A DNA stretch of 64,000 bases from Effusibacillus pohliae DSM 22757 (GTDB lineage: Bacteria; Bacillota; Bacilli; Tumebacillales; Effusibacillaceae), in the NCBI RefSeq assembly GCF_000376225.1, contig NZ_AQXL01000122.1, forward strand, positions 1-64,000, given 5' to 3'. Position numbers and translations under genes: made by a program. Positions 1 through 64,000 of the stretch are shown here, one piece after another. Within the stretch, counting starts at the first letter, position 1. Each line of letters starts with the position of its first letter. The notes under the pieces were generated by a model. It worked only from the letters and a program-made list of their open reading frames with translations. It was not told the DNA's origin and ran no database searches.

Positions 1-115
<115 letters not shown>

Positions 116-126
116 GAATGTGTCAT

Positions 127-201
127 TGGGGAGTCGCCAAGCGGTAAGGCAACGGACTTTGACTCCGTCATGCGTAGGTTCGATCCCTACCTCCCCAGCC
201 A
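127..201 (+). tRNA. tRNA-Gln (anticodon TTG)
   Basis: Seven-base acceptor stem TGGGGAG (127-133) pairs with CTCCCCA (191-197), with discriminator G198 and an encoded CCA (199-201). The anticodon loop CTTTGAC gives anticodon TTG. The T-loop GGTTCGATCC is present. It lies 11 bases after the 5S gene, so it is probably processed from the rRNA operon transcript. Confidence 0.96.
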
Positions 202-271
202 CATTTGGACACGCAGGACTCATTTCCACATCTTGCAAACGCTGTGCATGAAAAGCTGCAGCCATCCATCC

Positions 272-346
<75 letters not shown>

Positions 347-485
347 GATACATTCATTACGGCCAATTGAAAAATCTTACTATTATAAGTCGGAATCGGA
401 TGCATTGCCGAAACAGATAAGGGGAGAGTACAATTCTCCGCGTTGCTTCGGTGTGCCGGCCGATATCCGTAGGTGAACTGAGACG

Positions 486-507
486 GCACGCGAAAGCGTG
501 CTTTTTT
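486..507 (+). terminator. terminator ending the rRNA-tRNA unit, or an attenuator
   Basis: Perfect six-pair stem GCACGC-GAAA-GCGTGC with a GNRA-type loop followed by six T. The most economical reading is the end of the rRNA/tRNA transcript. Its left arm is also used by a competing helix GTGCCG (about 456)...CGGCAC, so a regulated attenuator cannot be excluded. Confidence 0.75.
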
Positions 508-701
508 GATAGCGTCAGATCTAGGACACAGATTGATCTCAGGGGCACGCGGAAACGCGGGCGAATTGGCTGGCGAAAAAAGAAAGCTACAGCAGCCGCA
601 GCTTCCCGTTCTCCGCTTATGCGGCAGGCATTTTGCGAAAAAATTCGGACCGGCTGCTCAACCGCTGTTCCGTGCATTTTTTTCCTGTGCGGTAGCATCT
701 T
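508..701. other. stretch with no recognised gene
   Basis: Between the tRNA terminator and the next hairpin I see no open frame with a ribosome site and no known RNA motif. Part of the 586-base gap (347-932) between tRNA-Cys and aconitase. Confidence 0.5.
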
Positions 702-734
702 AAAAAGGAGTTGACCGGACGGTCGCTCCTTTTT
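702..734. terminator. bidirectional terminator-like hairpin
   Basis: AAAAAGGAG (702-710) pairs with CTCCTTTTT (726-734), and inside it GACC-GGAC-GGTC extends the stem. A and T tracts on both sides make it usable in either direction. It isolates aconitase from the RNA genes. Confidence 0.7.
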
Positions 735-784
735 CGATGGGAGGGAGCGAAGCGGCAGGATTTTTTCCAAAAAGCCTATCGAAA

Positions 785-841
785 TTGACAAGAAAATCAT
801 CTATAATACAGATGTATACCATTAAATGAAACGTTGTTTCA
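785..841 (+). promoter_or_regulatory. aconitase promoter region with a palindrome
   Basis: TTGACA (785-790) and TATAAT (802-807) are both perfect hexamers but only 11 bases apart, so they probably belong to different or overlapping promoters. Downstream lies a palindrome TGAAAC-GTT-GTTTCA (827-841) and another TGAAAC at 847-852. The palindrome is a candidate operator for carbon or citrate control; the regulator is unknown. Confidence 0.45.
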
Positions 842-932
842 GTAGATGAAACTATTGGGGTCCCATGAAGAACCGGGGGCGGCTGCATGGGACGACCGGT
901 TCGTCTGCTGCATCAGTGAGGAGGTTGTTGCC

Positions 933-3641
933 GTGGCAAACCAAGACAAATTCTCAGCGCGTCGCACGTTGCAAGTGGGCGACAAAACGTATACCTACTA
1001 TTCCTTGCCGGCGCTTGAGGAAAGCAAACTGGGGCCGGTCTCGAAACTGCCGTTTTCCATGAAGGTTCTGCTGGAGGCGGCTGTGCGCCAATTTGACGGC
1101 GTCGCCATCACCGAGGACCACGTTAAGAAAATCGCCAACTGGACGGAAGAACGCGATCTCAACCAGGAAATCCCATTCAAAATGGCGAGGATCGTGCTGC
1201 AAGACTTCACCGGCGTGCCGGCTGTCGTCGACCTGGCGGCGATGCGCGCTGCGATGGAGCGGATGGGAAAAGATCCGAAGAAAATCAATCCGCTGGTGCC
1301 GGTCGACCTGGTGATCGACCACTCGGTGATGGTCGACTTCTTCGGCAGCAAAGATTCGCTCGATCAAAATATGAAACTGGAATTTGAACGAAACCAGGAG
1401 CGCTACCGTTTCCTGCGCTGGGCGCAAACGGCCTTCAACAATTTCCGCGCCGTGCCGCCGGCTACCGGGATCGTACACCAGGTGAACCTGGAATATCTGG
1501 CGTCGGTTGCGATGACCAGCGAAGGGGATGGCGAAACGATCGTGTTTCCGGATTCGCTCGTCGGAACCGACTCGCATACGACAATGATCAATGGTCTCGG
1601 CGTCGTAGGCTGGGGGGTTGGCGGTATCGAAGCGGAAGCCGGCATGCTGGGGCAGCCTCTCTATTTTGTCACACCTGAAGTCGTCGGGTTTAAACTGACC
1701 GGAACGTTGGCGGAAGGAGCAACCGCGACCGACCTCGCGCTGACTGTCACCAACATCTTGCGCAAAAAAGGCGTGGTCGGCAAATTCGTCGAGTTCTTCG
1801 GACCTGGCGTAAGCAAAATGAGCCTGGCGGACCGGGCGACTGTCGCCAACATGGCGCCGGAATACGGAGCGACGATGGGCTTCTTCCCGGTTGACCAAGA
1901 AACGCTCAACTACCTCCGTTTGACGGGCCGCAACGAAGAACAGGTGGCGCTGGTGGAAGCCTACTACAAAGCGCAGGGCATGTTCCGCACGGACGACATG
2001 CCAGAGCCGGTCTATTCCGATGTGGTGGAACTCGATCTGTCGTCCGTCGTGCCGTCGCTGGCAGGTCCGCGCCGTCCGCAAGATCGGATCGAACTGTCGG
2101 CGATGAAGGAAGGGTTCAATTCGGCGATCCGCACGCCGATCGACAAAGGGGGGTTTGGCCTGTCGGATGAAGAAATCAAGAAAGAGGTCAAAGTCGAGCA
2201 TCCGAACGGCAAAACATCCACCCTGCGCAACGGGTCTGTGGTGATCACGGCGATCACGAGCTGCACCAACACATCGAACCCGAGCGTCTTGATTGCGGCT
2301 GGCCTGCTCGCGAAAAAAGCGGTGGAAAAAGGCCTGACCAAACCAGCTTACGTGAAAACCAGCCTGACGCCCGGTTCCCGCGTTGTGACCGACTACCTGA
2401 TCGAAGCGGGACTGATGGATTCGCTGGAAGCGCTCGGCTTCCATGTAGCCGGTTACGGTTGTGCGACCTGTATCGGGAACTCCGGTCCACTGCCGGAGGA
2501 AGTCGCCAATGCGATTTCCGAAAACGACCTGACGGTGGCAGCCGTTCTGTCTGGAAACCGGAACTTCGAAGGACGGATTCATCCGCTTGTGAAAGCGAAC
2601 TATCTGGCATCGCCGCCGCTTGTCGTGGCATACGCGCTGGCGGGAACGGTCGACATCGACCTGACGAGCGAGCCGATCGGCTACGGCAAGGACAACGAAC
2701 CGGTCTACCTGAGGGACATCTGGCCGTCTTCGGAAGAAATCAAGGAAGCGATCAACAAAGCGGTGCGACCCGATTTGTTCCGCAAGCGGTATGAAAATGT
2801 GTTTACCGGCAACGAAGTCTGGAACCAAATCGATGCGCCGACCGGAACGCTCTACAACTGGGACGAAAAATCGACTTACATCCAGGAACCGCCGTTCTTC
2901 AAGGATCTCAGCGAAGAACTCAAGGCAATCGAAGAGATTAAAGGCGCACGAACGTTGCTGCTGTTGGGCGACTCGGTGACCACCGACCATATCTCACCGG
3001 CGGGCAGCATTAAACCGGACAGCCCGGCAGGCCGTTATCTGCAAGAGCACGGAGTGGCACCGGCCGACTTCAACTCGTACGGTTCCCGCCGCGGCAACCA
3101 CGAAGTGATGATGCGCGGAACGTTCGCCAACATCCGGATCCGCAACCAGGTGGTGCCGGGTACGGAAGGCGGCGTAACCAAATACTTCCCGACTGAGGAA
3201 ATCATGTCGGTGTACGATGCATCGATGCGGTACCAAGAGCAAAACATTCCGCTGGTGGTGATCGCCGGCAAGGAGTACGGCACCGGCAGCTCCCGCGACT
3301 GGGCGGCAAAAGGCACCTACTTGCTGGGCGTGAAAGCGGTCATCGCGGAAAGCTTCGAGCGGATTCACCGCAGCAACCTGGTGGGCATGGGCGTACTGCC
3401 GCTGCAGTTCACCGAAGGGGTGAGCTGGAAGTCGCTCGGCATCACGGGTGAGGAAACGTTTGACATCCTCGGCCTGAATGACAAGATCCAGCCGGGGCAA
3501 CAGGTGAAAGTCCGCGCTACCCGCCCGGATGGAAGTTCGTTTGAGTTCGACGCGATCGTCCGCCTGGACAGCATCGTCGACATCGATTATTACCGGAACG
3601 GCGGCATTCTGCAAAAAGTCCTGCGTGAGCTGGCGAAATGA
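933..3641 (+). CDS. acnA: aconitate hydratase
   Basis: TCA-cycle aconitase, 902 residues (family about 900), interconverting citrate and isocitrate with a [4Fe-4S] cluster. The three cluster cysteines are seen as SCTNTSNP and [12 protein letters not shown], and the substrate loop as [20 protein letters not shown]. The C-terminal swivel domain carries [16 protein letters not shown] and [12 protein letters not shown]. The start is the GTG at 933, eight bases after AGGAGG (919-924); it gives the usual N-terminus MANQDKF, whereas an ATG at 846 would add 29 unrelated residues. Monocistronic, bounded by hairpins. In Bacillus this protein also binds mRNA; nothing here tests that. Confidence 0.97.
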
Positions 3642-3650
3642 CATTTTTGT

Positions 3651-3686
3651 AAAAAATTCCCTCCCGATAGGGCGGGAATTTTTTTT
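3651..3686 (+). terminator. aconitase terminator
   Basis: AATTCCCTCCC-GATA-GGGCGGGAATT followed by a T-run; ten bases after the stop codon. Confidence 0.9.
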
Positions 3687-3734
3687 GCGGATCGTAGTTT
3701 CGTGATTTAAAGCGGTTATGCGTTTATGCACATA

Positions 3735-3765
3735 TTTGAAACACTTTTTCAAATGAAATTATAAT
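3735..3765 (+). promoter_or_regulatory. pdh operon promoter with overlapping inverted repeat
   Basis: TTGAAA (3736-3741), an 18-base spacer and TATAAT (3760-3765) form a good vegetative promoter. A perfect inverted repeat TTTGAAA-CACTT-TTTCAAA (3735-3753) covers the -35 box, the position expected for a repressor site. The regulator is not identifiable from here. Confidence 0.65.
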
Positions 3766-4074
3766 TAGGGTGATTGGTTGAATTTCGATTTGTTGATGAA
3801 TTCGTGTGAACCGCTCCGGTTTCACGGACGCCCACCGGCGGGACCGGGCGAAATGGCTACGGTCGGCGGGAGGGACTTGCAACCGCTCGCCGCTGGTGGC
3901 AACAGTATTTTGAAAGCGATTTCATAAATTTGGCTGAGCGTGAGGAAGCCGGTCATTCTGCAGGGAAGGCACGTTTTGGTGCTCAGCCGGCGCGAGGGTT
4001 GACTGACAAGCGCGCACGACGTAGGCAATGGTTTGTTCAACCGATCTGTTATTCCTGCAGGGGAGCGTGGGAAC
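3766..4074 (+). other. long untranslated leader of the pdh operon
   Basis: About 300 bases lie between the promoter and the first start codon. There is a hairpin near 3807-3832 (GTGAACC...GGTTTCAC) and GC-rich sequence after it. I recognise no riboswitch or T-box and no coding frame. Confidence 0.4.
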
Positions 4075-5214
4075 ATGTTAATCGAGAAAGATGTGGTGCG
4101 GTCGTTCACCGGTATCGAGGAGGGTGCGACGGCGCCGGAAGTGGCGGACATGACGAAACTGTATCAAGTGTTGACGCCGGAGGGGGAACTGGCGGAGGAC
4201 ATCAGCGGGCGAATCACGCCGGATCTGATGATCGACATGTACAAAAAAATGGTGTTGGTGCGGACGTTTGACCGCAAGTGCATCATCTTGCAGCGGCAAG
4301 GCAGGTTGGGGACCTACGCCCCGTTTGAAGGACAGGAAGCTGCGCAAGTGGGAAGCGCGATGGCCTTGCGGGCAGGCGACTGGATGTTTCCGACCTACCG
4401 CGATCACGCGGCTGCTATTGTGCACGGGCACTCGCTTGTCCGAGTGTTTTTGTACTGGATGGGGCACTCGGATGCCTCCGTTTGTCCGGAGGACAAACGG
4501 ATCCTGCCGCAGTGTGTGCCGATTGCCACGCAGATGCTGCATGCGATGGGGGCAGCCTGGGCAAGCAAGCTGAAAGGTGAGCAAACGGTCAGTATCGCCT
4601 ATCTCGGCGATGGTGCCACTTCCGAAGGGGATTTTCACGAGGCGCTGAATTTTGCCGGCGTCTTCCGCGCGCCTGTCCTCTTTTTCTGTCAAAATAACGG
4701 GTATGCGATCAGCGTTCCGTTTTCCCGGCAATCGGCTTCGCGGACGATCGCCCAACGGGCGGCCGCGTATGACATTCACGGAGTCCGCGTCGACGGCAAC
4801 GATGTTTTTGCGGTTTGGCTGACGGTGCAAGACGCCGTCCAGCGGGCGCGGGTGGGAGGCGGTCCGGCGTTGATCGAGGCGGTCACGTTCCGTTACGGGG
4901 CCCACACCACCGCTGACGATCCGAAAAAATACCGCGACCAGGAAGTGCTCGCACAGGAGTGGCGCCGCCGCGATCCGGTTGACCGGTTGCGCCGGTTTTT
5001 GGAAAAGCAGGGGCTGTGGAACGACGAACAGGAAGCGGCATGGCAACGGCAGGTTGGGGAGACGATCGAATCCGCGCTGGCGGAGGCGGAAGCCTTCCCA
5101 AAACCGCAGCCGGCTGACATGTTTGCGCATGTATATGCCGAGATGCCGTGGCACATTCGCGAGCAACAGCAGGAGCTGCAGCGAGTTTTGAACGAGGGTG
5201 GGATGCAAGCGTGA
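4075..5214 (+). CDS. pdhA: 2-oxoacid (pyruvate-type) dehydrogenase E1 component, alpha subunit
   Basis: 379 residues. The thiamine-diphosphate motif GDGATSEGDFHEALNFAG...NNGYAIS is intact, as are RQGRLGTYAPFEGQEA near the N-terminus and the phosphorylation-loop-like RYGAHTTADDPKKYR. Residues and length resemble Bacillus PdhA more than acetoin dehydrogenase, but a branched-chain 2-oxoacid substrate cannot be excluded. The ATG at 4075 follows AGGGGAG by nine bases; an upstream ATG at 4033 has no ribosome site. First gene of a three-gene operon; its stop overlaps the next start as GTGA. Confidence 0.88.
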   Translation: MLIEKDVVRSFTGIEEGATAPEVADMTKLYQVLTPEGELAEDISGRITPDLMIDMYKKMVLVRTFDRKCIILQRQGRLGTYAPFEGQEAAQVGSAMALRAGDWMFPTYRDHAAAIVHGHSLVRVFLYWMGHSDASVCPEDKRILPQCVPIATQMLHAMGAAWASKLKGEQTVSIAYLGDGATSEGDFHEALNFAGVFRAPVLFFCQNNGYAISVPFSRQSASRTIAQRAAAYDIHGVRVDGNDVFAVWLTVQDAVQRARVGGGPALIEAVTFRYGAHTTADDPKKYRDQEVLAQEWRRRDPVDRLRRFLEKQGLWNDEQEAAWQRQVGETIESALAEAEAFPKPQPADMFAHVYAEMPWHIREQQQELQRVLNEGGMQA

Positions 5215-6194
5215 GCAGGAAATTGACGATGCTGCAAGCGATCAGGGAAGCGATGGACCAGAAGCTGACCGACGATCCCCGCGTGATGCTACTGGGCGAG
5301 GATATCGGTGTCAACGGCGGGGTGTTCCGGGCGACCGAAGGGTTAATCGAAAAATACGGTGCGGAACGGGTGGTTGACACGCCGCTGGCAGAGTCGGGCA
5401 TTGTGGGGACGGCGATCGGGTTGGCGTTGAACGGGATGATTCCGGTCGTGGAAATCCAATTTTTGGCTTTTATCTATCCGGGATTTGAGCAGGTGGTGTC
5501 GCATGCGGCCCGCATGCGGTACCGGACGCGCGGCCAGTTCTCGGTTCCGATGGTCATCCGCACTCCGTACGGCGCCGGGATCCGGGGGCCGGAACTGCAT
5601 TCCGAGAGCGTCGAGACTTTTTTTGCCCATACGCCCGGGTTGAAAGTGGTGGTGCCTGCCACTCCCTATGATGCAAAAGGGCTGCTGATCTCCGCGATCG
5701 AAGATCCGGATCCGGTGGTGTTTCTGGAACCGACCAAAATTTACCGGGCATTCAGTGAAGAGGTGCCGGAGGAGATGTACCGGGTGCCGATCGGCAAGGC
5801 GCGAGTGGTGCAGGAGGGAAGCGACCTGTCGATTTTCGCCTGGGGGGCGATGCTCCGTGTGGCGATGAAAGCGGCCGCTGACATCGAACGGGAAAAAGGC
5901 TGGTCCTGCGAAGTGATCGACCTGCGCACGCTGTATCCGCTCGACCGGGATTGCATCATCGGTTCCGTGAAAAAAACAGGCCGCGCGTTGATCGTCCACG
6001 AAGCGCACAAAACGGCCGGGATGGCGGCGGAAATCATCGCGTTGATCAATGACGAAGCGTTGCTCTATCTGAAGGCGCCGATCAGGCGGATCACCGGGTT
6101 CGACGTGCCGGTGCCGCAATTCTCGCTGGAAGATGACTACCTCCCGACGGAGGCGCGCGTCAAACTTGGAATCACGGAAACGATTTTGTTCTAG
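5211..6194 (+). CDS. pdhB: 2-oxoacid (pyruvate-type) dehydrogenase E1 component, beta subunit
   Basis: 327 residues, matching the family's 325. N-terminal LLGEDIGVNGGVFRATEGL and TPLAESGIVGTAIGLALNG are typical transketolase-fold beta-subunit motifs; the C-terminal domain includes EVIDLRTLYPLD and HEAHKTAGMAAEI. The GTG at 5211 overlaps the stop of the alpha subunit by four bases, implying translational coupling and equal subunit supply; a GAGGGTGGG ribosome site lies just upstream. An ATG at 5148 is inside the alpha gene and adds unrelated sequence. Confidence 0.9.
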   Translation: MSRKLTMLQAIREAMDQKLTDDPRVMLLGEDIGVNGGVFRATEGLIEKYGAERVVDTPLAESGIVGTAIGLALNGMIPVVEIQFLAFIYPGFEQVVSHAARMRYRTRGQFSVPMVIRTPYGAGIRGPELHSESVETFFAHTPGLKVVVPATPYDAKGLLISAIEDPDPVVFLEPTKIYRAFSEEVPEEMYRVPIGKARVVQEGSDLSIFAWGAMLRVAMKAAADIEREKGWSCEVIDLRTLYPLDRDCIIGSVKKTGRALIVHEAHKTAGMAAEIIALINDEALLYLKAPIRRITGFDVPVPQFSLEDDYLPTEARVKLGITETILF

Positions 6195-6235
6195 CGGGCG
6201 AAGCTGCAGACGATTGGCACAGGGAGGATCGGAAG

Positions 6236-7639
6236 ATGGTCGAATTCAAGCTGGCCGATATTGGGGAAGGTATGCACGAAGGGGAGATCACCCGCTGGCT
6301 GGTGAAAGAGGGTGACCGGGTGGAACGGGACCAGCCGGTGGTGGAAGTGCAGACAGACAAAGTGAACGCCGAGTTGGCTTCGCCCGTAACGGGAACGATC
6401 CGCAAGATTTTGCATGCGGAAGGTGAGACGGTCGAGGTGGGTTCGACGCTGTTCATCATCGAGCCGGAATCGGAGGGGGCGGCTGTGGCGGTCCGTCCCG
6501 TTATCGAGCAGCCGGCCGGGTCGGCTGTGGCAGCGGGCCAGACAGCCGCCGGGCGGGAAGTTGCCGAGCTGGAGGCCGCGCCTCGTGCGGCCATGGCGGT
6601 ACAGAGGGAGAGGCGGGTGCTGGCGACACCCCATGTGCGCCGCTTGGCAAGAGAAATGCAGATCGACATTGAACAGGTGCCAGGAACCGGACCGGTGGGC
6701 CGGGTGACGGAGGAGGATCTGCGCCGGTTTGTGCAGGCGCTGCAAAGCGGTGTGCAAAGCGGACGCAAAGCGGACGTGGGGCACGTGGGGCACGTGGGGC
6801 ACGTGGGGCACCAGGGTGAAACGGATGCCGGCAGCGGCCGGGGAACAGCGACCAGCGGCGAAGCGAGCCGGCAGTCGGAGCAAACCGCAGGCCACGCGGT
6901 GCCGCCTGTCGCGACAGGCGGGCGCATGGCGGAAGAGCCGGAAGAGCGCATCCCGCTCCGCGGCATCCGCAAGAAAATCGCGGAGCATATGGTCAAATCG
7001 GTATCGATCATTCCGCATGTGACGCATGTCGATGAGGTCGAAATGGACGCGCTGATCGCGCTGCGCGACAGGTTGAAAGTATATGCGGAAGAGCGGCAGA
7101 TCAGGCTGACGTTCCTGCCGTTTTTCATCAAGGCGCTGGTTATTGCACTGAAGGAGTTCGCGATGCTGAACGCTTCGATTGACGATGCAAGCGGCGAAAT
7201 CGTCCTGAAACGCTACTATCACATCGGGATTGCCACCGACACGGAGGACGGCCTGATCGTTCCGGTGATCAAACATGCGGATCGCAAGACGATTTTTCAA
7301 CTTGCGGAAGAGATCAGCCAACTGGCGGCCTTGGCGCGGCAAGGCAAGCTGAAGCTTGAACAGATTACCGGCGGTACGTTTACGATCAGCAACGTGGGAC
7401 CGATCGGCGGGCTGTATGCAACCCCGATCATCAACCATCCGGAAGCGGCGATTTTGGGACTGCACAAGATGGAACCCAGGATGGTGGTTCGCGACGGACA
7501 AGGGGTGATCCGGACGATGATGCACATATCGTTGTCGTTTGACCACCGGTTGATCGACGGAGCCACTGCCGTCCGCTTCACCAACCGCATCAAGGAGTTG
7601 CTGGAAAATCCGGATCGGCTGTTCCTGGAAATGGCTTAG
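6236..7639 (+). CDS. pdhC: 2-oxoacid dehydrogenase E2 (dihydrolipoyl acyltransferase)
   Basis: 467 residues. One lipoyl domain (about 1-77) with the lipoyl lysine K42 in QTDKVNAE; a peripheral-subunit-binding domain about 125-165 (ATPHVRRLAREMQID); a flexible linker; and a catalytic domain ending in SLSFDHRLIDGATAV, with the acyltransferase His/Asp motif DHRLIDG. The linker contains a GHV repeat encoded by four exact 9-base units. No E3 (lipoamide dehydrogenase) gene follows, so E3 must be encoded elsewhere. Pyruvate versus branched-chain specificity is not settled by sequence. Confidence 0.88.
   Translation: MVEFKLADIGEGMHEGEITRWLVKEGDRVERDQPVVEVQTDKVNAELASPVTGTIRKILHAEGETVEVGSTLFIIEPESEGAAVAVRPVIEQPAGSAVAAGQTAAGREVAELEAAPRAAMAVQRERRVLATPHVRRLAREMQIDIEQVPGTGPVGRVTEEDLRRFVQALQSGVQSGRKADVGHVGHVGHVGHQGETDAGSGRGTATSGEASRQSEQTAGHAVPPVATGGRMAEEPEERIPLRGIRKKIAEHMVKSVSIIPHVTHVDEVEMDALIALRDRLKVYAEERQIRLTFLPFFIKALVIALKEFAMLNASIDDASGEIVLKRYYHIGIATDTEDGLIVPVIKHADRKTIFQLAEEISQLAALARQGKLKLEQITGGTFTISNVGPIGGLYATPIINHPEAAILGLHKMEPRMVVRDGQGVIRTMMHISLSFDHRLIDGATAVRFTNRIKELLENPDRLFLEMA
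6774..6809 (+). repeat. four tandem 9-bp units inside the E2 linker
   Basis: ACGTGGGGC is repeated exactly four times (6774, 6783, 6792, 6801), encoding a Val-Gly-His repeat. Just before it, GCAAAGCGG-like units recur imperfectly. Such repeats are prone to length change by slippage without shifting the frame. Confidence 0.9.
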
Positions 7640-7923
7640 TATGGCCGCTTTTCCGCGGTCTGCCGTCTCTGTCGGGAAGGGTCCGGCGGTAGACGCGGAC
7701 TGTCGCGATCGATGGAGGCATTGTGGATGGTACTCACCGCCGTTGAGAAACCACTGTGAATGGTACCCTCTGTCGTGTACGAGCAGGACGGGGCGACCCG
7801 CCACTTGATTCGCAGATTGAAAATTTAGTACGATGATCCTGGTTGGAACAGTTTGCCGGCGTAAAGCGAATTGGCGCGCGCCGGTCGAACCGTGAGACGG
7901 CGAAAAAAGTGAGGGGGATCGAG

Positions 7924-8919
7924 ATGAGCGGGTTTCGCGCAGTCGTGGTGGACAAGACAGAGGATTCGTTTTCCGTGGGTGTGAAGGAACTCACCCCGGC
8001 CGATTTGCCGGCGGGGGACGTGACCATTCGGGTGGCCTATTCGAGTCTCAATTACAAGGACGGGCTTGCCTGCATTCCGAACGGCAAGATTGTGAAGACG
8101 TACCCATTTGTTCCGGGGATTGACCTGTCCGGCACGGTGGTGGAATCTCGCGATCCGCGGTTCCGCGAGGGAGACGAGGTGATCGTCACCGGTTACGAGT
8201 TGGGGGTGTCCCATTTTGGCGGATTCAGCGAATACGCCCGGGTGCCGGCCGACTGGGTGGTACCGCTGCCGCAGGGCCTGACGTTGAAAGAAGCGATGGC
8301 GATCGGCACCGCCGGATTCACGGCCGCCTTGTCGATCCAGCGGTTGGAGGAAAATGGGGTGCATCCCGGCCGGGGACCGGTCATTGTGACGGGAGCCACC
8401 GGCGGTGTAGGTAGCACCGCGGTCGCCATGCTGGCGAAGCTCGGCTATCATGTGGTGGCTAGCACCGGAAAAGCCGCGGAACACGACTATCTGCGTCAGC
8501 TTGGGGCAAAGGAAATCCTCGGCCGCGACGAGGTGACCGACACGAGCCGTCCGTTGCAAAAGGAGCGCTGGGCCGGTGCGGTCGATCCGGTGGGCGGTAA
8601 GACGCTTGCGTATCTGCTCTGCACCATCAAATACGGCGGATCGGTCGCAGTCAGCGGACTGACCGGCGGTTCAGAGGTGGTGACCACGGTGTTTCCGTTT
8701 ATCCTGCGCGGCGTCAACTTGCTCGGGATCGATTCGGTGTATTGCCCGATGGACGTCCGGGTCAAATTATGGGAGCGCTTGGCGAGCGATTTAAAACCGC
8801 CACGTTTGCTTGACAGCATCGGACGCGAGATTACGCTCGACCAACTGCCGGCCGCCGCTGCCTCGATCCTGAATGGCGAGGTGCGCGGGCGCACAATTGT
8901 GCGGCTGCAGGATGCCTGA
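7924..8919 (+). CDS. YhdH/YhfP-family quinone oxidoreductase (acrylyl-CoA reductase type)
   Basis: 331-residue medium-chain reductase without zinc ligands. The N-terminal part has SSLNYKDGLA and FVPGIDLSGTV, the nucleotide site is VTGATGGVGSTAV, and the family-specific GLTGG and PFILRGVNLLGIDSVYCP follow. Family members such as AcuI reduce acryloyl-CoA to propionyl-CoA with NADPH; the physiological substrate here is not known. The ATG at 7924 follows GAGGGGGATCGAG; an ATG at 7843 gives an atypical N-terminus. Monocistronic, between the pdh operon and the paa island, with a terminator at 8958. Confidence 0.85.
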   Translation: MSGFRAVVVDKTEDSFSVGVKELTPADLPAGDVTIRVAYSSLNYKDGLACIPNGKIVKTYPFVPGIDLSGTVVESRDPRFREGDEVIVTGYELGVSHFGGFSEYARVPADWVVPLPQGLTLKEAMAIGTAGFTAALSIQRLEENGVHPGRGPVIVTGATGGVGSTAVAMLAKLGYHVVASTGKAAEHDYLRQLGAKEILGRDEVTDTSRPLQKERWAGAVDPVGGKTLAYLLCTIKYGGSVAVSGLTGGSEVVTTVFPFILRGVNLLGIDSVYCPMDVRVKLWERLASDLKPPRLLDSIGREITLDQLPAAAASILNGEVRGRTIVRLQDA

Positions 8920-8957
8920 TCGCAGTGAGTCACCTGCCAATATGCGTTACGCTCAGC

Positions 8958-8992
8958 AGAAACCATGGCAAAAGCTGTGGTTTCTTTTTTTT
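8958..8992 (+). terminator. terminator after the YhdH-family gene
   Basis: AGAAACCA pairs with TGGTTTCT across a 12-base loop and runs into an eight-base T tract. Confidence 0.85.
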
Positions 8993-9051
8993 GGCGCTGT
9001 TTTTTTGCAGTTTGCAGATTTGTATTAATACAGATATTTACTTTTTCATAC

Positions 9052-9060
9052 TGTTATAAT
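9052..9060 (+). promoter_or_regulatory. extended -10 promoter of small-protein gene A
   Basis: TGTTATAAT is an extended -10 element; no good -35 is seen. The equivalent site in copy B is TGTTATAGT (23474-23482). Confidence 0.6.
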
Positions 9061-9105
9061 ACAATATCTGCAATAAGAACATTCAGATAACAGGAGGCGG
9101 TTCGG

Positions 9106-9258
9106 ATGTCGATGGCGGAATTTTACGGATGGACGCACCAACCCTTGAACGGCGGTCAGGTGACGGCGCAATGCACATCGTGCGGAGCGGAATTAAACGA
9201 TCAGCGGGAAGCGGTGATGTACGAATGTGAACGCTGCATGAATTCCCATGCCGAGTAA
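9106..9258 (+). CDS. 50-residue four-cysteine (zinc-ribbon-like) protein, copy A
   Basis: Not a family I recognise. Residues 1-10 (MSMAEFYGWT) are followed by C23-x2-C26 and C41-x2-C44 with 14 residues between, the layout of a small treble-clef or ribbon zinc site, within DQREAVMYECERCMN. Strong ribosome site AGGAGGCGG seven bases ahead. It has its own promoter and a terminator at 9305, so it is a single-gene unit. A paralogue at 23525 shares 36 of about 50 residues, including all four cysteines. Conservation of both copies with their signals argues that they are real genes. Function unknown; DNA or RNA binding, or a metal-dependent switch, are possible. Confidence 0.8.
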   Translation: MSMAEFYGWTHQPLNGGQVTAQCTSCGAELNDQREAVMYECERCMNSHAE

Positions 9259-9304
9259 TGCGTGCCGTATCCACGGTTACAACAGGTACAGCGCGAGCGG
9301 ACGA

Positions 9305-9348
9305 AGGGGAGGAATCTGCCGGGAGGGCGGCTTCCACCCCTATTTTTT
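9305..9348 (+). terminator. terminator of small-protein gene A
   Basis: AGGGG-A-GGAA pairs with TTCC-A-CCCCT around an inner GCC...GGC, followed by six T. Confidence 0.8.
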
Positions 9349-9355
9349 GGCTCAC

Positions 9356-9405
9356 GGATGATCAACTCGGCGTTGCCCCGCGCATGGAAGCGCTAGTGCC
9401 GAACA
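9356..9405 (+). repeat. degenerate copy of the 64-bp interspersed hairpin element
   Basis: GGATGATCAACTCGGCGTTG matches the left half of the elements at 34717-34780 and 58513-58576 closely; the right arm (GTGCCGAACA) is decayed. Arm spacing is 42 bases against 44 in the intact copies. Confidence 0.55.
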
Positions 9406-9700
9406 CACGCCGCACTTGGGTACCCATCAAAGTATTCGGAATCAGCTACATGGATCTTGTCACTTTGCGCCCATAGGGCACAAATCTCGCCGGGGCGCTG
9501 AAAGCGCCAGGCCTCACTTTGGTGGGAGGTTGTGGCGGCTGTTATGTTCGGCCCCGCACGGATGCGGGTCCCCGGCAAAGTACCAAGCAGGTGCGGAATC
9601 ACAGCGTTATCTGTGTGGAATTTTTATCTAACCGTTGTCGGAAATGACTGATAAGTCTATTGACGAAAGCGAGTCGGGTAATATACTATTTTCAGTAACA
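9406..9700. other. stretch with no recognised gene
   Basis: No coding frame with a ribosome site. It contains a GC-rich hairpin CCCGCACGGATGCGGG near 9546-9561, similar to the loop region of the 64-bp element, and otherwise nothing I can name. Confidence 0.4.
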
Positions 9701-9735
9701 ACGTTAAAATAACGTTATATAGAAATTCCGTTATA
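9701..9735 (+). promoter_or_regulatory. operator-like box in front of paa unit 1
   Basis: ACGTTAAAATAACGTTATA (9701-9719) followed by another CGTTATA (9729-9735). The 19-base box matches 16 of 19 bases of one at 19131-19149 in front of paaA. It includes the palindrome ATAACGTTAT. PaaX, encoded between the two units, is the obvious candidate binder, but a TetR-type PaaR elsewhere is also possible. Confidence 0.6.
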
Positions 9736-9794
9736 TTCTTTTGTCGACGAGATGGCAACGACTGATCCGGATGAAGCAAAGGGAGGAGACAAAC

Positions 9795-10094
9795 ATGGTA
9801 AAGTTGGTGGCGATTTACCGGAAACCGGAGAACATGGAGGAATTCGACCGGCATTACAATGAAGTGCATGCACCGCTTGCGGCCAAAATGCCCGGACTGC
9901 TGAAGCTGGAGGTGAGCAAAGTCTACGGGACTCCCATGGGCGAAAGCGACCTGCACCTGATCGCCGAGATGTATTTTGAAACGAAGGAAGCGTTGGCCAA
10001 TGCGCTGTCTTCCCCGGAGGGACGAGCCGCAGGCAAAGATTTGATGGGGTTTGCCGGTAAACTCGTATCGATGCATTTTGCTGAAGTGTTGTAG
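9795..10094 (+). CDS. EthD-family protein of the paa cluster
   Basis: 99 residues with the EthD ferredoxin-like fold signature: VAIYRKPENMEEFDRHYNEV then HAPLAAKMPGL. EthD proteins accompany oxygenase-based degradation pathways; biochemical role unsettled. The ATG at 9795 follows GGGAGGAG by about six bases; an ATG at 9741 would add 18 unrelated residues. First gene of paa unit 1; its stop abuts the next start. Confidence 0.85.
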   Translation: MVKLVAIYRKPENMEEFDRHYNEVHAPLAAKMPGLLKLEVSKVYGTPMGESDLHLIAEMYFETKEALANALSSPEGRAAGKDLMGFAGKLVSMHFAEVL

Positions 10095-10577
10095 GTGATC
10101 GGTTTGATTCACTTCCGGAATGAAGAGGCGCGGCCAGATGATTCGACAGTTCACGAGCGGTATTACGAACAGATCTGCGAGAAACTGAAGCAGGATCCAT
10201 TTGGACGGTTGTTGGGCATCCGTTTGCTCGAGGTTGGCGAAGGTACCGCCACCGCCGAATTGGATGTGACGTATGACATGTTGAACGCGCACGGTACGAC
10301 GCATGGCGGTGTGATTTTTTCCCTCGCCGATTTTGTGTTTGCGGTGGCGTCCAATTCGTACGGCAAGACGTCGGTCGCCCTGTCGATGAATATCGGTTAT
10401 CTCGCGGCCAGCTCTGCAGGAACCCGGCTGCGGGCGACGGCGGTAGAGGAAAACAGAACACCCCGCACGGCGTGGTACCGCATCCGGGTGGAGAACGAAC
10501 ACGGCACGGTCGCGCTGCTGGATGCGCTGGCGTATCGCAAGAACCACTATTTTGTCCCGGTTGAACCGCACAAATGA
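10095..10577 (+). CDS. paaI: PaaI-type hotdog thioesterase
   Basis: 160 residues if started at GTG 10095, which directly follows the preceding TAG; a TTG at 10104 behind TAGGTGATC is an alternative start. The hotdog core THGGVIFSLADFVFAVASN carries the PaaI-family residues. PaaI hydrolyses stalled phenylacetyl-CoA intermediates and frees CoA. Translational coupling with the EthD gene is likely as there is no space for a separate ribosome site. Confidence 0.8.
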   Translation: MIGLIHFRNEEARPDDSTVHERYYEQICEKLKQDPFGRLLGIRLLEVGEGTATAELDVTYDMLNAHGTTHGGVIFSLADFVFAVASNSYGKTSVALSMNIGYLAASSAGTRLRATAVEENRTPRTAWYRIRVENEHGTVALLDALAYRKNHYFVPVEPHK

Positions 10578-10620
10578 CAGCGCTTACAAACATGCGACTG
10601 ACTGGGGGGCAACACAGCTT

Positions 10621-11037
10621 ATGAAAAGTACGGGTGGCAGCGTGATGAGGTACGAAACGAAAAACCGGTTCAACAATTATTTGGGAATTGAGATTCAGCG
10701 GATCGATGAGAACGGTTGCACTGCAACCTTAAATATCCGTCCGGAATTTTACAACAGCATCGAGGGAGTCGTGCACGGCGGCGTTACCAGCACACTGGCC
10801 GATGTGGCGATGGGACACGGAGCTGCCCCGCATATCGACGGGGTTCAGCAGTGTGTGACGGTGGAAAGCAAAATCAACTACCTCGCCCCGGCAAAGGGGG
10901 ATCTGCTGATCGCCGAGTCGCGGGTGTTGAAACGCGGCGCCAAGCTGATTGTGATGGAAGCTCGCGTCACGACGGGCGACGGGCAACTGGTGGCGATCGC
11001 TTTGGGGACGTACGCCCGCGCAAATCCCAAGCAATAG
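10621..11037 (+). CDS. hotdog-fold acyl-CoA thioesterase (second PaaI-like protein)
   Basis: 138 residues; VVHGGVTSTLADVAMGHGA is the thioesterase hotdog helix, with FYNSIEGVVHGG before it. It is a distinct paralogue of the preceding PaaI, not a duplicate frame. Started at ATG 10621, preceded by GGGGGG at 11 bases; ATG 10645 is an alternative. Substrate unknown; possibly a second rescue enzyme or a hydrolytic step of the ring-opened intermediates. Confidence 0.75.
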   Translation: MKSTGGSVMRYETKNRFNNYLGIEIQRIDENGCTATLNIRPEFYNSIEGVVHGGVTSTLADVAMGHGAAPHIDGVQQCVTVESKINYLAPAKGDLLIAESRVLKRGAKLIVMEARVTTGDGQLVAIALGTYARANPKQ

Positions 11038-11081
11038 ACTGCCGCAATGGATGCCGGGCACTGGAGGCGAGGGGGAAAGAA

Positions 11082-11867
11082 ATGGAACGGGAGACTGTCT
11101 TGTTGGAACGATGGGGGCATATCGGAGTCATCCGGCTGAACCGGCCGGATGAGTTGAACGCGTTGGATTATCCGACTCTCGTGCGGCTGGGCGAAGTGAT
11201 CGAGGAGCTGCAGCAGGACATCAAGCAAACCCGGGTGGTGCTCGTAACAGCCGCCGGCAAGGCGTTTTGCGCGGGCGCCGATCTGAAGGAGCGGAGAACG
11301 CTCAATGAGCAGCAGGTGCGCCGCAACGTGCGCAAGATCCGGGACGTGTTCTGTGCTTTGGAGCGGTTGCCGCAACCGACCATTGCGGCGATCAACGGCT
11401 ACGCGTTCGGTGGCGGATTTGAGCTGGCGCTCGCATGCGATTTCCGCTTTGCGGTGCGGGAAGCCAAAATGGGCCTGACGGAGGTCAGCCTCGGCATCAT
11501 TCCGGGAGCGGGCGGCACCCAGCGGCTTCCCCGCCTGATCGGTCCCTCGAAAGCGAAGGAACTGATTTTGACAGCGCGCAAAATTACGGCGGAGCAGGCT
11601 GCCGACTACGGGATCCTGAACGGGCTGGCGAATGATGCGGAGCAGTTGCGGGAGATGAGTTTCTCGCTGGCGGAGGAAATTATCGGAAACGCTCCGCTCG
11701 CCGTGTACCAGGCGAAATATGCGATCGACCGCGGGTACGGTACCGATTTGCAGAGCGGCCTGGATCTGGAAGCGAACGCGTACGAAGTGATCATTCCGAC
11801 ACGGGACCGGCGGGAAGCGTTGGAAGCGTTTCGCGAGAAAAGAAAACCGGTGTTTCTCGGGGAGTAA
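11082..11867 (+). CDS. enoyl-CoA hydratase/isomerase family protein
   Basis: 261-residue crotonase. Oxyanion-hole motifs [10 protein letters not shown] and [15 protein letters not shown]; both catalytic glutamates are kept ([21 protein letters not shown]), so it should act as a true hydratase. The ATG at 11082 follows GAGGGGGAAAGA; the frame extends upstream through the preceding gene but without a start signal. It may serve as PaaF (2,3-dehydroadipyl-CoA hydration) or replace the oxepin-CoA hydrolase part of PaaZ. Confidence 0.88.
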
Positions 11868-11897
11868 CAGTTACGCAAAAACGGGGGTCTGGGAACG

Positions 11898-13229
11898 ATG
11901 ATCTTCAATCCGGAAATGGAAACGATGGCGCGCGGAGAGATGCAAAAACTGCAGTTGCAAAGGCTGCAGGAGGTCGTCAGGCGCTGCTATGAAAACGTGC
12001 CGTTTCACCGGCAGAATTTTGATCGGGCGGGCGTCAGGCCGGAGGACGTCCGCAGCCTGGAGGATTTGCAGCGGCTGCCGTTTATGAAAAAATCGGATTT
12101 GCGGGAAAATTACCCGTTTAAGCTGTTTGCGGTCGACATGAAAGAGGTCGTCCGCATCCACGGTTCCTCCGGCACCAAGGGCAAGCCGACGGTGGTCGGG
12201 TACACGAAAAAAGACATCGAAAACTGGGCGGAGGTGGTGGCCCGCGCAATTTGCTGCGCAGGCGGGCGGCCGGGCGACATTTTCCACAACGCCTACGGAT
12301 ACGGCCTGTTCACCGGCGGGCTCGGGCTGCACTATGGAATCGAATACCTGGGCGCAACGGCGGTGCCCGTTTCCGGCGGCAACACGCCCCGCCAAATCAC
12401 GCTGATTCAGGATTTTCAGCCGCGCGGAATCGCCGGGACGCCTTCGTATATTCTCAATATTGTGGAAGAAATGGAACGGATGGGCTTGAATCCGCGGGAA
12501 ACCAGCCTGGAATACGGGATTTTCGGCGCCGAACCGTGGTCGGAAGAAATGCGGGCGCAGCTGGAGGACAAGATGGGCATCAAGGCGGTCGACATTTACG
12601 GACTGAGCGAAGTGATCGGTCCGGGTGTGTCGATCGAGTGCCATGAGGCGCAAGACGGGCTGCATATCGCGGTAGACCATTTTTTGGCGGAGATTATCGA
12701 TCCTGCCACCGGTGAAGCGCTTCCGTACGGGCAGGAAGGGGAACTGGTTTTCACTTCACTGACCAAAGAAGCGTTCCCGGTCATCCGCTACCGCACCGGC
12801 GATATCGCGTCTCTGAATCCGGAAACGTGCAAATGCGGGCGCACCACGATCCGCATGTCACGGATCAAGGGGCGCGTCGACGACATGTTAATCATCCGCG
12901 GGGTCAACGTATTCCCGACGGAAATCGAGTCGGTGCTGCTCAGCTTCAAACAGCTGGCCCCGCATTACCAGGTGGTGATCGACCGCGACGGCGCGCTGGA
13001 CCGGTTTGAGGTGCATTGCGAACTGACGAACGAGTTCATGCGAGGCATTGACGATTTGGACAACAGCGAGAGCGTGGTCAACCTGCTGAAAGAGATCGGG
13101 CATATGATGAAAAATGCGCTCGGCGTCTCCGTGCAGCTGAAGCTGAACAAACCGAACACGCTCCCGCGCAGCGAAGGCAAAGCGGTACGGATCGTAGACT
13201 ACCGGAACAAAGCGGGCGCTGTCAAATAA
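11898..13229 (+). CDS. paaK: phenylacetate-CoA ligase
   Basis: 443 residues (family 430-445). AMP-binding P-loop HGSSGTKGKPTVVGYT, adenylation motif DIYGLSEVIGPGVSIEC, and YRTGDIASLNPETCKCGRT with the conserved R-x-GR-x-DDML hinge before the C-terminal domain. It converts phenylacetate, ATP and CoA to phenylacetyl-CoA, the committed first step. ATG 11898; weak GGGGGTCTGGG ribosome site. Lies between two crotonase genes. Confidence 0.96.
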   Translation: MIFNPEMETMARGEMQKLQLQRLQEVVRRCYENVPFHRQNFDRAGVRPEDVRSLEDLQRLPFMKKSDLRENYPFKLFAVDMKEVVRIHGSSGTKGKPTVVGYTKKDIENWAEVVARAICCAGGRPGDIFHNAYGYGLFTGGLGLHYGIEYLGATAVPVSGGNTPRQITLIQDFQPRGIAGTPSYILNIVEEMERMGLNPRETSLEYGIFGAEPWSEEMRAQLEDKMGIKAVDIYGLSEVIGPGVSIECHEAQDGLHIAVDHFLAEIIDPATGEALPYGQEGELVFTSLTKEAFPVIRYRTGDIASLNPETCKCGRTTIRMSRIKGRVDDMLIIRGVNVFPTEIESVLLSFKQLAPHYQVVIDRDGALDRFEVHCELTNEFMRGIDDLDNSESVVNLLKEIGHMMKNALGVSVQLKLNKPNTLPRSEGKAVRIVDYRNKAGAVK

Positions 13230-13256
13230 AACGGCAGCGGAAAGCGGGGGAGTCCG

Positions 13257-14030
13257 ATGAACCAAAAATACATTCGGGTGTTACACGAGCCGCCGGTTGG
13301 CATCATTACGCTGCATCGGCCGGAGGTATTGAACGCGCTCAACCTGCAAATGGTGGACGAAATTGTGGAAGCGCTGGAACGCATGGACCGGGACGATTCG
13401 ATCCGGGCGATCGTCCTCACCGGCAACGACAAAGCGTTTGCCGCCGGAGCCGACATTTCCGAAATGGCGGACGAAGCGGCGATTCCGATGCTTTTGAAAG
13501 ACCAGTTTGCGGTCTGGGACCGCATCGCCAAAATCGCGACACCGCTGATTGCGGCGGTGAGCGGCTACGTGTTGGGCGGGGGCTGCGAGTTGATGATGAA
13601 TTGCGACATGGTGATCGCCTCCGAAACGGCCCGCATCGGCCAGCCGGAAATTAGGCTCGGCGTGATGCCGGGGGCGGGCGGCACCCAGCGTTTGACGAAA
13701 GCGGTCGGCAAAGTGAAAGCGATGGAAATGCTGCTGACCGGGGAACCGATCACTGCCGATGAAGCGCTGCGGTACGGCATGGTGAACAAAGTGGTGCCGG
13801 TGGAACTGTACCTGCGGGAAGCGATCCGGCTGGCGCAAAAAATTGCAGAGCAGCCGCCGGTGGCCGTCCGGCTGATCAAGAAATCGGTGCTGAAAGCGCT
13901 GGACAATCCGTTGGACGAAGGCCTGGATTACGAGCGCAACTGCTTCTACCTGCTGTTTGCCAGCGAGGACAAGGCGGAAGGGATGCGGGCGTTCGCTGAA
14001 AAGCGAAAGCCGAATTTTACCGGACGGTAG
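13257..14030 (+). CDS. paaF: enoyl-CoA hydratase (PaaF-like)
   Basis: 257 residues. FAAGADISEMADE and YVLGGGCELMMNCD with both catalytic glutamates ([24 protein letters not shown]). Close to classical short-chain enoyl-CoA hydratases, so hydration of 2,3-dehydroadipyl-CoA is the likely role; the symbol is by context. ATG 13257, ribosome site GGGGGAG. Thirteen bases before paaG. Confidence 0.82.
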   Translation: MNQKYIRVLHEPPVGIITLHRPEVLNALNLQMVDEIVEALERMDRDDSIRAIVLTGNDKAFAAGADISEMADEAAIPMLLKDQFAVWDRIAKIATPLIAAVSGYVLGGGCELMMNCDMVIASETARIGQPEIRLGVMPGAGGTQRLTKAVGKVKAMEMLLTGEPITADEALRYGMVNKVVPVELYLREAIRLAQKIAEQPPVAVRLIKKSVLKALDNPLDEGLDYERNCFYLLFASEDKAEGMRAFAEKRKPNFTGR

Positions 14031-14042
14031 GAGGGGATTGCG

Positions 14043-14819
14043 ATGTATGAAACGATCTTGTATGAGGCGGCCGACGGAATCGCCAAAATTACGCTGAACC
14101 GCCCGGACAAATTCAATGCGTTCACCGAACAGATGCACCGGGAATTGATCGATGCCCTGAAGCGGGCCGGCAAGCAGGAAAATGTCCGCTGCATTGTGCT
14201 GACGGGCAATGGCAAAGCGTTTAACGCGGGGCAGGATCTGGGAGAGGTACAGGGAACGGAGATCGACTTCGGCGAGTTTTTGCGCAAACGCTACAATCCT
14301 CTGATCCTGCAAATGCGCAACACGGAAAAACCGGTGCTGGCGGCAGTCAACGGGGTGGCGGCCGGGGCCGGCATGAGCCTGGCGTTGGCCTGCGACATCC
14401 GGCTCGCCTCCGACAAAGCATCGTTTGCGAACGTATTCGTCAACATCGGATTGGTGCCGGATTCGGGAGGCTGTTATTTTCTGCCGCGAATCGTCGGCAT
14501 CGGCAAAGCGCTGGAGCTGGCGTTCACCGGCGAAAAGGTATCGGCCGAGGAAGCGTACCGCATCGGTTTGGTCAACCGCATATTCCCGGCCGAGACATTT
14601 GCAACCGATGTGATGGAATATGCGGGCCGGTTGGCAAAGCTGCCGACCAAGGCGATCGGCCTGATCAAGCGCACGATGTACAAGGGACTTGCGTCGACGC
14701 TTGAGGAGACCCTTGAATATGAAGCGCTTGCACAGGAAATCGCCGGTTCCACAGAAGATCACAAGGAAGGTGTCGACGCCTTTTTTGCAAAACGGACTCC
14801 AGTATTTAAAGGAATATAG
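14043..14819 (+). CDS. paaG: 1,2-epoxyphenylacetyl-CoA isomerase
   Basis: 258-residue crotonase that lacks the two hydratase glutamates (GAGMSLA; NVFVNIGLVPDSGG) but has the PaaG-type aspartate in VPDSGG. This is the pattern of isomerases that turn the ring 1,2-epoxide into oxepin-CoA and also shift double bonds later. NAGQDLGEVQ is the PaaG-like oxyanion segment. ATG 14043, ribosome site AGGAGGGG. Confidence 0.9.
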   Translation: MYETILYEAADGIAKITLNRPDKFNAFTEQMHRELIDALKRAGKQENVRCIVLTGNGKAFNAGQDLGEVQGTEIDFGEFLRKRYNPLILQMRNTEKPVLAAVNGVAAGAGMSLALACDIRLASDKASFANVFVNIGLVPDSGGCYFLPRIVGIGKALELAFTGEKVSAEEAYRIGLVNRIFPAETFATDVMEYAGRLAKLPTKAIGLIKRTMYKGLASTLEETLEYEALAQEIAGSTEDHKEGVDAFFAKRTPVFKGI

Positions 14820-14839
14820 CGCAGAAAGAGGTGGAAACC

Positions 14840-15697
14840 GTGGCCGCGTATCAGATCGGCGTGATCGGGGCAGGCACGATGGGGGCCGGGATCGCCCTGG
14901 TTTGCGCGAGAAAAGGGCACCGCGTGCGGCTGCTCGACGCCAACCCGTCCGCGCTGGACAAGGCGCAGTCGTACCTGGCGTCCACCCTGTCGAAAGAGGT
15001 GGCCAAAGGCAGGCTGACGGAACAGGAAAAAGAGGAGATTTGCCAAGCGGTCGAACCGGTCCAGGAGATTCAGCGGCTGGCCAGCTGCGACATCGTGATC
15101 GAGGCGGTATCGGAGCGGCTGGATTTGAAAAAATCGATTTTCCGCACGCTCACCGAAATCTGCCGGCAGGACGCATTGCTCCTGACGAACACCTCTTCCC
15201 TGTCGGTGACCGAGATCGCTGGCGGGTTGGATCACCCTAAGCGGATTTTGGGCATGCATTTTTTCAATCCCGCTCCTGTCATGCCGCTGGTCGAGGTGAT
15301 CCGGGGCAAACAGTCGGGCGAGCGGGAAGCGCAGCAGGTCTACGAATTTGCGAAGGAGCTCGGCAAAGTTCCGGTGTATGCCAATGATACGCCGGGGTTT
15401 ATCGTCAACCGGGTGGCGCGCCCCTTCTATAACGAGGCGTTGCGGATTTTGCAGGACCGGATTGCGCCGGTGGAGACAATCGACCGCATCATGAAACAGG
15501 CGGGCGGGTTCAAAATGGGGCCGTTCGAGCTGCAGGACCTGATCGGGATCGATGTCAATTTTGCGGTGACCGAATCGGTGTACGAAAACTTTTTCCACGA
15601 TGGCCGGTTCCGGCCCAGCCGCATTCAGCAACGGATGGTGCAAGCGGGAACGCTCGGCCGGAAGTCGGGGGAGGGGTACTATGAGTATGACAAATAA
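14840..15697 (+). CDS. paaH: 3-hydroxyacyl-CoA dehydrogenase
   Basis: 285 residues, one intact Rossmann domain (GVIGAGTMGAG, G10-x-G12-x2-G15) and a C-terminal dimer domain. Catalytic motif MHFFNPAPVMPLVEV and NRVARPFYNEAL are present. It should oxidise 3-hydroxyadipyl-CoA with NAD. Start taken as GTG 14840, six bases after GAGGTG; GTG 14831 is within the ribosome site itself. Its 3' end overlaps the next gene by 17 bases. Confidence 0.88.
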   Translation: MAAYQIGVIGAGTMGAGIALVCARKGHRVRLLDANPSALDKAQSYLASTLSKEVAKGRLTEQEKEEICQAVEPVQEIQRLASCDIVIEAVSERLDLKKSIFRTLTEICRQDALLLTNTSSLSVTEIAGGLDHPKRILGMHFFNPAPVMPLVEVIRGKQSGEREAQQVYEFAKELGKVPVYANDTPGFIVNRVARPFYNEALRILQDRIAPVETIDRIMKQAGGFKMGPFELQDLIGIDVNFAVTESVYENFFHDGRFRPSRIQQRMVQAGTLGRKSGEGYYEYDK

Positions 15698-16430
15698 GAC
15701 GGTGCTGCTGGTCGGTAAAAGCCCTCTTCACGATGAACTGAAAGAGCTGTTCGGGGAAAGCGGCTACCGGGTGGTGCCGGAACCGGTGCGGGAAGCGGCG
15801 GACGGCGTCCGCTTTGCCATCGAAGTGACCAATTACGATCTGGATCTGAAGCGGGCCACCATTGAAAAATTGGACTGCGAACTGCCGCCGGATGTGCCGA
15901 TTCTGGCGACCTCCCTGGCGGTGACGGCGACCGAGGCGGCTTCCTGGGCGCGGTACCCCCAGCGGATCTGCGGTTTTGGCACGTTTGTACCGGTGGCGGA
16001 ACGGGGCTTGCTGGAGATCGCTCCCGCTTTGCAGACAGCCCCTGCTGTCGTGGAACAGGCGGTCTGGCTGTTCGAATCGTTGGGCAAGGAGACGGCCGTC
16101 GTGGAGGATGAAGTGGGATTGGTGTTTCCGCGCATCCTTGCCTTGATTGTCAACGAAGCCGTATTTACCGTCATGGAAGGCACCGCCACACCGGAAGACA
16201 TCGACATTGCGATGAAAAAAGGCACGAATTACCCGTATGGTCCCCTGGAATGGGCTGACCGGATCGGGCTGGACGAGGTGTATGCGGTGATTCGCGGCTT
16301 GCATCGGGATCTGGCGGAGGAACGCTACCGGCCCGCTCCGCTCTTGCGCAAGCTGGTGCTGGCTGGCCGGGTGGGCGTGCGCAGCGGACAGGGATTTTAT
16401 TCGTATCAGCTGGCAGCGGCTGTCCGATAG
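15681..16430 (+). CDS. 3-hydroxyacyl-CoA dehydrogenase-like protein without the NAD fingerprint
   Basis: 249 residues. The C-terminal half is a normal dehydrogenase C-domain (VFPRILALIVNEAVF, then GTATPEDIDIAMKKG and PYGPLEWADRIGLDE). The N-terminal half is short and begins MSMTNKTVLLVGKSPLHDEL, with no GxGxxG and no HFFNP catalytic histidine segment. It cannot be a normal NAD-dependent dehydrogenase. It may form hetero-oligomers with the preceding enzyme or bind CoA ligands. E. coli PaaH is one protein with a tandem C-domain; here the module is a separate gene. ATG 15681 behind GGGGGAGGGG. Confidence 0.8.
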   Translation: MSMTNKTVLLVGKSPLHDELKELFGESGYRVVPEPVREAADGVRFAIEVTNYDLDLKRATIEKLDCELPPDVPILATSLAVTATEAASWARYPQRICGFGTFVPVAERGLLEIAPALQTAPAVVEQAVWLFESLGKETAVVEDEVGLVFPRILALIVNEAVFTVMEGTATPEDIDIAMKKGTNYPYGPLEWADRIGLDEVYAVIRGLHRDLAEERYRPAPLLRKLVLAGRVGVRSGQGFYSYQLAAAVR

Positions 16431-16442
16431 GAGGGGGAAACT

Positions 16443-17642
16443 GTGAGAAAACCTGTGATTGTGGACGCGGTCCGGACGGCCATCGGCCGTTACGGCGGCG
16501 GTTTGAAAGACGTTCGCCCCGACGATCTGGGGGCGGTTGTGATTCGGAAACTGCTGGAACGGAACGCGTTGGATCCGGAACTGATCGATGATGTGGCGTT
16601 TGGCTGCGCCAACCAGGCCGGGGAGGACAACCGGAATGTGGCCAGAATGTCGGTGTTGTTGGCCGGGCTGCCGGTCTCGGTGCCGGGTGTCACGGTCAAC
16701 CGTCTGTGCGGCTCCGGGCTGGAGGCGGTCAACCAGTGCGCCAATGCGATTGCAGCAGGCTGCGGGGACGTGTATATTGCCGGCGGCGTGGAAAGCATGA
16801 CACGGGCGCCGTTCGTGATGGCAAAACCGGAAACCGGGTTTCCCCGCGGCAACATGGAGATGTACGACACCACGATTGGCTGGCGGTTTGTCAACAAAAA
16901 GCTGGCGGAAATGTACTACCCGTACAGCATGGGGGAAACGGCGGAAAACGTGGCCGAGCAATACGGTATCAGCCGCGAGGAGCAGGACCGGTTCGCATTG
17001 GCCAGCCAGCAAAAATACGCGAAAGCGTTGGCGGAAGGCAAGTTCAAGGATGAGATTGTGCCTGTGGAGATCCATGGCCGCAAAGGGGAGGTGGCGATTT
17101 TTCAGCAGGACGAACATCCCCGCCCCGATACGACACTCGAACAGCTGGCCAAGCTGAAACCGGCGTTCCGGCAAGGGGGAACGGTGACGGCGGGCAACTC
17201 TTCTGGCATCAATGACGGGGCGGCTGCTTTGCTGCTGATGGAACAGGCGACGGCCGAGCGGCTCGGCCTGAAACCGCGGGCCCGCATCGTCGCATCGGCG
17301 GTTGCCGGAGTGGATCCTTCCGTCATGGGAACCGGTCCCATCCCGGCCACCCGCAAGGTGTTGAAACTGGCCGGGCTGACGCTCGCGGACATCGACCTGA
17401 TCGAGATCAACGAGGCGTTTGCCGCCCAAGTGTTGGCGTGTGTGCGGGAACTCGGCGTGGATCCGGAACGCTTGAACGTCAACGGCGGCGCCATTGCGCT
17501 CGGGCATCCGCTCGGATGCAGCGGCGCCCGGATTTTGACGACGCTTCTGTGCGAGATGGAACGGCGCGGCGCCCGTTACGGATTGGCCACCATGTGCATC
17601 GGAGTCGGCCAGGGAATCGCCACGATCATTGAACGGATCTGA
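16443..17642 (+). CDS. paaJ: 3-oxoadipyl-CoA/3-oxo-5,6-dehydrosuberyl-CoA thiolase
   Basis: 399-residue thiolase with nucleophile C89 in [23 protein letters not shown], the histidine motif [16 protein letters not shown] and the second cysteine MCIGVGQG. Complete and of normal length. In the paa context it cleaves the beta-keto intermediates, releasing acetyl-CoA and succinyl-CoA. GTG start five bases after GGAGGGGG. Confidence 0.9.
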
Positions 17643-17669
17643 AAGGGGGCGGCTGTCATCAAACCGGGG

Positions 17670-18077
17670 TTGCAGCCGGGCATCACAGAGGAATTCACGG
17701 TGACGGTGACGGAGGACATGCGGCCGTCTTTTAACGGCCAGGTCGTGCATGACGTGCTGTCAACGGTGACGATGATTTATTACATGGAATGGGCCGGACG
17801 CAAGATCATCCTTCCGTATTTGGAGGAGGGGGAAGAGGGAGCCGGTCTGGCGATCGACGTGAAACATGTCGGACCCGCCGTGCTCGGACAAAAGGTCACG
17901 TTCCGGGCGGTCTGCACGGAGGTCACGCCGAAGCGTGTGGTGTGCGAGGTGAGCGCCGAGACCGACCTGAATCTGGTGGGTAAAGGCACCTTCACGCAGG
18001 CGATCTTCCGGCAAAAGGACATGCTGCAGCGGATTCAGGAACTGGAAAATCGGGTCCGTGCACAGGTGAAACGATAG
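17670..18077 (+). CDS. hotdog thioesterase (fluoroacetyl-CoA thioesterase-like)
   Basis: 135 residues from TTG 17670. DMRPSFNGQVVHDVLSTVTM followed by YYMEWAGRKIILPYL resembles the FlK-like hotdog family; a C-terminal helix MLQRIQELENRVRAQ is likely a short coiled coil. The start is uncertain: the good ribosome site AAAGGGGG (17643-17649) is 20 bases from TTG 17670 but eight bases from an in-frame ATC at 17658. Third thioesterase in the cluster; substrate unknown. Confidence 0.72.
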   Translation: MQPGITEEFTVTVTEDMRPSFNGQVVHDVLSTVTMIYYMEWAGRKIILPYLEEGEEGAGLAIDVKHVGPAVLGQKVTFRAVCTEVTPKRVVCEVSAETDLNLVGKGTFTQAIFRQKDMLQRIQELENRVRAQVKR

Positions 18078-18120
18078 CGTTCGATTGTTCGATGTAACGG
18101 TTTCTGGCCACTCCGTTCTG

Positions 18121-18170
18121 CAACTGATATGGAATTTTTGCTATAATAATTCACTGTGTACAAGCAGTTG
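18121..18170 (+). promoter_or_regulatory. paaX promoter region
   Basis: TATAAT at 18142-18147 with no clear -35. The segment is bordered by CAACTG (18121-18126) and CAGTTG (18165-18170), an inverted pair. No copy of the 19-base paa box is seen here. Confidence 0.45.
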
Positions 18171-18195
18171 AACCACGGAGGAACGGAGTGAAAGA

Positions 18196-19026
18196 ATGAA
18201 ACCGCAATCGATGCTTTTCACAATATACGGTGAATATGTGCGCCGGTACGGTGGCGAAATCTGGGTGGGCAGCCTGACCCGCCTGCTCGGGGAGTTCGGG
18301 ATGTCCGAGCAGGCGGTGCGGGTGGCCATTTCCCGGATGGTCAGTCAGGGGTGGCTGAAAGCCCGGAAGATCGGCAACCGCTCCTACTATTCCATGACCG
18401 CCCGCGGCAAAAAGCGGCTGAACGAGGCGGCCGCCCGCATCTACAAGGATCTGCCGGCAAAATGGGACGGCAAATGGTGTATTATCACCTACAACATTCC
18501 GGAAAAACGGCGGGGTATCCGCGACCAGCTGCGCAAGGAGCTGGGCTGGATGGGGTTTGGCATGCTTGCCAACAGCGTCTGGATCAGCCCGCACGATTTG
18601 GTGGAACGGGTCAAAGAGATCGCCGAAAATTACGAAATCACCGACTGCGTGGAAATTTTTACTGCCGACTACAAGGGGATTGACGATCCGCAACAATTGG
18701 TGGAAAAGTGTTGGAACCTGGATGAAATCAACCAGGCATACGCGGGGTTTATCGAACGATATCAGCCGCAATATGAGGAACTCAGACGGCAGGTCGAACG
18801 GTGCGAACCGATTTCCGACAGCGAGTGTTTTGTCAAAAAAACCGAGCTGGTGCACGAGTACCGCAAGTTTTTGTTTATCGACCCCAGTCTGCCGGATGAA
18901 CTGCTGCCCGATTTTTGGGTGGGACGCGATGCCGACCGGTTGTTCCGGAATTACTACGCGCTGCTCGATCCGGGCGCCGTCCGTTTTTTCCTTAGCGTAT
19001 TTGAAAGCGCGCCGGACAAGGAATAG
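18196..19026 (+). CDS. paaX: PaaX-family transcriptional repressor
   Basis: 276 residues. N-terminal winged helix SLTRLLGEFGMSEQAVRVAISRM is the PaaX recognition region; WCIITYNIPEKRRGIRDQLRKE is the conserved central Cas2-like domain; a C-terminal PaaX_C domain ends near RFFLSVFESAP. PaaX senses phenylacetyl-CoA and represses paa genes. It has its own promoter between the two catabolic units. ATG 18196 behind GGAACGGAG. Confidence 0.93.
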   Translation: MKPQSMLFTIYGEYVRRYGGEIWVGSLTRLLGEFGMSEQAVRVAISRMVSQGWLKARKIGNRSYYSMTARGKKRLNEAAARIYKDLPAKWDGKWCIITYNIPEKRRGIRDQLRKELGWMGFGMLANSVWISPHDLVERVKEIAENYEITDCVEIFTADYKGIDDPQQLVEKCWNLDEINQAYAGFIERYQPQYEELRRQVERCEPISDSECFVKKTELVHEYRKFLFIDPSLPDELLPDFWVGRDADRLFRNYYALLDPGAVRFFLSVFESAPDKE

Positions 19027-19041
19027 TGGTTTTTCAATGGA

Positions 19042-19071
19042 GGCCCGGTCCAAGCGGACGGAGCCTTTTTT
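19042..19071 (+). terminator. paaX terminator
   Basis: GGC..GGTCC-AAGC-GGAC..GCC imperfect hairpin followed by six T, 15 bases after the stop. Confidence 0.75.
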
Positions 19072-19105
19072 CATGTAACGAAAAAATCCGAAAAATCCTA
19101 TTGAT

Positions 19106-19149
19106 CGTTATATTACAATATGATACTATTACGTTAGATAAACGTTATA
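19106..19149 (+). promoter_or_regulatory. operator-like box in front of paaABCD
   Basis: CGTTATA (19106-19112) and the 19-base box ACGTTAGATAAACGTTATA (19131-19149). The two CGTTA cores in the box are 11 bases apart, exactly as at 9701-9719, so they lie on the same DNA face. AT-rich surroundings fit a promoter, but I could not fix -35/-10 boxes. Confidence 0.6.
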
Positions 19150-19189
19150 CGATTATTTGGTGATGAAAGCACGGGGAGGAGGAGCATTG

Positions 19190-20158
19190 ATGGGCAGCCA
19201 AGCGGCTATCAATCGGCACGCGGATTACGACCGGTTGCAGAAGTTTCTGGAACGGATCGACCGGGGGGAAAAAATAGAGGCGGACGATTGGATGCCGGAC
19301 GATTACCGGCACCAGTTGATCAAATTGATCGCGATGCACGCCGTCAGCGAGATCATGGGCGCGCTCCCGGAAAAAGAGTGGGTGCCGAAAGCGCCAACCC
19401 TGCACCGGAAACTGGCGATCATGGCAAAGGTACAGGACGAAGTGGGGCATGGCCAGCTGCTGCTGCGGGTGGCAGAGGATCTCGCGGCGCCGCTCGGCAA
19501 AACGCGGGAGGATCTGTTGAACGACCTGTTCAGCGGGTCGCTGAAATTCCACAACGTGTTTCATATGTCGGCACCGACGTGGGCGGACGCCGGGATTATC
19601 GGCTGGCTGGTGGACGGAGCGGCGATCATCACGCAAACCATGTCGCTCGATTCGTCCTATGCGCCATACGCCCGTGCGCTGCTGCGGATCACCGCCGAGG
19701 AAAAATTCCACATGCAGCACGGCGAAAGCGTGATTCTGGCGCTGGCGGAAGGAACCAAGCAGCAGCGGCAGATGCTGCAGGAAGCGCTCAATCGCTGGTG
19801 GCAGGCACTGCTGATGTTTTTCGGTCCGCCGGAAAACGGCAAGATCTCGAGCAACCAGCAAATCAACATGCGATACAAGATTCGCACACAGACGAACGAG
19901 GAGTTGAGGCAGGCGTTTTTCACCAAATATGTACCGCACATTCGCCATATCGGCCTGACGATTCCGGACGAAACGATGCATTATGACGAGGCGGCCGGCG
20001 TGTGGCATTACCAGCAGCCTGATTGGGACGAATTCAAACGGATCGTCAGCGGCCACGGACCGAAATCGCGGGAACGACTGCTGCTCAGAAAAATGTCGTA
20101 TGAAGATGCGAAATGGGTACGGGACGCACTGCTGATTCACCAACGCTCGGCCAGTTAG
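19190..20158 (+). CDS. paaA: phenylacetyl-CoA 1,2-epoxidase subunit A (catalytic)
   Basis: 322 residues (E. coli 309). Carboxylate-bridged di-iron helices: QDEVGHGQLLLR and ITAEEKFHMQHGE give the E-x2-H motifs. Other PaaA signatures include FHNVFHMSAPTWADAG and VPHIRHIGLTIPDE. ATG 19190 follows GGGGAGGAGGAG by about five bases; a GTG at 19157 is a weaker upstream option. First of five genes in unit 2. Confidence 0.95.
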   Translation: MGSQAAINRHADYDRLQKFLERIDRGEKIEADDWMPDDYRHQLIKLIAMHAVSEIMGALPEKEWVPKAPTLHRKLAIMAKVQDEVGHGQLLLRVAEDLAAPLGKTREDLLNDLFSGSLKFHNVFHMSAPTWADAGIIGWLVDGAAIITQTMSLDSSYAPYARALLRITAEEKFHMQHGESVILALAEGTKQQRQMLQEALNRWWQALLMFFGPPENGKISSNQQINMRYKIRTQTNEELRQAFFTKYVPHIRHIGLTIPDETMHYDEAAGVWHYQQPDWDEFKRIVSGHGPKSRERLLLRKMSYEDAKWVRDALLIHQRSAS

Positions 20159-20169
20159 GAGGGATTCGC

Positions 20170-20508
20170 ATGGCGGGACAGACTGATCCAACCAAAGATT
20201 TTGCGGTGTTTGAAGTGTTCAGCCAGAAAAATTCGAAGAGCCCCTTCGTGCACCAGTTCAGCCTGCTGGCGCCCAATCACGAAATGGCGATGGCGATGGC
20301 GCGGGAAAATTTCCTGCGGCGCGATTCGTGTGTGAACCTGTGGGTGGTCAAACGGGATGACATTTACGTCCTGCCGCCGGAAGAACGAGAATCGCTCGAG
20401 CGGATGGACAACAAGGACTACCGGGAGACGAAGGGCTACGCCGAGTTGCAAAGAAGATGGCGCTATCATAGGGAGCAGTACGAAAAAAACGCTGCGACCA
20501 AGAGTTAG
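20170..20508 (+). CDS. paaB: phenylacetyl-CoA 1,2-epoxidase subunit B
   Basis: 112 residues. FAVFEVFSQKNSKSPFVHQF and LWVVKRDDIY are typical PaaB. It bridges the AC heterodimers of the epoxidase. ATG 20170 with TAGGAGGG ahead, starting 11 bases after paaA. Confidence 0.93.
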   Translation: MAGQTDPTKDFAVFEVFSQKNSKSPFVHQFSLLAPNHEMAMAMARENFLRRDSCVNLWVVKRDDIYVLPPEERESLERMDNKDYRETKGYAELQRRWRYHREQYEKNAATKS

Positions 20509-20522
20509 ACGGGGGTGGGAAC

Positions 20523-21356
20523 ATGACCGGGTTGCAGAAAGTAGTGGATGCGGGGCAAGCGATGGCGAATCCCGCCTACAAAGCTGCTCTTGTGGAACTG
20601 TTGTACCTGTTGGCCGACGATGACTTTATACTCGGCTACCGCGGTTCCGAGTGGTTGGGGTTGGCTCCCCATATCGAGGAGGATGTGTCGTTTTCCTCGA
20701 TCTCCCAGGACATGATGGGACACGCGGTGGCATTTTTCGACATGCTGGAAGCGCTGGGGGAAGGGAAAGCGGACGATCTGGCGCAATTGCGGCAGCCGGA
20801 AGCGTTCCGCAATGCGATTCTGGTGGAGCGGGCCAACGGATCGGGCACGTATCTGGAAAATCCTCAGTTTGACTGGGCCTATACAGTTGTCCGGTTTTAT
20901 CTGTACAGCCTGTTTAAACAGGTGCGGTTGGAATCGTTGGCAAACTCCTCGTATCTGCCGTTGACTCAGTTGGCGCGCAAAATGATGCCGGAGTTGAAGT
21001 ACCACCTGCACCACTGGTCGGTCTGGATGAAACAGTTGGCCACCAGTACGGAGGAAGCGCGCAAGCGTCTGGTGGCTGCGCTGCAACAGGCGTGGTCTGA
21101 TCTGGGCGATTTGTTTGACCTTGGTCCGAAAGCGGAGGAAATCGTCGGGCACGGCCTGATCGAGGGAAGCGAACTGCTGGCGCAGCGTTGGCAGGAACGG
21201 GCGAAAAAAAGCCTGGAGGCCTACCGGTTACCGTGGCTGGGAAAGCCGCAGCCGCCGGAGCTGAACGGCCGCGCCGGACAACATACGGAAGAACTACAAC
21301 AGGCTGTGGCCACTCTGTCCGAAGTGTACCGGTTGGACCCGGCGGCCAATTGGTAA
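20523..21356 (+). CDS. paaC: phenylacetyl-CoA 1,2-epoxidase subunit C (structural)
   Basis: 277 residues, ferritin-like fold related to PaaA but used as a structural partner. LLYLLADDDFILGYRGSEW and SISQDMMGHAVAFFDML are the family marks. ATG 20523, ribosome site GGGGGTGGG. Confidence 0.92.
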   Translation: MTGLQKVVDAGQAMANPAYKAALVELLYLLADDDFILGYRGSEWLGLAPHIEEDVSFSSISQDMMGHAVAFFDMLEALGEGKADDLAQLRQPEAFRNAILVERANGSGTYLENPQFDWAYTVVRFYLYSLFKQVRLESLANSSYLPLTQLARKMMPELKYHLHHWSVWMKQLATSTEEARKRLVAALQQAWSDLGDLFDLGPKAEEIVGHGLIEGSELLAQRWQERAKKSLEAYRLPWLGKPQPPELNGRAGQHTEELQQAVATLSEVYRLDPAANW

Positions 21357-21369
21357 GAGGAGGATTCCG

Positions 21370-21855
21370 ATGAACACGCATGTTGAGGCGATCGAGCAAG
21401 CGGTGTGGAACGGGCTGCAGGAAGTCACCGACCCGGAAATTCCCTGCATCAGCGTGGTGGAGATGGGGATGATCCACCGCGTGGAAGTCGAAGGGGGCGA
21501 TGTGCAGATCGAGGTGACTCCCACTTTCATCGGCTGTCCCGCCGTGAAAATTATCGAACGGTCGATCGTTGAGCGGGTGTCGGCGATTCCCGGCGTCAAG
21601 CGGGCACAGGTGAAGTTTGTGTTTGAACCTACCTGGACGTCGGACCGTATCAGCGAAACCGGCCGTGAAAAATTGCGGCAGTTCGGAATCACGCCGCCGC
21701 CCCGCCGACCGCAGGACGATTGGGAGATCACCTGCCCGTTCTGCGGTTCCGCCGACACCACGCTGGACAATCTATTCGGCCCTGCGGCTTGCCGCAGCAT
21801 TGCGTACTGCAGAACCTGCAAAAATCCGTTTGAAGCATTGAAACCGATTTTTTAG
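21370..21855 (+). CDS. paaD: epoxidase maturation protein PaaD (MIP18/DUF59 plus zinc site)
   Basis: 161 residues. An N-terminal MIP18-like domain (VTDPEIPCISVVEMGMIH) and a C-terminal four-cysteine zinc site CPFCGS...CRTCKNPFEALKP. PaaD is thought to assist iron or Fe-S assembly of the monooxygenase system. ATG 21370 with AAGAGGAGG. No paaE follows. Confidence 0.92.
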   Translation: MNTHVEAIEQAVWNGLQEVTDPEIPCISVVEMGMIHRVEVEGGDVQIEVTPTFIGCPAVKIIERSIVERVSAIPGVKRAQVKFVFEPTWTSDRISETGREKLRQFGITPPPRRPQDDWEITCPFCGSADTTLDNLFGPAACRSIAYCRTCKNPFEALKPIF

Positions 21856-21871
21856 AGAGGGGAAATCTTCG

Positions 21872-23350
21872 GTGCTGAAAGAATCGTACCAACTTTTGAT
21901 CAACGGGCAACATTGCGACAGCAACACGGGCGAAACGTTTGTCACATACAATCCGGCGACCGGTGAGCCATTGGCGAAAATCGCGTCGGCCAGCAAGGAA
22001 GATGTCGACCGCGCGGTGGCGGCCGCCCGGGCAGCGCTTGAGACGGGCAAATGGAGCCGCTATCCGGCGTCGCGGCGCGGCCAGATTCTGAACCGGATCG
22101 CGCAGATCATGCGGGAGCGGTTTGACAAGCTGGTGGAACTGGAAGTGCTGAACAGCGGGAAAGCGCTTTCGGCTGCGAAAGGGCAAGTGATGCAGGCGAT
22201 CGAGGATTTCGAATTTTATGCCGGCGCCACCACCACCCTCAGCGGGGAAACGATTCCGGTGCCGAACGGATTTTTCAACTATACGCTGCGCGAGCCGGTT
22301 GGTGTTTGTGCCCAAATCATTCCGTGGAACTATCCGATGATGATGGCCGCATGGAAAATCGCTCCGGCTCTGGCGGCAGGGTGTACCGTCGTGTTGAAAC
22401 CGGCCAGCCTAACGCCGATCACCGCGCTGGTGCTGGGGGACATCTGCCTGGAAGCGGGTGTGCCGGAAGGGGTCGTCAACGTGATCACCGGCAGCGGCGC
22501 GACGATCGGTTCCTACCTGGCGCAGCACCCGGGCGTCGACAAGGTGGCGTTTACCGGCGAGACCACCACCGGCAAGGATATTATGCGCCGGGCGTCCGAA
22601 ACGTTGAAACGGGTGACGCTGGAACTGGGCGGCAAATCGCCGAACATTGTGTTTGACGACGCGGATCTGGACGCGGCGGTGGACGGGTCGCTGTTCGGAA
22701 TTTTCTACAACACGGGTCAATCTTGTGAAGCGAGATCCCGCCTGTTTGTGCACGAACGGATTTACAGCCAGTTCGTCGAACGGTTTGTGGAAAAAGCGAA
22801 AAAGCTGCGGGTCGGCGATCCGTTCGATCCGAATACGCATGTGGGTGCGGTGATTTCGGCGAAGCAGGAAGAAGTGATCGACGGCTATGTGAAGCTGGGG
22901 CTGCAGGAAGGAGCGACGCTCTTGTACGGCGGAAAGCGGCCGGAAGGCGAGGCGTTCAGCAAAGGCCACTGGTACATGCCAACGATTCTCGCGGATGTCA
23001 CGAATGACATGCGGGTGGCCCAGGAGGAGATTTTCGGGCCGGTTGTGGTGATCATCAAATTCTCGGACGAGAAAGATGTGATCCGGCAGGCGAACGATAC
23101 AATCTACGGTCTGGCCGCCGCGATCTGGACGAAAGACTTCGCCAAGGCGCACCGGGTGGCGGCTGCCGTCAAGGCCGGCATCGTCATGCTTAACTCGCCG
23201 TTCTCCGCGTTCCCTGGCCTGCCGTTCGGCGGCTACAAGCAATCCGGTTACGGACGGGAACTTGCGTTGGAAACCCTCAACCTGTACACGGAAACGAAAA
23301 GCGTCCTCTCGTACATCGGGGAAAAACCGCTCAATCCGTTTGGCGTGTGA
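21872..23350 (+). CDS. aldehyde dehydrogenase (probable stand-in for the PaaZ ALDH domain)
   Basis: 492 residues. NAD-site IIPWNYPMMMAAWKIAPALA, general base in VTLELGGKSPNIVFDDAD, catalytic cysteine in NTGQSCEARSRLF and C-terminal PFGGYKQSGYGRE. It resembles betaine-aldehyde-type ALDHs and lacks the MaoC hydratase half of PaaZ (about 680 residues). By position it likely oxidises the semialdehyde formed on ring opening. GTG 21872 behind GAGAGGGG. Last gene of unit 2. Confidence 0.88.
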   Translation: MLKESYQLLINGQHCDSNTGETFVTYNPATGEPLAKIASASKEDVDRAVAAARAALETGKWSRYPASRRGQILNRIAQIMRERFDKLVELEVLNSGKALSAAKGQVMQAIEDFEFYAGATTTLSGETIPVPNGFFNYTLREPVGVCAQIIPWNYPMMMAAWKIAPALAAGCTVVLKPASLTPITALVLGDICLEAGVPEGVVNVITGSGATIGSYLAQHPGVDKVAFTGETTTGKDIMRRASETLKRVTLELGGKSPNIVFDDADLDAAVDGSLFGIFYNTGQSCEARSRLFVHERIYSQFVERFVEKAKKLRVGDPFDPNTHVGAVISAKQEEVIDGYVKLGLQEGATLLYGGKRPEGEAFSKGHWYMPTILADVTNDMRVAQEEIFGPVVVIIKFSDEKDVIRQANDTIYGLAAAIWTKDFAKAHRVAAAVKAGIVMLNSPFSAFPGLPFGGYKQSGYGRELALETLNLYTETKSVLSYIGEKPLNPFGV

Positions 23351-23391
23351 AACGGGCGAGCAGAAACAACAGTAAAGCAAGGACCAAAGGC

Positions 23392-23431
23392 ACCAGCCAT
23401 TCTGGCTACCAGCAGAATGGCTGGTTTTTTT
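23392..23431 (+). terminator. terminator of paa unit 2
   Basis: ACCAGCCATTCTG pairs perfectly with CAGAATGGCTGGT across eight bases and is followed by a T-run. Confidence 0.93.
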
Positions 23432-23434
23432 CTG

Positions 23435-23680
23435 TGCAAATTTGTAGTAACACAGATGTTTACTTATCCATACTGTTATAGTACAATATCCACAAGAACA
23501 TTCAGATAACGGGAGGCGGTTCGCATGTCAATCGCGGAATTCTACGGGTGGACCTATCGACCCCTGACGGCCATCCCACAGGTGACGGCACAATGCAGCG
23601 TATGCGGGGAGCAGATGTATGACCAGCGGGAAGCGGTAATGTACGAATGTGAACGCTGCATGAATGACCGGGCGGAATAG
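23435..23680 (+). repeat. direct repeat copy B, right side of the paa island
   Basis: Second copy of the 246-base cassette at 9013-9258, in the same orientation, beginning right after the unit 2 terminator. One three-base deletion in the leader and one three-base insertion in the coding part keep the lengths equal. Confidence 0.85.
23525..23680 (+). CDS. 51-residue four-cysteine (zinc-ribbon-like) protein, copy B
   Basis: Paralogue of the protein at 9106. C24-x2-C27 and C42-x2-C45 are in register, and the core DQREAVMYECERCMN is identical; the region between residues 14 and 18 and the residues just around the first cysteine pair differ. The same AACGGGAGGCGG leader precedes ATG 23525. Differences are concentrated away from the metal ligands, suggesting selection on the protein. 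Unknown family and function. Confidence 0.8.
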   Translation: MSIAEFYGWTYRPLTAIPQVTAQCSVCGEQMYDQREAVMYECERCMNDRAE

Positions 23681-23709
23681 CAGGAAGGCTGGCGGGCTTA
23701 TGTACGCGG

Positions 23710-23742
23710 ACAAAGACCGACACGGAAGGTGCCGGTCTTTGT
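23710..23742. terminator. hairpin between convergent genes
   Basis: ACAAAGACCG pairs with CGGTCTTTGT over a 13-base loop, between small-protein gene B and the convergent DUF169 gene. No T-run on either side, so termination here is uncertain. Confidence 0.45.
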
Positions 23743-23747
23743 CTGGC

Positions 23748-24542
23748 TTATTGAGCTTCCGCTTCTTTTTTGGCTTCCGCAAACAGCCGGGTTAATGTTT
23801 GATAGGTTTTTGGAAATTCGGCCTGATAACGCAGAAACGCGGGAATCGGATAGCGGACCCCGCCTTTGTGGGTTCCATCCAGGCCGTAGACCAACTCTTC
23901 CGCGTCCCGAAACAGAAAGCTGAACGCCATTTCGGTGTCTTGCGTTTGGGCAAACAGCCGGTCCCCGTAGCACGGCAAGATGACCTGCGGCTGTCCCGTT
24001 TTCAACGGTTTGATCGCAATGTCCGCGCAGTCGGCTCGGCTGGAAAAAGTGGACGGGATCGAGCCGCCCCGCTTGTACAGCATGCCGGCCGTCAGCCGCA
24101 TGACCTGGGCGGAATTGCCGTAAACGACCACCACGTCCGGGTCAAACGGAGCCCGTTCCAACGGGAACGCCACATAAAAGCCGCTTTCCTCCTGTGAGAA
24201 CTTCGGAACATCCTGCTCGGTCAGCGCCCCTGCTTCCAATGTTTCCGTATACATGCCGCACACGAGGTTCCCTTCCGTGTAATACGGCAGTTCCGGTTCA
24301 TAGCCAAACGCGACTTGCGCAATCGGGCAGGACAGGTCTTCCCCGTTCATTGCGATCGTCCAGCCGTAGCGGCGGGCGAATCCCACCGCCTGGCAGATGG
24401 TGATCTGTATCCCCAGATCTCGCTGCGGCCGTTTCACTTTCGGCGGCAGGTCGTGCGGCTGTTTGACGATTTTGATGCCGACCGGAAACGTGTCCGGCCG
24501 GATATGCTTCTGAATCGTTTCGTTCAGTTGCTGGGCGTTCAT
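23748..24542 (-). CDS. DUF169-family protein
   Basis: 264 residues. The family signs TFPVGIKIV, CQAVGFARRYGW, CPIAQVAFGY and ALPCYGDR-like ILPCYGDRLFA are visible, with conserved cysteines. DUF169 proteins are of unknown function and are often near redox or metal genes. Soluble, no signal peptide. Start at 24542 is behind AAGGGGGAA. The last 15 residues are Lys/Glu-rich. It converges on the small-protein gene. Confidence 0.8.
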   Translation of the reverse strand: MNAQQLNETIQKHIRPDTFPVGIKIVKQPHDLPPKVKRPQRDLGIQITICQAVGFARRYGWTIAMNGEDLSCPIAQVAFGYEPELPYYTEGNLVCGMYTETLEAGALTEQDVPKFSQEESGFYVAFPLERAPFDPDVVVVYGNSAQVMRLTAGMLYKRGGSIPSTFSSRADCADIAIKPLKTGQPQVILPCYGDRLFAQTQDTEMAFSFLFRDAEELVYGLDGTHKGGVRYPIPAFLRYQAEFPKTYQTLTRLFAEAKKEAEAQ

Positions 24543-24603
24543 GCCGATTCCCCCTTGCTTACCAAGTCTTCAGGGCAGAAGCCCCCGCCGTCAGGCGTAG
24601 GGG

Positions 24604-25503
24604 CTACCGCAAATTGGAAACGGACGTCCGGCCGGTCGTTTGCACCGTGGCGATCATCACACCGGCGATAATCAAGCACCCGCCGATGAAAAAATTCCAA
24701 TGCAGCCGCTCATCCAGCAGCAACCAGCCCAAAAGCGTGCCGACCACCGGCTGGAAGAAAAAGTACAGGGAGCCAATCCCGGCATCCATCAGTTCCATGC
24801 CCTTGTTCCAGAGCAGGAACGCGCCCGCCGTGGAGACGATGCCGAGATACAGGATGCCTGCACCAATCAGCGGATCGAGCAGCACCGCCACCCCCGGTTT
24901 GCCGCTTTCCAACAGCATGGCGGGCGTTGTGAAAAAAACGGCGAACAGCAAAGCGTAGGTGGTAACCGTCAGGGCCGGATACCTGGCCATTGCCCGTTTG
25001 GCAAACACGGACAAGAGCGCCCATGTGACCGCCGCCACGACCAGGCAGATGTTTCCCGGCAAACTGCCTTCGTTTCCACCGTTCCAACCGATTACGGCGA
25101 TCACACCGGCGGTGGACAGCACGAGCGAGACGCATTTGCGCAGCGTAATCGGTTCGTTCAACAGCCACCGCGCAAACAGCAGAATGAAAGCGGGCGATGC
25201 GGATGTCAGCAGGGCGCCCGTGTGGGCATCCGACAGCTTGGTTCCGACAAATTGGGCGCCCACCGACACAAAATAGCCGACAAATCCGATCCACGCCATC
25301 AGCAGCCAATCCCGCTTTTCGATCCGGTACCTGCCGGTTTTCCACAGGATCGCCGACAGTACCAGAACGGCGATCACATAGCGAAGCCAAAGCAACGTAA
25401 ACGGCGGAACCGATTGCAGCACATACTTGCTCACCACATACATGCCGCCCCAGATACTGGCGGCCAGAGCCAAACACACCGCTCCCAGAATCGAATGTTT
25501 CAT
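24604..25503 (-). CDS. EamA/DMT-family transporter
   Basis: 299 residues with about ten predicted membrane spans in two EamA repeats (first from ALAASIWGGMYVVSKYVL, second from VVAAVTWALLSVFAKRAM; ends LLLDERLHWNFFIGGCLII). Exporter of unknown metabolite. The ATG at 25503 lies seven bases after GGAGGG; TTG codons just upstream are inferior. No neighbour reveals a substrate. Confidence 0.85.
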   Translation of the reverse strand: MKHSILGAVCLALAASIWGGMYVVSKYVLQSVPPFTLLWLRYVIAVLVLSAILWKTGRYRIEKRDWLLMAWIGFVGYFVSVGAQFVGTKLSDAHTGALLTSASPAFILLFARWLLNEPITLRKCVSLVLSTAGVIAVIGWNGGNEGSLPGNICLVVAAVTWALLSVFAKRAMARYPALTVTTYALLFAVFFTTPAMLLESGKPGVAVLLDPLIGAGILYLGIVSTAGAFLLWNKGMELMDAGIGSLYFFFQPVVGTLLGWLLLDERLHWNFFIGGCLIIAGVMIATVQTTGRTSVSNLR

Positions 25504-25762
25504 CAACAAGCCCTCCGTTCTTGAGCTGGGATTCAGACATGGATCCCCAAGACGGAGGATGCAAACGCGTTCACCCCCGTCCCAGGTCAGGGATGAACGG
25601 GCTGATCGTTTTCAAACAGGGTCAGATACATGCCGGATCGCTCCTTTCGAAAAGAAGTTACAGATTACTTTCAATTCTCGATATGCAAAACCCTGCTGGC
25701 CGATTCCGCAAAATCTGCGCATGCACCCCATTTTTCCAATACTGACGACCGCCATACCCCCA
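25504..25762. other. intergenic stretch with a hairpin upstream of the EamA gene
   Basis: On the minus strand, the future leader of the EamA gene has a hairpin GTTCATCCC...GGGGTGAAC (about 25569-25598). No recognised riboswitch. No coding frame. Confidence 0.4.
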
Positions 25763-25768
25763 TATAAT
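25763..25768 (+). promoter_or_regulatory. -10 box for the 35-residue peptide gene
   Basis: TATAAT, with a weak TACTGA at the -35 position (25740-25745), 17 bases apart. Confidence 0.45.
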
Positions 25769-25827
25769 TTGGCAATGGAACGAACGAATTTAATAGAAGA
25801 AGGAATATTTTGAAAGAAGGGGTTTCC

Positions 25828-25935
25828 GTGCAATCCGACTTCCTGGCACTTTTCCTGCTTGCAGCTACAGTTGCTTGTGGAATGATCGTCATCGCGCGTC
25901 ATGCCCTGCAGACAGAAGAGATGGACAGGCAATAA
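25828..25935 (+). CDS. 35-residue single-span membrane peptide
   Basis: GTG start behind GAAGGGG; sequence runs MQSDFLALFLLAATVACG then MIVIARHALQTEEMDRQ. One hydrophobic helix (about residues 5-23) with a short basic-then-acidic tail, the shape of small stress or regulatory membrane peptides. It has a TATAAT upstream and a T-run hairpin 16 bases downstream, so it looks like a complete single-gene unit. Not recognised; could be spurious. Confidence 0.55.
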   Translation: MQSDFLALFLLAATVACGMIVIARHALQTEEMDRQ

Positions 25936-25951
25936 TCGGTTGATAAATGAT

Positions 25952-25976
25952 CCTCGGCTGCCGGCCGGGGTTTTTT
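25952..25976 (+). terminator. terminator of the small peptide gene
   Basis: CCTCGGC-TGCCG-GCCGGGG with one G-T pair, followed by six T. Confidence 0.75.
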
Positions 25977-26066
25977 CTGTTTTGCGGCGCTCCTGTGCAA
26001 GCGTGGTGAAGCAGGGCTCTCCTTTATGCTAGAATGGGGGAAAACAGAACGAGAGGACAGTCTGTC

Positions 26067-26780
26067 ATGCAAATGCTGTCGGTGAACATCGTGCGGGCCG
26101 GCTATCCGGACAGACGGGATCTGCTGCAAAATATCCGGTTTTCCGTCGGTTCAGGCGAGCTGGTGGGGCTGATCGGACCGAACGGGGCTGGAAAGAGCAC
26201 CACGATCAGGGCGATACTGGGACTGTTGAAAGAAATGGATGGGACGGTCTCGTTTACGGGGCCCAACCGGAGTTATGCCTACATTCCGGAACGGCCGGTG
26301 CTGTACGAGAGGCTCACTTTGTGGGAGCACCTTGAACTGGTGGCTGCGGCGCATGAAATGGAAAGCAGTGATTTTGCGGAAAAAGCGGAGCAACTGCTGG
26401 GCCGGTTCCGGCTACAGGATGTGCGGCATCACTTTCCGGCCAGCTTTTCAAAAGGCATGCAGCAGAAAATCATGTTGATCATTGGCTTTCTGCTGCAACC
26501 GGATGTGTATATTGTGGATGAACCGTTTATCGGGCTAGATCCGCGGGCGACAAAAGAATTTTTGCAACTGCTGGACGAGGAACGAAAACGCGGAGCGGCT
26601 GTCCTGATGTCGACGCACGTACTGGACACGGCGGAGCGAATCTGCGACGCTTTTCTGCTGCTTGCGGACGGGCGGGTGGTGGCGCAGGGCAATCTCGAAC
26701 AAATCAGGGAACGGTGCGGAATGTCGGGCGGTTCGCTGTTTGATTGCTTCGACCGCTTGCTGGAGGGGGCGGAATGCTGA
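26067..26780 (+). CDS. ecsA: ABC transporter ATP-binding protein, EcsA type
   Basis: 237 residues. Walker A GPNGAGKST (37-45), signature FSKGMQQK, Walker B VYIVDEPFIGLDP and switch STHVLDTAERICD. Partner of EcsB in a transporter linked to regulated proteolysis, secretion and competence in Bacillus. The ATG at 26067 follows GAGAGGACAG; its end overlaps ecsB by seven bases. Confidence 0.85.
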   Translation: MQMLSVNIVRAGYPDRRDLLQNIRFSVGSGELVGLIGPNGAGKSTTIRAILGLLKEMDGTVSFTGPNRSYAYIPERPVLYERLTLWEHLELVAAAHEMESSDFAEKAEQLLGRFRLQDVRHHFPASFSKGMQQKIMLIIGFLLQPDVYIVDEPFIGLDPRATKEFLQLLDEERKRGAAVLMSTHVLDTAERICDAFLLLADGRVVAQGNLEQIRERCGMSGGSLFDCFDRLLEGAEC

Positions 26781-28018
26781 CGGCCGGTCGATTGTTCCGG
26801 CAGCGCCTCCGTGCCGAGTGGGCGTTTCACTACCAGGTCTGGAAACTGGCTGTCGATTGGACCGTAGCGCTGTACGTGCTCCTGCCGCTCGCGGCGTTTT
26901 GTGTCTATCAGTATGCGACGTGGTGGGAGTCGCTGCCGCGGTGGACGGAACGGGTGCCTGTTCAGGCGGTGGCGGGTCTTTTGTTCCTGTTCGCCTGGTC
27001 CGGCACCATCCGGTTGTTTCTGGAAGAGGCGGATCAACTGTTTTTGTTGCAGCGGACCGCATGGGTGAGCACGCTTGTCAGACGGGGAATCGCATATTCC
27101 CTGCTCGTGCAACTGTTCGGCACGCTGTTCGTTTTTACCGGATTGGCGCCGTTCCTGTTGTTCCGTTACAAACTGTCACTGTTGCAGGCCGCTGTTTGGG
27201 CGTTGTTGGCCTGGTTGGTGAAGGCTGATCTGGCGTTTCTGAAACAGTTTTTGTCCGTTCGGTACCGTTCCTGGCGTCGTACCGTTTGGCTGGGTCTCCT
27301 GTTTGGTGCGGGAGCCGCGCTGTTTGCCGGCGGGAGCTGGTTGCTGCTGCGGGATCCTTTGGTTCCGGTCGGGATCTGTGTGGGGCTGGGCTTGCTGCTC
27401 GCCTACCTGGTGAACAAGCGGGTCGCGTTCAAAGGCAGTTTCTATGCCGATGTGGCCCGCGAACGGGAGGCGAGGCTGAAATATGCCGCGTTGCTGTTTC
27501 GCACGTCCGGCATCACGCAACATACTCCCTGGGACCAGCGCAAAAAGCCGATTTTGTTCCGGAGCTCGAAACCTCTGTTTCGGCGGCGAACGGCAGTCAA
27601 CCAATTGACGGAAGCTGTAATCAAGTCGGTGCTGCGCAACCGGATTCACTTGTGGAATTACGGGCGCATGCTCAGCCTGTTTTTGTTTGGGAGTTTGCTT
27701 GTTCCTTCAGGAGGCAGGTGGCTGGTGGGGGCAGGATTGGCCCTGCTGCTGGCGTTTTGGGCGAAAAGCCTGTGGGAGGAGGCGGAAGCGCATCCCTATT
27801 TGCGGTTATTTCCGTGGAAACCGCAAGATCGATGGCACGCCGCCAGGAAGTCGATTTTGCTGCTGACCCTGCCGGGAGTGGTGCTGCTTGGGATGGTAGC
27901 GGGGTTTCATGCTTTTTCCTGGCCGGGAGTCGTGGGAGCAATCCCGTTCGCCGGTTTGGCCAGCTATCTGGCGGCAAATATCGCGCTGTTGTCAGTACGG
28001 CTTGGGGACAGACAATGA
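26774..28018 (+). CDS. ecsB: ABC transporter permease, EcsB type
   Basis: 414 residues with several membrane spans clustered as in EcsB: two near 30-75, two near 100-150, two near 170-215, and the rest beyond 310. Soluble Arg/Lys-rich stretch between (FRSSKPLFRRRTAVNQLTEA) is typical. ATG 26774 lies six bases after GGAGGGGG and inside the ecsA end. EcsC is absent. Confidence 0.82.
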   Translation: MLTAGRLFRQRLRAEWAFHYQVWKLAVDWTVALYVLLPLAAFCVYQYATWWESLPRWTERVPVQAVAGLLFLFAWSGTIRLFLEEADQLFLLQRTAWVSTLVRRGIAYSLLVQLFGTLFVFTGLAPFLLFRYKLSLLQAAVWALLAWLVKADLAFLKQFLSVRYRSWRRTVWLGLLFGAGAALFAGGSWLLLRDPLVPVGICVGLGLLLAYLVNKRVAFKGSFYADVAREREARLKYAALLFRTSGITQHTPWDQRKKPILFRSSKPLFRRRTAVNQLTEAVIKSVLRNRIHLWNYGRMLSLFLFGSLLVPSGGRWLVGAGLALLLAFWAKSLWEEAEAHPYLRLFPWKPQDRWHAARKSILLLTLPGVVLLGMVAGFHAFSWPGVVGAIPFAGLASYLAANIALLSVRLGDRQ

Positions 28019-28311
28019 TGTTGTATTTCCCAGGCAACAAAATTGGAGCCGATTCGACGGAATCGGCGCGGATGCTTGGAACGGATTGGGTGGTGCAAAC
28101 CGGTCTCCTACAAAATGCGCTGGAACGGGCGATTGGGTATACTAGAATGAGTGCAGGACATGGAAGCTGGCCCTGTGCAGGTTTCCAATCACGCAAGACC
28201 TGCTGTGTCTTGCTGCGGCACACACGGATGTACGAGTAGACGCCGCAGGGATGGTGTTTTGAGCGGAGTTTTTCCGATTGGATGAACCAGTCGGTGTAGG
28301 ATGGTGATCGG

Positions 28312-29460
28312 GTGGAAGTGGTTCTTGTTACTACCGTGATCGGAGCGGTGATCGGGTTTGGCACCAATTTGCTGGCGATTGTCATGCTGTTTCGCCCGTG
28401 GACCGAATGGCGCCTATTTGGTGTTCGGGTGCCGCTGACCCCGGGGCTGATTCCGAAGCGGCAACCGGAAATCGCCGATAAACTTGGCGAAGTGGTGGAA
28501 CAGCATCTGCTGACTGACGAAGGGATCGTAGCGTCGCTCAGCCGACCGGATTGGATCGAGGAGATGCGCTCCCGCATTCTGAACTGGCTGGAGACCATCC
28601 TGGCGCAAGATCGCACGGTTCGCGCATTGCTGGTCCGTGTCACCGGCAAGACAGCAGATGAACTTACCGAGCAAGCGGAAAAATGGGCCCGGGCAGCCTG
28701 CGAAGCGAATGTGCTGCCGCTGATCGGATCGAAGCGGATGCGCGAGCTGATTCCCACAGCGTTGCGGGAACGCATCGGCGAACGGATCGACCGGTTGGCG
28801 GGAATGCTGCTGGAAAAGGGAAAACAGTGGGTGGACTCGCCTGACATGCGGCAATTTATGGCCTTGACGATTCAAGAACGGCTGCTCGCGGGCGGGATGC
28901 TGGGCCGCATGGCGGTCATGTTCGTGCAGGAGGACAAGCTGGTCGACGAGATCCTTCCCCACCTGAAAAAATGGCTGGCAAGCCCCGACACGTTGCGGTT
29001 TGTGCAAGACAAGCTGCAGGCGGAGTGGCAATTTTTGTTGGACCGGAATGCAGGCGAGGTGCTGCAGGAGTTTGCCGGTCAACGGGAGTTGGGAACGGCG
29101 CCGCAATTCGATTTGTGTTCCGGGGTCATCGCCGGTTCGGTCCGGTACTTGACCGAGTGCATTCTCGATTGGGACGTGTATGAACAGTTTCAAAAACAAC
29201 GACTGGGGGCAGTGGACTTCCTCGACCGTTGCCTAGGGCGCCTGCAGCAGTCTTCGGTGCAATGGGTGGGGCCGATTTTGCGGTCGCTTGGGATTCGCCG
29301 GATTGTCGAACGGCAGGTGGCCAGTTTTCCCATCCCTAAACTGGAAAAACTGGTCGTGGATGTGGTCAACAAAGAACTGAAAATGATCACCTGGCTGGGT
29401 GCGCTGCTCGGTGGACTAATCGGCTTGATTCAGGCATTATTGATAGTGAAGTGGCACTGA
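28312..29460 (+). CDS. DUF445-family membrane protein (YheB-like)
   Basis: 382 residues. N-terminal span with GFGTNLLAIVMLFRPW, the DUF445 hallmark R-x2-PLTPGLIPKRQPEIAD, a long amphipathic helical middle, and a C-terminal span WLGALLGGLIGLIQALLIV. Likely membrane-anchored at both ends. Function unknown. GTG start at 28312 behind AGGATGGTGATC. The 293 bases before it carry no supported gene. Confidence 0.85.
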   Translation: MEVVLVTTVIGAVIGFGTNLLAIVMLFRPWTEWRLFGVRVPLTPGLIPKRQPEIADKLGEVVEQHLLTDEGIVASLSRPDWIEEMRSRILNWLETILAQDRTVRALLVRVTGKTADELTEQAEKWARAACEANVLPLIGSKRMRELIPTALRERIGERIDRLAGMLLEKGKQWVDSPDMRQFMALTIQERLLAGGMLGRMAVMFVQEDKLVDEILPHLKKWLASPDTLRFVQDKLQAEWQFLLDRNAGEVLQEFAGQRELGTAPQFDLCSGVIAGSVRYLTECILDWDVYEQFQKQRLGAVDFLDRCLGRLQQSSVQWVGPILRSLGIRRIVERQVASFPIPKLEKLVVDVVNKELKMITWLGALLGGLIGLIQALLIVKWH

Positions 29461-29488
29461 ATACCAAAACCGAGGGAGGCGATTCAAA

Positions 29489-30175
29489 ATGAGGCTTACC
29501 TATCACGGCCACTCCTGTTTCCTGGCGGAAGCGGGAGGCAAATCGGTGATCATCGACCCGTTCCTGACCGGCAATCCGACGGCGGTGGCCAAGCCGGAAG
29601 AGATCCAAGTCGACGCGGTGTTGGTGACGCACGGACATTCGGACCACCTGGGGGACTCGATTGAGATTGCGAAACGCAACAACGCACCGATCATTGCTCC
29701 CTTCGAATTGGCGATGTATTGCAGCCAAAAAGGAGCGCCTGTGCATCCGATGCACCTGGGCGGCGCCCATCAGTTCGAGTTTGGCCGCGTCAAGCTGACG
29801 ATCGCGTTCCACGGATCGGCTGTCGTTGCGGAAGAGGAAGGGATCGTCTACACCGGCAATCCTTGCGGATTTTTGCTGACAATGCAGGGAAAAACGTTCT
29901 ATCATGCGGGGGATACGGCGCTGTTCGGAGACATGAGGCTGATCGGCGAGTTCGCCAAAATCGACGTAGCCGCCCTGCCGATCGGGGACAACTTCACCAT
30001 GGGTCTGGATGATGCGGTAATCGCCGCCAAGTGGGTAGGCGCCAAGAAAGTGATCCCCATGCATTACAGCACGTTCCCGTTGATCGAGCAGGATGCTGCC
30101 GCATTTGCCGCCCGCCTGCAACCGGCCGGCATTGAAGGTGTGGTGTTAAAAGCGGGAGAATCGATCGAGGTGTAA
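29489..30175 (+). CDS. UPF0173 metal-dependent hydrolase (metallo-beta-lactamase fold)
   Basis: 228 residues. Metal motif THGHSDHLGD, first histidine in YHGHSCF, later AGDTALFGDM and MHYSTFP. Close to Bacillus YtkL. Substrate unknown. ATG 29489 behind GGGAGG, 28 bases after the DUF445 gene, possibly co-transcribed. Confidence 0.9.
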   Translation: MRLTYHGHSCFLAEAGGKSVIIDPFLTGNPTAVAKPEEIQVDAVLVTHGHSDHLGDSIEIAKRNNAPIIAPFELAMYCSQKGAPVHPMHLGGAHQFEFGRVKLTIAFHGSAVVAEEEGIVYTGNPCGFLLTMQGKTFYHAGDTALFGDMRLIGEFAKIDVAALPIGDNFTMGLDDAVIAAKWVGAKKVIPMHYSTFPLIEQDAAAFAARLQPAGIEGVVLKAGESIEV

Positions 30176-30202
30176 CGATATTTTTCTAGTATGGAAGGGT
30201 CC

Positions 30203-30242
30203 AGCGCCTGGTATCAATGCGCACCGGGCGCTTCTGTTTTTG
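30203..30242 (+). terminator. terminator after the UPF0173 gene
   Basis: AGCGCC...GGCGCT with extra CCTGG/CCGGG pairing, then TCTGTTTTTG. The T-run is interrupted. Confidence 0.6.
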
Positions 30243-30266
30243 CTACAAAAGCGGCCGCCTTCTGTT

Positions 30267-31715
30267 TTAGGGTGTCTGAATCGCTTGCAACGTCTCGGAG
30301 AACCGTTTGATGCCTTCGATGATGGCCGATCCGGTTTGTCCCGCATACGTTAACCGGACAAAACCGGGCCCCGCCCCAAATACGCTGCCCGGCATAAACA
30401 AGACCCCGTTTTCGATCCCCGCTTCCAATAGTTCCGCATCCGGGATTGCACGCCGCAACCTGCACCAAACATGATAGCTTCCCTCCGGCACCGTCCAATT
30501 GGCTTGTTCCCTCACATATTGCTGCAATGCTGCAAGCATCACGTCCCGGCGGACTGAAAGCTGCTCCCGGATTTGCCGCAGATGCTTTTCCCATTCTCCG
30601 GAAGACAAATACAGTTGGACCAGTTTCTGCACGATCACGCTGGTCCCAAAATCCATCTGCTGTTTGGCGTCCGCCAACCGGTCCGTGACGGAGCGAGGGC
30701 CGACGATCCAGCCGGTACGCAGTCCGGGAGCCGCCGTTTTCGACAAACTGCCGATGTAGATGACCGAACTTCCGCCTTGATTCAGCGTTATCAACGGCGG
30801 AGGCGGAGCCGGCGCTCCGGGCAGCGTGAGAGACGCATAGGCGTCATCCTCGACAATCGGCAGCCGCAACTCTTCGCAGATCTGCAGCAACCGCTTGCGC
30901 CTTGCCAGCGACAGGGTGGTTCCCGTCGGATTCTGGTAGGTGGGATTGGTGAACACCATGCGGATTTTGTGTTTCTGGTAAAGGTTCATCACTTCGTCCG
31001 GCTTGAGTCCCTGCTCATCGAGCGGGATGCGGAACAGCCGCAAGCCTGCCGAAATGAACAAAGGCAACGAATAGGCGTAGGAAGGCCCTTCCATCGCGAT
31101 TGCGTCTCCCGGCCGCAGAATGCATTGGGTGAGCAGATGCAGGGCTTGTTGGGCGCCGGATACGATCAAAATTTGCTCGCAGTCCACCTCGATCCCATAG
31201 TGCCGCTTGAGATGGGCTGATAATGTGCGCCGCAACGATTCGTCCCCTTTTGGATCCGGATAACTGAGCGATCCGGTGAGCGACCGGTCGGCCAGCAAGC
31301 TGGCCAAAGTTTCTGCAGGCAGCAAATCGGGGGACAATTGCCCTCTCGCTAAACTGATGATCCGGGGATCGGCGCTGGCCTCCCGAATCCGCCTGACAAG
31401 CGGCAGTGTGGGCAAGAAGGAGCCGCCGTTGGTGTACTCGTGCCAGTTGGGCAGGCGTTTTGGCGACACTCCCCAAAGATCGTCGCTTACTCTGGTGCCG
31501 CTGCCTTGCACCGATTGGACAAGACCGGAGGCGCGAAGCTCCTCATAAGCTGCGGCAACGGTACTGCGATTGACGCCAAGCTCCTCCGACAGCTTCCGCT
31601 CGGGTGGGAGCGGGGCGCCGGGGGGCAATTTTCCCGTGCGGATCTGATTTTCAAAGTAGCGGGCAATCTGCCGGAAAATCGGCTCCCGGCTGCTCCGGTC
31701 GACACGGCAATGCAT
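30267..31715 (-). CDS. MocR/PdxR-family regulator (GntR HTH plus aminotransferase domain)
   Basis: 482 residues. GntR winged helix at 1-75 (PPERKLSEELGVNRSTVAAAYEEL) joined to a class-I aminotransferase-like domain with the PLP lysine in YIGSLSKTAAPGLRTGW and FTNPTYQNPTGTTLS, VEDDAYASL. Such proteins sense PLP or amino compounds. ATG at 31715 follows AAAGAGGTG; a start at 31751 has no ribosome site. Divergent from an EamA exporter, a common MocR arrangement, so that gene is the likely target. Confidence 0.9.
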   Translation of the reverse strand: MHCRVDRSSREPIFRQIARYFENQIRTGKLPPGAPLPPERKLSEELGVNRSTVAAAYEELRASGLVQSVQGSGTRVSDDLWGVSPKRLPNWHEYTNGGSFLPTLPLVRRIREASADPRIISLARGQLSPDLLPAETLASLLADRSLTGSLSYPDPKGDESLRRTLSAHLKRHYGIEVDCEQILIVSGAQQALHLLTQCILRPGDAIAMEGPSYAYSLPLFISAGLRLFRIPLDEQGLKPDEVMNLYQKHKIRMVFTNPTYQNPTGTTLSLARRKRLLQICEELRLPIVEDDAYASLTLPGAPAPPPPLITLNQGGSSVIYIGSLSKTAAPGLRTGWIVGPRSVTDRLADAKQQMDFGTSVIVQKLVQLYLSSGEWEKHLRQIREQLSVRRDVMLAALQQYVREQANWTVPEGSYHVWCRLRRAIPDAELLEAGIENGVLFMPGSVFGAGPGFVRLTYAGQTGSAIIEGIKRFSETLQAIQTP

Positions 31716-31750
31716 AGGCTGCACCTCTTTCTTACTCTTAACGATACACA

Positions 31751-31784
31751 AATTGGCTGGCGAACGAAACCTCCAATTGGCTGG
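31751..31784. promoter_or_regulatory. direct-repeat operator candidate between the MocR gene and the EamA gene
   Basis: AATTGGCTGG occurs at 31751-31760 and again at 31775-31784, 24 bases start to start. MocR-type regulators such as PdxR and GabR are known to bind direct repeats in divergent promoters. Confidence 0.6.
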
Positions 31785-31845
31785 GGAAAAACTGCAGATT
31801 GCCGTTTATGATGGTGTCGATACCGGCAAGAATTGGGGGGAGAAC

Positions 31846-32757
31846 ATGAGGGAGCGATGGAATCAAGATACGGTCGGGTTCCTGTACGGGTTCCTCGGAG
31901 TGGTCGGGTTCAGCCTGACGCTACCTGTCACCCGGCTGGCGGTTGAATCGTTCAGTCCGACTCTGGTTGCGCTCGGTCGGGCATTGGCTGCGGCCGTGCT
32001 GGCAGCGGCTAGTTTGTGGATCCGACGGGAAAAATGGCCGTCCTGGCAGCAAATCAAGAGTCTCGCGATCGTCGCGTTGGGCGTGATTGTCGGTTTCCCC
32101 CTGCTGTCCGCCTGGGCAATGGAGCGGTTGCCCGCTTCGCACGGGGCGGTCGTCTTGGCTTTACTGCCTTTGGTCACGGCAGGGGCCGCCGCATTGAGGG
32201 CCGGAGAGTATCCGTCCCGCCGCTTTTGGTTCGCCAGCGTGGCTGGCAGCCTGACTGTGCTTGGGTATGCGTTCAGCAGGGGGCTCGGGACTTTGCAACA
32301 GGCTGATCTCGCGTTACTGGGGGCGGTGGTGGCGGCAGCGATCGGATACGCCGAAGGCGGCAAACTGTCCCGCGAGCTTGGCGGCTGGCAAGTGATCGCC
32401 TGGGCGCTGGTGCTGACGGCTCCGTTTTTGGTGTGGCCGGTTGCCGCATCCGTCACGCCGGATGTACGGACCGCTCCTCCGATCGCTTGGGTGAGCTTTG
32501 CGTATCTTAGTCTCGGCAGCCAATTTGCCGCATTTGTGGCTTGGTATACCAGACTCGGGATCGGCGGTGTGGCGCGAGTCAGCCAACTGCAGTATCTGCA
32601 GCCGTTTTTGACGATTCTTTGGGCCGCCTGGTTGCTTGGCGAAGCGATCACACCCGTCACCATCGTGGCCTGTCTCATCGTGGTGATCGTTGTAGCACTG
32701 GCGAGAAACGCAGCGGTCGCCCGCAAGCCGCTGGGAAAATTCAACACTAAGAGCTGA
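31846..32757 (+). CDS. EamA/DMT-family transporter under the MocR regulator
   Basis: 303 residues, about ten spans in two EamA repeats (GVVGFSLTLPVTRLAVESF; VVAAAIGYAEGGKLSRELGG). ATG 31846 after GGGGGGAGAAC; upstream in-frame ATG at 31753 lies across the putative operator. Likely exports an amine or amino acid whose level the divergent regulator senses. Confidence 0.87.
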   Translation: MRERWNQDTVGFLYGFLGVVGFSLTLPVTRLAVESFSPTLVALGRALAAAVLAAASLWIRREKWPSWQQIKSLAIVALGVIVGFPLLSAWAMERLPASHGAVVLALLPLVTAGAAALRAGEYPSRRFWFASVAGSLTVLGYAFSRGLGTLQQADLALLGAVVAAAIGYAEGGKLSRELGGWQVIAWALVLTAPFLVWPVAASVTPDVRTAPPIAWVSFAYLSLGSQFAAFVAWYTRLGIGGVARVSQLQYLQPFLTILWAAWLLGEAITPVTIVACLIVVIVVALARNAAVARKPLGKFNTKS

Positions 32758-32820
32758 GTCTTCTTTCGCGTGGGGTTGTTATCGGGGAACAATTCGGTAT
32801 CCGGAAAGAGGGAGGGACAG

Positions 32821-33081
32821 ATGGAAACAAAGGCAGATTTTTGGGCAAACGGCGAGTTCGTCATTTCAACCGACAAATTGTATCTGGATGAGGAGTTGAT
32901 CTGGCATTTTTTAAGCCGGGAATCGTACTGGCCGAAAGGAATCCCGCAAGAGCTGGTGAAAAAATCGATTGCCAACAGCCCTCTTTGTTTTGGCCTCTAC
33001 GTGAGGAATCCGCAGGCGGGGGAAAGTACCCAAAGGGCACAAGTCGCGTCACGGCAGCAAAGCTGCCGGATCGCGCTATGA
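32821..33081 (+). pseudogene. 5' fragment of a GNAT acetyltransferase gene
   Basis: Residues 1-60 match the start of a GNAT family (VISTDKLYLDEELIWHFLSR, ESYWPKGIPQELVKKSIANS, LCFGLY). After residue ~62 the reading runs through NPQAGESTQ into a 43-base interspersed repeat and stops at 33079-33081, so the acetyl-CoA-binding core is missing. Only 86 residues remain of about 140. It is followed at once by the PaiB-like gene. I call it a broken gene; a short functional protein is unlikely. Confidence 0.7.
33039..33081 (+). repeat. 43-bp interspersed hairpin element, copy 1
   Basis: Begins ACAAGTCGCGTCACGGCAGC and ends TCGCGCTATGA, with the stem CGGCAGC-AAA-GCTGCCG. It matches 38 of 43 bases of the reverse complement of 47848-47890. 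It supplies the last codons of the truncated GNAT gene. Confidence 0.75.
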
Positions 33082-33096
33082 GGGGAGGTTGTCGGC

Positions 33097-33714
33097 ATGT
33101 ATGTTCCGAAACCGTTTGAAGTAAATGACCGGGGCAAACTGATCGATTTTATCCGGGAGCACAGTTTCGGCATCTTGTTCTCGGCGGCGGATGGAAAGCC
33201 GTTTGCGACGCATCTCCCCTTTTTGTATCAGGCAGACGCGGACGGCGACGGCCTCCTGGTCGGCCATCTGGCGAAGGCGAATCCGCATTGGAAATCGATT
33301 CACGACCAGGAAGTGCTGGTCGTGTTTCACGGTCCGCACGCGTATATTTCCCCTACTTGGTATGGAGAACCCAACACGGTTCCCACATGGAACTATGTAG
33401 CCGTTCACGTGTACGGCACGTTTGGTTTGGTGCAGGACAAGGGCAGCCTGAAACAAATTTTGACCGATTCGATGCGGTTTTATGAGCCGTCGTTGGCGCT
33501 TGCCGACCGATTGGACGAACCGCATCTGGAGAGTATGATGCAAGCGATTGTCGGATTTAAAATTCGGATCCACAAAATCGAGGGCAAATGGAAACTGAAC
33601 CAAAACCATTCGATAGAACGCCAGCGGCGGGTGATTGAGGCGCTCAAGCAAACGGAGGATCCGCACGCAAAAGAAATCGCCCGTTTGATGGAACTGAATT
33701 TGCCAATCGCTTAG
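33097..33714 (+). CDS. PaiB-family FMN-binding protein
   Basis: 205 residues. MYVPKPFEVNDRGKLIDFIR, ATHLPFLYQ, HGPHAYISPTWYG and VPTWNYVAVHVYG are the PaiB marks; flavin-binding split-barrel fold. PaiB in Bacillus represses sporulation and protease genes together with an acetyltransferase PaiA; here the adjacent acetyltransferase gene is broken and of another GNAT type. ATG 33097 behind GGGGAGG. Confidence 0.88.
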   Translation: MYVPKPFEVNDRGKLIDFIREHSFGILFSAADGKPFATHLPFLYQADADGDGLLVGHLAKANPHWKSIHDQEVLVVFHGPHAYISPTWYGEPNTVPTWNYVAVHVYGTFGLVQDKGSLKQILTDSMRFYEPSLALADRLDEPHLESMMQAIVGFKIRIHKIEGKWKLNQNHSIERQRRVIEALKQTEDPHAKEIARLMELNLPIA

Positions 33715-33810
33715 GAACTGCCGGGAACCGAAGGGGAACGGGGGACAGGGGGAAAATCAAGCCGGGATGATTTTTGCATCACATGGAAAATGATGGTGAT
33801 CTATGGTATC

Positions 33811-34041
33811 ATGGAACAAATTACAATGGAAAAACTGGGCGGACAGAAAGAATATATCATGTGCGTGCCGATTGCGAACCTTTACATTTTAACGTTACAT
33901 TTTTTGGTGGATCTGGAATACAAACAGGAGTACGACGAGCAAGTGATCATCCGGGCGATCTATCACAAAAACAAGCAGCTGTTCGATCTCTTCAACTTCT
34001 ATCTGGAAAAGGGTGAGGAACATGAAGCACAAACCGAATGA
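33811..34041 (+). CDS. hypothetical 76-residue protein
   Basis: Not recognised. ILTLHFLVDLEYKQEYDEQV is followed by IIRAIYHKNKQLFDLFNFYL, a helical and acidic-to-basic profile without a clear membrane span. The start is unsure: ATG 33811 is nine bases behind GGTGATC; ATG 33826 and 33790 are alternatives. It overlaps the next small gene by 20 bases, which favours translation of both. Confidence 0.5.
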   Translation: MEQITMEKLGGQKEYIMCVPIANLYILTLHFLVDLEYKQEYDEQVIIRAIYHKNKQLFDLFNFYLEKGEEHEAQTE

Positions 34042-34210
34042 ACAAACGTTTCGAACGGATTCGGCGGAACAGCTTCGGCCGCGTAACCCGGAAAAAGTCA
34101 GCCGCGGAAAGCGTCCTCCACTGTTCGGCCCGTCCGTATTGAAATCGAAAGGTGCGATCCGGGAAGTGGCCCGAATGAAAATCCAGTTTGACAAACCACG
34201 CATGGTATAA
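34022..34210 (+). CDS. hypothetical 62-residue basic protein
   Basis: Arg/Lys-rich (RNPEKVSRGKRPPLFGPSVL, then KSKGAIREVARMKIQFDKPR). ATG 34022 behind AAAGGGTGAGG. Not recognised. Its start lies within the preceding gene, giving a coupled pair. Ends 16 bases before a GC-rich hairpin. Confidence 0.5.
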   Translation: MKHKPNEQTFRTDSAEQLRPRNPEKVSRGKRPPLFGPSVLKSKGAIREVARMKIQFDKPRMV

Positions 34211-34225
34211 AGTAACCAACAAAAC

Positions 34226-34248
34226 AGCCGGCTTTTCGCGAGCCGGCT
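34226..34248. terminator. GC-rich hairpin between convergent genes
   Basis: AGCCGGCT-TTTCGCG-AGCCGGCT, between the basic protein gene and the convergent DUF3243 gene. No T-run; terminator role probable only by position. Confidence 0.45.
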
Positions 34249-34282
34249 ATGAGGTCATCGACGATCTACTCCGCGTTCCTCA

Positions 34283-34528
34283 TCAATGCTTGGTGACCAG
34301 ATTGATCATCATCCGAGCCATATTGTGTTTCTGATCCGGGTTGGCGTCCCACAATTGCTTGAGCAGACGCTCTTGCGGATTTTCCGGGTCCACCTTGTTG
34401 GCCAGGAACTCCCCCATTTTGACAGCGACTTCTTCGATTTGTTCATTGGTTAAGCCGGCCGCTCTCGCCTGTTCGACGCGGTCACCGAGAAATTCTTTCC
34501 AACGGTCAAAATTGTCCAGGACTGACAT
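34283..34528 (-). CDS. DUF3243-family protein (YmfJ-like)
   Basis: 81 residues: MSVLDNFDRWKEFLGDRVEQ, then an acidic helix and KVDPENPQERLLKQLWDA, the hallmark of this Bacilli-specific family of unknown function. ATG at 34528 behind AGGAGGGA; a GTG at 34549 adds seven residues that include the ribosome site itself. Confidence 0.88.
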   Translation of the reverse strand: MSVLDNFDRWKEFLGDRVEQARAAGLTNEQIEEVAVKMGEFLANKVDPENPQERLLKQLWDANPDQKHNMARMMINLVTKH

Positions 34529-34693
34529 GCGAAAAAATCCCTCCTGCACTGAGATTTTGGGAAGATTACGTGAGTACTATTCCACGCAGCCAGGAAATCT
34601 ATGCATTGTCACAGATACGTAAACACCACGTAACCTGCCTGTAACATATGGGCAATATAATGACATCATCGACATAACCCCCTTTCTATATCA

Positions 34694-34716
34694 GTGGCTG
34701 CGGCCACCTTTTTTTT
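34694..34716 (+). terminator. T-run hairpin without an upstream gene on its strand
   Basis: GTGGC-TGCG-GCCAC followed by eight T. The upstream 150 bases on this strand have a TATAAT at 34656-34661 but no gene, so this ends either a very short transcript or read-through from the basic-protein gene. Confidence 0.65.
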
Positions 34717-34780
34717 GATCATGGACGATCAACTCCGCGTTGCCCGCACGGACACGGGCGTATTTAGCGGAGTTTCCTTT
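34717..34780 (+). repeat. 64-bp interspersed hairpin element, copy 1
   Basis: Outer stem AACTCCGC (34731-34738) with GCGGAGTT (34767-34774); inner hairpin GCCCG (34742-34746) with CGGGC (34755-34759). It is 54 of 64 bases identical to the reverse complement of 58513-58576. Within a 340-base gap (34529-34868) that otherwise holds only the terminator above. Confidence 0.8.
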
Positions 34781-34868
34781 ATCGATCGGCTTTCCGGAGT
34801 TTCCTGAGTCATACCTGTCCATGTTCCCTCATACAATGTTCCAACGCATTGTGTGGAGGGTGTGAAAG

Positions 34869-35162
34869 ATGAGGCGAAAACAGGCACTGCGTTCATTCGT
34901 GTATATGGGATTGGGGTTGGCGATGCTGTTTTACGCGATTCCCCAACTGCCCAAGCTGTCGTGGTCGCTCGCCGGGGCATTTTCCGTAGTCTGGCTGCTG
35001 TTTGGTGTGTTGGCGGTGGGCGCCAACCTGTATTATTTGATCGGAGTCGACAAGGAGCGGAAACGACGGGAACAGTTCCGGCGGGAGTGGGAGCGGGAAG
35101 TTATCCGGACGGCCGCCCGCCTGCAGTACGAACGGAGGCGCCGCCGCATGTTCTCGAGGTAA
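34869..35162 (+). CDS. hypothetical two-span membrane protein
   Basis: 97 residues: two hydrophobic segments (about 9-27 and 34-58) and a highly basic tail (EWEREVIRTAARLQYERRRR). Both the loop LPKLSWS and the tail suggest both ends in the cytoplasm. Good start signal GTGGAGGGTGTGAAAG. Own terminator. Not recognised. Confidence 0.7.
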   Translation: MRRKQALRSFVYMGLGLAMLFYAIPQLPKLSWSLAGAFSVVWLLFGVLAVGANLYYLIGVDKERKRREQFRREWEREVIRTAARLQYERRRRRMFSR

Positions 35163-35171
35163 AAGCAATTG

Positions 35172-35202
35172 GGTTTGGACTTTGGCCAAACCCGATTTTT
35201 TA
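35172..35202 (+). terminator. terminator between the two-span protein and the germination operon
   Basis: GGGTTTGG-ACTTTGG-CCAAACCC with a T-rich tail. Confidence 0.88.
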
Positions 35203-35303
35203 TGGGCTGGTGGGGCCCTCGGAAGCGTCTGTTTAATTTTTCCTCGCAATGCACAATCTATCCACAAGACCTCCTTGCGAGACTGGCAAAGGATGGGTTG
35301 GGC

Positions 35304-36905
35304 TTGATCCGCAAACGAATCAATCGCAAAAAAGAAGTGTTGGCGAACCACTTTGAACAAACGACCTTGGTCTACCGGGGGCAAACATTCTCCGGCGTTT
35401 TTGATCAAGATTTGAAGCAGATACAGGATGAATTGGGAAACAGCGACGATGTGATTTTTCATGAATTTAAGATCGATCACGAGAAATCACGAAAGGCCGC
35501 GATCGTTTATATCGACGGGCTGGTCGATACGGAAATGGTCAACAATTTCATCCTGCGTCCCCTGATCAACCAGCCACTGCCCGGAGGAGAGCGGATCGAC
35601 GGGACGGATGTGGTTAACTACCTGCCGATGAGCGAAGTACGCAAGCTGGACGATATGGAGAAGGCGGTGAAAGCGGTTCTGTCGGGAGATACGGTGTTGC
35701 TGATGGACGGAGCCTCCCATCCGCTGTCGATTTCGACGAAGGGGTGGAAACAGCGGTCAGTCGAAGAACCGGACACAGAATCGGTCATCCGGGGACCGCG
35801 CGACGGGTTCACGGAAACGCTGCGGGTCAACACTGCGCTGGTCAGGAGACGGTTGAAAGACCCAAAGTTGCGCGTGCAAAATCTGAAAATCGGCGAGCGC
35901 ACCGAAACGGATGTCGCTCTTTTATATATCGATGGGATCGCGAATGATGCGATTGTGCACGAAGTGAAAGCCCGTATCGACCGCATTGAAATGGACGCTG
36001 TGTTGGAAAGCGGGTTTATCGAGCAGTTCATTGAAGACAACCATTGGTCGCCGTTCCCGCAGATTCAAAATACGGAACGGCCGGACAAAGTGGCCGCATC
36101 CTTGCTGGAAGGGAGGATCGCCGTTTTGGTTGACGGATCGCCGTTTGCGCTGATCGCGCCGGCCACTTTTTCGCAGTTTTACAACAGCCCGGAAGATTAC
36201 TACGAACGCTTTTTGATTGCAACGCTGATCCGGATGATCCGGGTGCTCAGCATGTTTATGGCGCTGCTGCTGCCGTCTTTGTACATCGCTTTTTCATCGT
36301 TTCATCCAGAAATGATTCCGTCAAAACTGGTAATCGCAATGGCGGCCGGGCGGGCGACGGTGCCGTTTTCATCGGTGTTGGAAGCCTTGCTGATGGAAAT
36401 CACGATGGAGATCCTGCGGGAAGCGAGCGTCCGCTTGCCCGGCCCGATCGGTCCGACCATCGGCATTGTCGGGGCGCTGGTCGTTGGCGAATCGGCCGTG
36501 CGGGCGGGCATTGTCAGCCCGATCATGGTAATCGTGGTCGCCTTGACGACGATCGGATCGTTTGCCACGCCCAGCTACAGCGCGGCGATCTCTTTGCGCA
36601 TGTTGCGGTTTCCGATGATGCTGTTTGCCGGGACGTTGGGATTGTACGGAATTATGCTGTTTTTGATCGTGATCATCATTCACTTGTGCACGCTCGAATC
36701 ATTCGGCATCCCGTATTTGTCGCCGATGGCGCCGCGGATTTTTACTGAATGGAAGGATACGATTCTGCGGGCTCCTTTGTATCGTATGCTAAGGCGGCCC
36801 GCGTCCTCGCTGCCGGCCGATGAGCAGCGGGTGGTTCCTGCCAGCGCTGAAACGATCAGGAAAGGGGAGCGTCATGACAAAGCAGACTCTTCGGATCACA
36901 ACTGA
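35304..36905 (+). CDS. spore germination protein, GerA family (A subunit)
   Basis: 533 residues from TTG 35304. N-terminal soluble domain with VYIDGLVDTEMVNNFILRPL, VLLMDGASHPLSI and LLYIDGIANDAIV, then PSLYIAFSSFHPEMIPSKLV and membrane spans with GRATVPFSSVLEALLMEITM and RLPGPIGPTIGIVGALVVGE. A subunit of a nutrient-sensing germinant receptor in the spore inner membrane. The start is my choice: AAAGGATGGG is 6-10 bases ahead, while longer in-frame starts (35169, 35202) fall in the preceding terminator. Overlaps the next gene by 32 bases. Confidence 0.88.
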   Translation: MIRKRINRKKEVLANHFEQTTLVYRGQTFSGVFDQDLKQIQDELGNSDDVIFHEFKIDHEKSRKAAIVYIDGLVDTEMVNNFILRPLINQPLPGGERIDGTDVVNYLPMSEVRKLDDMEKAVKAVLSGDTVLLMDGASHPLSISTKGWKQRSVEEPDTESVIRGPRDGFTETLRVNTALVRRRLKDPKLRVQNLKIGERTETDVALLYIDGIANDAIVHEVKARIDRIEMDAVLESGFIEQFIEDNHWSPFPQIQNTERPDKVAASLLEGRIAVLVDGSPFALIAPATFSQFYNSPEDYYERFLIATLIRMIRVLSMFMALLLPSLYIAFSSFHPEMIPSKLVIAMAAGRATVPFSSVLEALLMEITMEILREASVRLPGPIGPTIGIVGALVVGESAVRAGIVSPIMVIVVALTTIGSFATPSYSAAISLRMLRFPMMLFAGTLGLYGIMLFLIVIIIHLCTLESFGIPYLSPMAPRIFTEWKDTILRAPLYRMLRRPASSLPADEQRVVPASAETIRKGERHDKADSSDHN

Positions 36906-38010
36906 CCGGATGACATCCAGCCAATCGATGTCGCTGATCACCAGTACCGTGATCGGCGTAGGAGTGTTGACGATGCCGAGAACGACCACTTTTTATGCGG
37001 CTCAACAGGGATGGATCGCGGTTTTTCTCGGTTTTTTTGTATCGTTGGCGGCGGTATGGATGCTGACGGCGCTTTTTGTACGGATGCAGGGACAGAAGTT
37101 TTCCGACTTTGTCATAGACACGCTCTCCTCCCGACGGTTTCCGTGGTTGGGGCAGCTGTTGGGGATCCCGTTTTTGCTGCTGTATGTCGCATATTGGCTG
37201 TTGGCGGTCGCGATGGTGGCCCGCACGTTTGGAGAGGTGGTGGTGACGGCCGTCCTGGTGGAAACGCCACTCGAAGTGATTGTCGGGAGCATGCTGTTGG
37301 TGTCTCTCTATCTGTGTTTCACAAAGGACGTCACGGTCCTCCGTGTCAACGAATTTTTGTTTCCTTTAATGGTGGTGCCGCTTCTTATCTTGGGCGTGCT
37401 GCCGTTTCAAAACGCCAACTTCACCCGCTTGCTGCCGTTGGTTCCGGTCGAGACAAAGGGGATCTTGCGGGCGCTGATGCAGACGATCTTTGTGTATCAA
37501 GGGTATGAGATTATTTTGCAGTTTGCATCCTGCTATTCAGACAAGGTTCGGTATATGCGGGCCAATTTGCTAGGGATCGGTTTTGTCGGCCTGGTGTATC
37601 TGCTGGTCGAGATCGCAGCGATCGTTGCGTTCGGGCACGAGGAGTTGCAGCGTCTGACGTGGCCGCTCTTGGAACTGGTGAAAACGGTGAACGTTCCCGG
37701 GCTTGTTCTCGAGCGGGCGGAAGCGGTGTTTATCGGCGTGTGGGTGGCAGCTGTGTTCACGACCGCTGGCAATTGGTATTATGCGGCCTCGCGATTGATT
37801 TGCGACATGTTTGGCGTTCGGAAACACAGCTATGTGACATTACCGCTGCTTCCTGTCCTGTATCTGATTGCGATGCATCCCCGCAATCAGTTTGACCTGT
37901 TTGCGGCTCTTGACAAAATTTCCTGGCTGGGGCTGCTGATCGGTGTTGGGATTCCCCTCGTCCTGCTCGGACTCACCAGTTTGAACTGGCAAAGGGGAAG
38001 TGCAAGATGA
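36874..38010 (+). CDS. spore germination permease, GerB family (B subunit)
   Basis: 378 residues, about ten spans, APC-superfamily fold. TSSQSMSLITSTVIGVGVLT and FVYQGYEIILQFASCY are family marks. The B subunit probably binds the germinant. ATG 36874 behind AAAGGGGAG, inside the end of the A subunit gene. Its stop overlaps the C subunit start as ATGA. Confidence 0.9.
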   Translation: MTKQTLRITTDRMTSSQSMSLITSTVIGVGVLTMPRTTTFYAAQQGWIAVFLGFFVSLAAVWMLTALFVRMQGQKFSDFVIDTLSSRRFPWLGQLLGIPFLLLYVAYWLLAVAMVARTFGEVVVTAVLVETPLEVIVGSMLLVSLYLCFTKDVTVLRVNEFLFPLMVVPLLILGVLPFQNANFTRLLPLVPVETKGILRALMQTIFVYQGYEIILQFASCYSDKVRYMRANLLGIGFVGLVYLLVEIAAIVAFGHEELQRLTWPLLELVKTVNVPGLVLERAEAVFIGVWVAAVFTTAGNWYYAASRLICDMFGVRKHSYVTLPLLPVLYLIAMHPRNQFDLFAALDKISWLGLLIGVGIPLVLLGLTSLNWQRGSAR

Positions 38011-39155
38011 GACGAGGTGCGAAAATTCTGCTGGTATGTGTCCTGGCGGGCAGTTTTCTGACCGGATGTTGGGACCGCAGGGACTTGGAGAACCGCACGT
38101 CGGTCATCGCGATTGCAATCGACCGGAACGAAGAAATTCCGGAGCTCGTTGATGTAACCATTCAGATTCCGATTCCGATCAAAATCGTCGGTGCGGGCGG
38201 CGGCGGCAGCACCGGAGAAGGAGGTCAGGATGCGGTCAAAGTGTTATCCGGATCGGGACGAACATTGAACGAGGCGGTGCAGAACATCCAAAAAAGGCTG
38301 AACCAGCAGTTGTTTTACGGACATACCCGGGTGATTGTCATGAGTGAAACTGTCGCAGAAACGGACATAAGCAATTTAATCGATGTGGTACGGCGGTCGC
38401 CGCAGGTTCGCCGTCTGCAGTGGCCGATCGTTGTCCAGGGCAGGGCGTCGAAAATTTTGGAAGTCGATCCGAAGCTGGAGCAGATTCCGATGATGTTCAT
38501 CAAAGAGATGATCGAGTCGGGAACGCGTCAGGGGACGATTCCGGACATTTCGCTTGGCGAAATGTTTATCGCTTTGTCCGATACGTCCGTGCAACCGTTG
38601 CTCAACTACATTAAATTGACCGATCATGGGGTTAGGTGGGCGGGGGCAGCCGTATTTTTAGGATCCAAAATGGTCGGGAAGATGACGGAACCGCATGTCT
38701 GGGCGTTGATGAACCTGCGGGAAGCAAAGCGAGGGGGAGATGTGCTGGTTCCCTGTCCGGATGATCCCACCCGGTTTATGACGTTTCACCCGCGCAACGT
38801 ATCGACAAAAGTCAAAATCGAACATCACGGCCAGATTCATGCCACCTATCATGTCCGGGTGGAAGGCGATATCCAGGAATCGGAGTGCAATCTCGATTTT
38901 AACAACGAAGCGGTAATCAACCGGGTACAGGCGGCTACGCAAAAAGTGCTCGAGCAGCGGGCGAACGGGATGATCGATTTTTTGCAAAACAACGTTCGTT
39001 CCGACGTGCTGGGGCTGGGATTTCAGGTGCGGGCGCATCATCCGGAAATCTGGCGGCAGGTTGACTGGGACAAGGAATTTCCCACCGTCAGAATCGATGT
39101 CAAGTATCATGTGAACCTGCGGCGGTTCGGCATGAGCATGGGCAAACCGCGCTGA
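38007..39155 (+). CDS. spore germination lipoprotein, GerC family (C subunit)
   Basis: 382 residues. Lipoprotein signal with lipobox LTGC (C21) followed by WDRRDLENRTSVIAIAIDR, the GerC start. Contains a glycine-rich insertion near residue 63-70 (GAGGGGSTGEGG). C-terminal Spore_GerAC domain includes RVEGDIQESECNLD. Completes an A-B-C receptor operon with overlapping genes; germinant unknown. Lgt, which would add the lipid, is encoded at 42094. Confidence 0.92.
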   Translation: MRRGAKILLVCVLAGSFLTGCWDRRDLENRTSVIAIAIDRNEEIPELVDVTIQIPIPIKIVGAGGGGSTGEGGQDAVKVLSGSGRTLNEAVQNIQKRLNQQLFYGHTRVIVMSETVAETDISNLIDVVRRSPQVRRLQWPIVVQGRASKILEVDPKLEQIPMMFIKEMIESGTRQGTIPDISLGEMFIALSDTSVQPLLNYIKLTDHGVRWAGAAVFLGSKMVGKMTEPHVWALMNLREAKRGGDVLVPCPDDPTRFMTFHPRNVSTKVKIEHHGQIHATYHVRVEGDIQESECNLDFNNEAVINRVQAATQKVLEQRANGMIDFLQNNVRSDVLGLGFQVRAHHPEIWRQVDWDKEFPTVRIDVKYHVNLRRFGMSMGKPR

Positions 39156-39161
39156 TCCAAA

Positions 39162-39204
39162 CAAAGACCGCCGCAGCCGGAGACGCCGCTTTCGACGGTC
39201 TTTG
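39162..39204. terminator. bidirectional hairpin after the germination operon
   Basis: CAAAGACCG (39162-39170) pairs with CGGTCTTTG (39196-39204) between convergent genes; no long T-run. Confidence 0.55.
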
Positions 39205-39215
39205 CTTACGGTGCG

Positions 39216-40550
39216 CTATCCGATTTTCATCGAATGAGCGGACAGGTGTTCTTTTCTTTGCTGCCTGATTTTTTGCAGGATGCGGTTGCCCGCCTCATAG
39301 GCTGACGAGAAGGACAGTTCGGATAGCATGCCGACCCCTTCCACCCAGTCTCCGGCAAAATAGGCGTTCGGGCAGGCGTGGAAGCGAACCGGCAGCAGCC
39401 GTTGGTCGTCCTCCACTTTGATCTCCTGAGCGGACGCCCGTTCCGTATAGCGCTGTGCGACCAGTTGCTCCCGCCAGCCGGGCAGATGTTTGTTAAATAG
39501 CTGCTCGATCGTCTGTTTCAGTTGCAGCGCATACTCCCGATTGCCCGCCTCTGCGCTCCTTAAATAGGCGATCGCCTGGATCAACTGGCCGCCCGGCGGC
39601 GTGCAGTCGGTGTACGCCGAGATGTCGGTCAGGAAGACGCGGCTCGTTTTGTCGTAAATGTAGGTGTAGGGGATGTCGATCCTGTTTTTTAACCCGATAT
39701 CATATACGAGCACCGTATTCGGGTAATACAGCAGGTAAGGCGCGATCGATTGTTCCAGCGGCGTACCCGCAAAAATTTTCCCGAGCTCTTTGGGGGGGAT
39801 GGCAAACACAAACTCGTCCCCTTCGATCAGACCGTCCGCCGTTTCCACTCCGCGAATCCGGTTTTCGTCAAACAGCACCCGTTCGATTTTCGCTTTGGTC
39901 AGGATCTGCGAGCCGGACTCGCGGACCACCCGCTCCAGTTCGCCGACCAGGCTTTGCCAGCCGCCGGCGATATAGCTGACCGCCTTTGATGTCCGGAACA
40001 TCCGTTGATAATAGGCAAAATAAACGGTCGACGGGATCCGCTCCGGTTCTTTCGTGAAGAAATTGCTGGATGCGAGCGTCAGCATCAAATCCTTCACGTC
40101 ATCGTGCAGGTTGGAGCGGTCGAGCCACTCGCCGATCGTCACTCCTTCCTTGCCGCGCTCCAGGCGGCAGATCGTCTTGATCACCTCGATCGCAAACAGC
40201 GCCTTGCCCGAACCGGACAGCACTTTCGTTTTGAACAACCCTTCCAGTGTGGCCGGCATCTCTGTCAATTCATTGCCCAAATCATAGCGGGCTTTTGCCG
40301 GATCAAAATCGACCCAGCCGATGTCCAGGCCCAGTTCTTTTTCCAGTTTTCGTATATAAGAAGAATCGCGGCTGTAGATCGCGTGTGCGCCAAAGTTAAA
40401 AGCAAATCCTTTCAGCGGGATGGTGATGGCCCGCCCGCCCAGTTTCGGTGCTTTTTCCAGCAGCGTCACGTCGAGCCCGTTTTTCGCCAGTCTTGCGGCT
40501 GCGCTGAGACCGGCCAGTCCTCCTCCGATTACGATGATTCGTCGGTTCAT
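39216..40550 (-). CDS. FAD-dependent amine oxidase/phytoene desaturase-like protein
   Basis: 444 residues. N-terminal FAD motif MNRRIIVIGGGLAGLSAAAR with E at the end of strand two (LLEKAPKLGGRA), C-terminal ACPNAYFAGDWVEGVGMLSE. Related to protoporphyrinogen oxidase/carotenoid desaturase-type flavoproteins; substrate unclear, and no carotenoid or heme gene is beside it. ATG at 40550 follows GGGAGAG by nine bases; the frame continues upstream but without a better start. Divergent from the YtoI gene. Confidence 0.82.
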   Translation of the reverse strand: MNRRIIVIGGGLAGLSAAARLAKNGLDVTLLEKAPKLGGRAITIPLKGFAFNFGAHAIYSRDSSYIRKLEKELGLDIGWVDFDPAKARYDLGNELTEMPATLEGLFKTKVLSGSGKALFAIEVIKTICRLERGKEGVTIGEWLDRSNLHDDVKDLMLTLASSNFFTKEPERIPSTVYFAYYQRMFRTSKAVSYIAGGWQSLVGELERVVRESGSQILTKAKIERVLFDENRIRGVETADGLIEGDEFVFAIPPKELGKIFAGTPLEQSIAPYLLYYPNTVLVYDIGLKNRIDIPYTYIYDKTSRVFLTDISAYTDCTPPGGQLIQAIAYLRSAEAGNREYALQLKQTIEQLFNKHLPGWREQLVAQRYTERASAQEIKVEDDQRLLPVRFHACPNAYFAGDWVEGVGMLSELSFSSAYEAGNRILQKIRQQRKEHLSAHSMKIG

Positions 40551-40664
40551 AGCGGATAACTCTCCCATGTCCAGAATGTCCGCTATATAGAATATACCTT
40601 TCCGGCGGAAAAAGAAACTGGTGAACGATTCCTCCGGCGCCAATATCGCAGCACATTTCGCAGA

Positions 40665-40694
40665 TTGAAACGCCTGGCTGAAACAGTTTATAAT
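40665..40694 (+). promoter_or_regulatory. promoter of the YtoI-like gene
   Basis: TTGAAA (40665-40670), 18 bases, TATAAT (40689-40694). Confidence 0.75.
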
Positions 40695-40726
40695 CTTGCT
40701 ATATAACACATGTCTGGAGGAATCCC

Positions 40727-42040
40727 ATGTCTGCAACAAAACACGAGCAAATCCTCGAATATATAGAAAGCCTGGAAATCGGCTCAAAAATCTCCGTTCG
40801 CCAGGTCGCGAAACACATGGGAGTTTCGGAAGGAACAGCCTACCGCGCGATCAAGGAGGCGGAAGCCCGCGGCATCGCGTCGACGATCGAACGGGTAGGC
40901 ACGGTGCGGATCGAGAAGCAGCAAAAGAAAAACATCGAGCGCCTGACCTATTCGGAAGTGGTCAACATCGTCGACGGCACGGTGCTCGGCGGCCGTAGCG
41001 GACTGCACAAGACGCTGCACAAGTTTGTGATCGGCGCGATGAAAGTGGATGCGATGGTCAAGTACATCGATCCGGACAGCCTGCTGATCGTCGGCAACCG
41101 CGACCAGGTGCACCGGATCGCGCTGGAGCAGGGGGCGGCCGTGCTCATCACCGGCGGTTTTGACGCGAGCGACGAGGTAAAAGCGCTGGCCGACCAACTG
41201 GAGCTGCCGATTATCTCTTCCGCCTACGACACATTCACGGTGGCGAGTCTTATTAACCGTGCGATTTTCGACCGCCTGATCAAAAAGGAAATCGTGATGG
41301 TCGAAGACATCCTGCAGGGCCGGCCGGAGCCCGACGTGATGCGGCCCGACCAAACGGTGAAAAATTGGCACCAGCTGGTCGAACAGACGGGGCATGCCCG
41401 GTTTCCGGTGGTCGATGCGAATATGCGGGTGCTCGGCATCGTCACATCCAAGGATGTGTCAGGACAGGCGGACGATGTACCGATCGAGCGGATCATGACG
41501 AAAAATCCGATCACCGTCACTCCGAAAACGTCGGTCGCCTCGGCTGCCCACAAGATGATCTGGGAAGGCATTGAGCTGCTGCCGGTAGTCGACGGCCGCA
41601 GGCTGATCGGCGTCATTTCCCGGCAAGACGTGATCAAGGGGCTGCAATATGCGCAAAAACAGCCGCATACCGGGGACACGATCAAGGATTTGATCCTCCG
41701 CCATTTTCGGGAAGAACGGCATGACGACAAATCGGTGTCGCTGGTGGGCGAGGTGACGCCGCAGATGACGAACTCGCTGGGCGGTGTCCTGTCGGGTGTG
41801 CTGATGACATTGATCAGCGAGGCGGGCAAACTGGCGATTCGCCGTTTTAAAAATACGGACATGGCGGTTGAGAACGTGACCGTATTTTTCATGAAACCGA
41901 TTCAAATCGATTCGGAGATAACGGTTCGCGCGGAAGTGATCGATCTCGGACGTAAATTCGGCAAGGCGGACATTGAGATCTATTGCGAGGGAGAGCGAAT
42001 GGCCAAGGCATTGCTCACCGCTCAGGTACTGGACAGGTAA
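40727..42040 (+). CDS. ytoI: YtoI-like protein: HTH, DRTGG, tandem CBS and hotdog domains
   Basis: 437 residues. Domains in order: N-terminal HTH (about 20-55, VRQVAKHMGVSEGTAYRAI), DRTGG (about 70-185), two CBS motifs (about 195-310, RFPVVDANMRVLGIVTSKD; LLPVVDGRRLIGVISRQD) and a hotdog/thioesterase-like domain (about 330-437, with NSLGGVLSGVLMTLISEAG). It probably senses an adenine nucleotide through CBS and an acyl-CoA or other ligand through the hotdog part. Found upstream of dnaE in Bacillus too. Ribosome site GGAGG, ATG 40727. Confidence 0.9.
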   Translation: MSATKHEQILEYIESLEIGSKISVRQVAKHMGVSEGTAYRAIKEAEARGIASTIERVGTVRIEKQQKKNIERLTYSEVVNIVDGTVLGGRSGLHKTLHKFVIGAMKVDAMVKYIDPDSLLIVGNRDQVHRIALEQGAAVLITGGFDASDEVKALADQLELPIISSAYDTFTVASLINRAIFDRLIKKEIVMVEDILQGRPEPDVMRPDQTVKNWHQLVEQTGHARFPVVDANMRVLGIVTSKDVSGQADDVPIERIMTKNPITVTPKTSVASAAHKMIWEGIELLPVVDGRRLIGVISRQDVIKGLQYAQKQPHTGDTIKDLILRHFREERHDDKSVSLVGEVTPQMTNSLGGVLSGVLMTLISEAGKLAIRRFKNTDMAVENVTVFFMKPIQIDSEITVRAEVIDLGRKFGKADIEIYCEGERMAKALLTAQVLDR

Positions 42041-42062
42041 GCCAAACTTTTACTTTAACCGT

Positions 42063-42079
42063 TTAGTCGACTCGACTAA
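42063..42079 (+). promoter_or_regulatory. 17-bp palindrome in the lgt leader
   Basis: TTAGTCGA-C-TCGACTAA, perfect eight-base arms, 15 bases before the lgt start and just upstream of its ribosome site. Could be an operator or an mRNA hairpin controlling translation. Confidence 0.55.
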
Positions 42080-42093
42080 GGAAAGGAGTTCCT

Positions 42094-42906
42094 ATGCAGG
42101 TTATTTTGTTTCACATCGGCAGCTTTCCCGTGCGGTCGTACGGGCTGATCGTCGCCATCTCGATGCTCTTGGGGATCGGCGTCGCCGCCTATTTTGCCAG
42201 GCAGGCGGGCAGGTATGCGGATCACGTGTCCGGCGTGGCGGTCTACGCGATCGTCGGGGCTTTGATCGGCGCCCGGTTGTGGCAGGTGCTGTTTTTTGAA
42301 TGGGGCTATTACTCCCAGCACCCGCTGGAGATTCTGGCCATCTGGCATGGCGGCATGTCGATCCAGGGCGGGCTGGTCGGCGGATTTGCCGGCGGCCTGT
42401 TGTACACCTGGAAGTATCAAGTTCCGTTTTGGGATTTTGCCGACATCGTGGCGCCGGCGATCGTGCTGGCGCAGGGCATCGGGCGGGCCGCCTGCCTGAT
42501 GAACGGCGATGCGTTCGGCTCTCCGACCGGCGGCAATTTCGGGCTTGTCTATCCCCCTGGCACGTATGCGTACGACACGTACGGGTCGCAGCCGTTATGG
42601 CCGGCGGAAGTCTGGGAAGGACAGTGGGACATCGTGGTGTTTGCGCTGCTGCTGATCCTCAAACAGCGGAAGTGGCCGGTTGGTTACATCTTCCTTTTTT
42701 ACAACATCCTGTATTCGATCGGCCGGTTTTTCCTCGAGTTTCTGCGGGGGGACACGGCCCGCACCCTCGGCTTGACGGCGGCGCAATGGACAAGCCTGGC
42801 GGTGATCGCGGCGGCGCTCGGGTGCATGGTCTATTTGAAAATCCGCCAGGCCAGGGGCGGCACTTCCCACGATTCCGGCCAAGAACCGGAAGTGGTGGAA
42901 TCGTAA
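42094..42906 (+). CDS. lgt: prolipoprotein diacylglyceryl transferase
   Basis: 270 residues, about seven spans. Lgt motifs: RSYGLIVAISMLLGI, AIWHGGMSIQGGLVGG, the signature GIGRAACLMNGDAFG and FNILYS-like FYNILYSIGRFFLEFLRGD. It transfers diacylglycerol to the lipobox cysteine of lipoproteins (GerC- and OppA-type proteins here). ATG 42094 behind GGAAAGGAG. Confidence 0.95.
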   Translation: MQVILFHIGSFPVRSYGLIVAISMLLGIGVAAYFARQAGRYADHVSGVAVYAIVGALIGARLWQVLFFEWGYYSQHPLEILAIWHGGMSIQGGLVGGFAGGLLYTWKYQVPFWDFADIVAPAIVLAQGIGRAACLMNGDAFGSPTGGNFGLVYPPGTYAYDTYGSQPLWPAEVWEGQWDIVVFALLLILKQRKWPVGYIFLFYNILYSIGRFFLEFLRGDTARTLGLTAAQWTSLAVIAAALGCMVYLKIRQARGGTSHDSGQEPEVVES

Positions 42907-42918
42907 AAGTGGTGAAAC

Positions 42919-42947
42919 AGGGGGGGCATTACCCCCTCCCATTTTTT
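42919..42947 (+). terminator. lgt terminator
   Basis: AGGGGG...CCCCCT hairpin followed by CCCATTTTTT. Confidence 0.7.
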
Positions 42948-42971
42948 GTCTGCCGCGTCCGGGGTTTAAGG

Positions 42972-42977
42972 TATAAT
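42972..42977 (+). promoter_or_regulatory. -10 box of the Uma2-type gene
   Basis: TATAAT in GGTATAATGAAC; a TTGTCT lies 20 bases upstream. Confidence 0.45.
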
Positions 42978-43030
42978 GAACGTAAAGGGCAGGAAGCTGC
43001 AGCTGTGAGTTCCTGCAGGGGGTGGATCCA

Positions 43031-43606
43031 TTGGCGATAAAAAGAGAGGAAGTTCCGAAACGGCCGGCCAACTATGCGGAATATCTGCTCACTCCGGAGG
43101 GCGAGCGGTGGGAGATCATCGAGGGAATCCCCTACAACATGACTCCCGCGCCGTCAACGGAACACCAACGAATCATTGGCAATCTTCACGGCGAGTTTTA
43201 TTCGTACCTGAAGGGCAAACCATGTTCCGCGTTTGTCGCTCCGTTTGACGTGCGGTTGTTGGCGGACGGCAAAGCCGACGATCAGGTCAAAAACGTGGTG
43301 CAGCCGGATATTTCGATCATTTGCGATCCGAACAAGATTGACGAAAAAGGATGCCTCGGGGCGCCGGACCTGATCGTGGAAGTACTCTCCCCGTCGACCG
43401 CCAAAAAAGACCGGTCGGAAAAGCTGCGGCTCTACCGGCTGGCGGGCGTTCGCGAATATTGGATCGTAGATCCTCTCAACAAGACTGTGGAAGTGTATGA
43501 CTGGACGCAGCATCGTTTCGCGGAAGCGCAGGTCTATGGCGCAGAGGACAGGATTCAGGTAGCGATTTTTGACGATCTGGTGATCGATTTGGGAGATGTT
43601 TTTTGA
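43031..43606 (+). CDS. Uma2-family (DUF820) putative endonuclease
   Basis: 191 residues. PD-(D/E)xK-type core: VQPDISIICDPNKI, DLIVEVLSPSTAKKDRSEKL and REYWIVDPLNKTVEVY. The family is expanded in cyanobacteria and some Bacilli and its biological role is uncertain. Start taken as TTG 43031 behind GGGGGTGGA; GTG 43022 would place the ribosome site inside the frame. Monocistronic. Confidence 0.85.
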   Translation: MAIKREEVPKRPANYAEYLLTPEGERWEIIEGIPYNMTPAPSTEHQRIIGNLHGEFYSYLKGKPCSAFVAPFDVRLLADGKADDQVKNVVQPDISIICDPNKIDEKGCLGAPDLIVEVLSPSTAKKDRSEKLRLYRLAGVREYWIVDPLNKTVEVYDWTQHRFAEAQVYGAEDRIQVAIFDDLVIDLGDVF

Positions 43607-43688
43607 AGTCCAGATTCGAAAAGATTTTCTTGCACAATTCCGACGCCCATTCCCGTTACTTCGGTGAAAAATCGCTCTGCCTGAAACG

Positions 43689-43730
43689 AAAAAAAAGCTG
43701 TCCCCTATAGAGAAAAATAGGGGGCAGCTT
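43689..43730 (-). terminator. strong terminator read on the minus strand
   Basis: AAGCTGTCCCCTAT (43695-43708) pairs with ATAGGGGGCAGCTT (43717-43730) with one G-T pair. The eight A before it become a T-run on the minus strand, implying a minus-strand gene to its right. Confidence 0.85.
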
Positions 43731-43807
43731 ATCTGTTGACCGGGAGTTCTGCCCTGCGGCACCAATCATCAAGTACCAAAAAACCTCTGCTGCTATTGGC
43801 GTTTGGG

Positions 43808-44161
43808 TTATCCACTATCCCGACCCCGTTTTGGCAGCGGGCGCTGGTGGGGCCGAGCTGTATCCGGAGCGGGCGGCTTCGAGGCCGTCAGGCTGCCGGA
43901 ATCGGTTGGCCGGGAGCGGATGGGGCTTCCGGGCTCGGCACACTCTGTTTGGGCCGAGCCGTCGTACGTGGTGTGCCGGGGGCCGGTTGGGCCGCCGCAT
44001 AGAGAGGTAGCGTCCGTTTGCCGAATCCGCTGCTTGCTCCGCTTCTCCTGCTTTTTGTTTGGATCGAAAATATCATCGTGGAAAATCACCGGTTTTGGCG
44101 ACGGGTTTCGTGAAGATTTTCGCGAGGCTTTTGGAGAGGAGTATCCGGGTTTTTGTTCCAT
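43808..44161 (-). CDS. hypothetical basic, proline/serine-rich protein
   Basis: 117 residues beginning MEQKPGYSSPKASRKSSRNP, with many Arg, Lys, Pro and Ser and no membrane span. The ATG at 44161 lies eight bases from GGGGGTGG, and a strong minus-strand terminator lies about 80 bases past the stop. Upstream is GCATATACTGA, which resembles the CATA...TA -10 of late sporulation promoters. No homologue recognised; a spore coat or DNA-associated protein is a guess. The opposite strand also has a frame of similar length without a start signal. Confidence 0.42.
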   Translation of the reverse strand: MEQKPGYSSPKASRKSSRNPSPKPVIFHDDIFDPNKKQEKRSKQRIRQTDATSLCGGPTGPRHTTYDGSAQTECAEPGSPIRSRPTDSGSLTASKPPAPDTARPHQRPLPKRGRDSG

Positions 44162-44210
44162 AACGCATGCCACCCCCATTCAGTATATGCGAGGCCGCCG
44201 GAAAATGTGA

Positions 44211-44216
44211 TACAAT
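44211..44216 (+). promoter_or_regulatory. probable dnaE -10 box
   Basis: TACAAT with an upstream TG (TGTGATACAAT), about 130 bases before dnaE; no clear -35. Confidence 0.4.
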
Positions 44217-44347
44217 AGACCCAAACATATGATCGTATGTCCCATCAAAGTGAAGTTGTGCTGTGAAGTCGTGCTTTGCCGTGTATTCCGATTACTTTGA
44301 TGGGGTCCCAAATGATGGAATCCAAATGATTCAGGGGAGAGCGCGCG

Positions 44348-47300
44348 TTGAGTTCGTTTGTTCATTTGCATGTTCATTCCGAATACAGTTTGCTCGACGG
44401 TGCTTGCCGAATCGATGCGTTGCTGGACCGCGTGCAGGAGCTTGGCATGACGGCGGTCGCCCTGACCGATCACGGGGTGATGCACGGCGCGGTCGAATTT
44501 TACAAAAAAGCGAAGGCGCGCGGCCTGCACCCGATCATCGGCTGCGAAGTGTATGTGGCGAAAGGCTCGATGAGGGAAAAAGGCGGCCGCCAGGACCGGC
44601 CGAACCATCTGATTTTGCTGGCGGAAAACGAGACCGGCTATCGGAATCTGCTGAAGATCGTGTCTGCGGCCCAACTGGAAGGATTCTATTACAAACCGCG
44701 TACCGACAAGGAATTCCTACGCGCCCACAGCGAAGGGCTGATCGCGCTGTCGTCCTGCCACAGCGGCGAAGTGGCAGCCCGCGTCCTGCAGGGAGATCTC
44801 GCCGGGGCGCGGCAGGCGGCGGCCGAGTACAAGCAGATTTTTGGGCCGGATCGCTTCTATATCGAACTGCAGGATCACGGCTTGCCGGACGAAAAATTGG
44901 TCAACCAGCACCTGGTCCGCATCGCCCGCGAACTGGAACTGCCGCTTGTGGCGACAAACGATGTGCACTACATTCGGCGGGAAGATGCGGCGGTGCACGA
45001 TGTTTTATTATGCATCCAGACCGGCAAAACGCTGGATGATGAAGATCGGATGCGGTTTCCGTGCGACGAATTTTATCTGAAAAGCGGCGAGGAAATGGCG
45101 GAACGGTTCCGCCACCTGCCGGAAGCGATCGAGAACACGTGGAAAATTGCGGAGCGCTGCCGGCTGGACCTGAACCTGGGCGCAACCCATTTGCCCAGGT
45201 TTGATCTGCCGGAAGGGCATGATGAGAACTCCTATCTGGCGCTTTTGTGCGAGCAGGGGCTGCGCGAGCGGTACGGCTCGCCGTCCGAGCAGGTGAAAGA
45301 GCGGCTGCGGTACGAACTGTCGGTGATCGCCCAGATGGGGTTTGCCGGGTATTTTCTGGTGGTCTGGGACTTTATGCGGTTCGCTCATGAAAATGGGATC
45401 TCCACCGGACCGGGACGGGGCTCGGCCGCCGGCAGCCTGGTGGCGTACGCGTTGCGGATCACCGATGTCGACCCGATTCGCTACAACTTGCTGTTCGAGC
45501 GGTTTTTGAATCCGGAACGCGTGTCCTGGCCGGATATTGACATCGATTTCGATTATGAGCGGCGGCAGGAAGTGATCGACTATGTCACCCGCAAGTACGG
45601 CGCGAACCGGGTGGCCCAGATTGTCACTTACGGAACGATGGCTGCAAGGGCAGCCATCCGGGACGTCGGACGGGCGCTGGGGATGCCGCTGCCGGTGGTC
45701 GATCGGGTGGCCAAGCTGGTGCCGCAAACGCTTGGCATGACGATTGACAAGGCATTGGCGCTTGAACCGGACCTGCAGCGGATGTATGACGAGGACCCCG
45801 CCGTCAAACGGCTGCTTGACACGGCGAAAGCGATCGAGGGATTGCCCCGGCATACGTCGATCCACGCGGCCGGTGTGGTGATTTCCAAAGAGCCGCTGAC
45901 TCGCCATGTCCCGCTCCTGCGGGGGGCGGAGGGGGGCGTCGTCACCCAGTACGCGATGGAAGACCTGGAAGCGGTCGGGCTTTTGAAGATGGATTTTCTC
46001 GGATTGCGCAATTTGACGATCATCGACCACACGATCGACGCGGTGAAACAAAACCGCGGGGTGGAGATCGATTTTACGCGCATGGGGATGGACGACCCGG
46101 CCACCTACGAACTGCTGGCGCGCGGGGACACGGACGGCTGCTTCCAACTGGAATCGAACGGCGTCAAGAACGTGCTGCGCGAATTGAAACCGACCGAGTT
46201 TGAAGATATCGTCGCGGTCATCTCTCTCTACCGGCCTGGCCCAATGGAAAACATTCCGAATTATATCGCCGCCAAACACGGCAAGGCTCCTGTTTCCTAC
46301 CCGCATTCGGATCTTGAGCCGATTTTGCAGGATACCTACGGCATCATTGTTTACCAGGAGCAGATCATGCAGATCGCCTCGAAGATGGCCGGTTTTTCAC
46401 TGGGCCAGGCGGATTCTCTGCGGCGGGCGGTCGGCAAGAAGAAACGCGATGTGCTGCAGCAGCAGCGGGAATTGTTTGTGGCAGGCTGCCAGCGCAACGG
46501 ATACGACGAAACCATCGCCCACGAGGTCTACGATTTGATCGTGCGGTTTGCCGACTACGGATTCAACCGTTCACACGCCGTCGCGTATGCGGTGGTCGCC
46601 TACCGCACCGCCTATTTGAAAGCGAATTATCCGGCCGAGTTTATGGCCGCTTTGCTCACGTCGTGGCTCCATTCCAGCGGCAAAATCGCCCAATACGTGG
46701 ACGATTGCCGAAAAATGGGAATCGCCGTTCTCCCGCCGGACGTGAACGAAAGCTCGCACCGGTTTACCGTGACCGACGGGAAGATCCGGTTCGCCTTGTC
46801 GGCGATCAAAAACGTCGGGGTGTCGGCGATCCAGGCGATTTTGCAGGCGAGGAAAAATGGGCCGTTTGCCGACCTGCTCGATTTTTGCCGGCGCGTCGAC
46901 TTGCGCGCCTGCAACAAGCGGGTGATCGAGAGCTTGATCCGCTGCGGCGCGTTCGATTGGACCGGGCGCGGGCGCCGCTCGTTGCTGCTCGCGCTCGATG
47001 ATGCGGTGGAAAAAGGTGCAATGCTGAAAAAAGAGCGGGAAGCTCCCCAGATGTCCCTGTTCGGCATGATGGAGCAGCCGCAGCAAACGGAGCCGTTCGT
47101 CTATCCGGAAGTGGACGATCTTTCGGAACCGGAACGTCTGGAAATGGAGAAGGAACTGCTGGGGCTGTATGTGTCGGGTCACCCGCTCGACCGCTATCGC
47201 GCCGCCATGCGGGAACACGCGCGCCACCGCATCGCCGAACTGCAGGAGGCGGAAGACGGAAGCGCCACCACGGTGGCTGGCCGGGTGCGCAGCATGCGGC

Positions 47301-47824
47301 TGGTGCAAACGCGTAAAGGGCAGCAGATGGCGTTTGTGGAGCTGGAAGACCTGACACAGTCGGTCGAGGTGGTCGTGTTTCCGGCCGTATTCGCCGAGGC
47401 CCGGCCCATTTTGCAGCCAGACGCAAGCCGCTCCGGCACAGCGAGGCTGTCAGATGGCGCTTTGCAGCAGGAGCCGGTTGTCCTGGTCAAGGCGAAAGTG
47501 CAGGTGCAGGATGACGGGGTCAAGCTGCTGGCGGATGCGATCCAGCTGCTGCCACCGGCCGGAACCGCTGCCGCAGAACGTCCGCGGGGGCCTGAAAAAC
47601 AGCCGATCCTGTTTATCAAAATCGAACCGGACCGGGAGGATCCTCCCCGGCTGCGAGAGTTGAAGGCCTGCCTGTTGCGGCACCCGGGCACGACACCGGT
47701 CGTCCTGTATTACGTGAAAAACAGGTCCACGCGAAAAATCACGGAGCGTGTCGACGCGAAACCCGAGTTGCTGGCGGAAATCGAGTTGATCATGGGGGCT
47801 GGCAGCGCCGTTGTGAAAAAATAG
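44348..47824 (+). CDS. dnaE: DNA polymerase III alpha subunit (DnaE)
   Basis: 1158 residues. PHP domain at the N-terminus (FVHLHVHSEYSLLDGACRID), polymerase palm with TGPGRGSAAGSLVAYALRIT and the catalytic aspartates in WPDIDIDFDYERR, fingers DTYGIIVYQEQIMQIASKMA and a C-terminal OB fold (TVAGRVRSMRLVQTRKGQQM). No 3'-5' exonuclease, so not PolC. TTG start at 44348 behind GGGGAGAG; the usual N-terminus supports it. In Bacilli DnaE extends primers on the lagging strand beside PolC. Confidence 0.96.
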   Translation: MSSFVHLHVHSEYSLLDGACRIDALLDRVQELGMTAVALTDHGVMHGAVEFYKKAKARGLHPIIGCEVYVAKGSMREKGGRQDRPNHLILLAENETGYRNLLKIVSAAQLEGFYYKPRTDKEFLRAHSEGLIALSSCHSGEVAARVLQGDLAGARQAAAEYKQIFGPDRFYIELQDHGLPDEKLVNQHLVRIARELELPLVATNDVHYIRREDAAVHDVLLCIQTGKTLDDEDRMRFPCDEFYLKSGEEMAERFRHLPEAIENTWKIAERCRLDLNLGATHLPRFDLPEGHDENSYLALLCEQGLRERYGSPSEQVKERLRYELSVIAQMGFAGYFLVVWDFMRFAHENGISTGPGRGSAAGSLVAYALRITDVDPIRYNLLFERFLNPERVSWPDIDIDFDYERRQEVIDYVTRKYGANRVAQIVTYGTMAARAAIRDVGRALGMPLPVVDRVAKLVPQTLGMTIDKALALEPDLQRMYDEDPAVKRLLDTAKAIEGLPRHTSIHAAGVVISKEPLTRHVPLLRGAEGGVVTQYAMEDLEAVGLLKMDFLGLRNLTIIDHTIDAVKQNRGVEIDFTRMGMDDPATYELLARGDTDGCFQLESNGVKNVLRELKPTEFEDIVAVISLYRPGPMENIPNYIAAKHGKAPVSYPHSDLEPILQDTYGIIVYQEQIMQIASKMAGFSLGQADSLRRAVGKKKRDVLQQQRELFVAGCQRNGYDETIAHEVYDLIVRFADYGFNRSHAVAYAVVAYRTAYLKANYPAEFMAALLTSWLHSSGKIAQYVDDCRKMGIAVLPPDVNESSHRFTVTDGKIRFALSAIKNVGVSAIQAILQARKNGPFADLLDFCRRVDLRACNKRVIESLIRCGAFDWTGRGRRSLLLALDDAVEKGAMLKKEREAPQMSLFGMMEQPQQTEPFVYPEVDDLSEPERLEMEKELLGLYVSGHPLDRYRAAMREHARHRIAELQEAEDGSATTVAGRVRSMRLVQTRKGQQMAFVELEDLTQSVEVVVFPAVFAEARPILQPDASRSGTARLSDGALQQEPVVLVKAKVQVQDDGVKLLADAIQLLPPAGTAAAERPRGPEKQPILFIKIEPDREDPPRLRELKACLLRHPGTTPVVLYYVKNRSTRKITERVDAKPELLAEIELIMGAGSAVVKK

Positions 47825-47847
47825 GTTGCAAAACTGCACCCCTTTTT

Positions 47848-47890
47848 TCATAGCGCGACCTGGCAGCTTTGCCGCCTTGGCGCGACTTGT
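47848..47890 (-). repeat. 43-bp interspersed hairpin element, copy 2
   Basis: Read on the minus strand it begins ACAAGTCGCGCCAAGGCGGC and ends GGTCGCGCTATGA, 38 of 43 bases identical to 33039-33081. The stem is GGCGGC-AAA-GCTGCC, kept by a G-T pair. It lies between dnaE and pgpA; with CCCCTTTTTT before it. Confidence 0.75.
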
Positions 47891-47940
47891 TCCTGTGGTG
47901 CATAGCATGGTACTATCCTTACAGCTTGGGAGGTACCACC

Positions 47941-48405
47941 ATGCATGAAACAGTTGTCGCCTTGTTGGAGCAGCGCGGGGTAACGGTCGACGATATTGTC
48001 GAAATCGTGTACACCTTGCAGAAACCGTATCATCCAAATCTCGGACCGGATGAATGCAAGGAAAGCGTGATTCGCGTTCTGGGCAAGCGGGAAGTGCAAT
48101 ACGCATTATATACTGGGATCACGTTGGACATATTGGCCGAACAAAAGCGGCTGCCGGAGCCGCTGCAATCGATTTTGCAGGCGGACGAACCGCTGTACGG
48201 CGTCGACGAAATCCTGGCGCTCGGCATCACCAATGTGTACGGGTCGATCGGCCTGACTTCGTTCGGCTATCTGGACAAGGAAAAATTGGGCATCATTTCG
48301 AAGCTGAACAAAAAGGGGAACAGTGTTCATGTGTTTCTTGACGATTTGGTGGCAGGAGTGGCCGCGGCCGCCAGCGCCCGCATCGCCCACCGCAACAAAC
48401 CTTAA
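47941..48405 (+). CDS. phosphatidylglycerophosphatase A family protein (YutG-like)
   Basis: 154 residues. Family marks: LEQRGVTVDDIVEIVYTLQK, ESVIRVLGKREVQYALYTGI, VDEILALGITNVYGSIGLTS and HVFLDDLVAGVAAAASARI. Predicted to remove phosphate from phosphatidylglycerophosphate in the PG pathway, although YutG-type proteins lack the multiple spans of E. coli PgpA. ATG 47941 behind GGGAGG. Confidence 0.85.
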   Translation: MHETVVALLEQRGVTVDDIVEIVYTLQKPYHPNLGPDECKESVIRVLGKREVQYALYTGITLDILAEQKRLPEPLQSILQADEPLYGVDEILALGITNVYGSIGLTSFGYLDKEKLGIISKLNKKGNSVHVFLDDLVAGVAAAASARIAHRNKP

Positions 48406-48445
48406 AATTTTTCGAAAACATTCCGTGTTGCGAATTGGGATCTCG

Positions 48446-48467
48446 GACCGCCTATGGGCGGTCTTTT
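48446..48467 (+). terminator. terminator after the YutG-like gene
   Basis: GACCGCC-TATG-GGCGGTC followed by TTTT. Confidence 0.8.
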
Positions 48468-48539
48468 CTGCTACAATATGGGTATGGGAGCGTGAGTCCC
48501 GCATCGACTTGGCGGTAGTAATCCCATGTTTTTCCGTGG

Positions 48540-48545
48540 TATAAT
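48540..48545 (+). promoter_or_regulatory. extended -10 promoter of the malic enzyme gene
   Basis: TGGTATAAT. The 110-base leader that follows includes a GGGGA...TCCCC helix (about 48558-48597) whose role is unknown. Confidence 0.6.
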
Positions 48546-48664
48546 GGAAACTAAACCTTGGGGAACTGCAGCGGTTCACACAAGTGCTGGGTCCCCGCAG
48601 TACCCGGAATAGGCTGCAAAGCTGTTCGTCACTTTCGCGGCATCCGGTATAGGATGGTGTATAT

Positions 48665-49894
<1,230 letters not shown>

Positions 49895-49990
49895 AAACGG
49901 GAGGATGCAGGCACCCCATCCTTGCTTCCGTCAAAACGGCTATGTTATGATGTTTTCAGTTTTTCCCGGATGATAGGAGGAACTGAACCG

Positions 49991-50188
49991 ATGTGGACCG
50001 TCATCTATATTGCATCAGGGGAAAAAACGGCTGAATCGATCAAGCAAAAACTGACACAGGAAGGATTTCTGGTCAAGTTGCGGCAAACGAACATCGCCAA
50101 GCAGCAGTATGAAATTCTGGTGCCGGAATCCGAGTTGGACGAAGTGCAAGAGGTGTTGAAGGATATTCTGCATTCCTCCCATTCATAA
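49991..50188 (+). CDS. small conserved protein (DUF2007-like signal-transducing fold)
   Basis: 65 residues: [34 protein letters not shown] and [20 protein letters not shown]. Strong start signal GGAGGAACTGAACCG. Similar tiny proteins precede accD in many Bacilli and are sometimes mislabelled glutamate decarboxylase. Likely co-transcribed with accDA; function unknown. Confidence 0.75.
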
Positions 50189-50205
50189 GCTGGAGAGGTG
50201 AAACA

Positions 50206-51078
50206 GTGCTTAAGGATCTTTTCCATAAAAAACGCAAATACGCAACCATCACCACGCAGGAATTGGCTGAACGGCGGGATCACATCCCGGAAGGCATCAT
50301 GACCAAGTGCAAAAAATGCTCCGAGCTGCTGATCAGCCGCGAACTGGAAAAGAATTTGAAGACGTGCCCGCGCTGTGGCTACCATTTTCCGATGTCCGCC
50401 CCGGAACGGATCGCGGCCACGCTGGACGAGGGACGTTTTTTTGAGTATGACCAGGGACTTGCTTCCGCCGATCCGCTGCAGTTTGAAGAGTACCCGGCCA
50501 AGCTGGAGCAGGTGCAGGCGGCGACCGGGCTGACGGAAGCGGTCGTCACCGGAGAGGGAACGATCGGCGGTCATCCGGTTGTCATCGGCGTGATGGATTC
50601 CCGGTTTATCATGGGCTCCATGGGGTCGGTCGTCGGAGAAAAAATCACCCGCGCGATTGAACGGGCGATTGACAATCGCTATCCGGTCGTTCTATTTGCC
50701 GCATCCGGCGGTGCCCGTATGCAGGAAGGCGTTTTTTCGCTGATGCAGATGGCCAAGACGAGCGCTGCCTTGCAAAAGCTGAGCCGGGAAAAGCTGCTGT
50801 TCGTGTCGGTGCTCACGCATCCGACAACCGGCGGGGTGAGCGCATCATTTGCCAGCCTCGGCGATATCAACATCGCAGAGCCGGGGGCGCTGATCGGATT
50901 TGCCGGCCGCCGCGTCATCGAGCAGACGATCCGGCAGAAGCTGCCGGACGATTTTCAAACGGCAGAGTTTCTGCTCAAGCATGGGATGATTGATCTGGTG
51001 GTGCCGCGCAAAGAGATGAAACAAACGCTTGCCAAGATTCTCGATATTCACGCGGGAGGTGTGCGTCATGGCCAATGA
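50206..51078 (+). CDS. accD: acetyl-CoA carboxylase carboxyltransferase beta subunit
   Basis: 290 residues. Zinc finger CKKC...CPRC (about residues 30-52) followed by the crotonase-type carboxyltransferase domain with [20 protein letters not shown] and [15 protein letters not shown]. Forms the A2B2 carboxyltransferase with AccA. GTG 50206 behind GAGAGGTG. Overlaps accA by 11 bases. Confidence 0.96.
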
Positions 51079-52102
51079 GCTGCAGTTCGAAAAGCCATTG
51101 ACGGAACTCCGCGCAAAAATTGAAGAACTTCGCCGGTTGGCGGATGCACAGGGGATCGATCTGTCTGATGAGATCGGCAAGTTGGAGCGAAAAGCGGCCG
51201 AATTGGCCCAATCGATTTACGGTGAGTTGACGCCCTGGCAAAAAGTGCAGATCGCCCGCCATCCGGAGCGGCCCACCACGCTCGATTACATCCGCGGCAT
51301 GTGCACCGATTTTATCGAACTGCACGGGGACCGCACGTTTGGCGACGATCCGGCGCTGGTTGGAGGCATCGCGAAACTGGAAGGGATTCCGGTGACCGTG
51401 CTGGGCCATCAAAAGGGGCGGGACACGAAGGAAAACATCTACCGCCGCTTCGGCATGCCGGAACCGGAAGGCTACCGGAAAGCGCTCCGTTTGATGAAAC
51501 AGGCGGAAAAATTCGGCCGGCCCGTGATCTGCTTCATTGACACTTCCGGTGCCTATCCCGGCGTGGCGGCGGAAGAGCGCGGGCAAAGCGAGGCGATCGC
51601 CCGCAACCTGCTTGAAATGGCCGGACTGCAAGTCCCGATCGTTTGTGTGGTGACCGGGGAAGGCGGGTCAGGCGGGGCGCTTGCGCTCGGCGTGGGAGAC
51701 CGGATTTTCATGCTGGAACATGCGGTGTATTCGGTGATTTCACCGGAGGGGGCGGCCGCCCTGCTATGGAAGGACGCCACCCAGGCCCGCCGCGCTGCGG
51801 AAACGATGCGGATCACGGCGCAGGATCTGCACCGGTTCGGGATTGCCGATGACGTGATCGAGGAACCGATGGGCGGAGCCCAGAAAGATCCGGCACTGAC
51901 CATCGCCCGTGTTAAGGAAAAAGTGTTGGCGGCCGTGCAGGAGTTGCTGCTGCTGCCGCCGGAACAGTTGGTGGCGGAACGATACAACAAATACCGGGCG
52001 ATCGGACAGTTTCGGGAAACGGCCGGGCACCCGGCGGCATCTGCCAAGCCGGACACGGAACCGCCCAAATCGGATATTGTTGAAAGTGGAAAGGTGCGAT
52101 AA
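51068..52102 (+). CDS. accA: acetyl-CoA carboxylase carboxyltransferase alpha subunit
   Basis: 344 residues. [55 protein letters not shown] and [22 protein letters not shown]-terminal extension of about 25 residues beyond the family norm is polar. ATG 51068 behind GGGAGGTG, inside the end of accD. Confidence 0.96.
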
Positions 52103-52105
52103 ACT

Positions 52106-52139
52106 AGGAGTGTGCTCATCGATTGAGCACCTCCTTTTC
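52106..52139 (+). terminator. accDA terminator
   Basis: AGGAG-T-GTGCTCA...TGAGCAC-CTCCT then TTTTCTT. Confidence 0.88.
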
Positions 52140-52142
52140 TTG

Positions 52143-52174
52143 TTGACAGGGACAAAAAATGTCCCTGCGGGACA
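52143..52174 (+). promoter_or_regulatory. pfkA upstream region with three GGGACA units
   Basis: TTGACA (52143-52148) is followed by GGGACA (52149-52154), TGTCCC (52160-52165) and GGGACA (52169-52174), forming two alternative inverted repeats. A second possible -10 (GATAAT, 52270-52275) lies close to the gene. Candidate operator for glycolytic control; the factor is unknown. Confidence 0.5.
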
Positions 52175-52289
52175 TTGTGGATCATAGAGGGCACAAGGCG
52201 CAGAACAAGTCGAACGATTCACAACTGCCAGTGAACAGCAGGTGTCGCAAGTTCGCATCACTTTCGTGGGATAATGGGTTAGGAGGTAG

Positions 52290-53255
<966 letters not shown>

Positions 53256-53354
53256 CCATGTTGCCTCCCGTGCTAGCGGCCGGCAGCGGGTTCCCGCCGG
53301 CGCCGCTTTGACGGGAGGCGGTTTGGATTCAAACAGACCAGACGGGAGGATATC

Positions 53355-55109
53355 ATGAGGCGCACGAAAATCGTTTGTACAATCGGACCGGCCAGCGAGT
53401 CGGTCGAAGTGTTGACGCAACTGATTGAAAACGGCATGAATGTCGCCCGGCTCAATTTTTCCCACGGTACATACGAAGAGCATGCCAACCGGATTCGCAA
53501 CATCCGGGAAGCGGCCGTCGTCACTGGCAAAATGGTGGCGATTCTGCTCGACATCAAAGGACCGAAAATTCGCACCGGTCTGATCGAAGGCGGCCAGGTC
53601 GAATTGCGCCAGGGAGCGCTGATCACGCTCACCACCGAGGAAGTGACCGGCACGGCGGAACGGGTCTCGATTTCCTATAAGGGGCTGCCGGAAGATGTCG
53701 AGCCCGGTTCCCGCTTGCTGATCGACGACGGGCTGATCGGTCTGGTGGTGGAACGGGTGGCGGGGAATGACATCGTCTGCCGCGTCGTGAACGGCGGCAT
53801 CCTGAAAAATCGCAAGGGCATCAATGCGCCCGGAGTCCGTTTGCGAATTCCGAGCGTCACCGAGAAAGACGTGGCGGACATCCGGTTCGGCGTCGAGCAC
53901 GGGGTCGATTTTATCGCCGCTTCGTTTGTGCGCAAGGCGAGCGACGTTCTGGATGTGCGGCGCGTGCTGGAAGAGGCGAATGCCAATTTGGATATTATTG
54001 CGAAAATCGAGGCGCAAGAAGCGCTCGACAAGCTCGATGAAATCCTCGAAGTGGCGGACGGCCTGATGGTGGCTCGCGGCGATCTCGGTGTCGAAATCCC
54101 GACGGAAGAAGTGCCGTTGTGGCAGAAAGTGATGATCGAAAAATGCAACCGGGCGGGTAAGCCGGTGATCACTGCGACACAGATGCTCGACTCGATGGAA
54201 CGGAACCCCCGTCCGACGCGGGCCGAGGCGAGTGATGTGGCAAACGCGATTTTTGACGGAACCGACGCGATCATGCTGTCCGGCGAAACGGCGGCCGGCA
54301 AGTACCCGGTGCAGGCGGTCGAGACGATGGCGCGGATCGCCGAACGGGCGGAACGGGCGCTGCGGGAAAATATCGTCCCGGCCAAACAGCGGCTCTGGGA
54401 AGGCGATCACACGGTGACCGACGCGCTCTCGCAGGCGGTTGCCACGATCGCCCGCGACCTGCAGGCGAAAGCGATCGTCACGCCGACACAAAGCGGCCAC
54501 ACCGCTCGCAAGGTCTCGAAATACCGTCCGGAGTCGGTGATCATTGCGGTCACGCCGCGGGAGGACGTCGCCCGCCGGCTGTGCCTGTCGCACGGCGTGT
54601 ATCCGGTAGTCGTGCAGGAGACCCGGACGACAGACGAAATGCTCGAGGTGGCGGTGGAAGGCGCGCTCCGTTCAGGCCTGGTGAAACACGGCGATTTGGT
54701 CGTGATCACCGCCGGCGTGCCGGTCGGCCAGCCGGGAACCACCAACCTGCTGAAAGTGCATACGATCAGCGATGTGATCGCCCGCGGACAAGGTATCGGG
54801 CAACGGGCGGTGACGGGACGGGTGGTCAGCGGCAAACGGGCAGCCGATGTTATGCAGCGGATCCAGCCAGGGGATATCCTGGTCATGCCGGCCACCGACG
54901 CGGATGTGGTACCGGCGATGGAAAAAGCGGGAGCCGTCATCGTTGAGGAGGGCGGACTCACTTCGCATGCGGCGGTGGTGGGGATCTCCCTGGGCGTGCC
55001 TGTCGTCGTTGGCGTTGAAAACGCAACGGCCGTGTTGGAAGACGGCTCGATCGTCACCGTCGATCCGGTGACCGGACTCATCTACAAAGGACAGGCGCAA
55101 GTACTGTGA
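53355..55109 (+). CDS. pyk: pyruvate kinase with C-terminal PEP-utilising domain
   Basis: 584 residues. [38 protein letters not shown], catalytic [10 protein letters not shown] and [12 protein letters not shown]. The extra ~110-residue C-terminal domain carries [11 protein letters not shown], like a swivelling PEP-utiliser histidine domain, usual for Bacilli. Strong start signal GACGGGAGG. Confidence 0.97.
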
Positions 55110-55116
55110 CCAGCAA

Positions 55117-55157
55117 GCCCCTGACGGGAGCGGCAGGCTCCGGCAGGGGCGTTTTGC
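55117..55157 (+). terminator. pyk terminator
   Basis: GCCCCTG...CAGGGGC followed by GTTTTGC. Confidence 0.8.
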
Positions 55158-55245
55158 TTGCGATTGGCGAGGGGCTGGATGATTATGGTATGCTACGGTT
55201 GACGAGTTCCTCATTTTAGCGGGGGAATGAAAGGGAGGGAATCGG

Positions 55246-55686
55246 GTGACACACAACTGGAGCGAAACGGAGCTGCGGGTACGCTATTCGGAAACGGACG
55301 CCATGCAGGTCGTCCATCATGCGAATTATCTCAGCTGGTTCGAAGTGGGCCGCACGGAAATGATGCGCAGAGCAGGCATTCCCTACCGGCAGTTTGAAGA
55401 CCGGGGGATTTTGTTGCCGGTCATCGAGGCGCGAATTTTTTTCCTGGCATCCGCCCGTTATGACGATGAGCTTGTGGTCAGAACCCGTTTGGCAGAGGCG
55501 CGGGTGAAGGTACGCTTTGAATACGAGATTGCCCGAAAATCGGACAGGCAAATCCTTGCCAGAGGGTATACGGTGCACGCGTGGGTCAACAGGCAAATGA
55601 AACCGATTCAGCTGCGAAAGCTGGCGCCCGAATTGGAGCAGGCGATGCAAGCTTACCTATCGGCAGAAGGGGAATCACAAGCATGA
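55246..55686 (+). CDS. YbgC/4HBT-type acyl-CoA thioesterase
   Basis: 146 residues. RVRYSETDAMQVVHHANYLS and WFEVGRTEMMRRAGIPY, with the active-site aspartate in SETDAM. Acts on short acyl-CoA or hydroxybenzoyl-CoA-type esters; true substrate unknown. GTG 55246 behind GGGAGGGAATC. Confidence 0.88.
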   Translation: MTHNWSETELRVRYSETDAMQVVHHANYLSWFEVGRTEMMRRAGIPYRQFEDRGILLPVIEARIFFLASARYDDELVVRTRLAEARVKVRFEYEIARKSDRQILARGYTVHAWVNRQMKPIQLRKLAPELEQAMQAYLSAEGESQA

Positions 55687-55725
55687 CAGATGTTGACGGG
55701 ATTTTGTCGGAGGGAGGGATCGCTC

Positions 55726-56118
55726 TTGTTTCGCATTTTGTTCTTGCTGTTCATCGTCGTCCCGATCGTTGAACTCTACATCCTGATCCAAGTCGGGAAG
55801 GTGATCGGGGGCTGGCAGACGATTTTGCTGGTGTTGCTGACCAGCGGATTGGGCGCTTACCTGGCGAAAACGCAGGGACGGACTGTCTGGCGCCGGCTGC
55901 AAACCGAACTCTCACTCGGAAGACCGCCGGGCGACGCGCTGCTCGACGGCGTCTGCGTGTTGCTGGGCGGCCTGCTGCTGCTGACCCCCGGTTTTGCCAC
56001 CGACGTTTTGGGGCTGATCCTGCTGCTGCCGCCGACCCGAGTGCCGATCAAGCGAATCGCCAAACGTTGGATCGCAAAGCGATTGTCGAGAGGTACGTGG
56101 ATTGTGTATCGGCGATGA
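55726..56118 (+). CDS. fxsA: FxsA-family membrane protein
   Basis: 130 residues from TTG 55726, behind GGAGGG. Spans FRILFLLFIVVPIVELYILI and WQTILLVLLTSGLGAYLAKT, then GVCVLLGGLLLLTPGFATDV. FxsA in E. coli relieves phage F exclusion; its role in Bacilli is unknown. It sits between pyk and the TCA genes, as in Bacillus. Confidence 0.88.
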   Translation: MFRILFLLFIVVPIVELYILIQVGKVIGGWQTILLVLLTSGLGAYLAKTQGRTVWRRLQTELSLGRPPGDALLDGVCVLLGGLLLLTPGFATDVLGLILLLPPTRVPIKRIAKRWIAKRLSRGTWIVYRR

Positions 56119-56164
56119 CTCGTTTCACACCATGAAACCAAGGTTCAATAGACGGAAAATTTGC

Positions 56165-56194
56165 TTGTTGCATATTTTGCATGTATGGTATGAT
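56165..56194 (+). promoter_or_regulatory. promoter of icd-mdh
   Basis: TTGTTG (56165-56170), 18 bases, TATGAT (56189-56194) with an upstream TGG making an extended -10. Confidence 0.65.
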
Positions 56195-56266
56195 GAAAAC
56201 GGCTGCAATCTAGTAGTTGCGGAAACTACCGGTGATTGATACATACGTGTCGAGGGGGAACGTTCA

Positions 56267-57562
56267 ATGGCGCTGTTCGAGAAGTTTCCGATGCCCGCCG
56301 AAGGCGAAAAAATCAAAGTAGACAATGGGAAATTGATGGTTCCCAACAATCCGATCATCCCGTTTATCGAAGGAGACGGCACCGGTCCCGACATTTGGGC
56401 TGCCGCTTCCCGCGTGTTGGATGCTGCGGTCGCGAAGGCATACAAGGGCGAGAAAAAAATTGCCTGGTATGAAGTGTACGCCGGTGAGAAAGCATTTCAC
56501 AAGTTTAATGAGTGGCTTCCGAATGATACATTGACCGCTCTGAAAGAATACATCGTCAGCATCAAAGGGCCGCTGACCACGCCGGTCGGCGGGGGCATCC
56601 GTTCGCTCAACGTCGCGCTGCGGCAGGAACTGGACCTGTATGTTTGCCTGCGTCCCGTCCGCTATTTTAACGGAGTGCCTTCGCCCGTGAAAAATCCGGA
56701 ACTGGTCGACATGGTAATCTTCCGCGAAAACTCGGAGGACATCTACGCCGGGATTGAATATCAGGCGGGCACGCCGGAAGTGAAAAAGGTCATCGAATTT
56801 TTGCAGAACGAGATGGGCGTCAAGAAAATCCGCTTCCCCGAAACGTCCGGCATCGGCATCAAGCCGGTTTCGCAGGAGGGAACGGAACGGCTCGTCCGCG
56901 CGGCGATCGAATACGCGCTTTGTCACAAGCGTAAGAGCGTGACCCTGGTACATAAGGGCAATATCATGAAGTTCACCGAAGGCGCATTCAAAAACTGGGG
57001 CTACGAACTGGCGGAACGCGAGTTCGCCGACAAAGTGTTCACCTGGGCGCAATACGACCGGATCAAGCAGCAGCAGGGCGCGGAGGCGGCCAACAAGGCG
57101 CAGGCCGAAGCGGAAGCTGCAGGCAAGATCATCATCAAGGACAGCATCGCCGACGCATTCCTGCAGCAAGTGCTGACCCGTCCGGCCGAATATGACGTGA
57201 TCGCGACCATGAATCTGAACGGCGATTACATCTCTGACGCCTTGGCGGCACAAGTGGGAGGCATTGGAATCGCTCCGGGGGCAAACATTAACTACGTCAC
57301 CGGCCACGCCGTGTTTGAAGCTACGCACGGCACGGCACCGAAATACGCTGGACAAGACAAAGTCAACCCGGGTTCCGTCATCCTGTCCGGCGTAATGATG
57401 CTGGAACATCTCGGCTGGCAGGAAGCGGCAGACCTGATCATCCGTTCGATGGAAAAGACGATCGGCCAAAAAATCGTGACATACGACTTCGCCCGTCTGA
57501 TGGAAGGCGCGACCGAAGTGAAATGTTCCGAATTTGGCGATGCGCTGATCAAGAATCTGTAA
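56267..57562 (+). CDS. icd: isocitrate dehydrogenase (NADP)
   Basis: 431 residues. [40 protein letters not shown] with the substrate serine, [20 protein letters not shown] and [22 protein letters not shown] preference is by family resemblance. ATG 56267 behind GAGGGGG. First of a two-gene unit with mdh. Confidence 0.95.
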
Positions 57563-57575
57563 GGGGGAACCAGAC

Positions 57576-58514
57576 ATGACGATCAAACGCAAAAAAATTT
57601 CTGTGATCGGTGCCGGCTTTACCGGCGCGACGACCGCTTTGTTCCTGGCGCAGGAGGAACTGGGCGACATCGTGTTGCTCGACATCCCGCAGCTGGAAAA
57701 TCCGACCAAAGGAAAAGCGCTTGACATGTTGGAAGCGACTCCGGTGCTCGGCGTCGACGCGAACATCATCGGCACCAGCAACTACGAGGACACCAAGGAT
57801 TCCGACCTGGTGATCATCACGGCCGGCGTGGCCCGCAAACCGGGCATGAGCCGCGACGACCTCGTCACCACCAACGCCGGCATCGTCAAATCGGTTACCG
57901 AACAGGTCGTAAAATATTCACCGAACTGCTATATCATCGTTCTGTCCAACCCGGTCGACGCAATGACCTACGTCGCCCACAAAACGTCCGGTTTCCCGAA
58001 AAACCGCGTGATCGGACAGTCGGGTGTGCTCGACACCGCGCGCTTCCGCACGTTCGTGGCGCAGGAATTGAATGTTTCCGTCGAGGACGTGACCGGATTC
58101 GTTCTGGGCGGACACGGGGACGATATGGTGCCGCTGATCCGGTATTCGTATGCGGGCGGCATTCCGCTTGAGAAATTGATCCCGCAAGAGCGGATCGACG
58201 CGATTGTCGAACGCACCCGCAAAGGCGGCGGCGAGATCGTCAACCTGCTCGGCACAGGCAGCGCCTATTATGCACCCGCAGCATCGCTGGTTCAAATGGC
58301 GGAAGCCATTTTGAAGGACAAAAAGCGCATTCTTCCGGCGATCGCATTGCTGGAAGGTGAGTACGGGTACGAAAACCTTTACATGGGCGTGCCGACCCTG
58401 ATCGGCGGCAACGGCTTGGAAAAAGTGTTTGAACTGGAACTGACCCCGGAAGAAAAAGCGGCGCTCGACAAGTCGGCCGAATCGGTGCGCAACGTGATGA
58501 ACGTCGTTGGCTGA
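57576..58514 (+). CDS. mdh: malate dehydrogenase (LDH-like type)
   Basis: 312 residues. NAD-site [17 protein letters not shown], substrate arginines in [15 protein letters not shown] and [14 protein letters not shown], catalytic histidine in [14 protein letters not shown] 57576 behind AAGGGGG, 13 bases after icd. Confidence 0.96.
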
Positions 58515-58576
58515 AGGAAACTCGGCTAAAAGCGCCCACATCCGTGCGGGAAACGCCGAGTTGATCGTCCTTGATC
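58513..58576 (-). repeat. 64-bp interspersed hairpin element, copy 2
   Basis: Outer stem AACTCGGC (58519-58526) with GCCGAGTT (58555-58562) and an inner hairpin around CCCACATCCGTGCGGG. Reverse complement of the element at 34717-34780. The outer stem differs from copy 1 at two paired positions (C-G turned to G-C). It begins within the stop codon of mdh. Confidence 0.8.
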
Positions 58577-58606
58577 AAAAAGCTCCCTGACAAGGGGGCT
58601 TTTTTC
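58576..58606 (+). terminator. icd-mdh terminator
   Basis: AAGCTCCCT...AGGGGGCTT with one G-T pair, then T-run; immediately after the repeat element. Confidence 0.88.
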
Positions 58607-58840
58607 TTTGGGAAGCTGTCCGCGAAAAGGCTGTTTTAAAAACATTTCAATCGGATATTTATACAATCAAATGAAAATATCCGCGATAATTAAAATGTCC
58701 GTGAGAACGAGATTGATAAAGCGCGGGGGAGAAAAATATCCATTATTGCCTCTTACTCCCTTTCCGTCAGTCGCCAAACGGTTGATGGCTGTGATAATGT
58801 AGGGAATGGATTCTATATATTGATTTTGAACCGAAATTTT
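58607..58840. other. AT-rich stretch with no recognised gene
   Basis: Part of the 569-base gap between mdh and oppA. A 64-codon frame here has no ribosome site and is not convincing. Confidence 0.5.
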
Positions 58841-58844
58841 ACAG

Positions 58845-58873
58845 TAGACTCATGAGTCTAAGTTCGGTATAAT
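58845..58873 (+). promoter_or_regulatory. opp promoter with a palindrome over its -35
   Basis: TATAAT (58868-58873) with TAGACT (58845-58850) 17 bases upstream. TAGACTCATGAGTCTA (58845-58860) is a perfect 16-base palindrome that covers the -35 position. Confidence 0.6.
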
Positions 58874-58885
58874 CTTGTTGGCGAT

Positions 58886-58924
58886 TATTGGTGAAATCAA
58901 TAGACTGTATTGGTAACACCAATA
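58886..58924 (+). promoter_or_regulatory. two tandem GntR/FadR-like operators in the opp leader
   Basis: TATTGGTGAAATCAATA (58886-58902) and TATTGGTAACACCAATA (58908-58924), the second perfect, spaced 22 bases start to start. The core TGGT-N3-ACCA fits the TNGT-N3-ACNA consensus of FadR-subfamily GntR regulators. Just downstream of the -10, as expected for repression. Confidence 0.6.
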
Positions 58925-59020
58925 GAATAATGGGTTTCTTTTTCGATTAGAATTGTTCAAAAATTCGTTTTACGCAAACGGTCGGTCGGAACCGGAGCTT
59001 TTGGCAGGGGTATAGGGTGA

Positions 59021-59040
59021 CAGAACATACATATGTTCTG
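59021..59040 (+). promoter_or_regulatory. 20-bp palindrome before oppA
   Basis: CAGAACATA-CA-TATGTTCTG, nine-base arms; the half-site CAGAACA recurs at 59062 just before the ribosome site. Operator or leader hairpin. Confidence 0.5.
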
Positions 59041-59083
59041 AACCTGACCATAAATAATAACCAGAACAGAAGGGGGCAAATTC

Positions 59084-60712
59084 ATGAAAGCCAAGAAATG
59101 GCTCTCAGCAGCCGTTGTGCTGACGATGGCTGGCAGTGTACTGGCAGGCTGCTCAAAGGGGGGCGACAACGCTCAGGGAGGCACAACCGGCGCCAAGCAA
59201 GAATTGAACATTGCGTTCTCTGCAGAACCGCCTGCTTTGGACAACTCGAAGGCGACTGCGAGTGCAGCATTCACCATGATCAATGCGTTCAATGAAGGGC
59301 TTTATCGACTGGACAAAGACGGCAAGGCACAGCCTGCTCTCGCAAAAGCTCTGCCGGAAATTTCTCCTGATGGAAAAACGTATAAAATTACCCTGCGGGA
59401 TGGCATCACCTATTGGGATGGCACCCCTGTGAAAGCAAGCGACTTCGAATATGCATGGAAACGGACGCTGGATCCTGCAACCAAATCGCAGTACGCTTTC
59501 ATGGTGGCCTGGATCAAAGGCGGCAAGGAATACAACGAAGGGAAAGGCAAGGCGGAAGATGTTCAGGTGAAGGCGCTGGACGACAAGACGCTCCAGTTCA
59601 CGCTGGAACAGCCGAAAGCATTCTTCACCGAACTGCTCGCGTTCCCGCTGTTCTTCCCGCAACAGCCTGATTTCGTCAAGAAAGCGGGCGACAAGTACGG
59701 TACCGATGCTGACAAAGTGCTGGGCGCAGGTCCTTTCAAGCTGGAAAAATGGGATCATGAACAACAACTCGTATTCGTGAAAAATGACAAGTACTGGGAT
59801 GCCAAGAACGTAAAACTGGAAAAGGTTACTGTTCAAATCGTGAAAGATACCAACACGGCTTTGAACCTGTTTGAAACCGGCGCGGTTGACCTGGCGCAAA
59901 TCAACCGTGACGCGATTCCGAAGTGGAAAGACAAGCCGGAATACACGCTTAAGAAAGAACTTGTCACCCAGTACATGATGTATAACGAAAATGTGCCGGT
60001 TCTGAAGAACAAGAAGATTCGTCAGGCTCTGACGATGGCGATTGACCGTCAGGCGTATGTCGATGTCGTGCTGGCAAACGGTTCGCAACCGTCTACCGGA
60101 TTCGTTCCGAATGGTACGCTCGACGGGAACGGCAACGATTTCCGCAAGACCGCGGGCGATCTGGAACCGAAGTTTGATGCGGCGAAAGCGAAACAACTGT
60201 TGCAAGAGGGATTGCAGGAACTCGGCATGTCTTCCTTCCCGAAACTGAAAGTGCTGGCCGACGATACGGAAACCGCGAAAAAATCTCTGGAGTTCGTGAT
60301 TGCACAATGGAAGCAAAACTTGGGCATCGAGTTGATCGCCGAGCCGGTTCCGCATAAACTGCGTCTCGAACGGAGCACGAACAGACAGTATGACATCGTC
60401 GTATCGCTCTGGGGTGCTGACTACAACGACCCGATGACGTTCCTTGACATGTGGGTGACCAAAGGCGAATTCAATGAATGTGACTGGTCGAACGCCCAGT
60501 ATGACCAGTTGATCAAGGCGGCACAAACGGAAACCGACCGCGCGAAGCGTGCAAAATTGCTGGTGGATGCCGAAAAGATTTTGATGGATGAAATGCCGAT
60601 CGGTCCGATGTACTTCCGCAACCTTGTGTATCTGAAGAAGACGAAGGTTGACGGATTGATTCTGCCGGTATACGGCGAAGAATGGGAATTGAAATGGACC
60701 TCGATTAAGTAA
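59084..60712 (+). CDS. oppA: oligopeptide ABC transporter substrate-binding lipoprotein
   Basis: 542 residues. Lipoprotein signal with lipobox LAGC (near residue 22). SBP family 5 features: FSAEPPALDNSKATASAAFT, the signature DGITYWDGTPVKASDFEYAW and RQALTMAIDRQAYV. Binds peptides outside the membrane and delivers them to OppBC. ATG 59084 behind AGAAGGGGG. Separated from oppB by a long hairpin. Confidence 0.93.
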   Translation: MKAKKWLSAAVVLTMAGSVLAGCSKGGDNAQGGTTGAKQELNIAFSAEPPALDNSKATASAAFTMINAFNEGLYRLDKDGKAQPALAKALPEISPDGKTYKITLRDGITYWDGTPVKASDFEYAWKRTLDPATKSQYAFMVAWIKGGKEYNEGKGKAEDVQVKALDDKTLQFTLEQPKAFFTELLAFPLFFPQQPDFVKKAGDKYGTDADKVLGAGPFKLEKWDHEQQLVFVKNDKYWDAKNVKLEKVTVQIVKDTNTALNLFETGAVDLAQINRDAIPKWKDKPEYTLKKELVTQYMMYNENVPVLKNKKIRQALTMAIDRQAYVDVVLANGSQPSTGFVPNGTLDGNGNDFRKTAGDLEPKFDAAKAKQLLQEGLQELGMSSFPKLKVLADDTETAKKSLEFVIAQWKQNLGIELIAEPVPHKLRLERSTNRQYDIVVSLWGADYNDPMTFLDMWVTKGEFNECDWSNAQYDQLIKAAQTETDRAKRAKLLVDAEKILMDEMPIGPMYFRNLVYLKKTKVDGLILPVYGEEWELKWTSIK

Positions 60713-60742
60713 CCGAATTTGGCAACCGATAAAAGTGTGAGA

Positions 60743-60787
60743 GAAAGGGACCGTTCTTGGGCCTTAGATAAAAGAACGGTCCCTTTC
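60743..60787 (+). other. 16-bp stem-loop between oppA and oppB
   Basis: GAAAGGGACCGTTCTT pairs perfectly with AAGAACGGTCCCTTTC around 13 bases. No T-run follows, so it may act as a partial terminator or protect the oppA mRNA end. Confidence 0.8.
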
Positions 60788-60871
60788 AAACTGGACTCTT
60801 ACTGTTTCTCGTCAAGATTTTCTTTTTTCAGTGGCGGAGGTAACCAATCTATCAAAAATGGGGGTGTCAAT

Positions 60872-61801
60872 GTGCTGCGGTACGTTCTTCGCCGGTTCTT
60901 CTATATGCTGGTAACGATTTGGTTGATCGTAACCGTTACGTTTGTTATGATGCATAACTTGCCAGGCGATCCGTTTGAGAATTCCGAGCGGATGACAGAG
61001 CAACAAAAAACGATTTTGAAACAACAATACGGTTTGGACAAGCCACTTTGGGAACAGTATGTACAGTATTTAGGTGACGTTGCAAAAGGGGATCTGGGCG
61101 TTTCGTTCGCTTTCCCTACCCGAAAAGTAACCGAAATCATTGCACAGGGATTTCCGAATTCACTTGAACTTGGGATCTGGTCGATCAGTCTGGCTGTGAT
61201 ATTTGGATTGACTTTAGGGATCTTGGCTTCGTTGAACCACGGGAAAGCTTTGGATTACATCGCGATGTTTACGGCTGTCCTGGGAGTATCGATTCCTTCG
61301 TTTGTGTTGGCTCCTCTGTTGTCATATTTCGTGGGAGTCAAACTTGAGTGGCTGCCAGCCGGTCTTTGGTACGGTCCGGAGCACCGAATTCTCCCTTCGA
61401 TCGCTCTTTCTTTTTATACATTGGCGATTGTGGCCCGTATGATGAGGACATCGATGTTGGATGTGCTGCACCAGGATTATATCAAGACTGCAAAGTCGAA
61501 AGGGCTTTCCCAGTTTTCGATCGTCCTCAAGCACACCGTTCGAAATGCGATTTTGCCGGTCGTTACGATCTTGGGGCCGATTTTTGTCAATATTATCACG
61601 GGCACGCTTGTGGTTGAACAAGTCTTCTCGATTCCCGGATTGGGCAAGCACTTTGTACAGTCCGTTTATTCGAACGATTATACGATGATTGCCGGTCTGA
61701 CGATCTTTTATTCAGTCATCCTGATTGTTATCATGTTCCTGACGGACATCGTTTACGGCATCATCGATCCGCGAATTCGTTTGGCAAAAGGGAGGGGTTA
61801 A
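60872..61801 (+). CDS. oppB: oligopeptide ABC transporter permease OppB
   Basis: 309 residues, six spans. LRYVLRRFFYMLVTIWLIV start, MHNLPGDPFENSERMT loop, and EAA motif KTAKSKGLSQFSIVLKHTVR for contact with the ATPases. GTG 60872 lies behind GGGGGTG; the frame extends to 60719 through the hairpin, but that part is not protein-like. Confidence 0.92.
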   Translation: MLRYVLRRFFYMLVTIWLIVTVTFVMMHNLPGDPFENSERMTEQQKTILKQQYGLDKPLWEQYVQYLGDVAKGDLGVSFAFPTRKVTEIIAQGFPNSLELGIWSISLAVIFGLTLGILASLNHGKALDYIAMFTAVLGVSIPSFVLAPLLSYFVGVKLEWLPAGLWYGPEHRILPSIALSFYTLAIVARMMRTSMLDVLHQDYIKTAKSKGLSQFSIVLKHTVRNAILPVVTILGPIFVNIITGTLVVEQVFSIPGLGKHFVQSVYSNDYTMIAGLTIFYSVILIVIMFLTDIVYGIIDPRIRLAKGRG

Positions 61802-61804
61802 CCG

Positions 61805-62722
61805 ATGCAAACGATGACAAACGACAAATTTCAGCCCATTCCCAAAGCTTCTTTGGCAAAGGACGCGATAGTCCGTCCGTCGCTGACCTACTGGCAGGAC
61901 GCTTGGCGTCGCCTGAAAAAGAACCGGTTGGCGATGGCCGGGCTTACCATATTGTTAATTCTCTCGTTGTTTGCGATTTTCGCTCCGTTGTTTTCCCAAT
62001 ACGATTATGCCACCCAAAACTTGCAAGAACGAAACCTCTGGCCCTCCTCCCAACACTGGTTTGGGACCGATGAATTCGGCAGGGATCTGTGGGTTCGTGT
62101 GTGGTGGGGAACCCGAATCTCTTTGTTCATTGGAATTATGGCCGCCACACTGGATTTGATTTTTGGTGTTCTCTATGGAGGAATATCCGCTTATTACGGC
62201 GGAAAAGTGGACGACGTGATGCAGCGGATTATCGAGATCATTTACTCGATTCCGTTTTTGATGGTCACCATTTTGATGATCATGATGATTGGTCCGGGGG
62301 TTTGGACAATCATTATCGCGTACGCGGTCACCGGTTGGGTGGGGATGGCACGCTTGGTGCGCGGACAAGTCCTATCACTTAAGGAACAGGAGTTTGTGCT
62401 GGCCGCTCGCACTCTGGGAGCCAGTTCATCGCGCATTATCTTGAAGCATTTGATTCCCAATGCGCTTGGCATCATCATCGTCAACATCACATTTGTTGTT
62501 CCGAATGCCATTTTTGTGGAAGCTTTTCTGAGCTTTATCGGTCTGGGAATTCGTCCGCCGCTTGCGTCTCTTGGTACGTTATTGTCTGATGGAGTGAACG
62601 TAATGCGATCGTTCCCCTATCGTGTTTTGATCCCGACAGCTGTCTTCAGTTTGATTTTGTTAAGCTTCAACCTGTTGGGAGACGGTCTGCGTGACGCTCT
62701 CGATCCGAAGATGCGCAAGTAA
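61805..62722 (+). CDS. oppC: oligopeptide ABC transporter permease OppC
   Basis: 305 residues. N-terminal OppC extension with WRRLKKNRLAMAGLTILLIL, HWFGTDEFGRDLW, and EAA loop LAARTLGASSSRIILKHLIP. ATG 61805 behind GGAGGGG, three bases after oppB. Confidence 0.94.
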   Translation: MQTMTNDKFQPIPKASLAKDAIVRPSLTYWQDAWRRLKKNRLAMAGLTILLILSLFAIFAPLFSQYDYATQNLQERNLWPSSQHWFGTDEFGRDLWVRVWWGTRISLFIGIMAATLDLIFGVLYGGISAYYGGKVDDVMQRIIEIIYSIPFLMVTILMIMMIGPGVWTIIIAYAVTGWVGMARLVRGQVLSLKEQEFVLAARTLGASSSRIILKHLIPNALGIIIVNITFVVPNAIFVEAFLSFIGLGIRPPLASLGTLLSDGVNVMRSFPYRVLIPTAVFSLILLSFNLLGDGLRDALDPKMRK

Positions 62723-62734
62723 GGAGGGAGTCAC

Positions 62735-63755
<1,021 letters not shown>

Positions 63756-63763
<8 letters not shown>

Positions 63764-64000
63764 AAACATTCTTGAGGTTCGGAATCTGAAAAAATATTTC
63801 CAGGTTGGAGGCGGCAAGGTCCTCAAAGCGGTCGACAACGTATCGTTCTCCATCAAACGGGGAGAGACGTTTGGACTTGTTGGAGAGTCGGGATGCGGAA
63901 AATCCACCGCCGGGCGGACGATTATCAGGCTGTATGACGCAACTGACGGAGAGGTCATTTTTAACGGGGAAAACGTTCACCGGTTAAGGGGAAAAAAACT
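63756..64000 (+). CDS. oppF: oligopeptide ABC transporter ATPase OppF (partial, cut by the window end)
   Basis: First 81 residues only, from GTG 63756, overlapping oppD by eight bases. MAENILEVRNLKKYFQVGGG, Walker A GESGCGKSTAG and TIIRLYDATDGEVIFNGENV. Partner ATPase of OppD. The ribosome site is GTGGGGGGAC. Confidence 0.9.

Follow-up and report, generated by a model that had tools for sequence, protein, structure and literature searches.

Divergent YhfH-family small proteins of Effusibacillus pohliae and a conserved double-palindrome promoter element shared with glyoxylate-shunt genes in Bacilli

The YhfH family (PF14149), to which B. subtilis YhfH belongs, is scarcely studied in the literature that we searched. 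In B. thuringiensis, antisense repression of lipR is exerted by the YhfH RNA independently of the peptide, and knocking out yhfH caused no distinct phenotype under glucose (PMC10989752). A second small protein that bears on the present work is BL02643, a leader protein of ~5 kDa with which the B. licheniformis aceBA operon begins. The BL02643 region was essential for transferring acetate growth to B. subtilis, constructs lacking the region fail on acetate, and a regulatory role was inferred for BL02643 by the authors of that study (PMC3728045). Here we describe two small genes, copies A and B, that were found in a window of Effusibacillus pohliae DSM 22757 DNA, the window being the whole stretch of 64,000 nucleotides that was analyzed. 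The genes and the signals that delimit their transcripts are as follows:

8958 to 8992, plus strand: terminator of the MDR oxidoreductase gene that precedes copy A
9092 to 9097, plus strand: copy A ribosome-binding site AGGAGG, read from the sequence, 8 nt before the ATG
9106 to 9258, plus strand: copy A, 50-amino-acid four-cysteine YhfH-like protein, product MSMAEFYGWTHQPLNGGQVTAQCTSCGAELNDQREAVMYECERCMNSHAE
9305 to 9348, plus strand: copy A intrinsic terminator, a hairpin and T run, from folding of the stretch
23392 to 23431, plus strand: terminator of the aldehyde dehydrogenase gene that precedes copy B
23525 to 23680, plus strand: copy B, 51-amino-acid four-cysteine YhfH-like protein
23707 to 23745, plus strand: hairpin 3′ of copy B, without a T run

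The earlier note on this DNA had proposed that these are two small four-cysteine genes, and they proved to be real. The copy A and copy B proteins are 72% identical, homologues are present in many genera, and few amino acids have changed between the copies, giving a dN/dS of ~0.11 that comes from few codons with synonymous sites near saturation. The low dN/dS, together with conservation of the protein across genera, shows that the peptide is under selection. A search of the 3.36-Mb genome gave no further copy. Sequence comparison bore out the conserved blocks that had been quoted for both copies, and each gene has a strong ribosome site as described, AGGAGG for copy A and GGGAGG for copy B. 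Copy A had also been credited with its own terminator; the element consists of a G+C-rich hairpin followed by a T run (−24.5 kcal/mol for the stretch, z −2.4) and was not picked up by a simple consensus scan. The hairpin that had been noted after copy B is strong (z −5.7) and lacks a T run. Because the MDR oxidoreductase gene terminates upstream of copy A, and the aldehyde dehydrogenase gene upstream of copy B, both copies are separate units. Thus, the view of them as single-gene units was upheld, and each copy is monocistronic with its own predicted promoter.

Antisense pairing of YhfH RNA with lipR (PMC10989752) provides a precedent for a reading in which the RNA, as a dual-function or antisense molecule, would be the main functional product. 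This reading is at odds with the selection on the peptide indicated by the dN/dS value and by protein conservation across genera. In addition, the copy A terminator lies ~90 nt past the stop codon, and no opposite-strand neighbor gene was recognized there. We consider a primarily RNA-based function very unlikely. Elsewhere in the window, two matches to the Bacillaceae-1 small RNA exceeded the Rfam gathering score, at 34716 to 34783 on the minus strand and at 58510 to 58574 on the plus strand.

The two genes had been taken to represent an unrecognized family, and this claim did not stand. Both proteins score below the PF14149 gathering cut-off of 27 bits (21.1 bits for copy A and 17.7 bits for copy B). 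However, profile-profile comparison of the window group with typical YhfH proteins gave a match over 43 columns, at full length, with 97% probability and an E value of 1.2e-10, and 27 of 32 aligned relatives, which serve as intermediates, match PF14149 at E ≤ 0.01. On sequence, copies A and B are therefore divergent members of the YhfH family. They share with typical members, such as B. subtilis YhfH, their length, the C-X2-C-G-X13-C-X2-C spacing, an N-terminal aromatic motif (EFY/EFF) and organization as a small ORF with its own promoter. The window copies differ in that they start with AEFYGW where typical YhfH proteins have an N-terminal EFYRNLP, have a longer linker before the first cysteine and end in YECERCMN. 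The four cysteines (equivalently C-X2-C-X14-C-X2-C) are invariant in all 61 aligned sequences of both groups, and conserved residues other than cysteine include EFY, E-Q-x-E-S and Y-E-C-E-R-C.

Homologues were present in 16 of 61 relatives and, in a single-sequence search, in 40 of 300 Bacilli. Genome contigs searched with a profile built from a 12-sequence alignment yielded 43 named loci, including ones from Planococcus, Fictibacillus, Brevibacillus, Kurthia, Priestia and Alicyclobacillus. A profile search, a type of check named in the earlier note, found relatives in 197 of 399 Bacilli genomes. A viral origin was dropped, as no relative was found among viral contigs. Our searches found no solved structure of a relative, and an AlphaFold2 model built with 40 relatives had a pLDDT of 58, which is too low for fold searches. 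Judging from the cysteine pattern, each protein most likely forms one structural zinc ribbon.

Other small zinc proteins were also considered. Copies A and B resemble the archaeal HVO_2753-like small zinc fingers (PF07754) and zinc-ribbon RNA-binding proteins in being tiny and in having CxxC zinc knuckles, whereas their scores fall far below the cut-offs (17.8 vs 33.2 bits for PF07754 and 21.1 vs 61 bits for the RNA-binding proteins). HVO_2753 proteins typically contain two zinc sites each. The score against the DksA/TraR C4 zinc-finger family (TIGR02419) is likewise below its cut-off (19.9 vs 59.7 bits). These matches bear on the possibility that the protein is a transcriptional or RNA-level co-regulator of an acetate regulon, a zinc ribbon that would touch RNA polymerase or RNA. 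Weak DksA/TraR C4 finger matches occur in 12 of 32 members (best E value 3e-6), weak matches to the archaeal RNA-binding proteins point the same way, and the B. licheniformis leader protein was read as regulatory (PMC3728045). However, all matches tested for the window copy lie far below curated cut-offs and rest on a common zinc-knuckle pattern, and proteins of 40 to 50 residues have no room for the coiled coil found in DksA and TraR. A co-regulator of this type is, in our judgment, unlikely.

Inspection of the DNA upstream of the two genes revealed a feature that the earlier note had missed. Conservation extends over about 100 bp, both from one copy to the other and in other genera, and each upstream region contains two 14-bp palindromes, YTGTNNTANNACAR, whose centers are 31 bp, or three helical turns, apart. 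These palindromes are arranged around the predicted promoters as follows:

9020 to 9033, plus strand: copy A palindrome 1, TTGTATTAATACAG, directly upstream of the −35 hexamer
9037 to 9042, plus strand: predicted copy A −35 hexamer TTTACT, conserved in copy B and relatives
9051 to 9064, plus strand: copy A palindrome 2, CTGTTATAATACAA, over the −10 hexamer and 31 bp center to center from palindrome 1
9060 to 9065, plus strand: predicted copy A −10 hexamer TACAAT, with a 17-bp spacer
23442 to 23455, plus strand: copy B palindrome 1, TTGTAGTAACACAG
23459 to 23464, plus strand: predicted copy B −35 hexamer TTTACT, from the sequence
23473 to 23486, plus strand: copy B palindrome 2, CTGTTATAGTACAA, over the −10 hexamer (23482 to 23487)

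In the E. pohliae genome the long tandem pattern occurs only at copies A and B. It was found in the genomes of 20 of 61 relatives, with none for the reversed control, and, allowing one mismatch at most, in 78 of 399 Bacilli genomes, compared with one for the reversed pattern. We examined the association of element and protein in both directions, and both tests avoid circularity. Starting from the protein, 31 of 81 upstream regions contained the tandem with up to three mismatches, where dinucleotide shuffles predict 0.05; several of these loci are closely related and so not independent, and many members are downstream operon genes that need no promoter. Starting from the promoter, a four-cysteine small ORF lay within 350 bp of 24 of 50 tandem loci, of which 20 were picked from a list blind to gene content and several belong to a single genus, compared with 0 of 481 random positions. 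The tandem operator is thus common to many members of the family. Single palindromes were not enriched in the E. pohliae genome (16 vs 19 in the reversed-pattern control), and statistical weight is therefore confined to the tandem sites.

The same tandem, YTGTNNTANNACAR-N17-YTGTNNTANNACAR, is common to aceA or aceB genes and yhfH genes in several genera. It precedes isocitrate lyase or malate synthase at 12 loci (L050, L051, L090, L099, L102, L111, L114, L115, L219, L222, L223 and L225), and it stands directly before aceA or aceB also where yhfH is elsewhere. In two genera it precedes pyruvate dehydrogenase E1 alpha of the pdhA operon (L053 and L071, both at 1501 to 1544; L053 was confirmed). 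At L117 the tandem fronts a solute symporter with acetate permeases among its relatives, and at L116 it fronts pyruvate formate-lyase. By eye, further sites precede an acyl-CoA thioesterase, an acyl-CoA ligase and CoA-transferases. E. pohliae itself has a perfect single site 44 bp before the isocitrate lyase (aceA) start and a one-mismatch single site 59 bp before an acetate-CoA ligase gene (acsA); these two sites rest on gene function, not statistics. We found no description of the conserved double operator, or of its link to the glyoxylate shunt, in the papers that were searched.

Several of the loci carry other small or related ORFs. Tandem sites precede ORFs of ~50 amino acids that lack a CxxC pair and look similar to small proteins of the BH0509 type (L086:1545 to 1712 and L091:1562 to 1708). 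In two genera the immediate neighbors of aceBA include related ORFs of ~160 amino acids, possibly of the YueI type (L223:3945 to 4427 and L224:826 to 1299). Tiny proteins with DnaJ-like CxxCxGxG repeats are found behind the tandem at five loci (L102:1559 to 1714, L111:2202 to 2354, L115:2065 to 2214 and, on the minus strand, L114:1817 to 2080 and L056:1297 to 1515), in four of them just before isocitrate lyase or malate synthase. By eye, the tandem at L119:2050 to 2094 precedes a bacilliredoxin-like ORF of the BrxA/BrxB type, which hints at a thiol link.

Such a link would suit a thiol or zinc buffer, that is, a redox- or aldehyde-sensitive store made under aldehyde and acyl-CoA stress with no single enzyme partner. 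The four invariant cysteines are consistent with this function, as are the tiny CxxCxGxG proteins that take an equivalent place in the operon ahead of aceA or aceB and the bacilliredoxin-like ORF behind the element. A mere zinc sink, however, would have no need of the conserved non-cysteine residues, and we regard a buffer as rather improbable.

The CxxCxGxG proteins also affect how the B. licheniformis data are read. Like members of the YhfH family, BL02643 is ~5 kDa, and its gene precedes those for malate synthase and isocitrate lyase, with which it is apparently co-transcribed. The spacing of BL02643 to aceB is 177 nt (ribosome site), compared with 174 nt (start to start) for the CxxCxGxG protein of L111 and ~210 nt for Fictibacillus YhfH. 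Because 177 nt fits 174 better than ~210, the BL02643 evidence may concern a protein of the unrelated CxxCxGxG type, which is a candidate identity for BL02643. The deletion in the BL02643 construct may also have removed promoter sequence. The acetate data for BL02643 are suggestive where YhfH is concerned.

Gene order provides a second connection with the glyoxylate shunt. The 66 genomes for which an isocitrate lyase was listed contain 109 listed family members. Of these, 27 in 27 genomes are no more than 3.5 kb away from isocitrate lyase, where 0.2 would be expected, and members often share an apparent operon with aceA or aceB. In Planococcus a yhfH-like gene begins ~20 bp after malate synthase A or, at other loci, ~80 bp after isocitrate lyase, and in Kurthia it follows malate synthase A closely. 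Gaps of 79 to 87 bp separate the gene from a downstream malate synthase A in Fictibacillus, and in Alicyclobacillus montanus a gap of 84 bp separates it from a downstream isocitrate lyase. Since gene order varies while the partners are constant, a functional link is indicated rather than inherited synteny alone. Some genomes, many of the f20 g46 genomes among them, have the protein and the operator but no isocitrate lyase match, so the shunt enzymes cannot be the only target or partner; pyruvate dehydrogenase is an alternative. In E. pohliae the copies are near genes of the phenylacetate and branched-chain oxo-acid types, not near aceA. Those in the window encode 2-oxo-acid dehydrogenase E1/E2, a phenylacetate-type AMP-binding CoA ligase and PaaA/PaaC (4069 to 7639, 11898 to 13226 and 20523 to 21353), and the pathways that they represent feed acetyl-CoA.

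CcpN, a repressor of gluconeogenic genes, was considered as the protein that recognizes the tandem palindromes. CcpN binds cooperatively to two sites in central carbon metabolism promoters, at gapB and pckA, and pckA represents a known class of CcpN targets. The double palindrome resembles this arrangement in having two sites within a promoter, its sequence has some likeness to the CcpN consensus, and the physiology fits in that gluconeogenesis accompanies growth on acetate. However, 30 pckA upstream regions were without the YTGTNNTANNACAR tandem, the best fits having 5 to 9 mismatches and falling mostly in the chance range. CcpN was dropped as the best-guess regulator on these grounds, and we view it as extremely unlikely to act through this element. 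No recurring regulator gene was found beside the sites by eye; the neighbors are lineage specific and comprise Lrp/AsnC (at Fictibacillus yhfH-aceB), ArsR (L057 and L058), a MarR-like protein (L128) and LacI with a sigma-54-type activator (L188).

The reading that we favor, to which we give about an even chance, is that the YhfH-like small zinc-ribbon protein is made under an acetate/glyoxylate-shunt regulator and modulates or stabilizes an enzyme of that node. The geometry and conservation of the sites suggest that the regulator would bind both palindromes cooperatively and occlude the promoter. The identity of the co-regulated genes suggests in turn that acetate, or other substrates that yield acetyl-CoA, would release this block, such that the small protein would be produced alongside shunt and acetyl-CoA enzymes. 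Production together with the glyoxylate shunt is indicated because the element also fronts aceA, aceB and pdh genes in relatives and because single sites precede aceA and acsA in E. pohliae. From the gene linkage, the protein would then most likely act after translation on one such enzyme, as a small zinc-ribbon adaptor.

A broader proposal, which we put forward tentatively and consider somewhat doubtful, is that YhfH proteins of Bacilli are a new class of post-translational helpers for the shunt/acetyl-CoA node, that an undescribed regulator controls them through the double operator, and that cells need them to grow efficiently on acetate. The common control site and the gene linkage give the orphan YhfH family a testable role in acetate metabolism, with yhfH deletions that could be scored by growth on acetate, and the double operator common to yhfH, aceA, aceB and other acetyl-CoA genes provides a DNA handle with which the regulator may be fished out.
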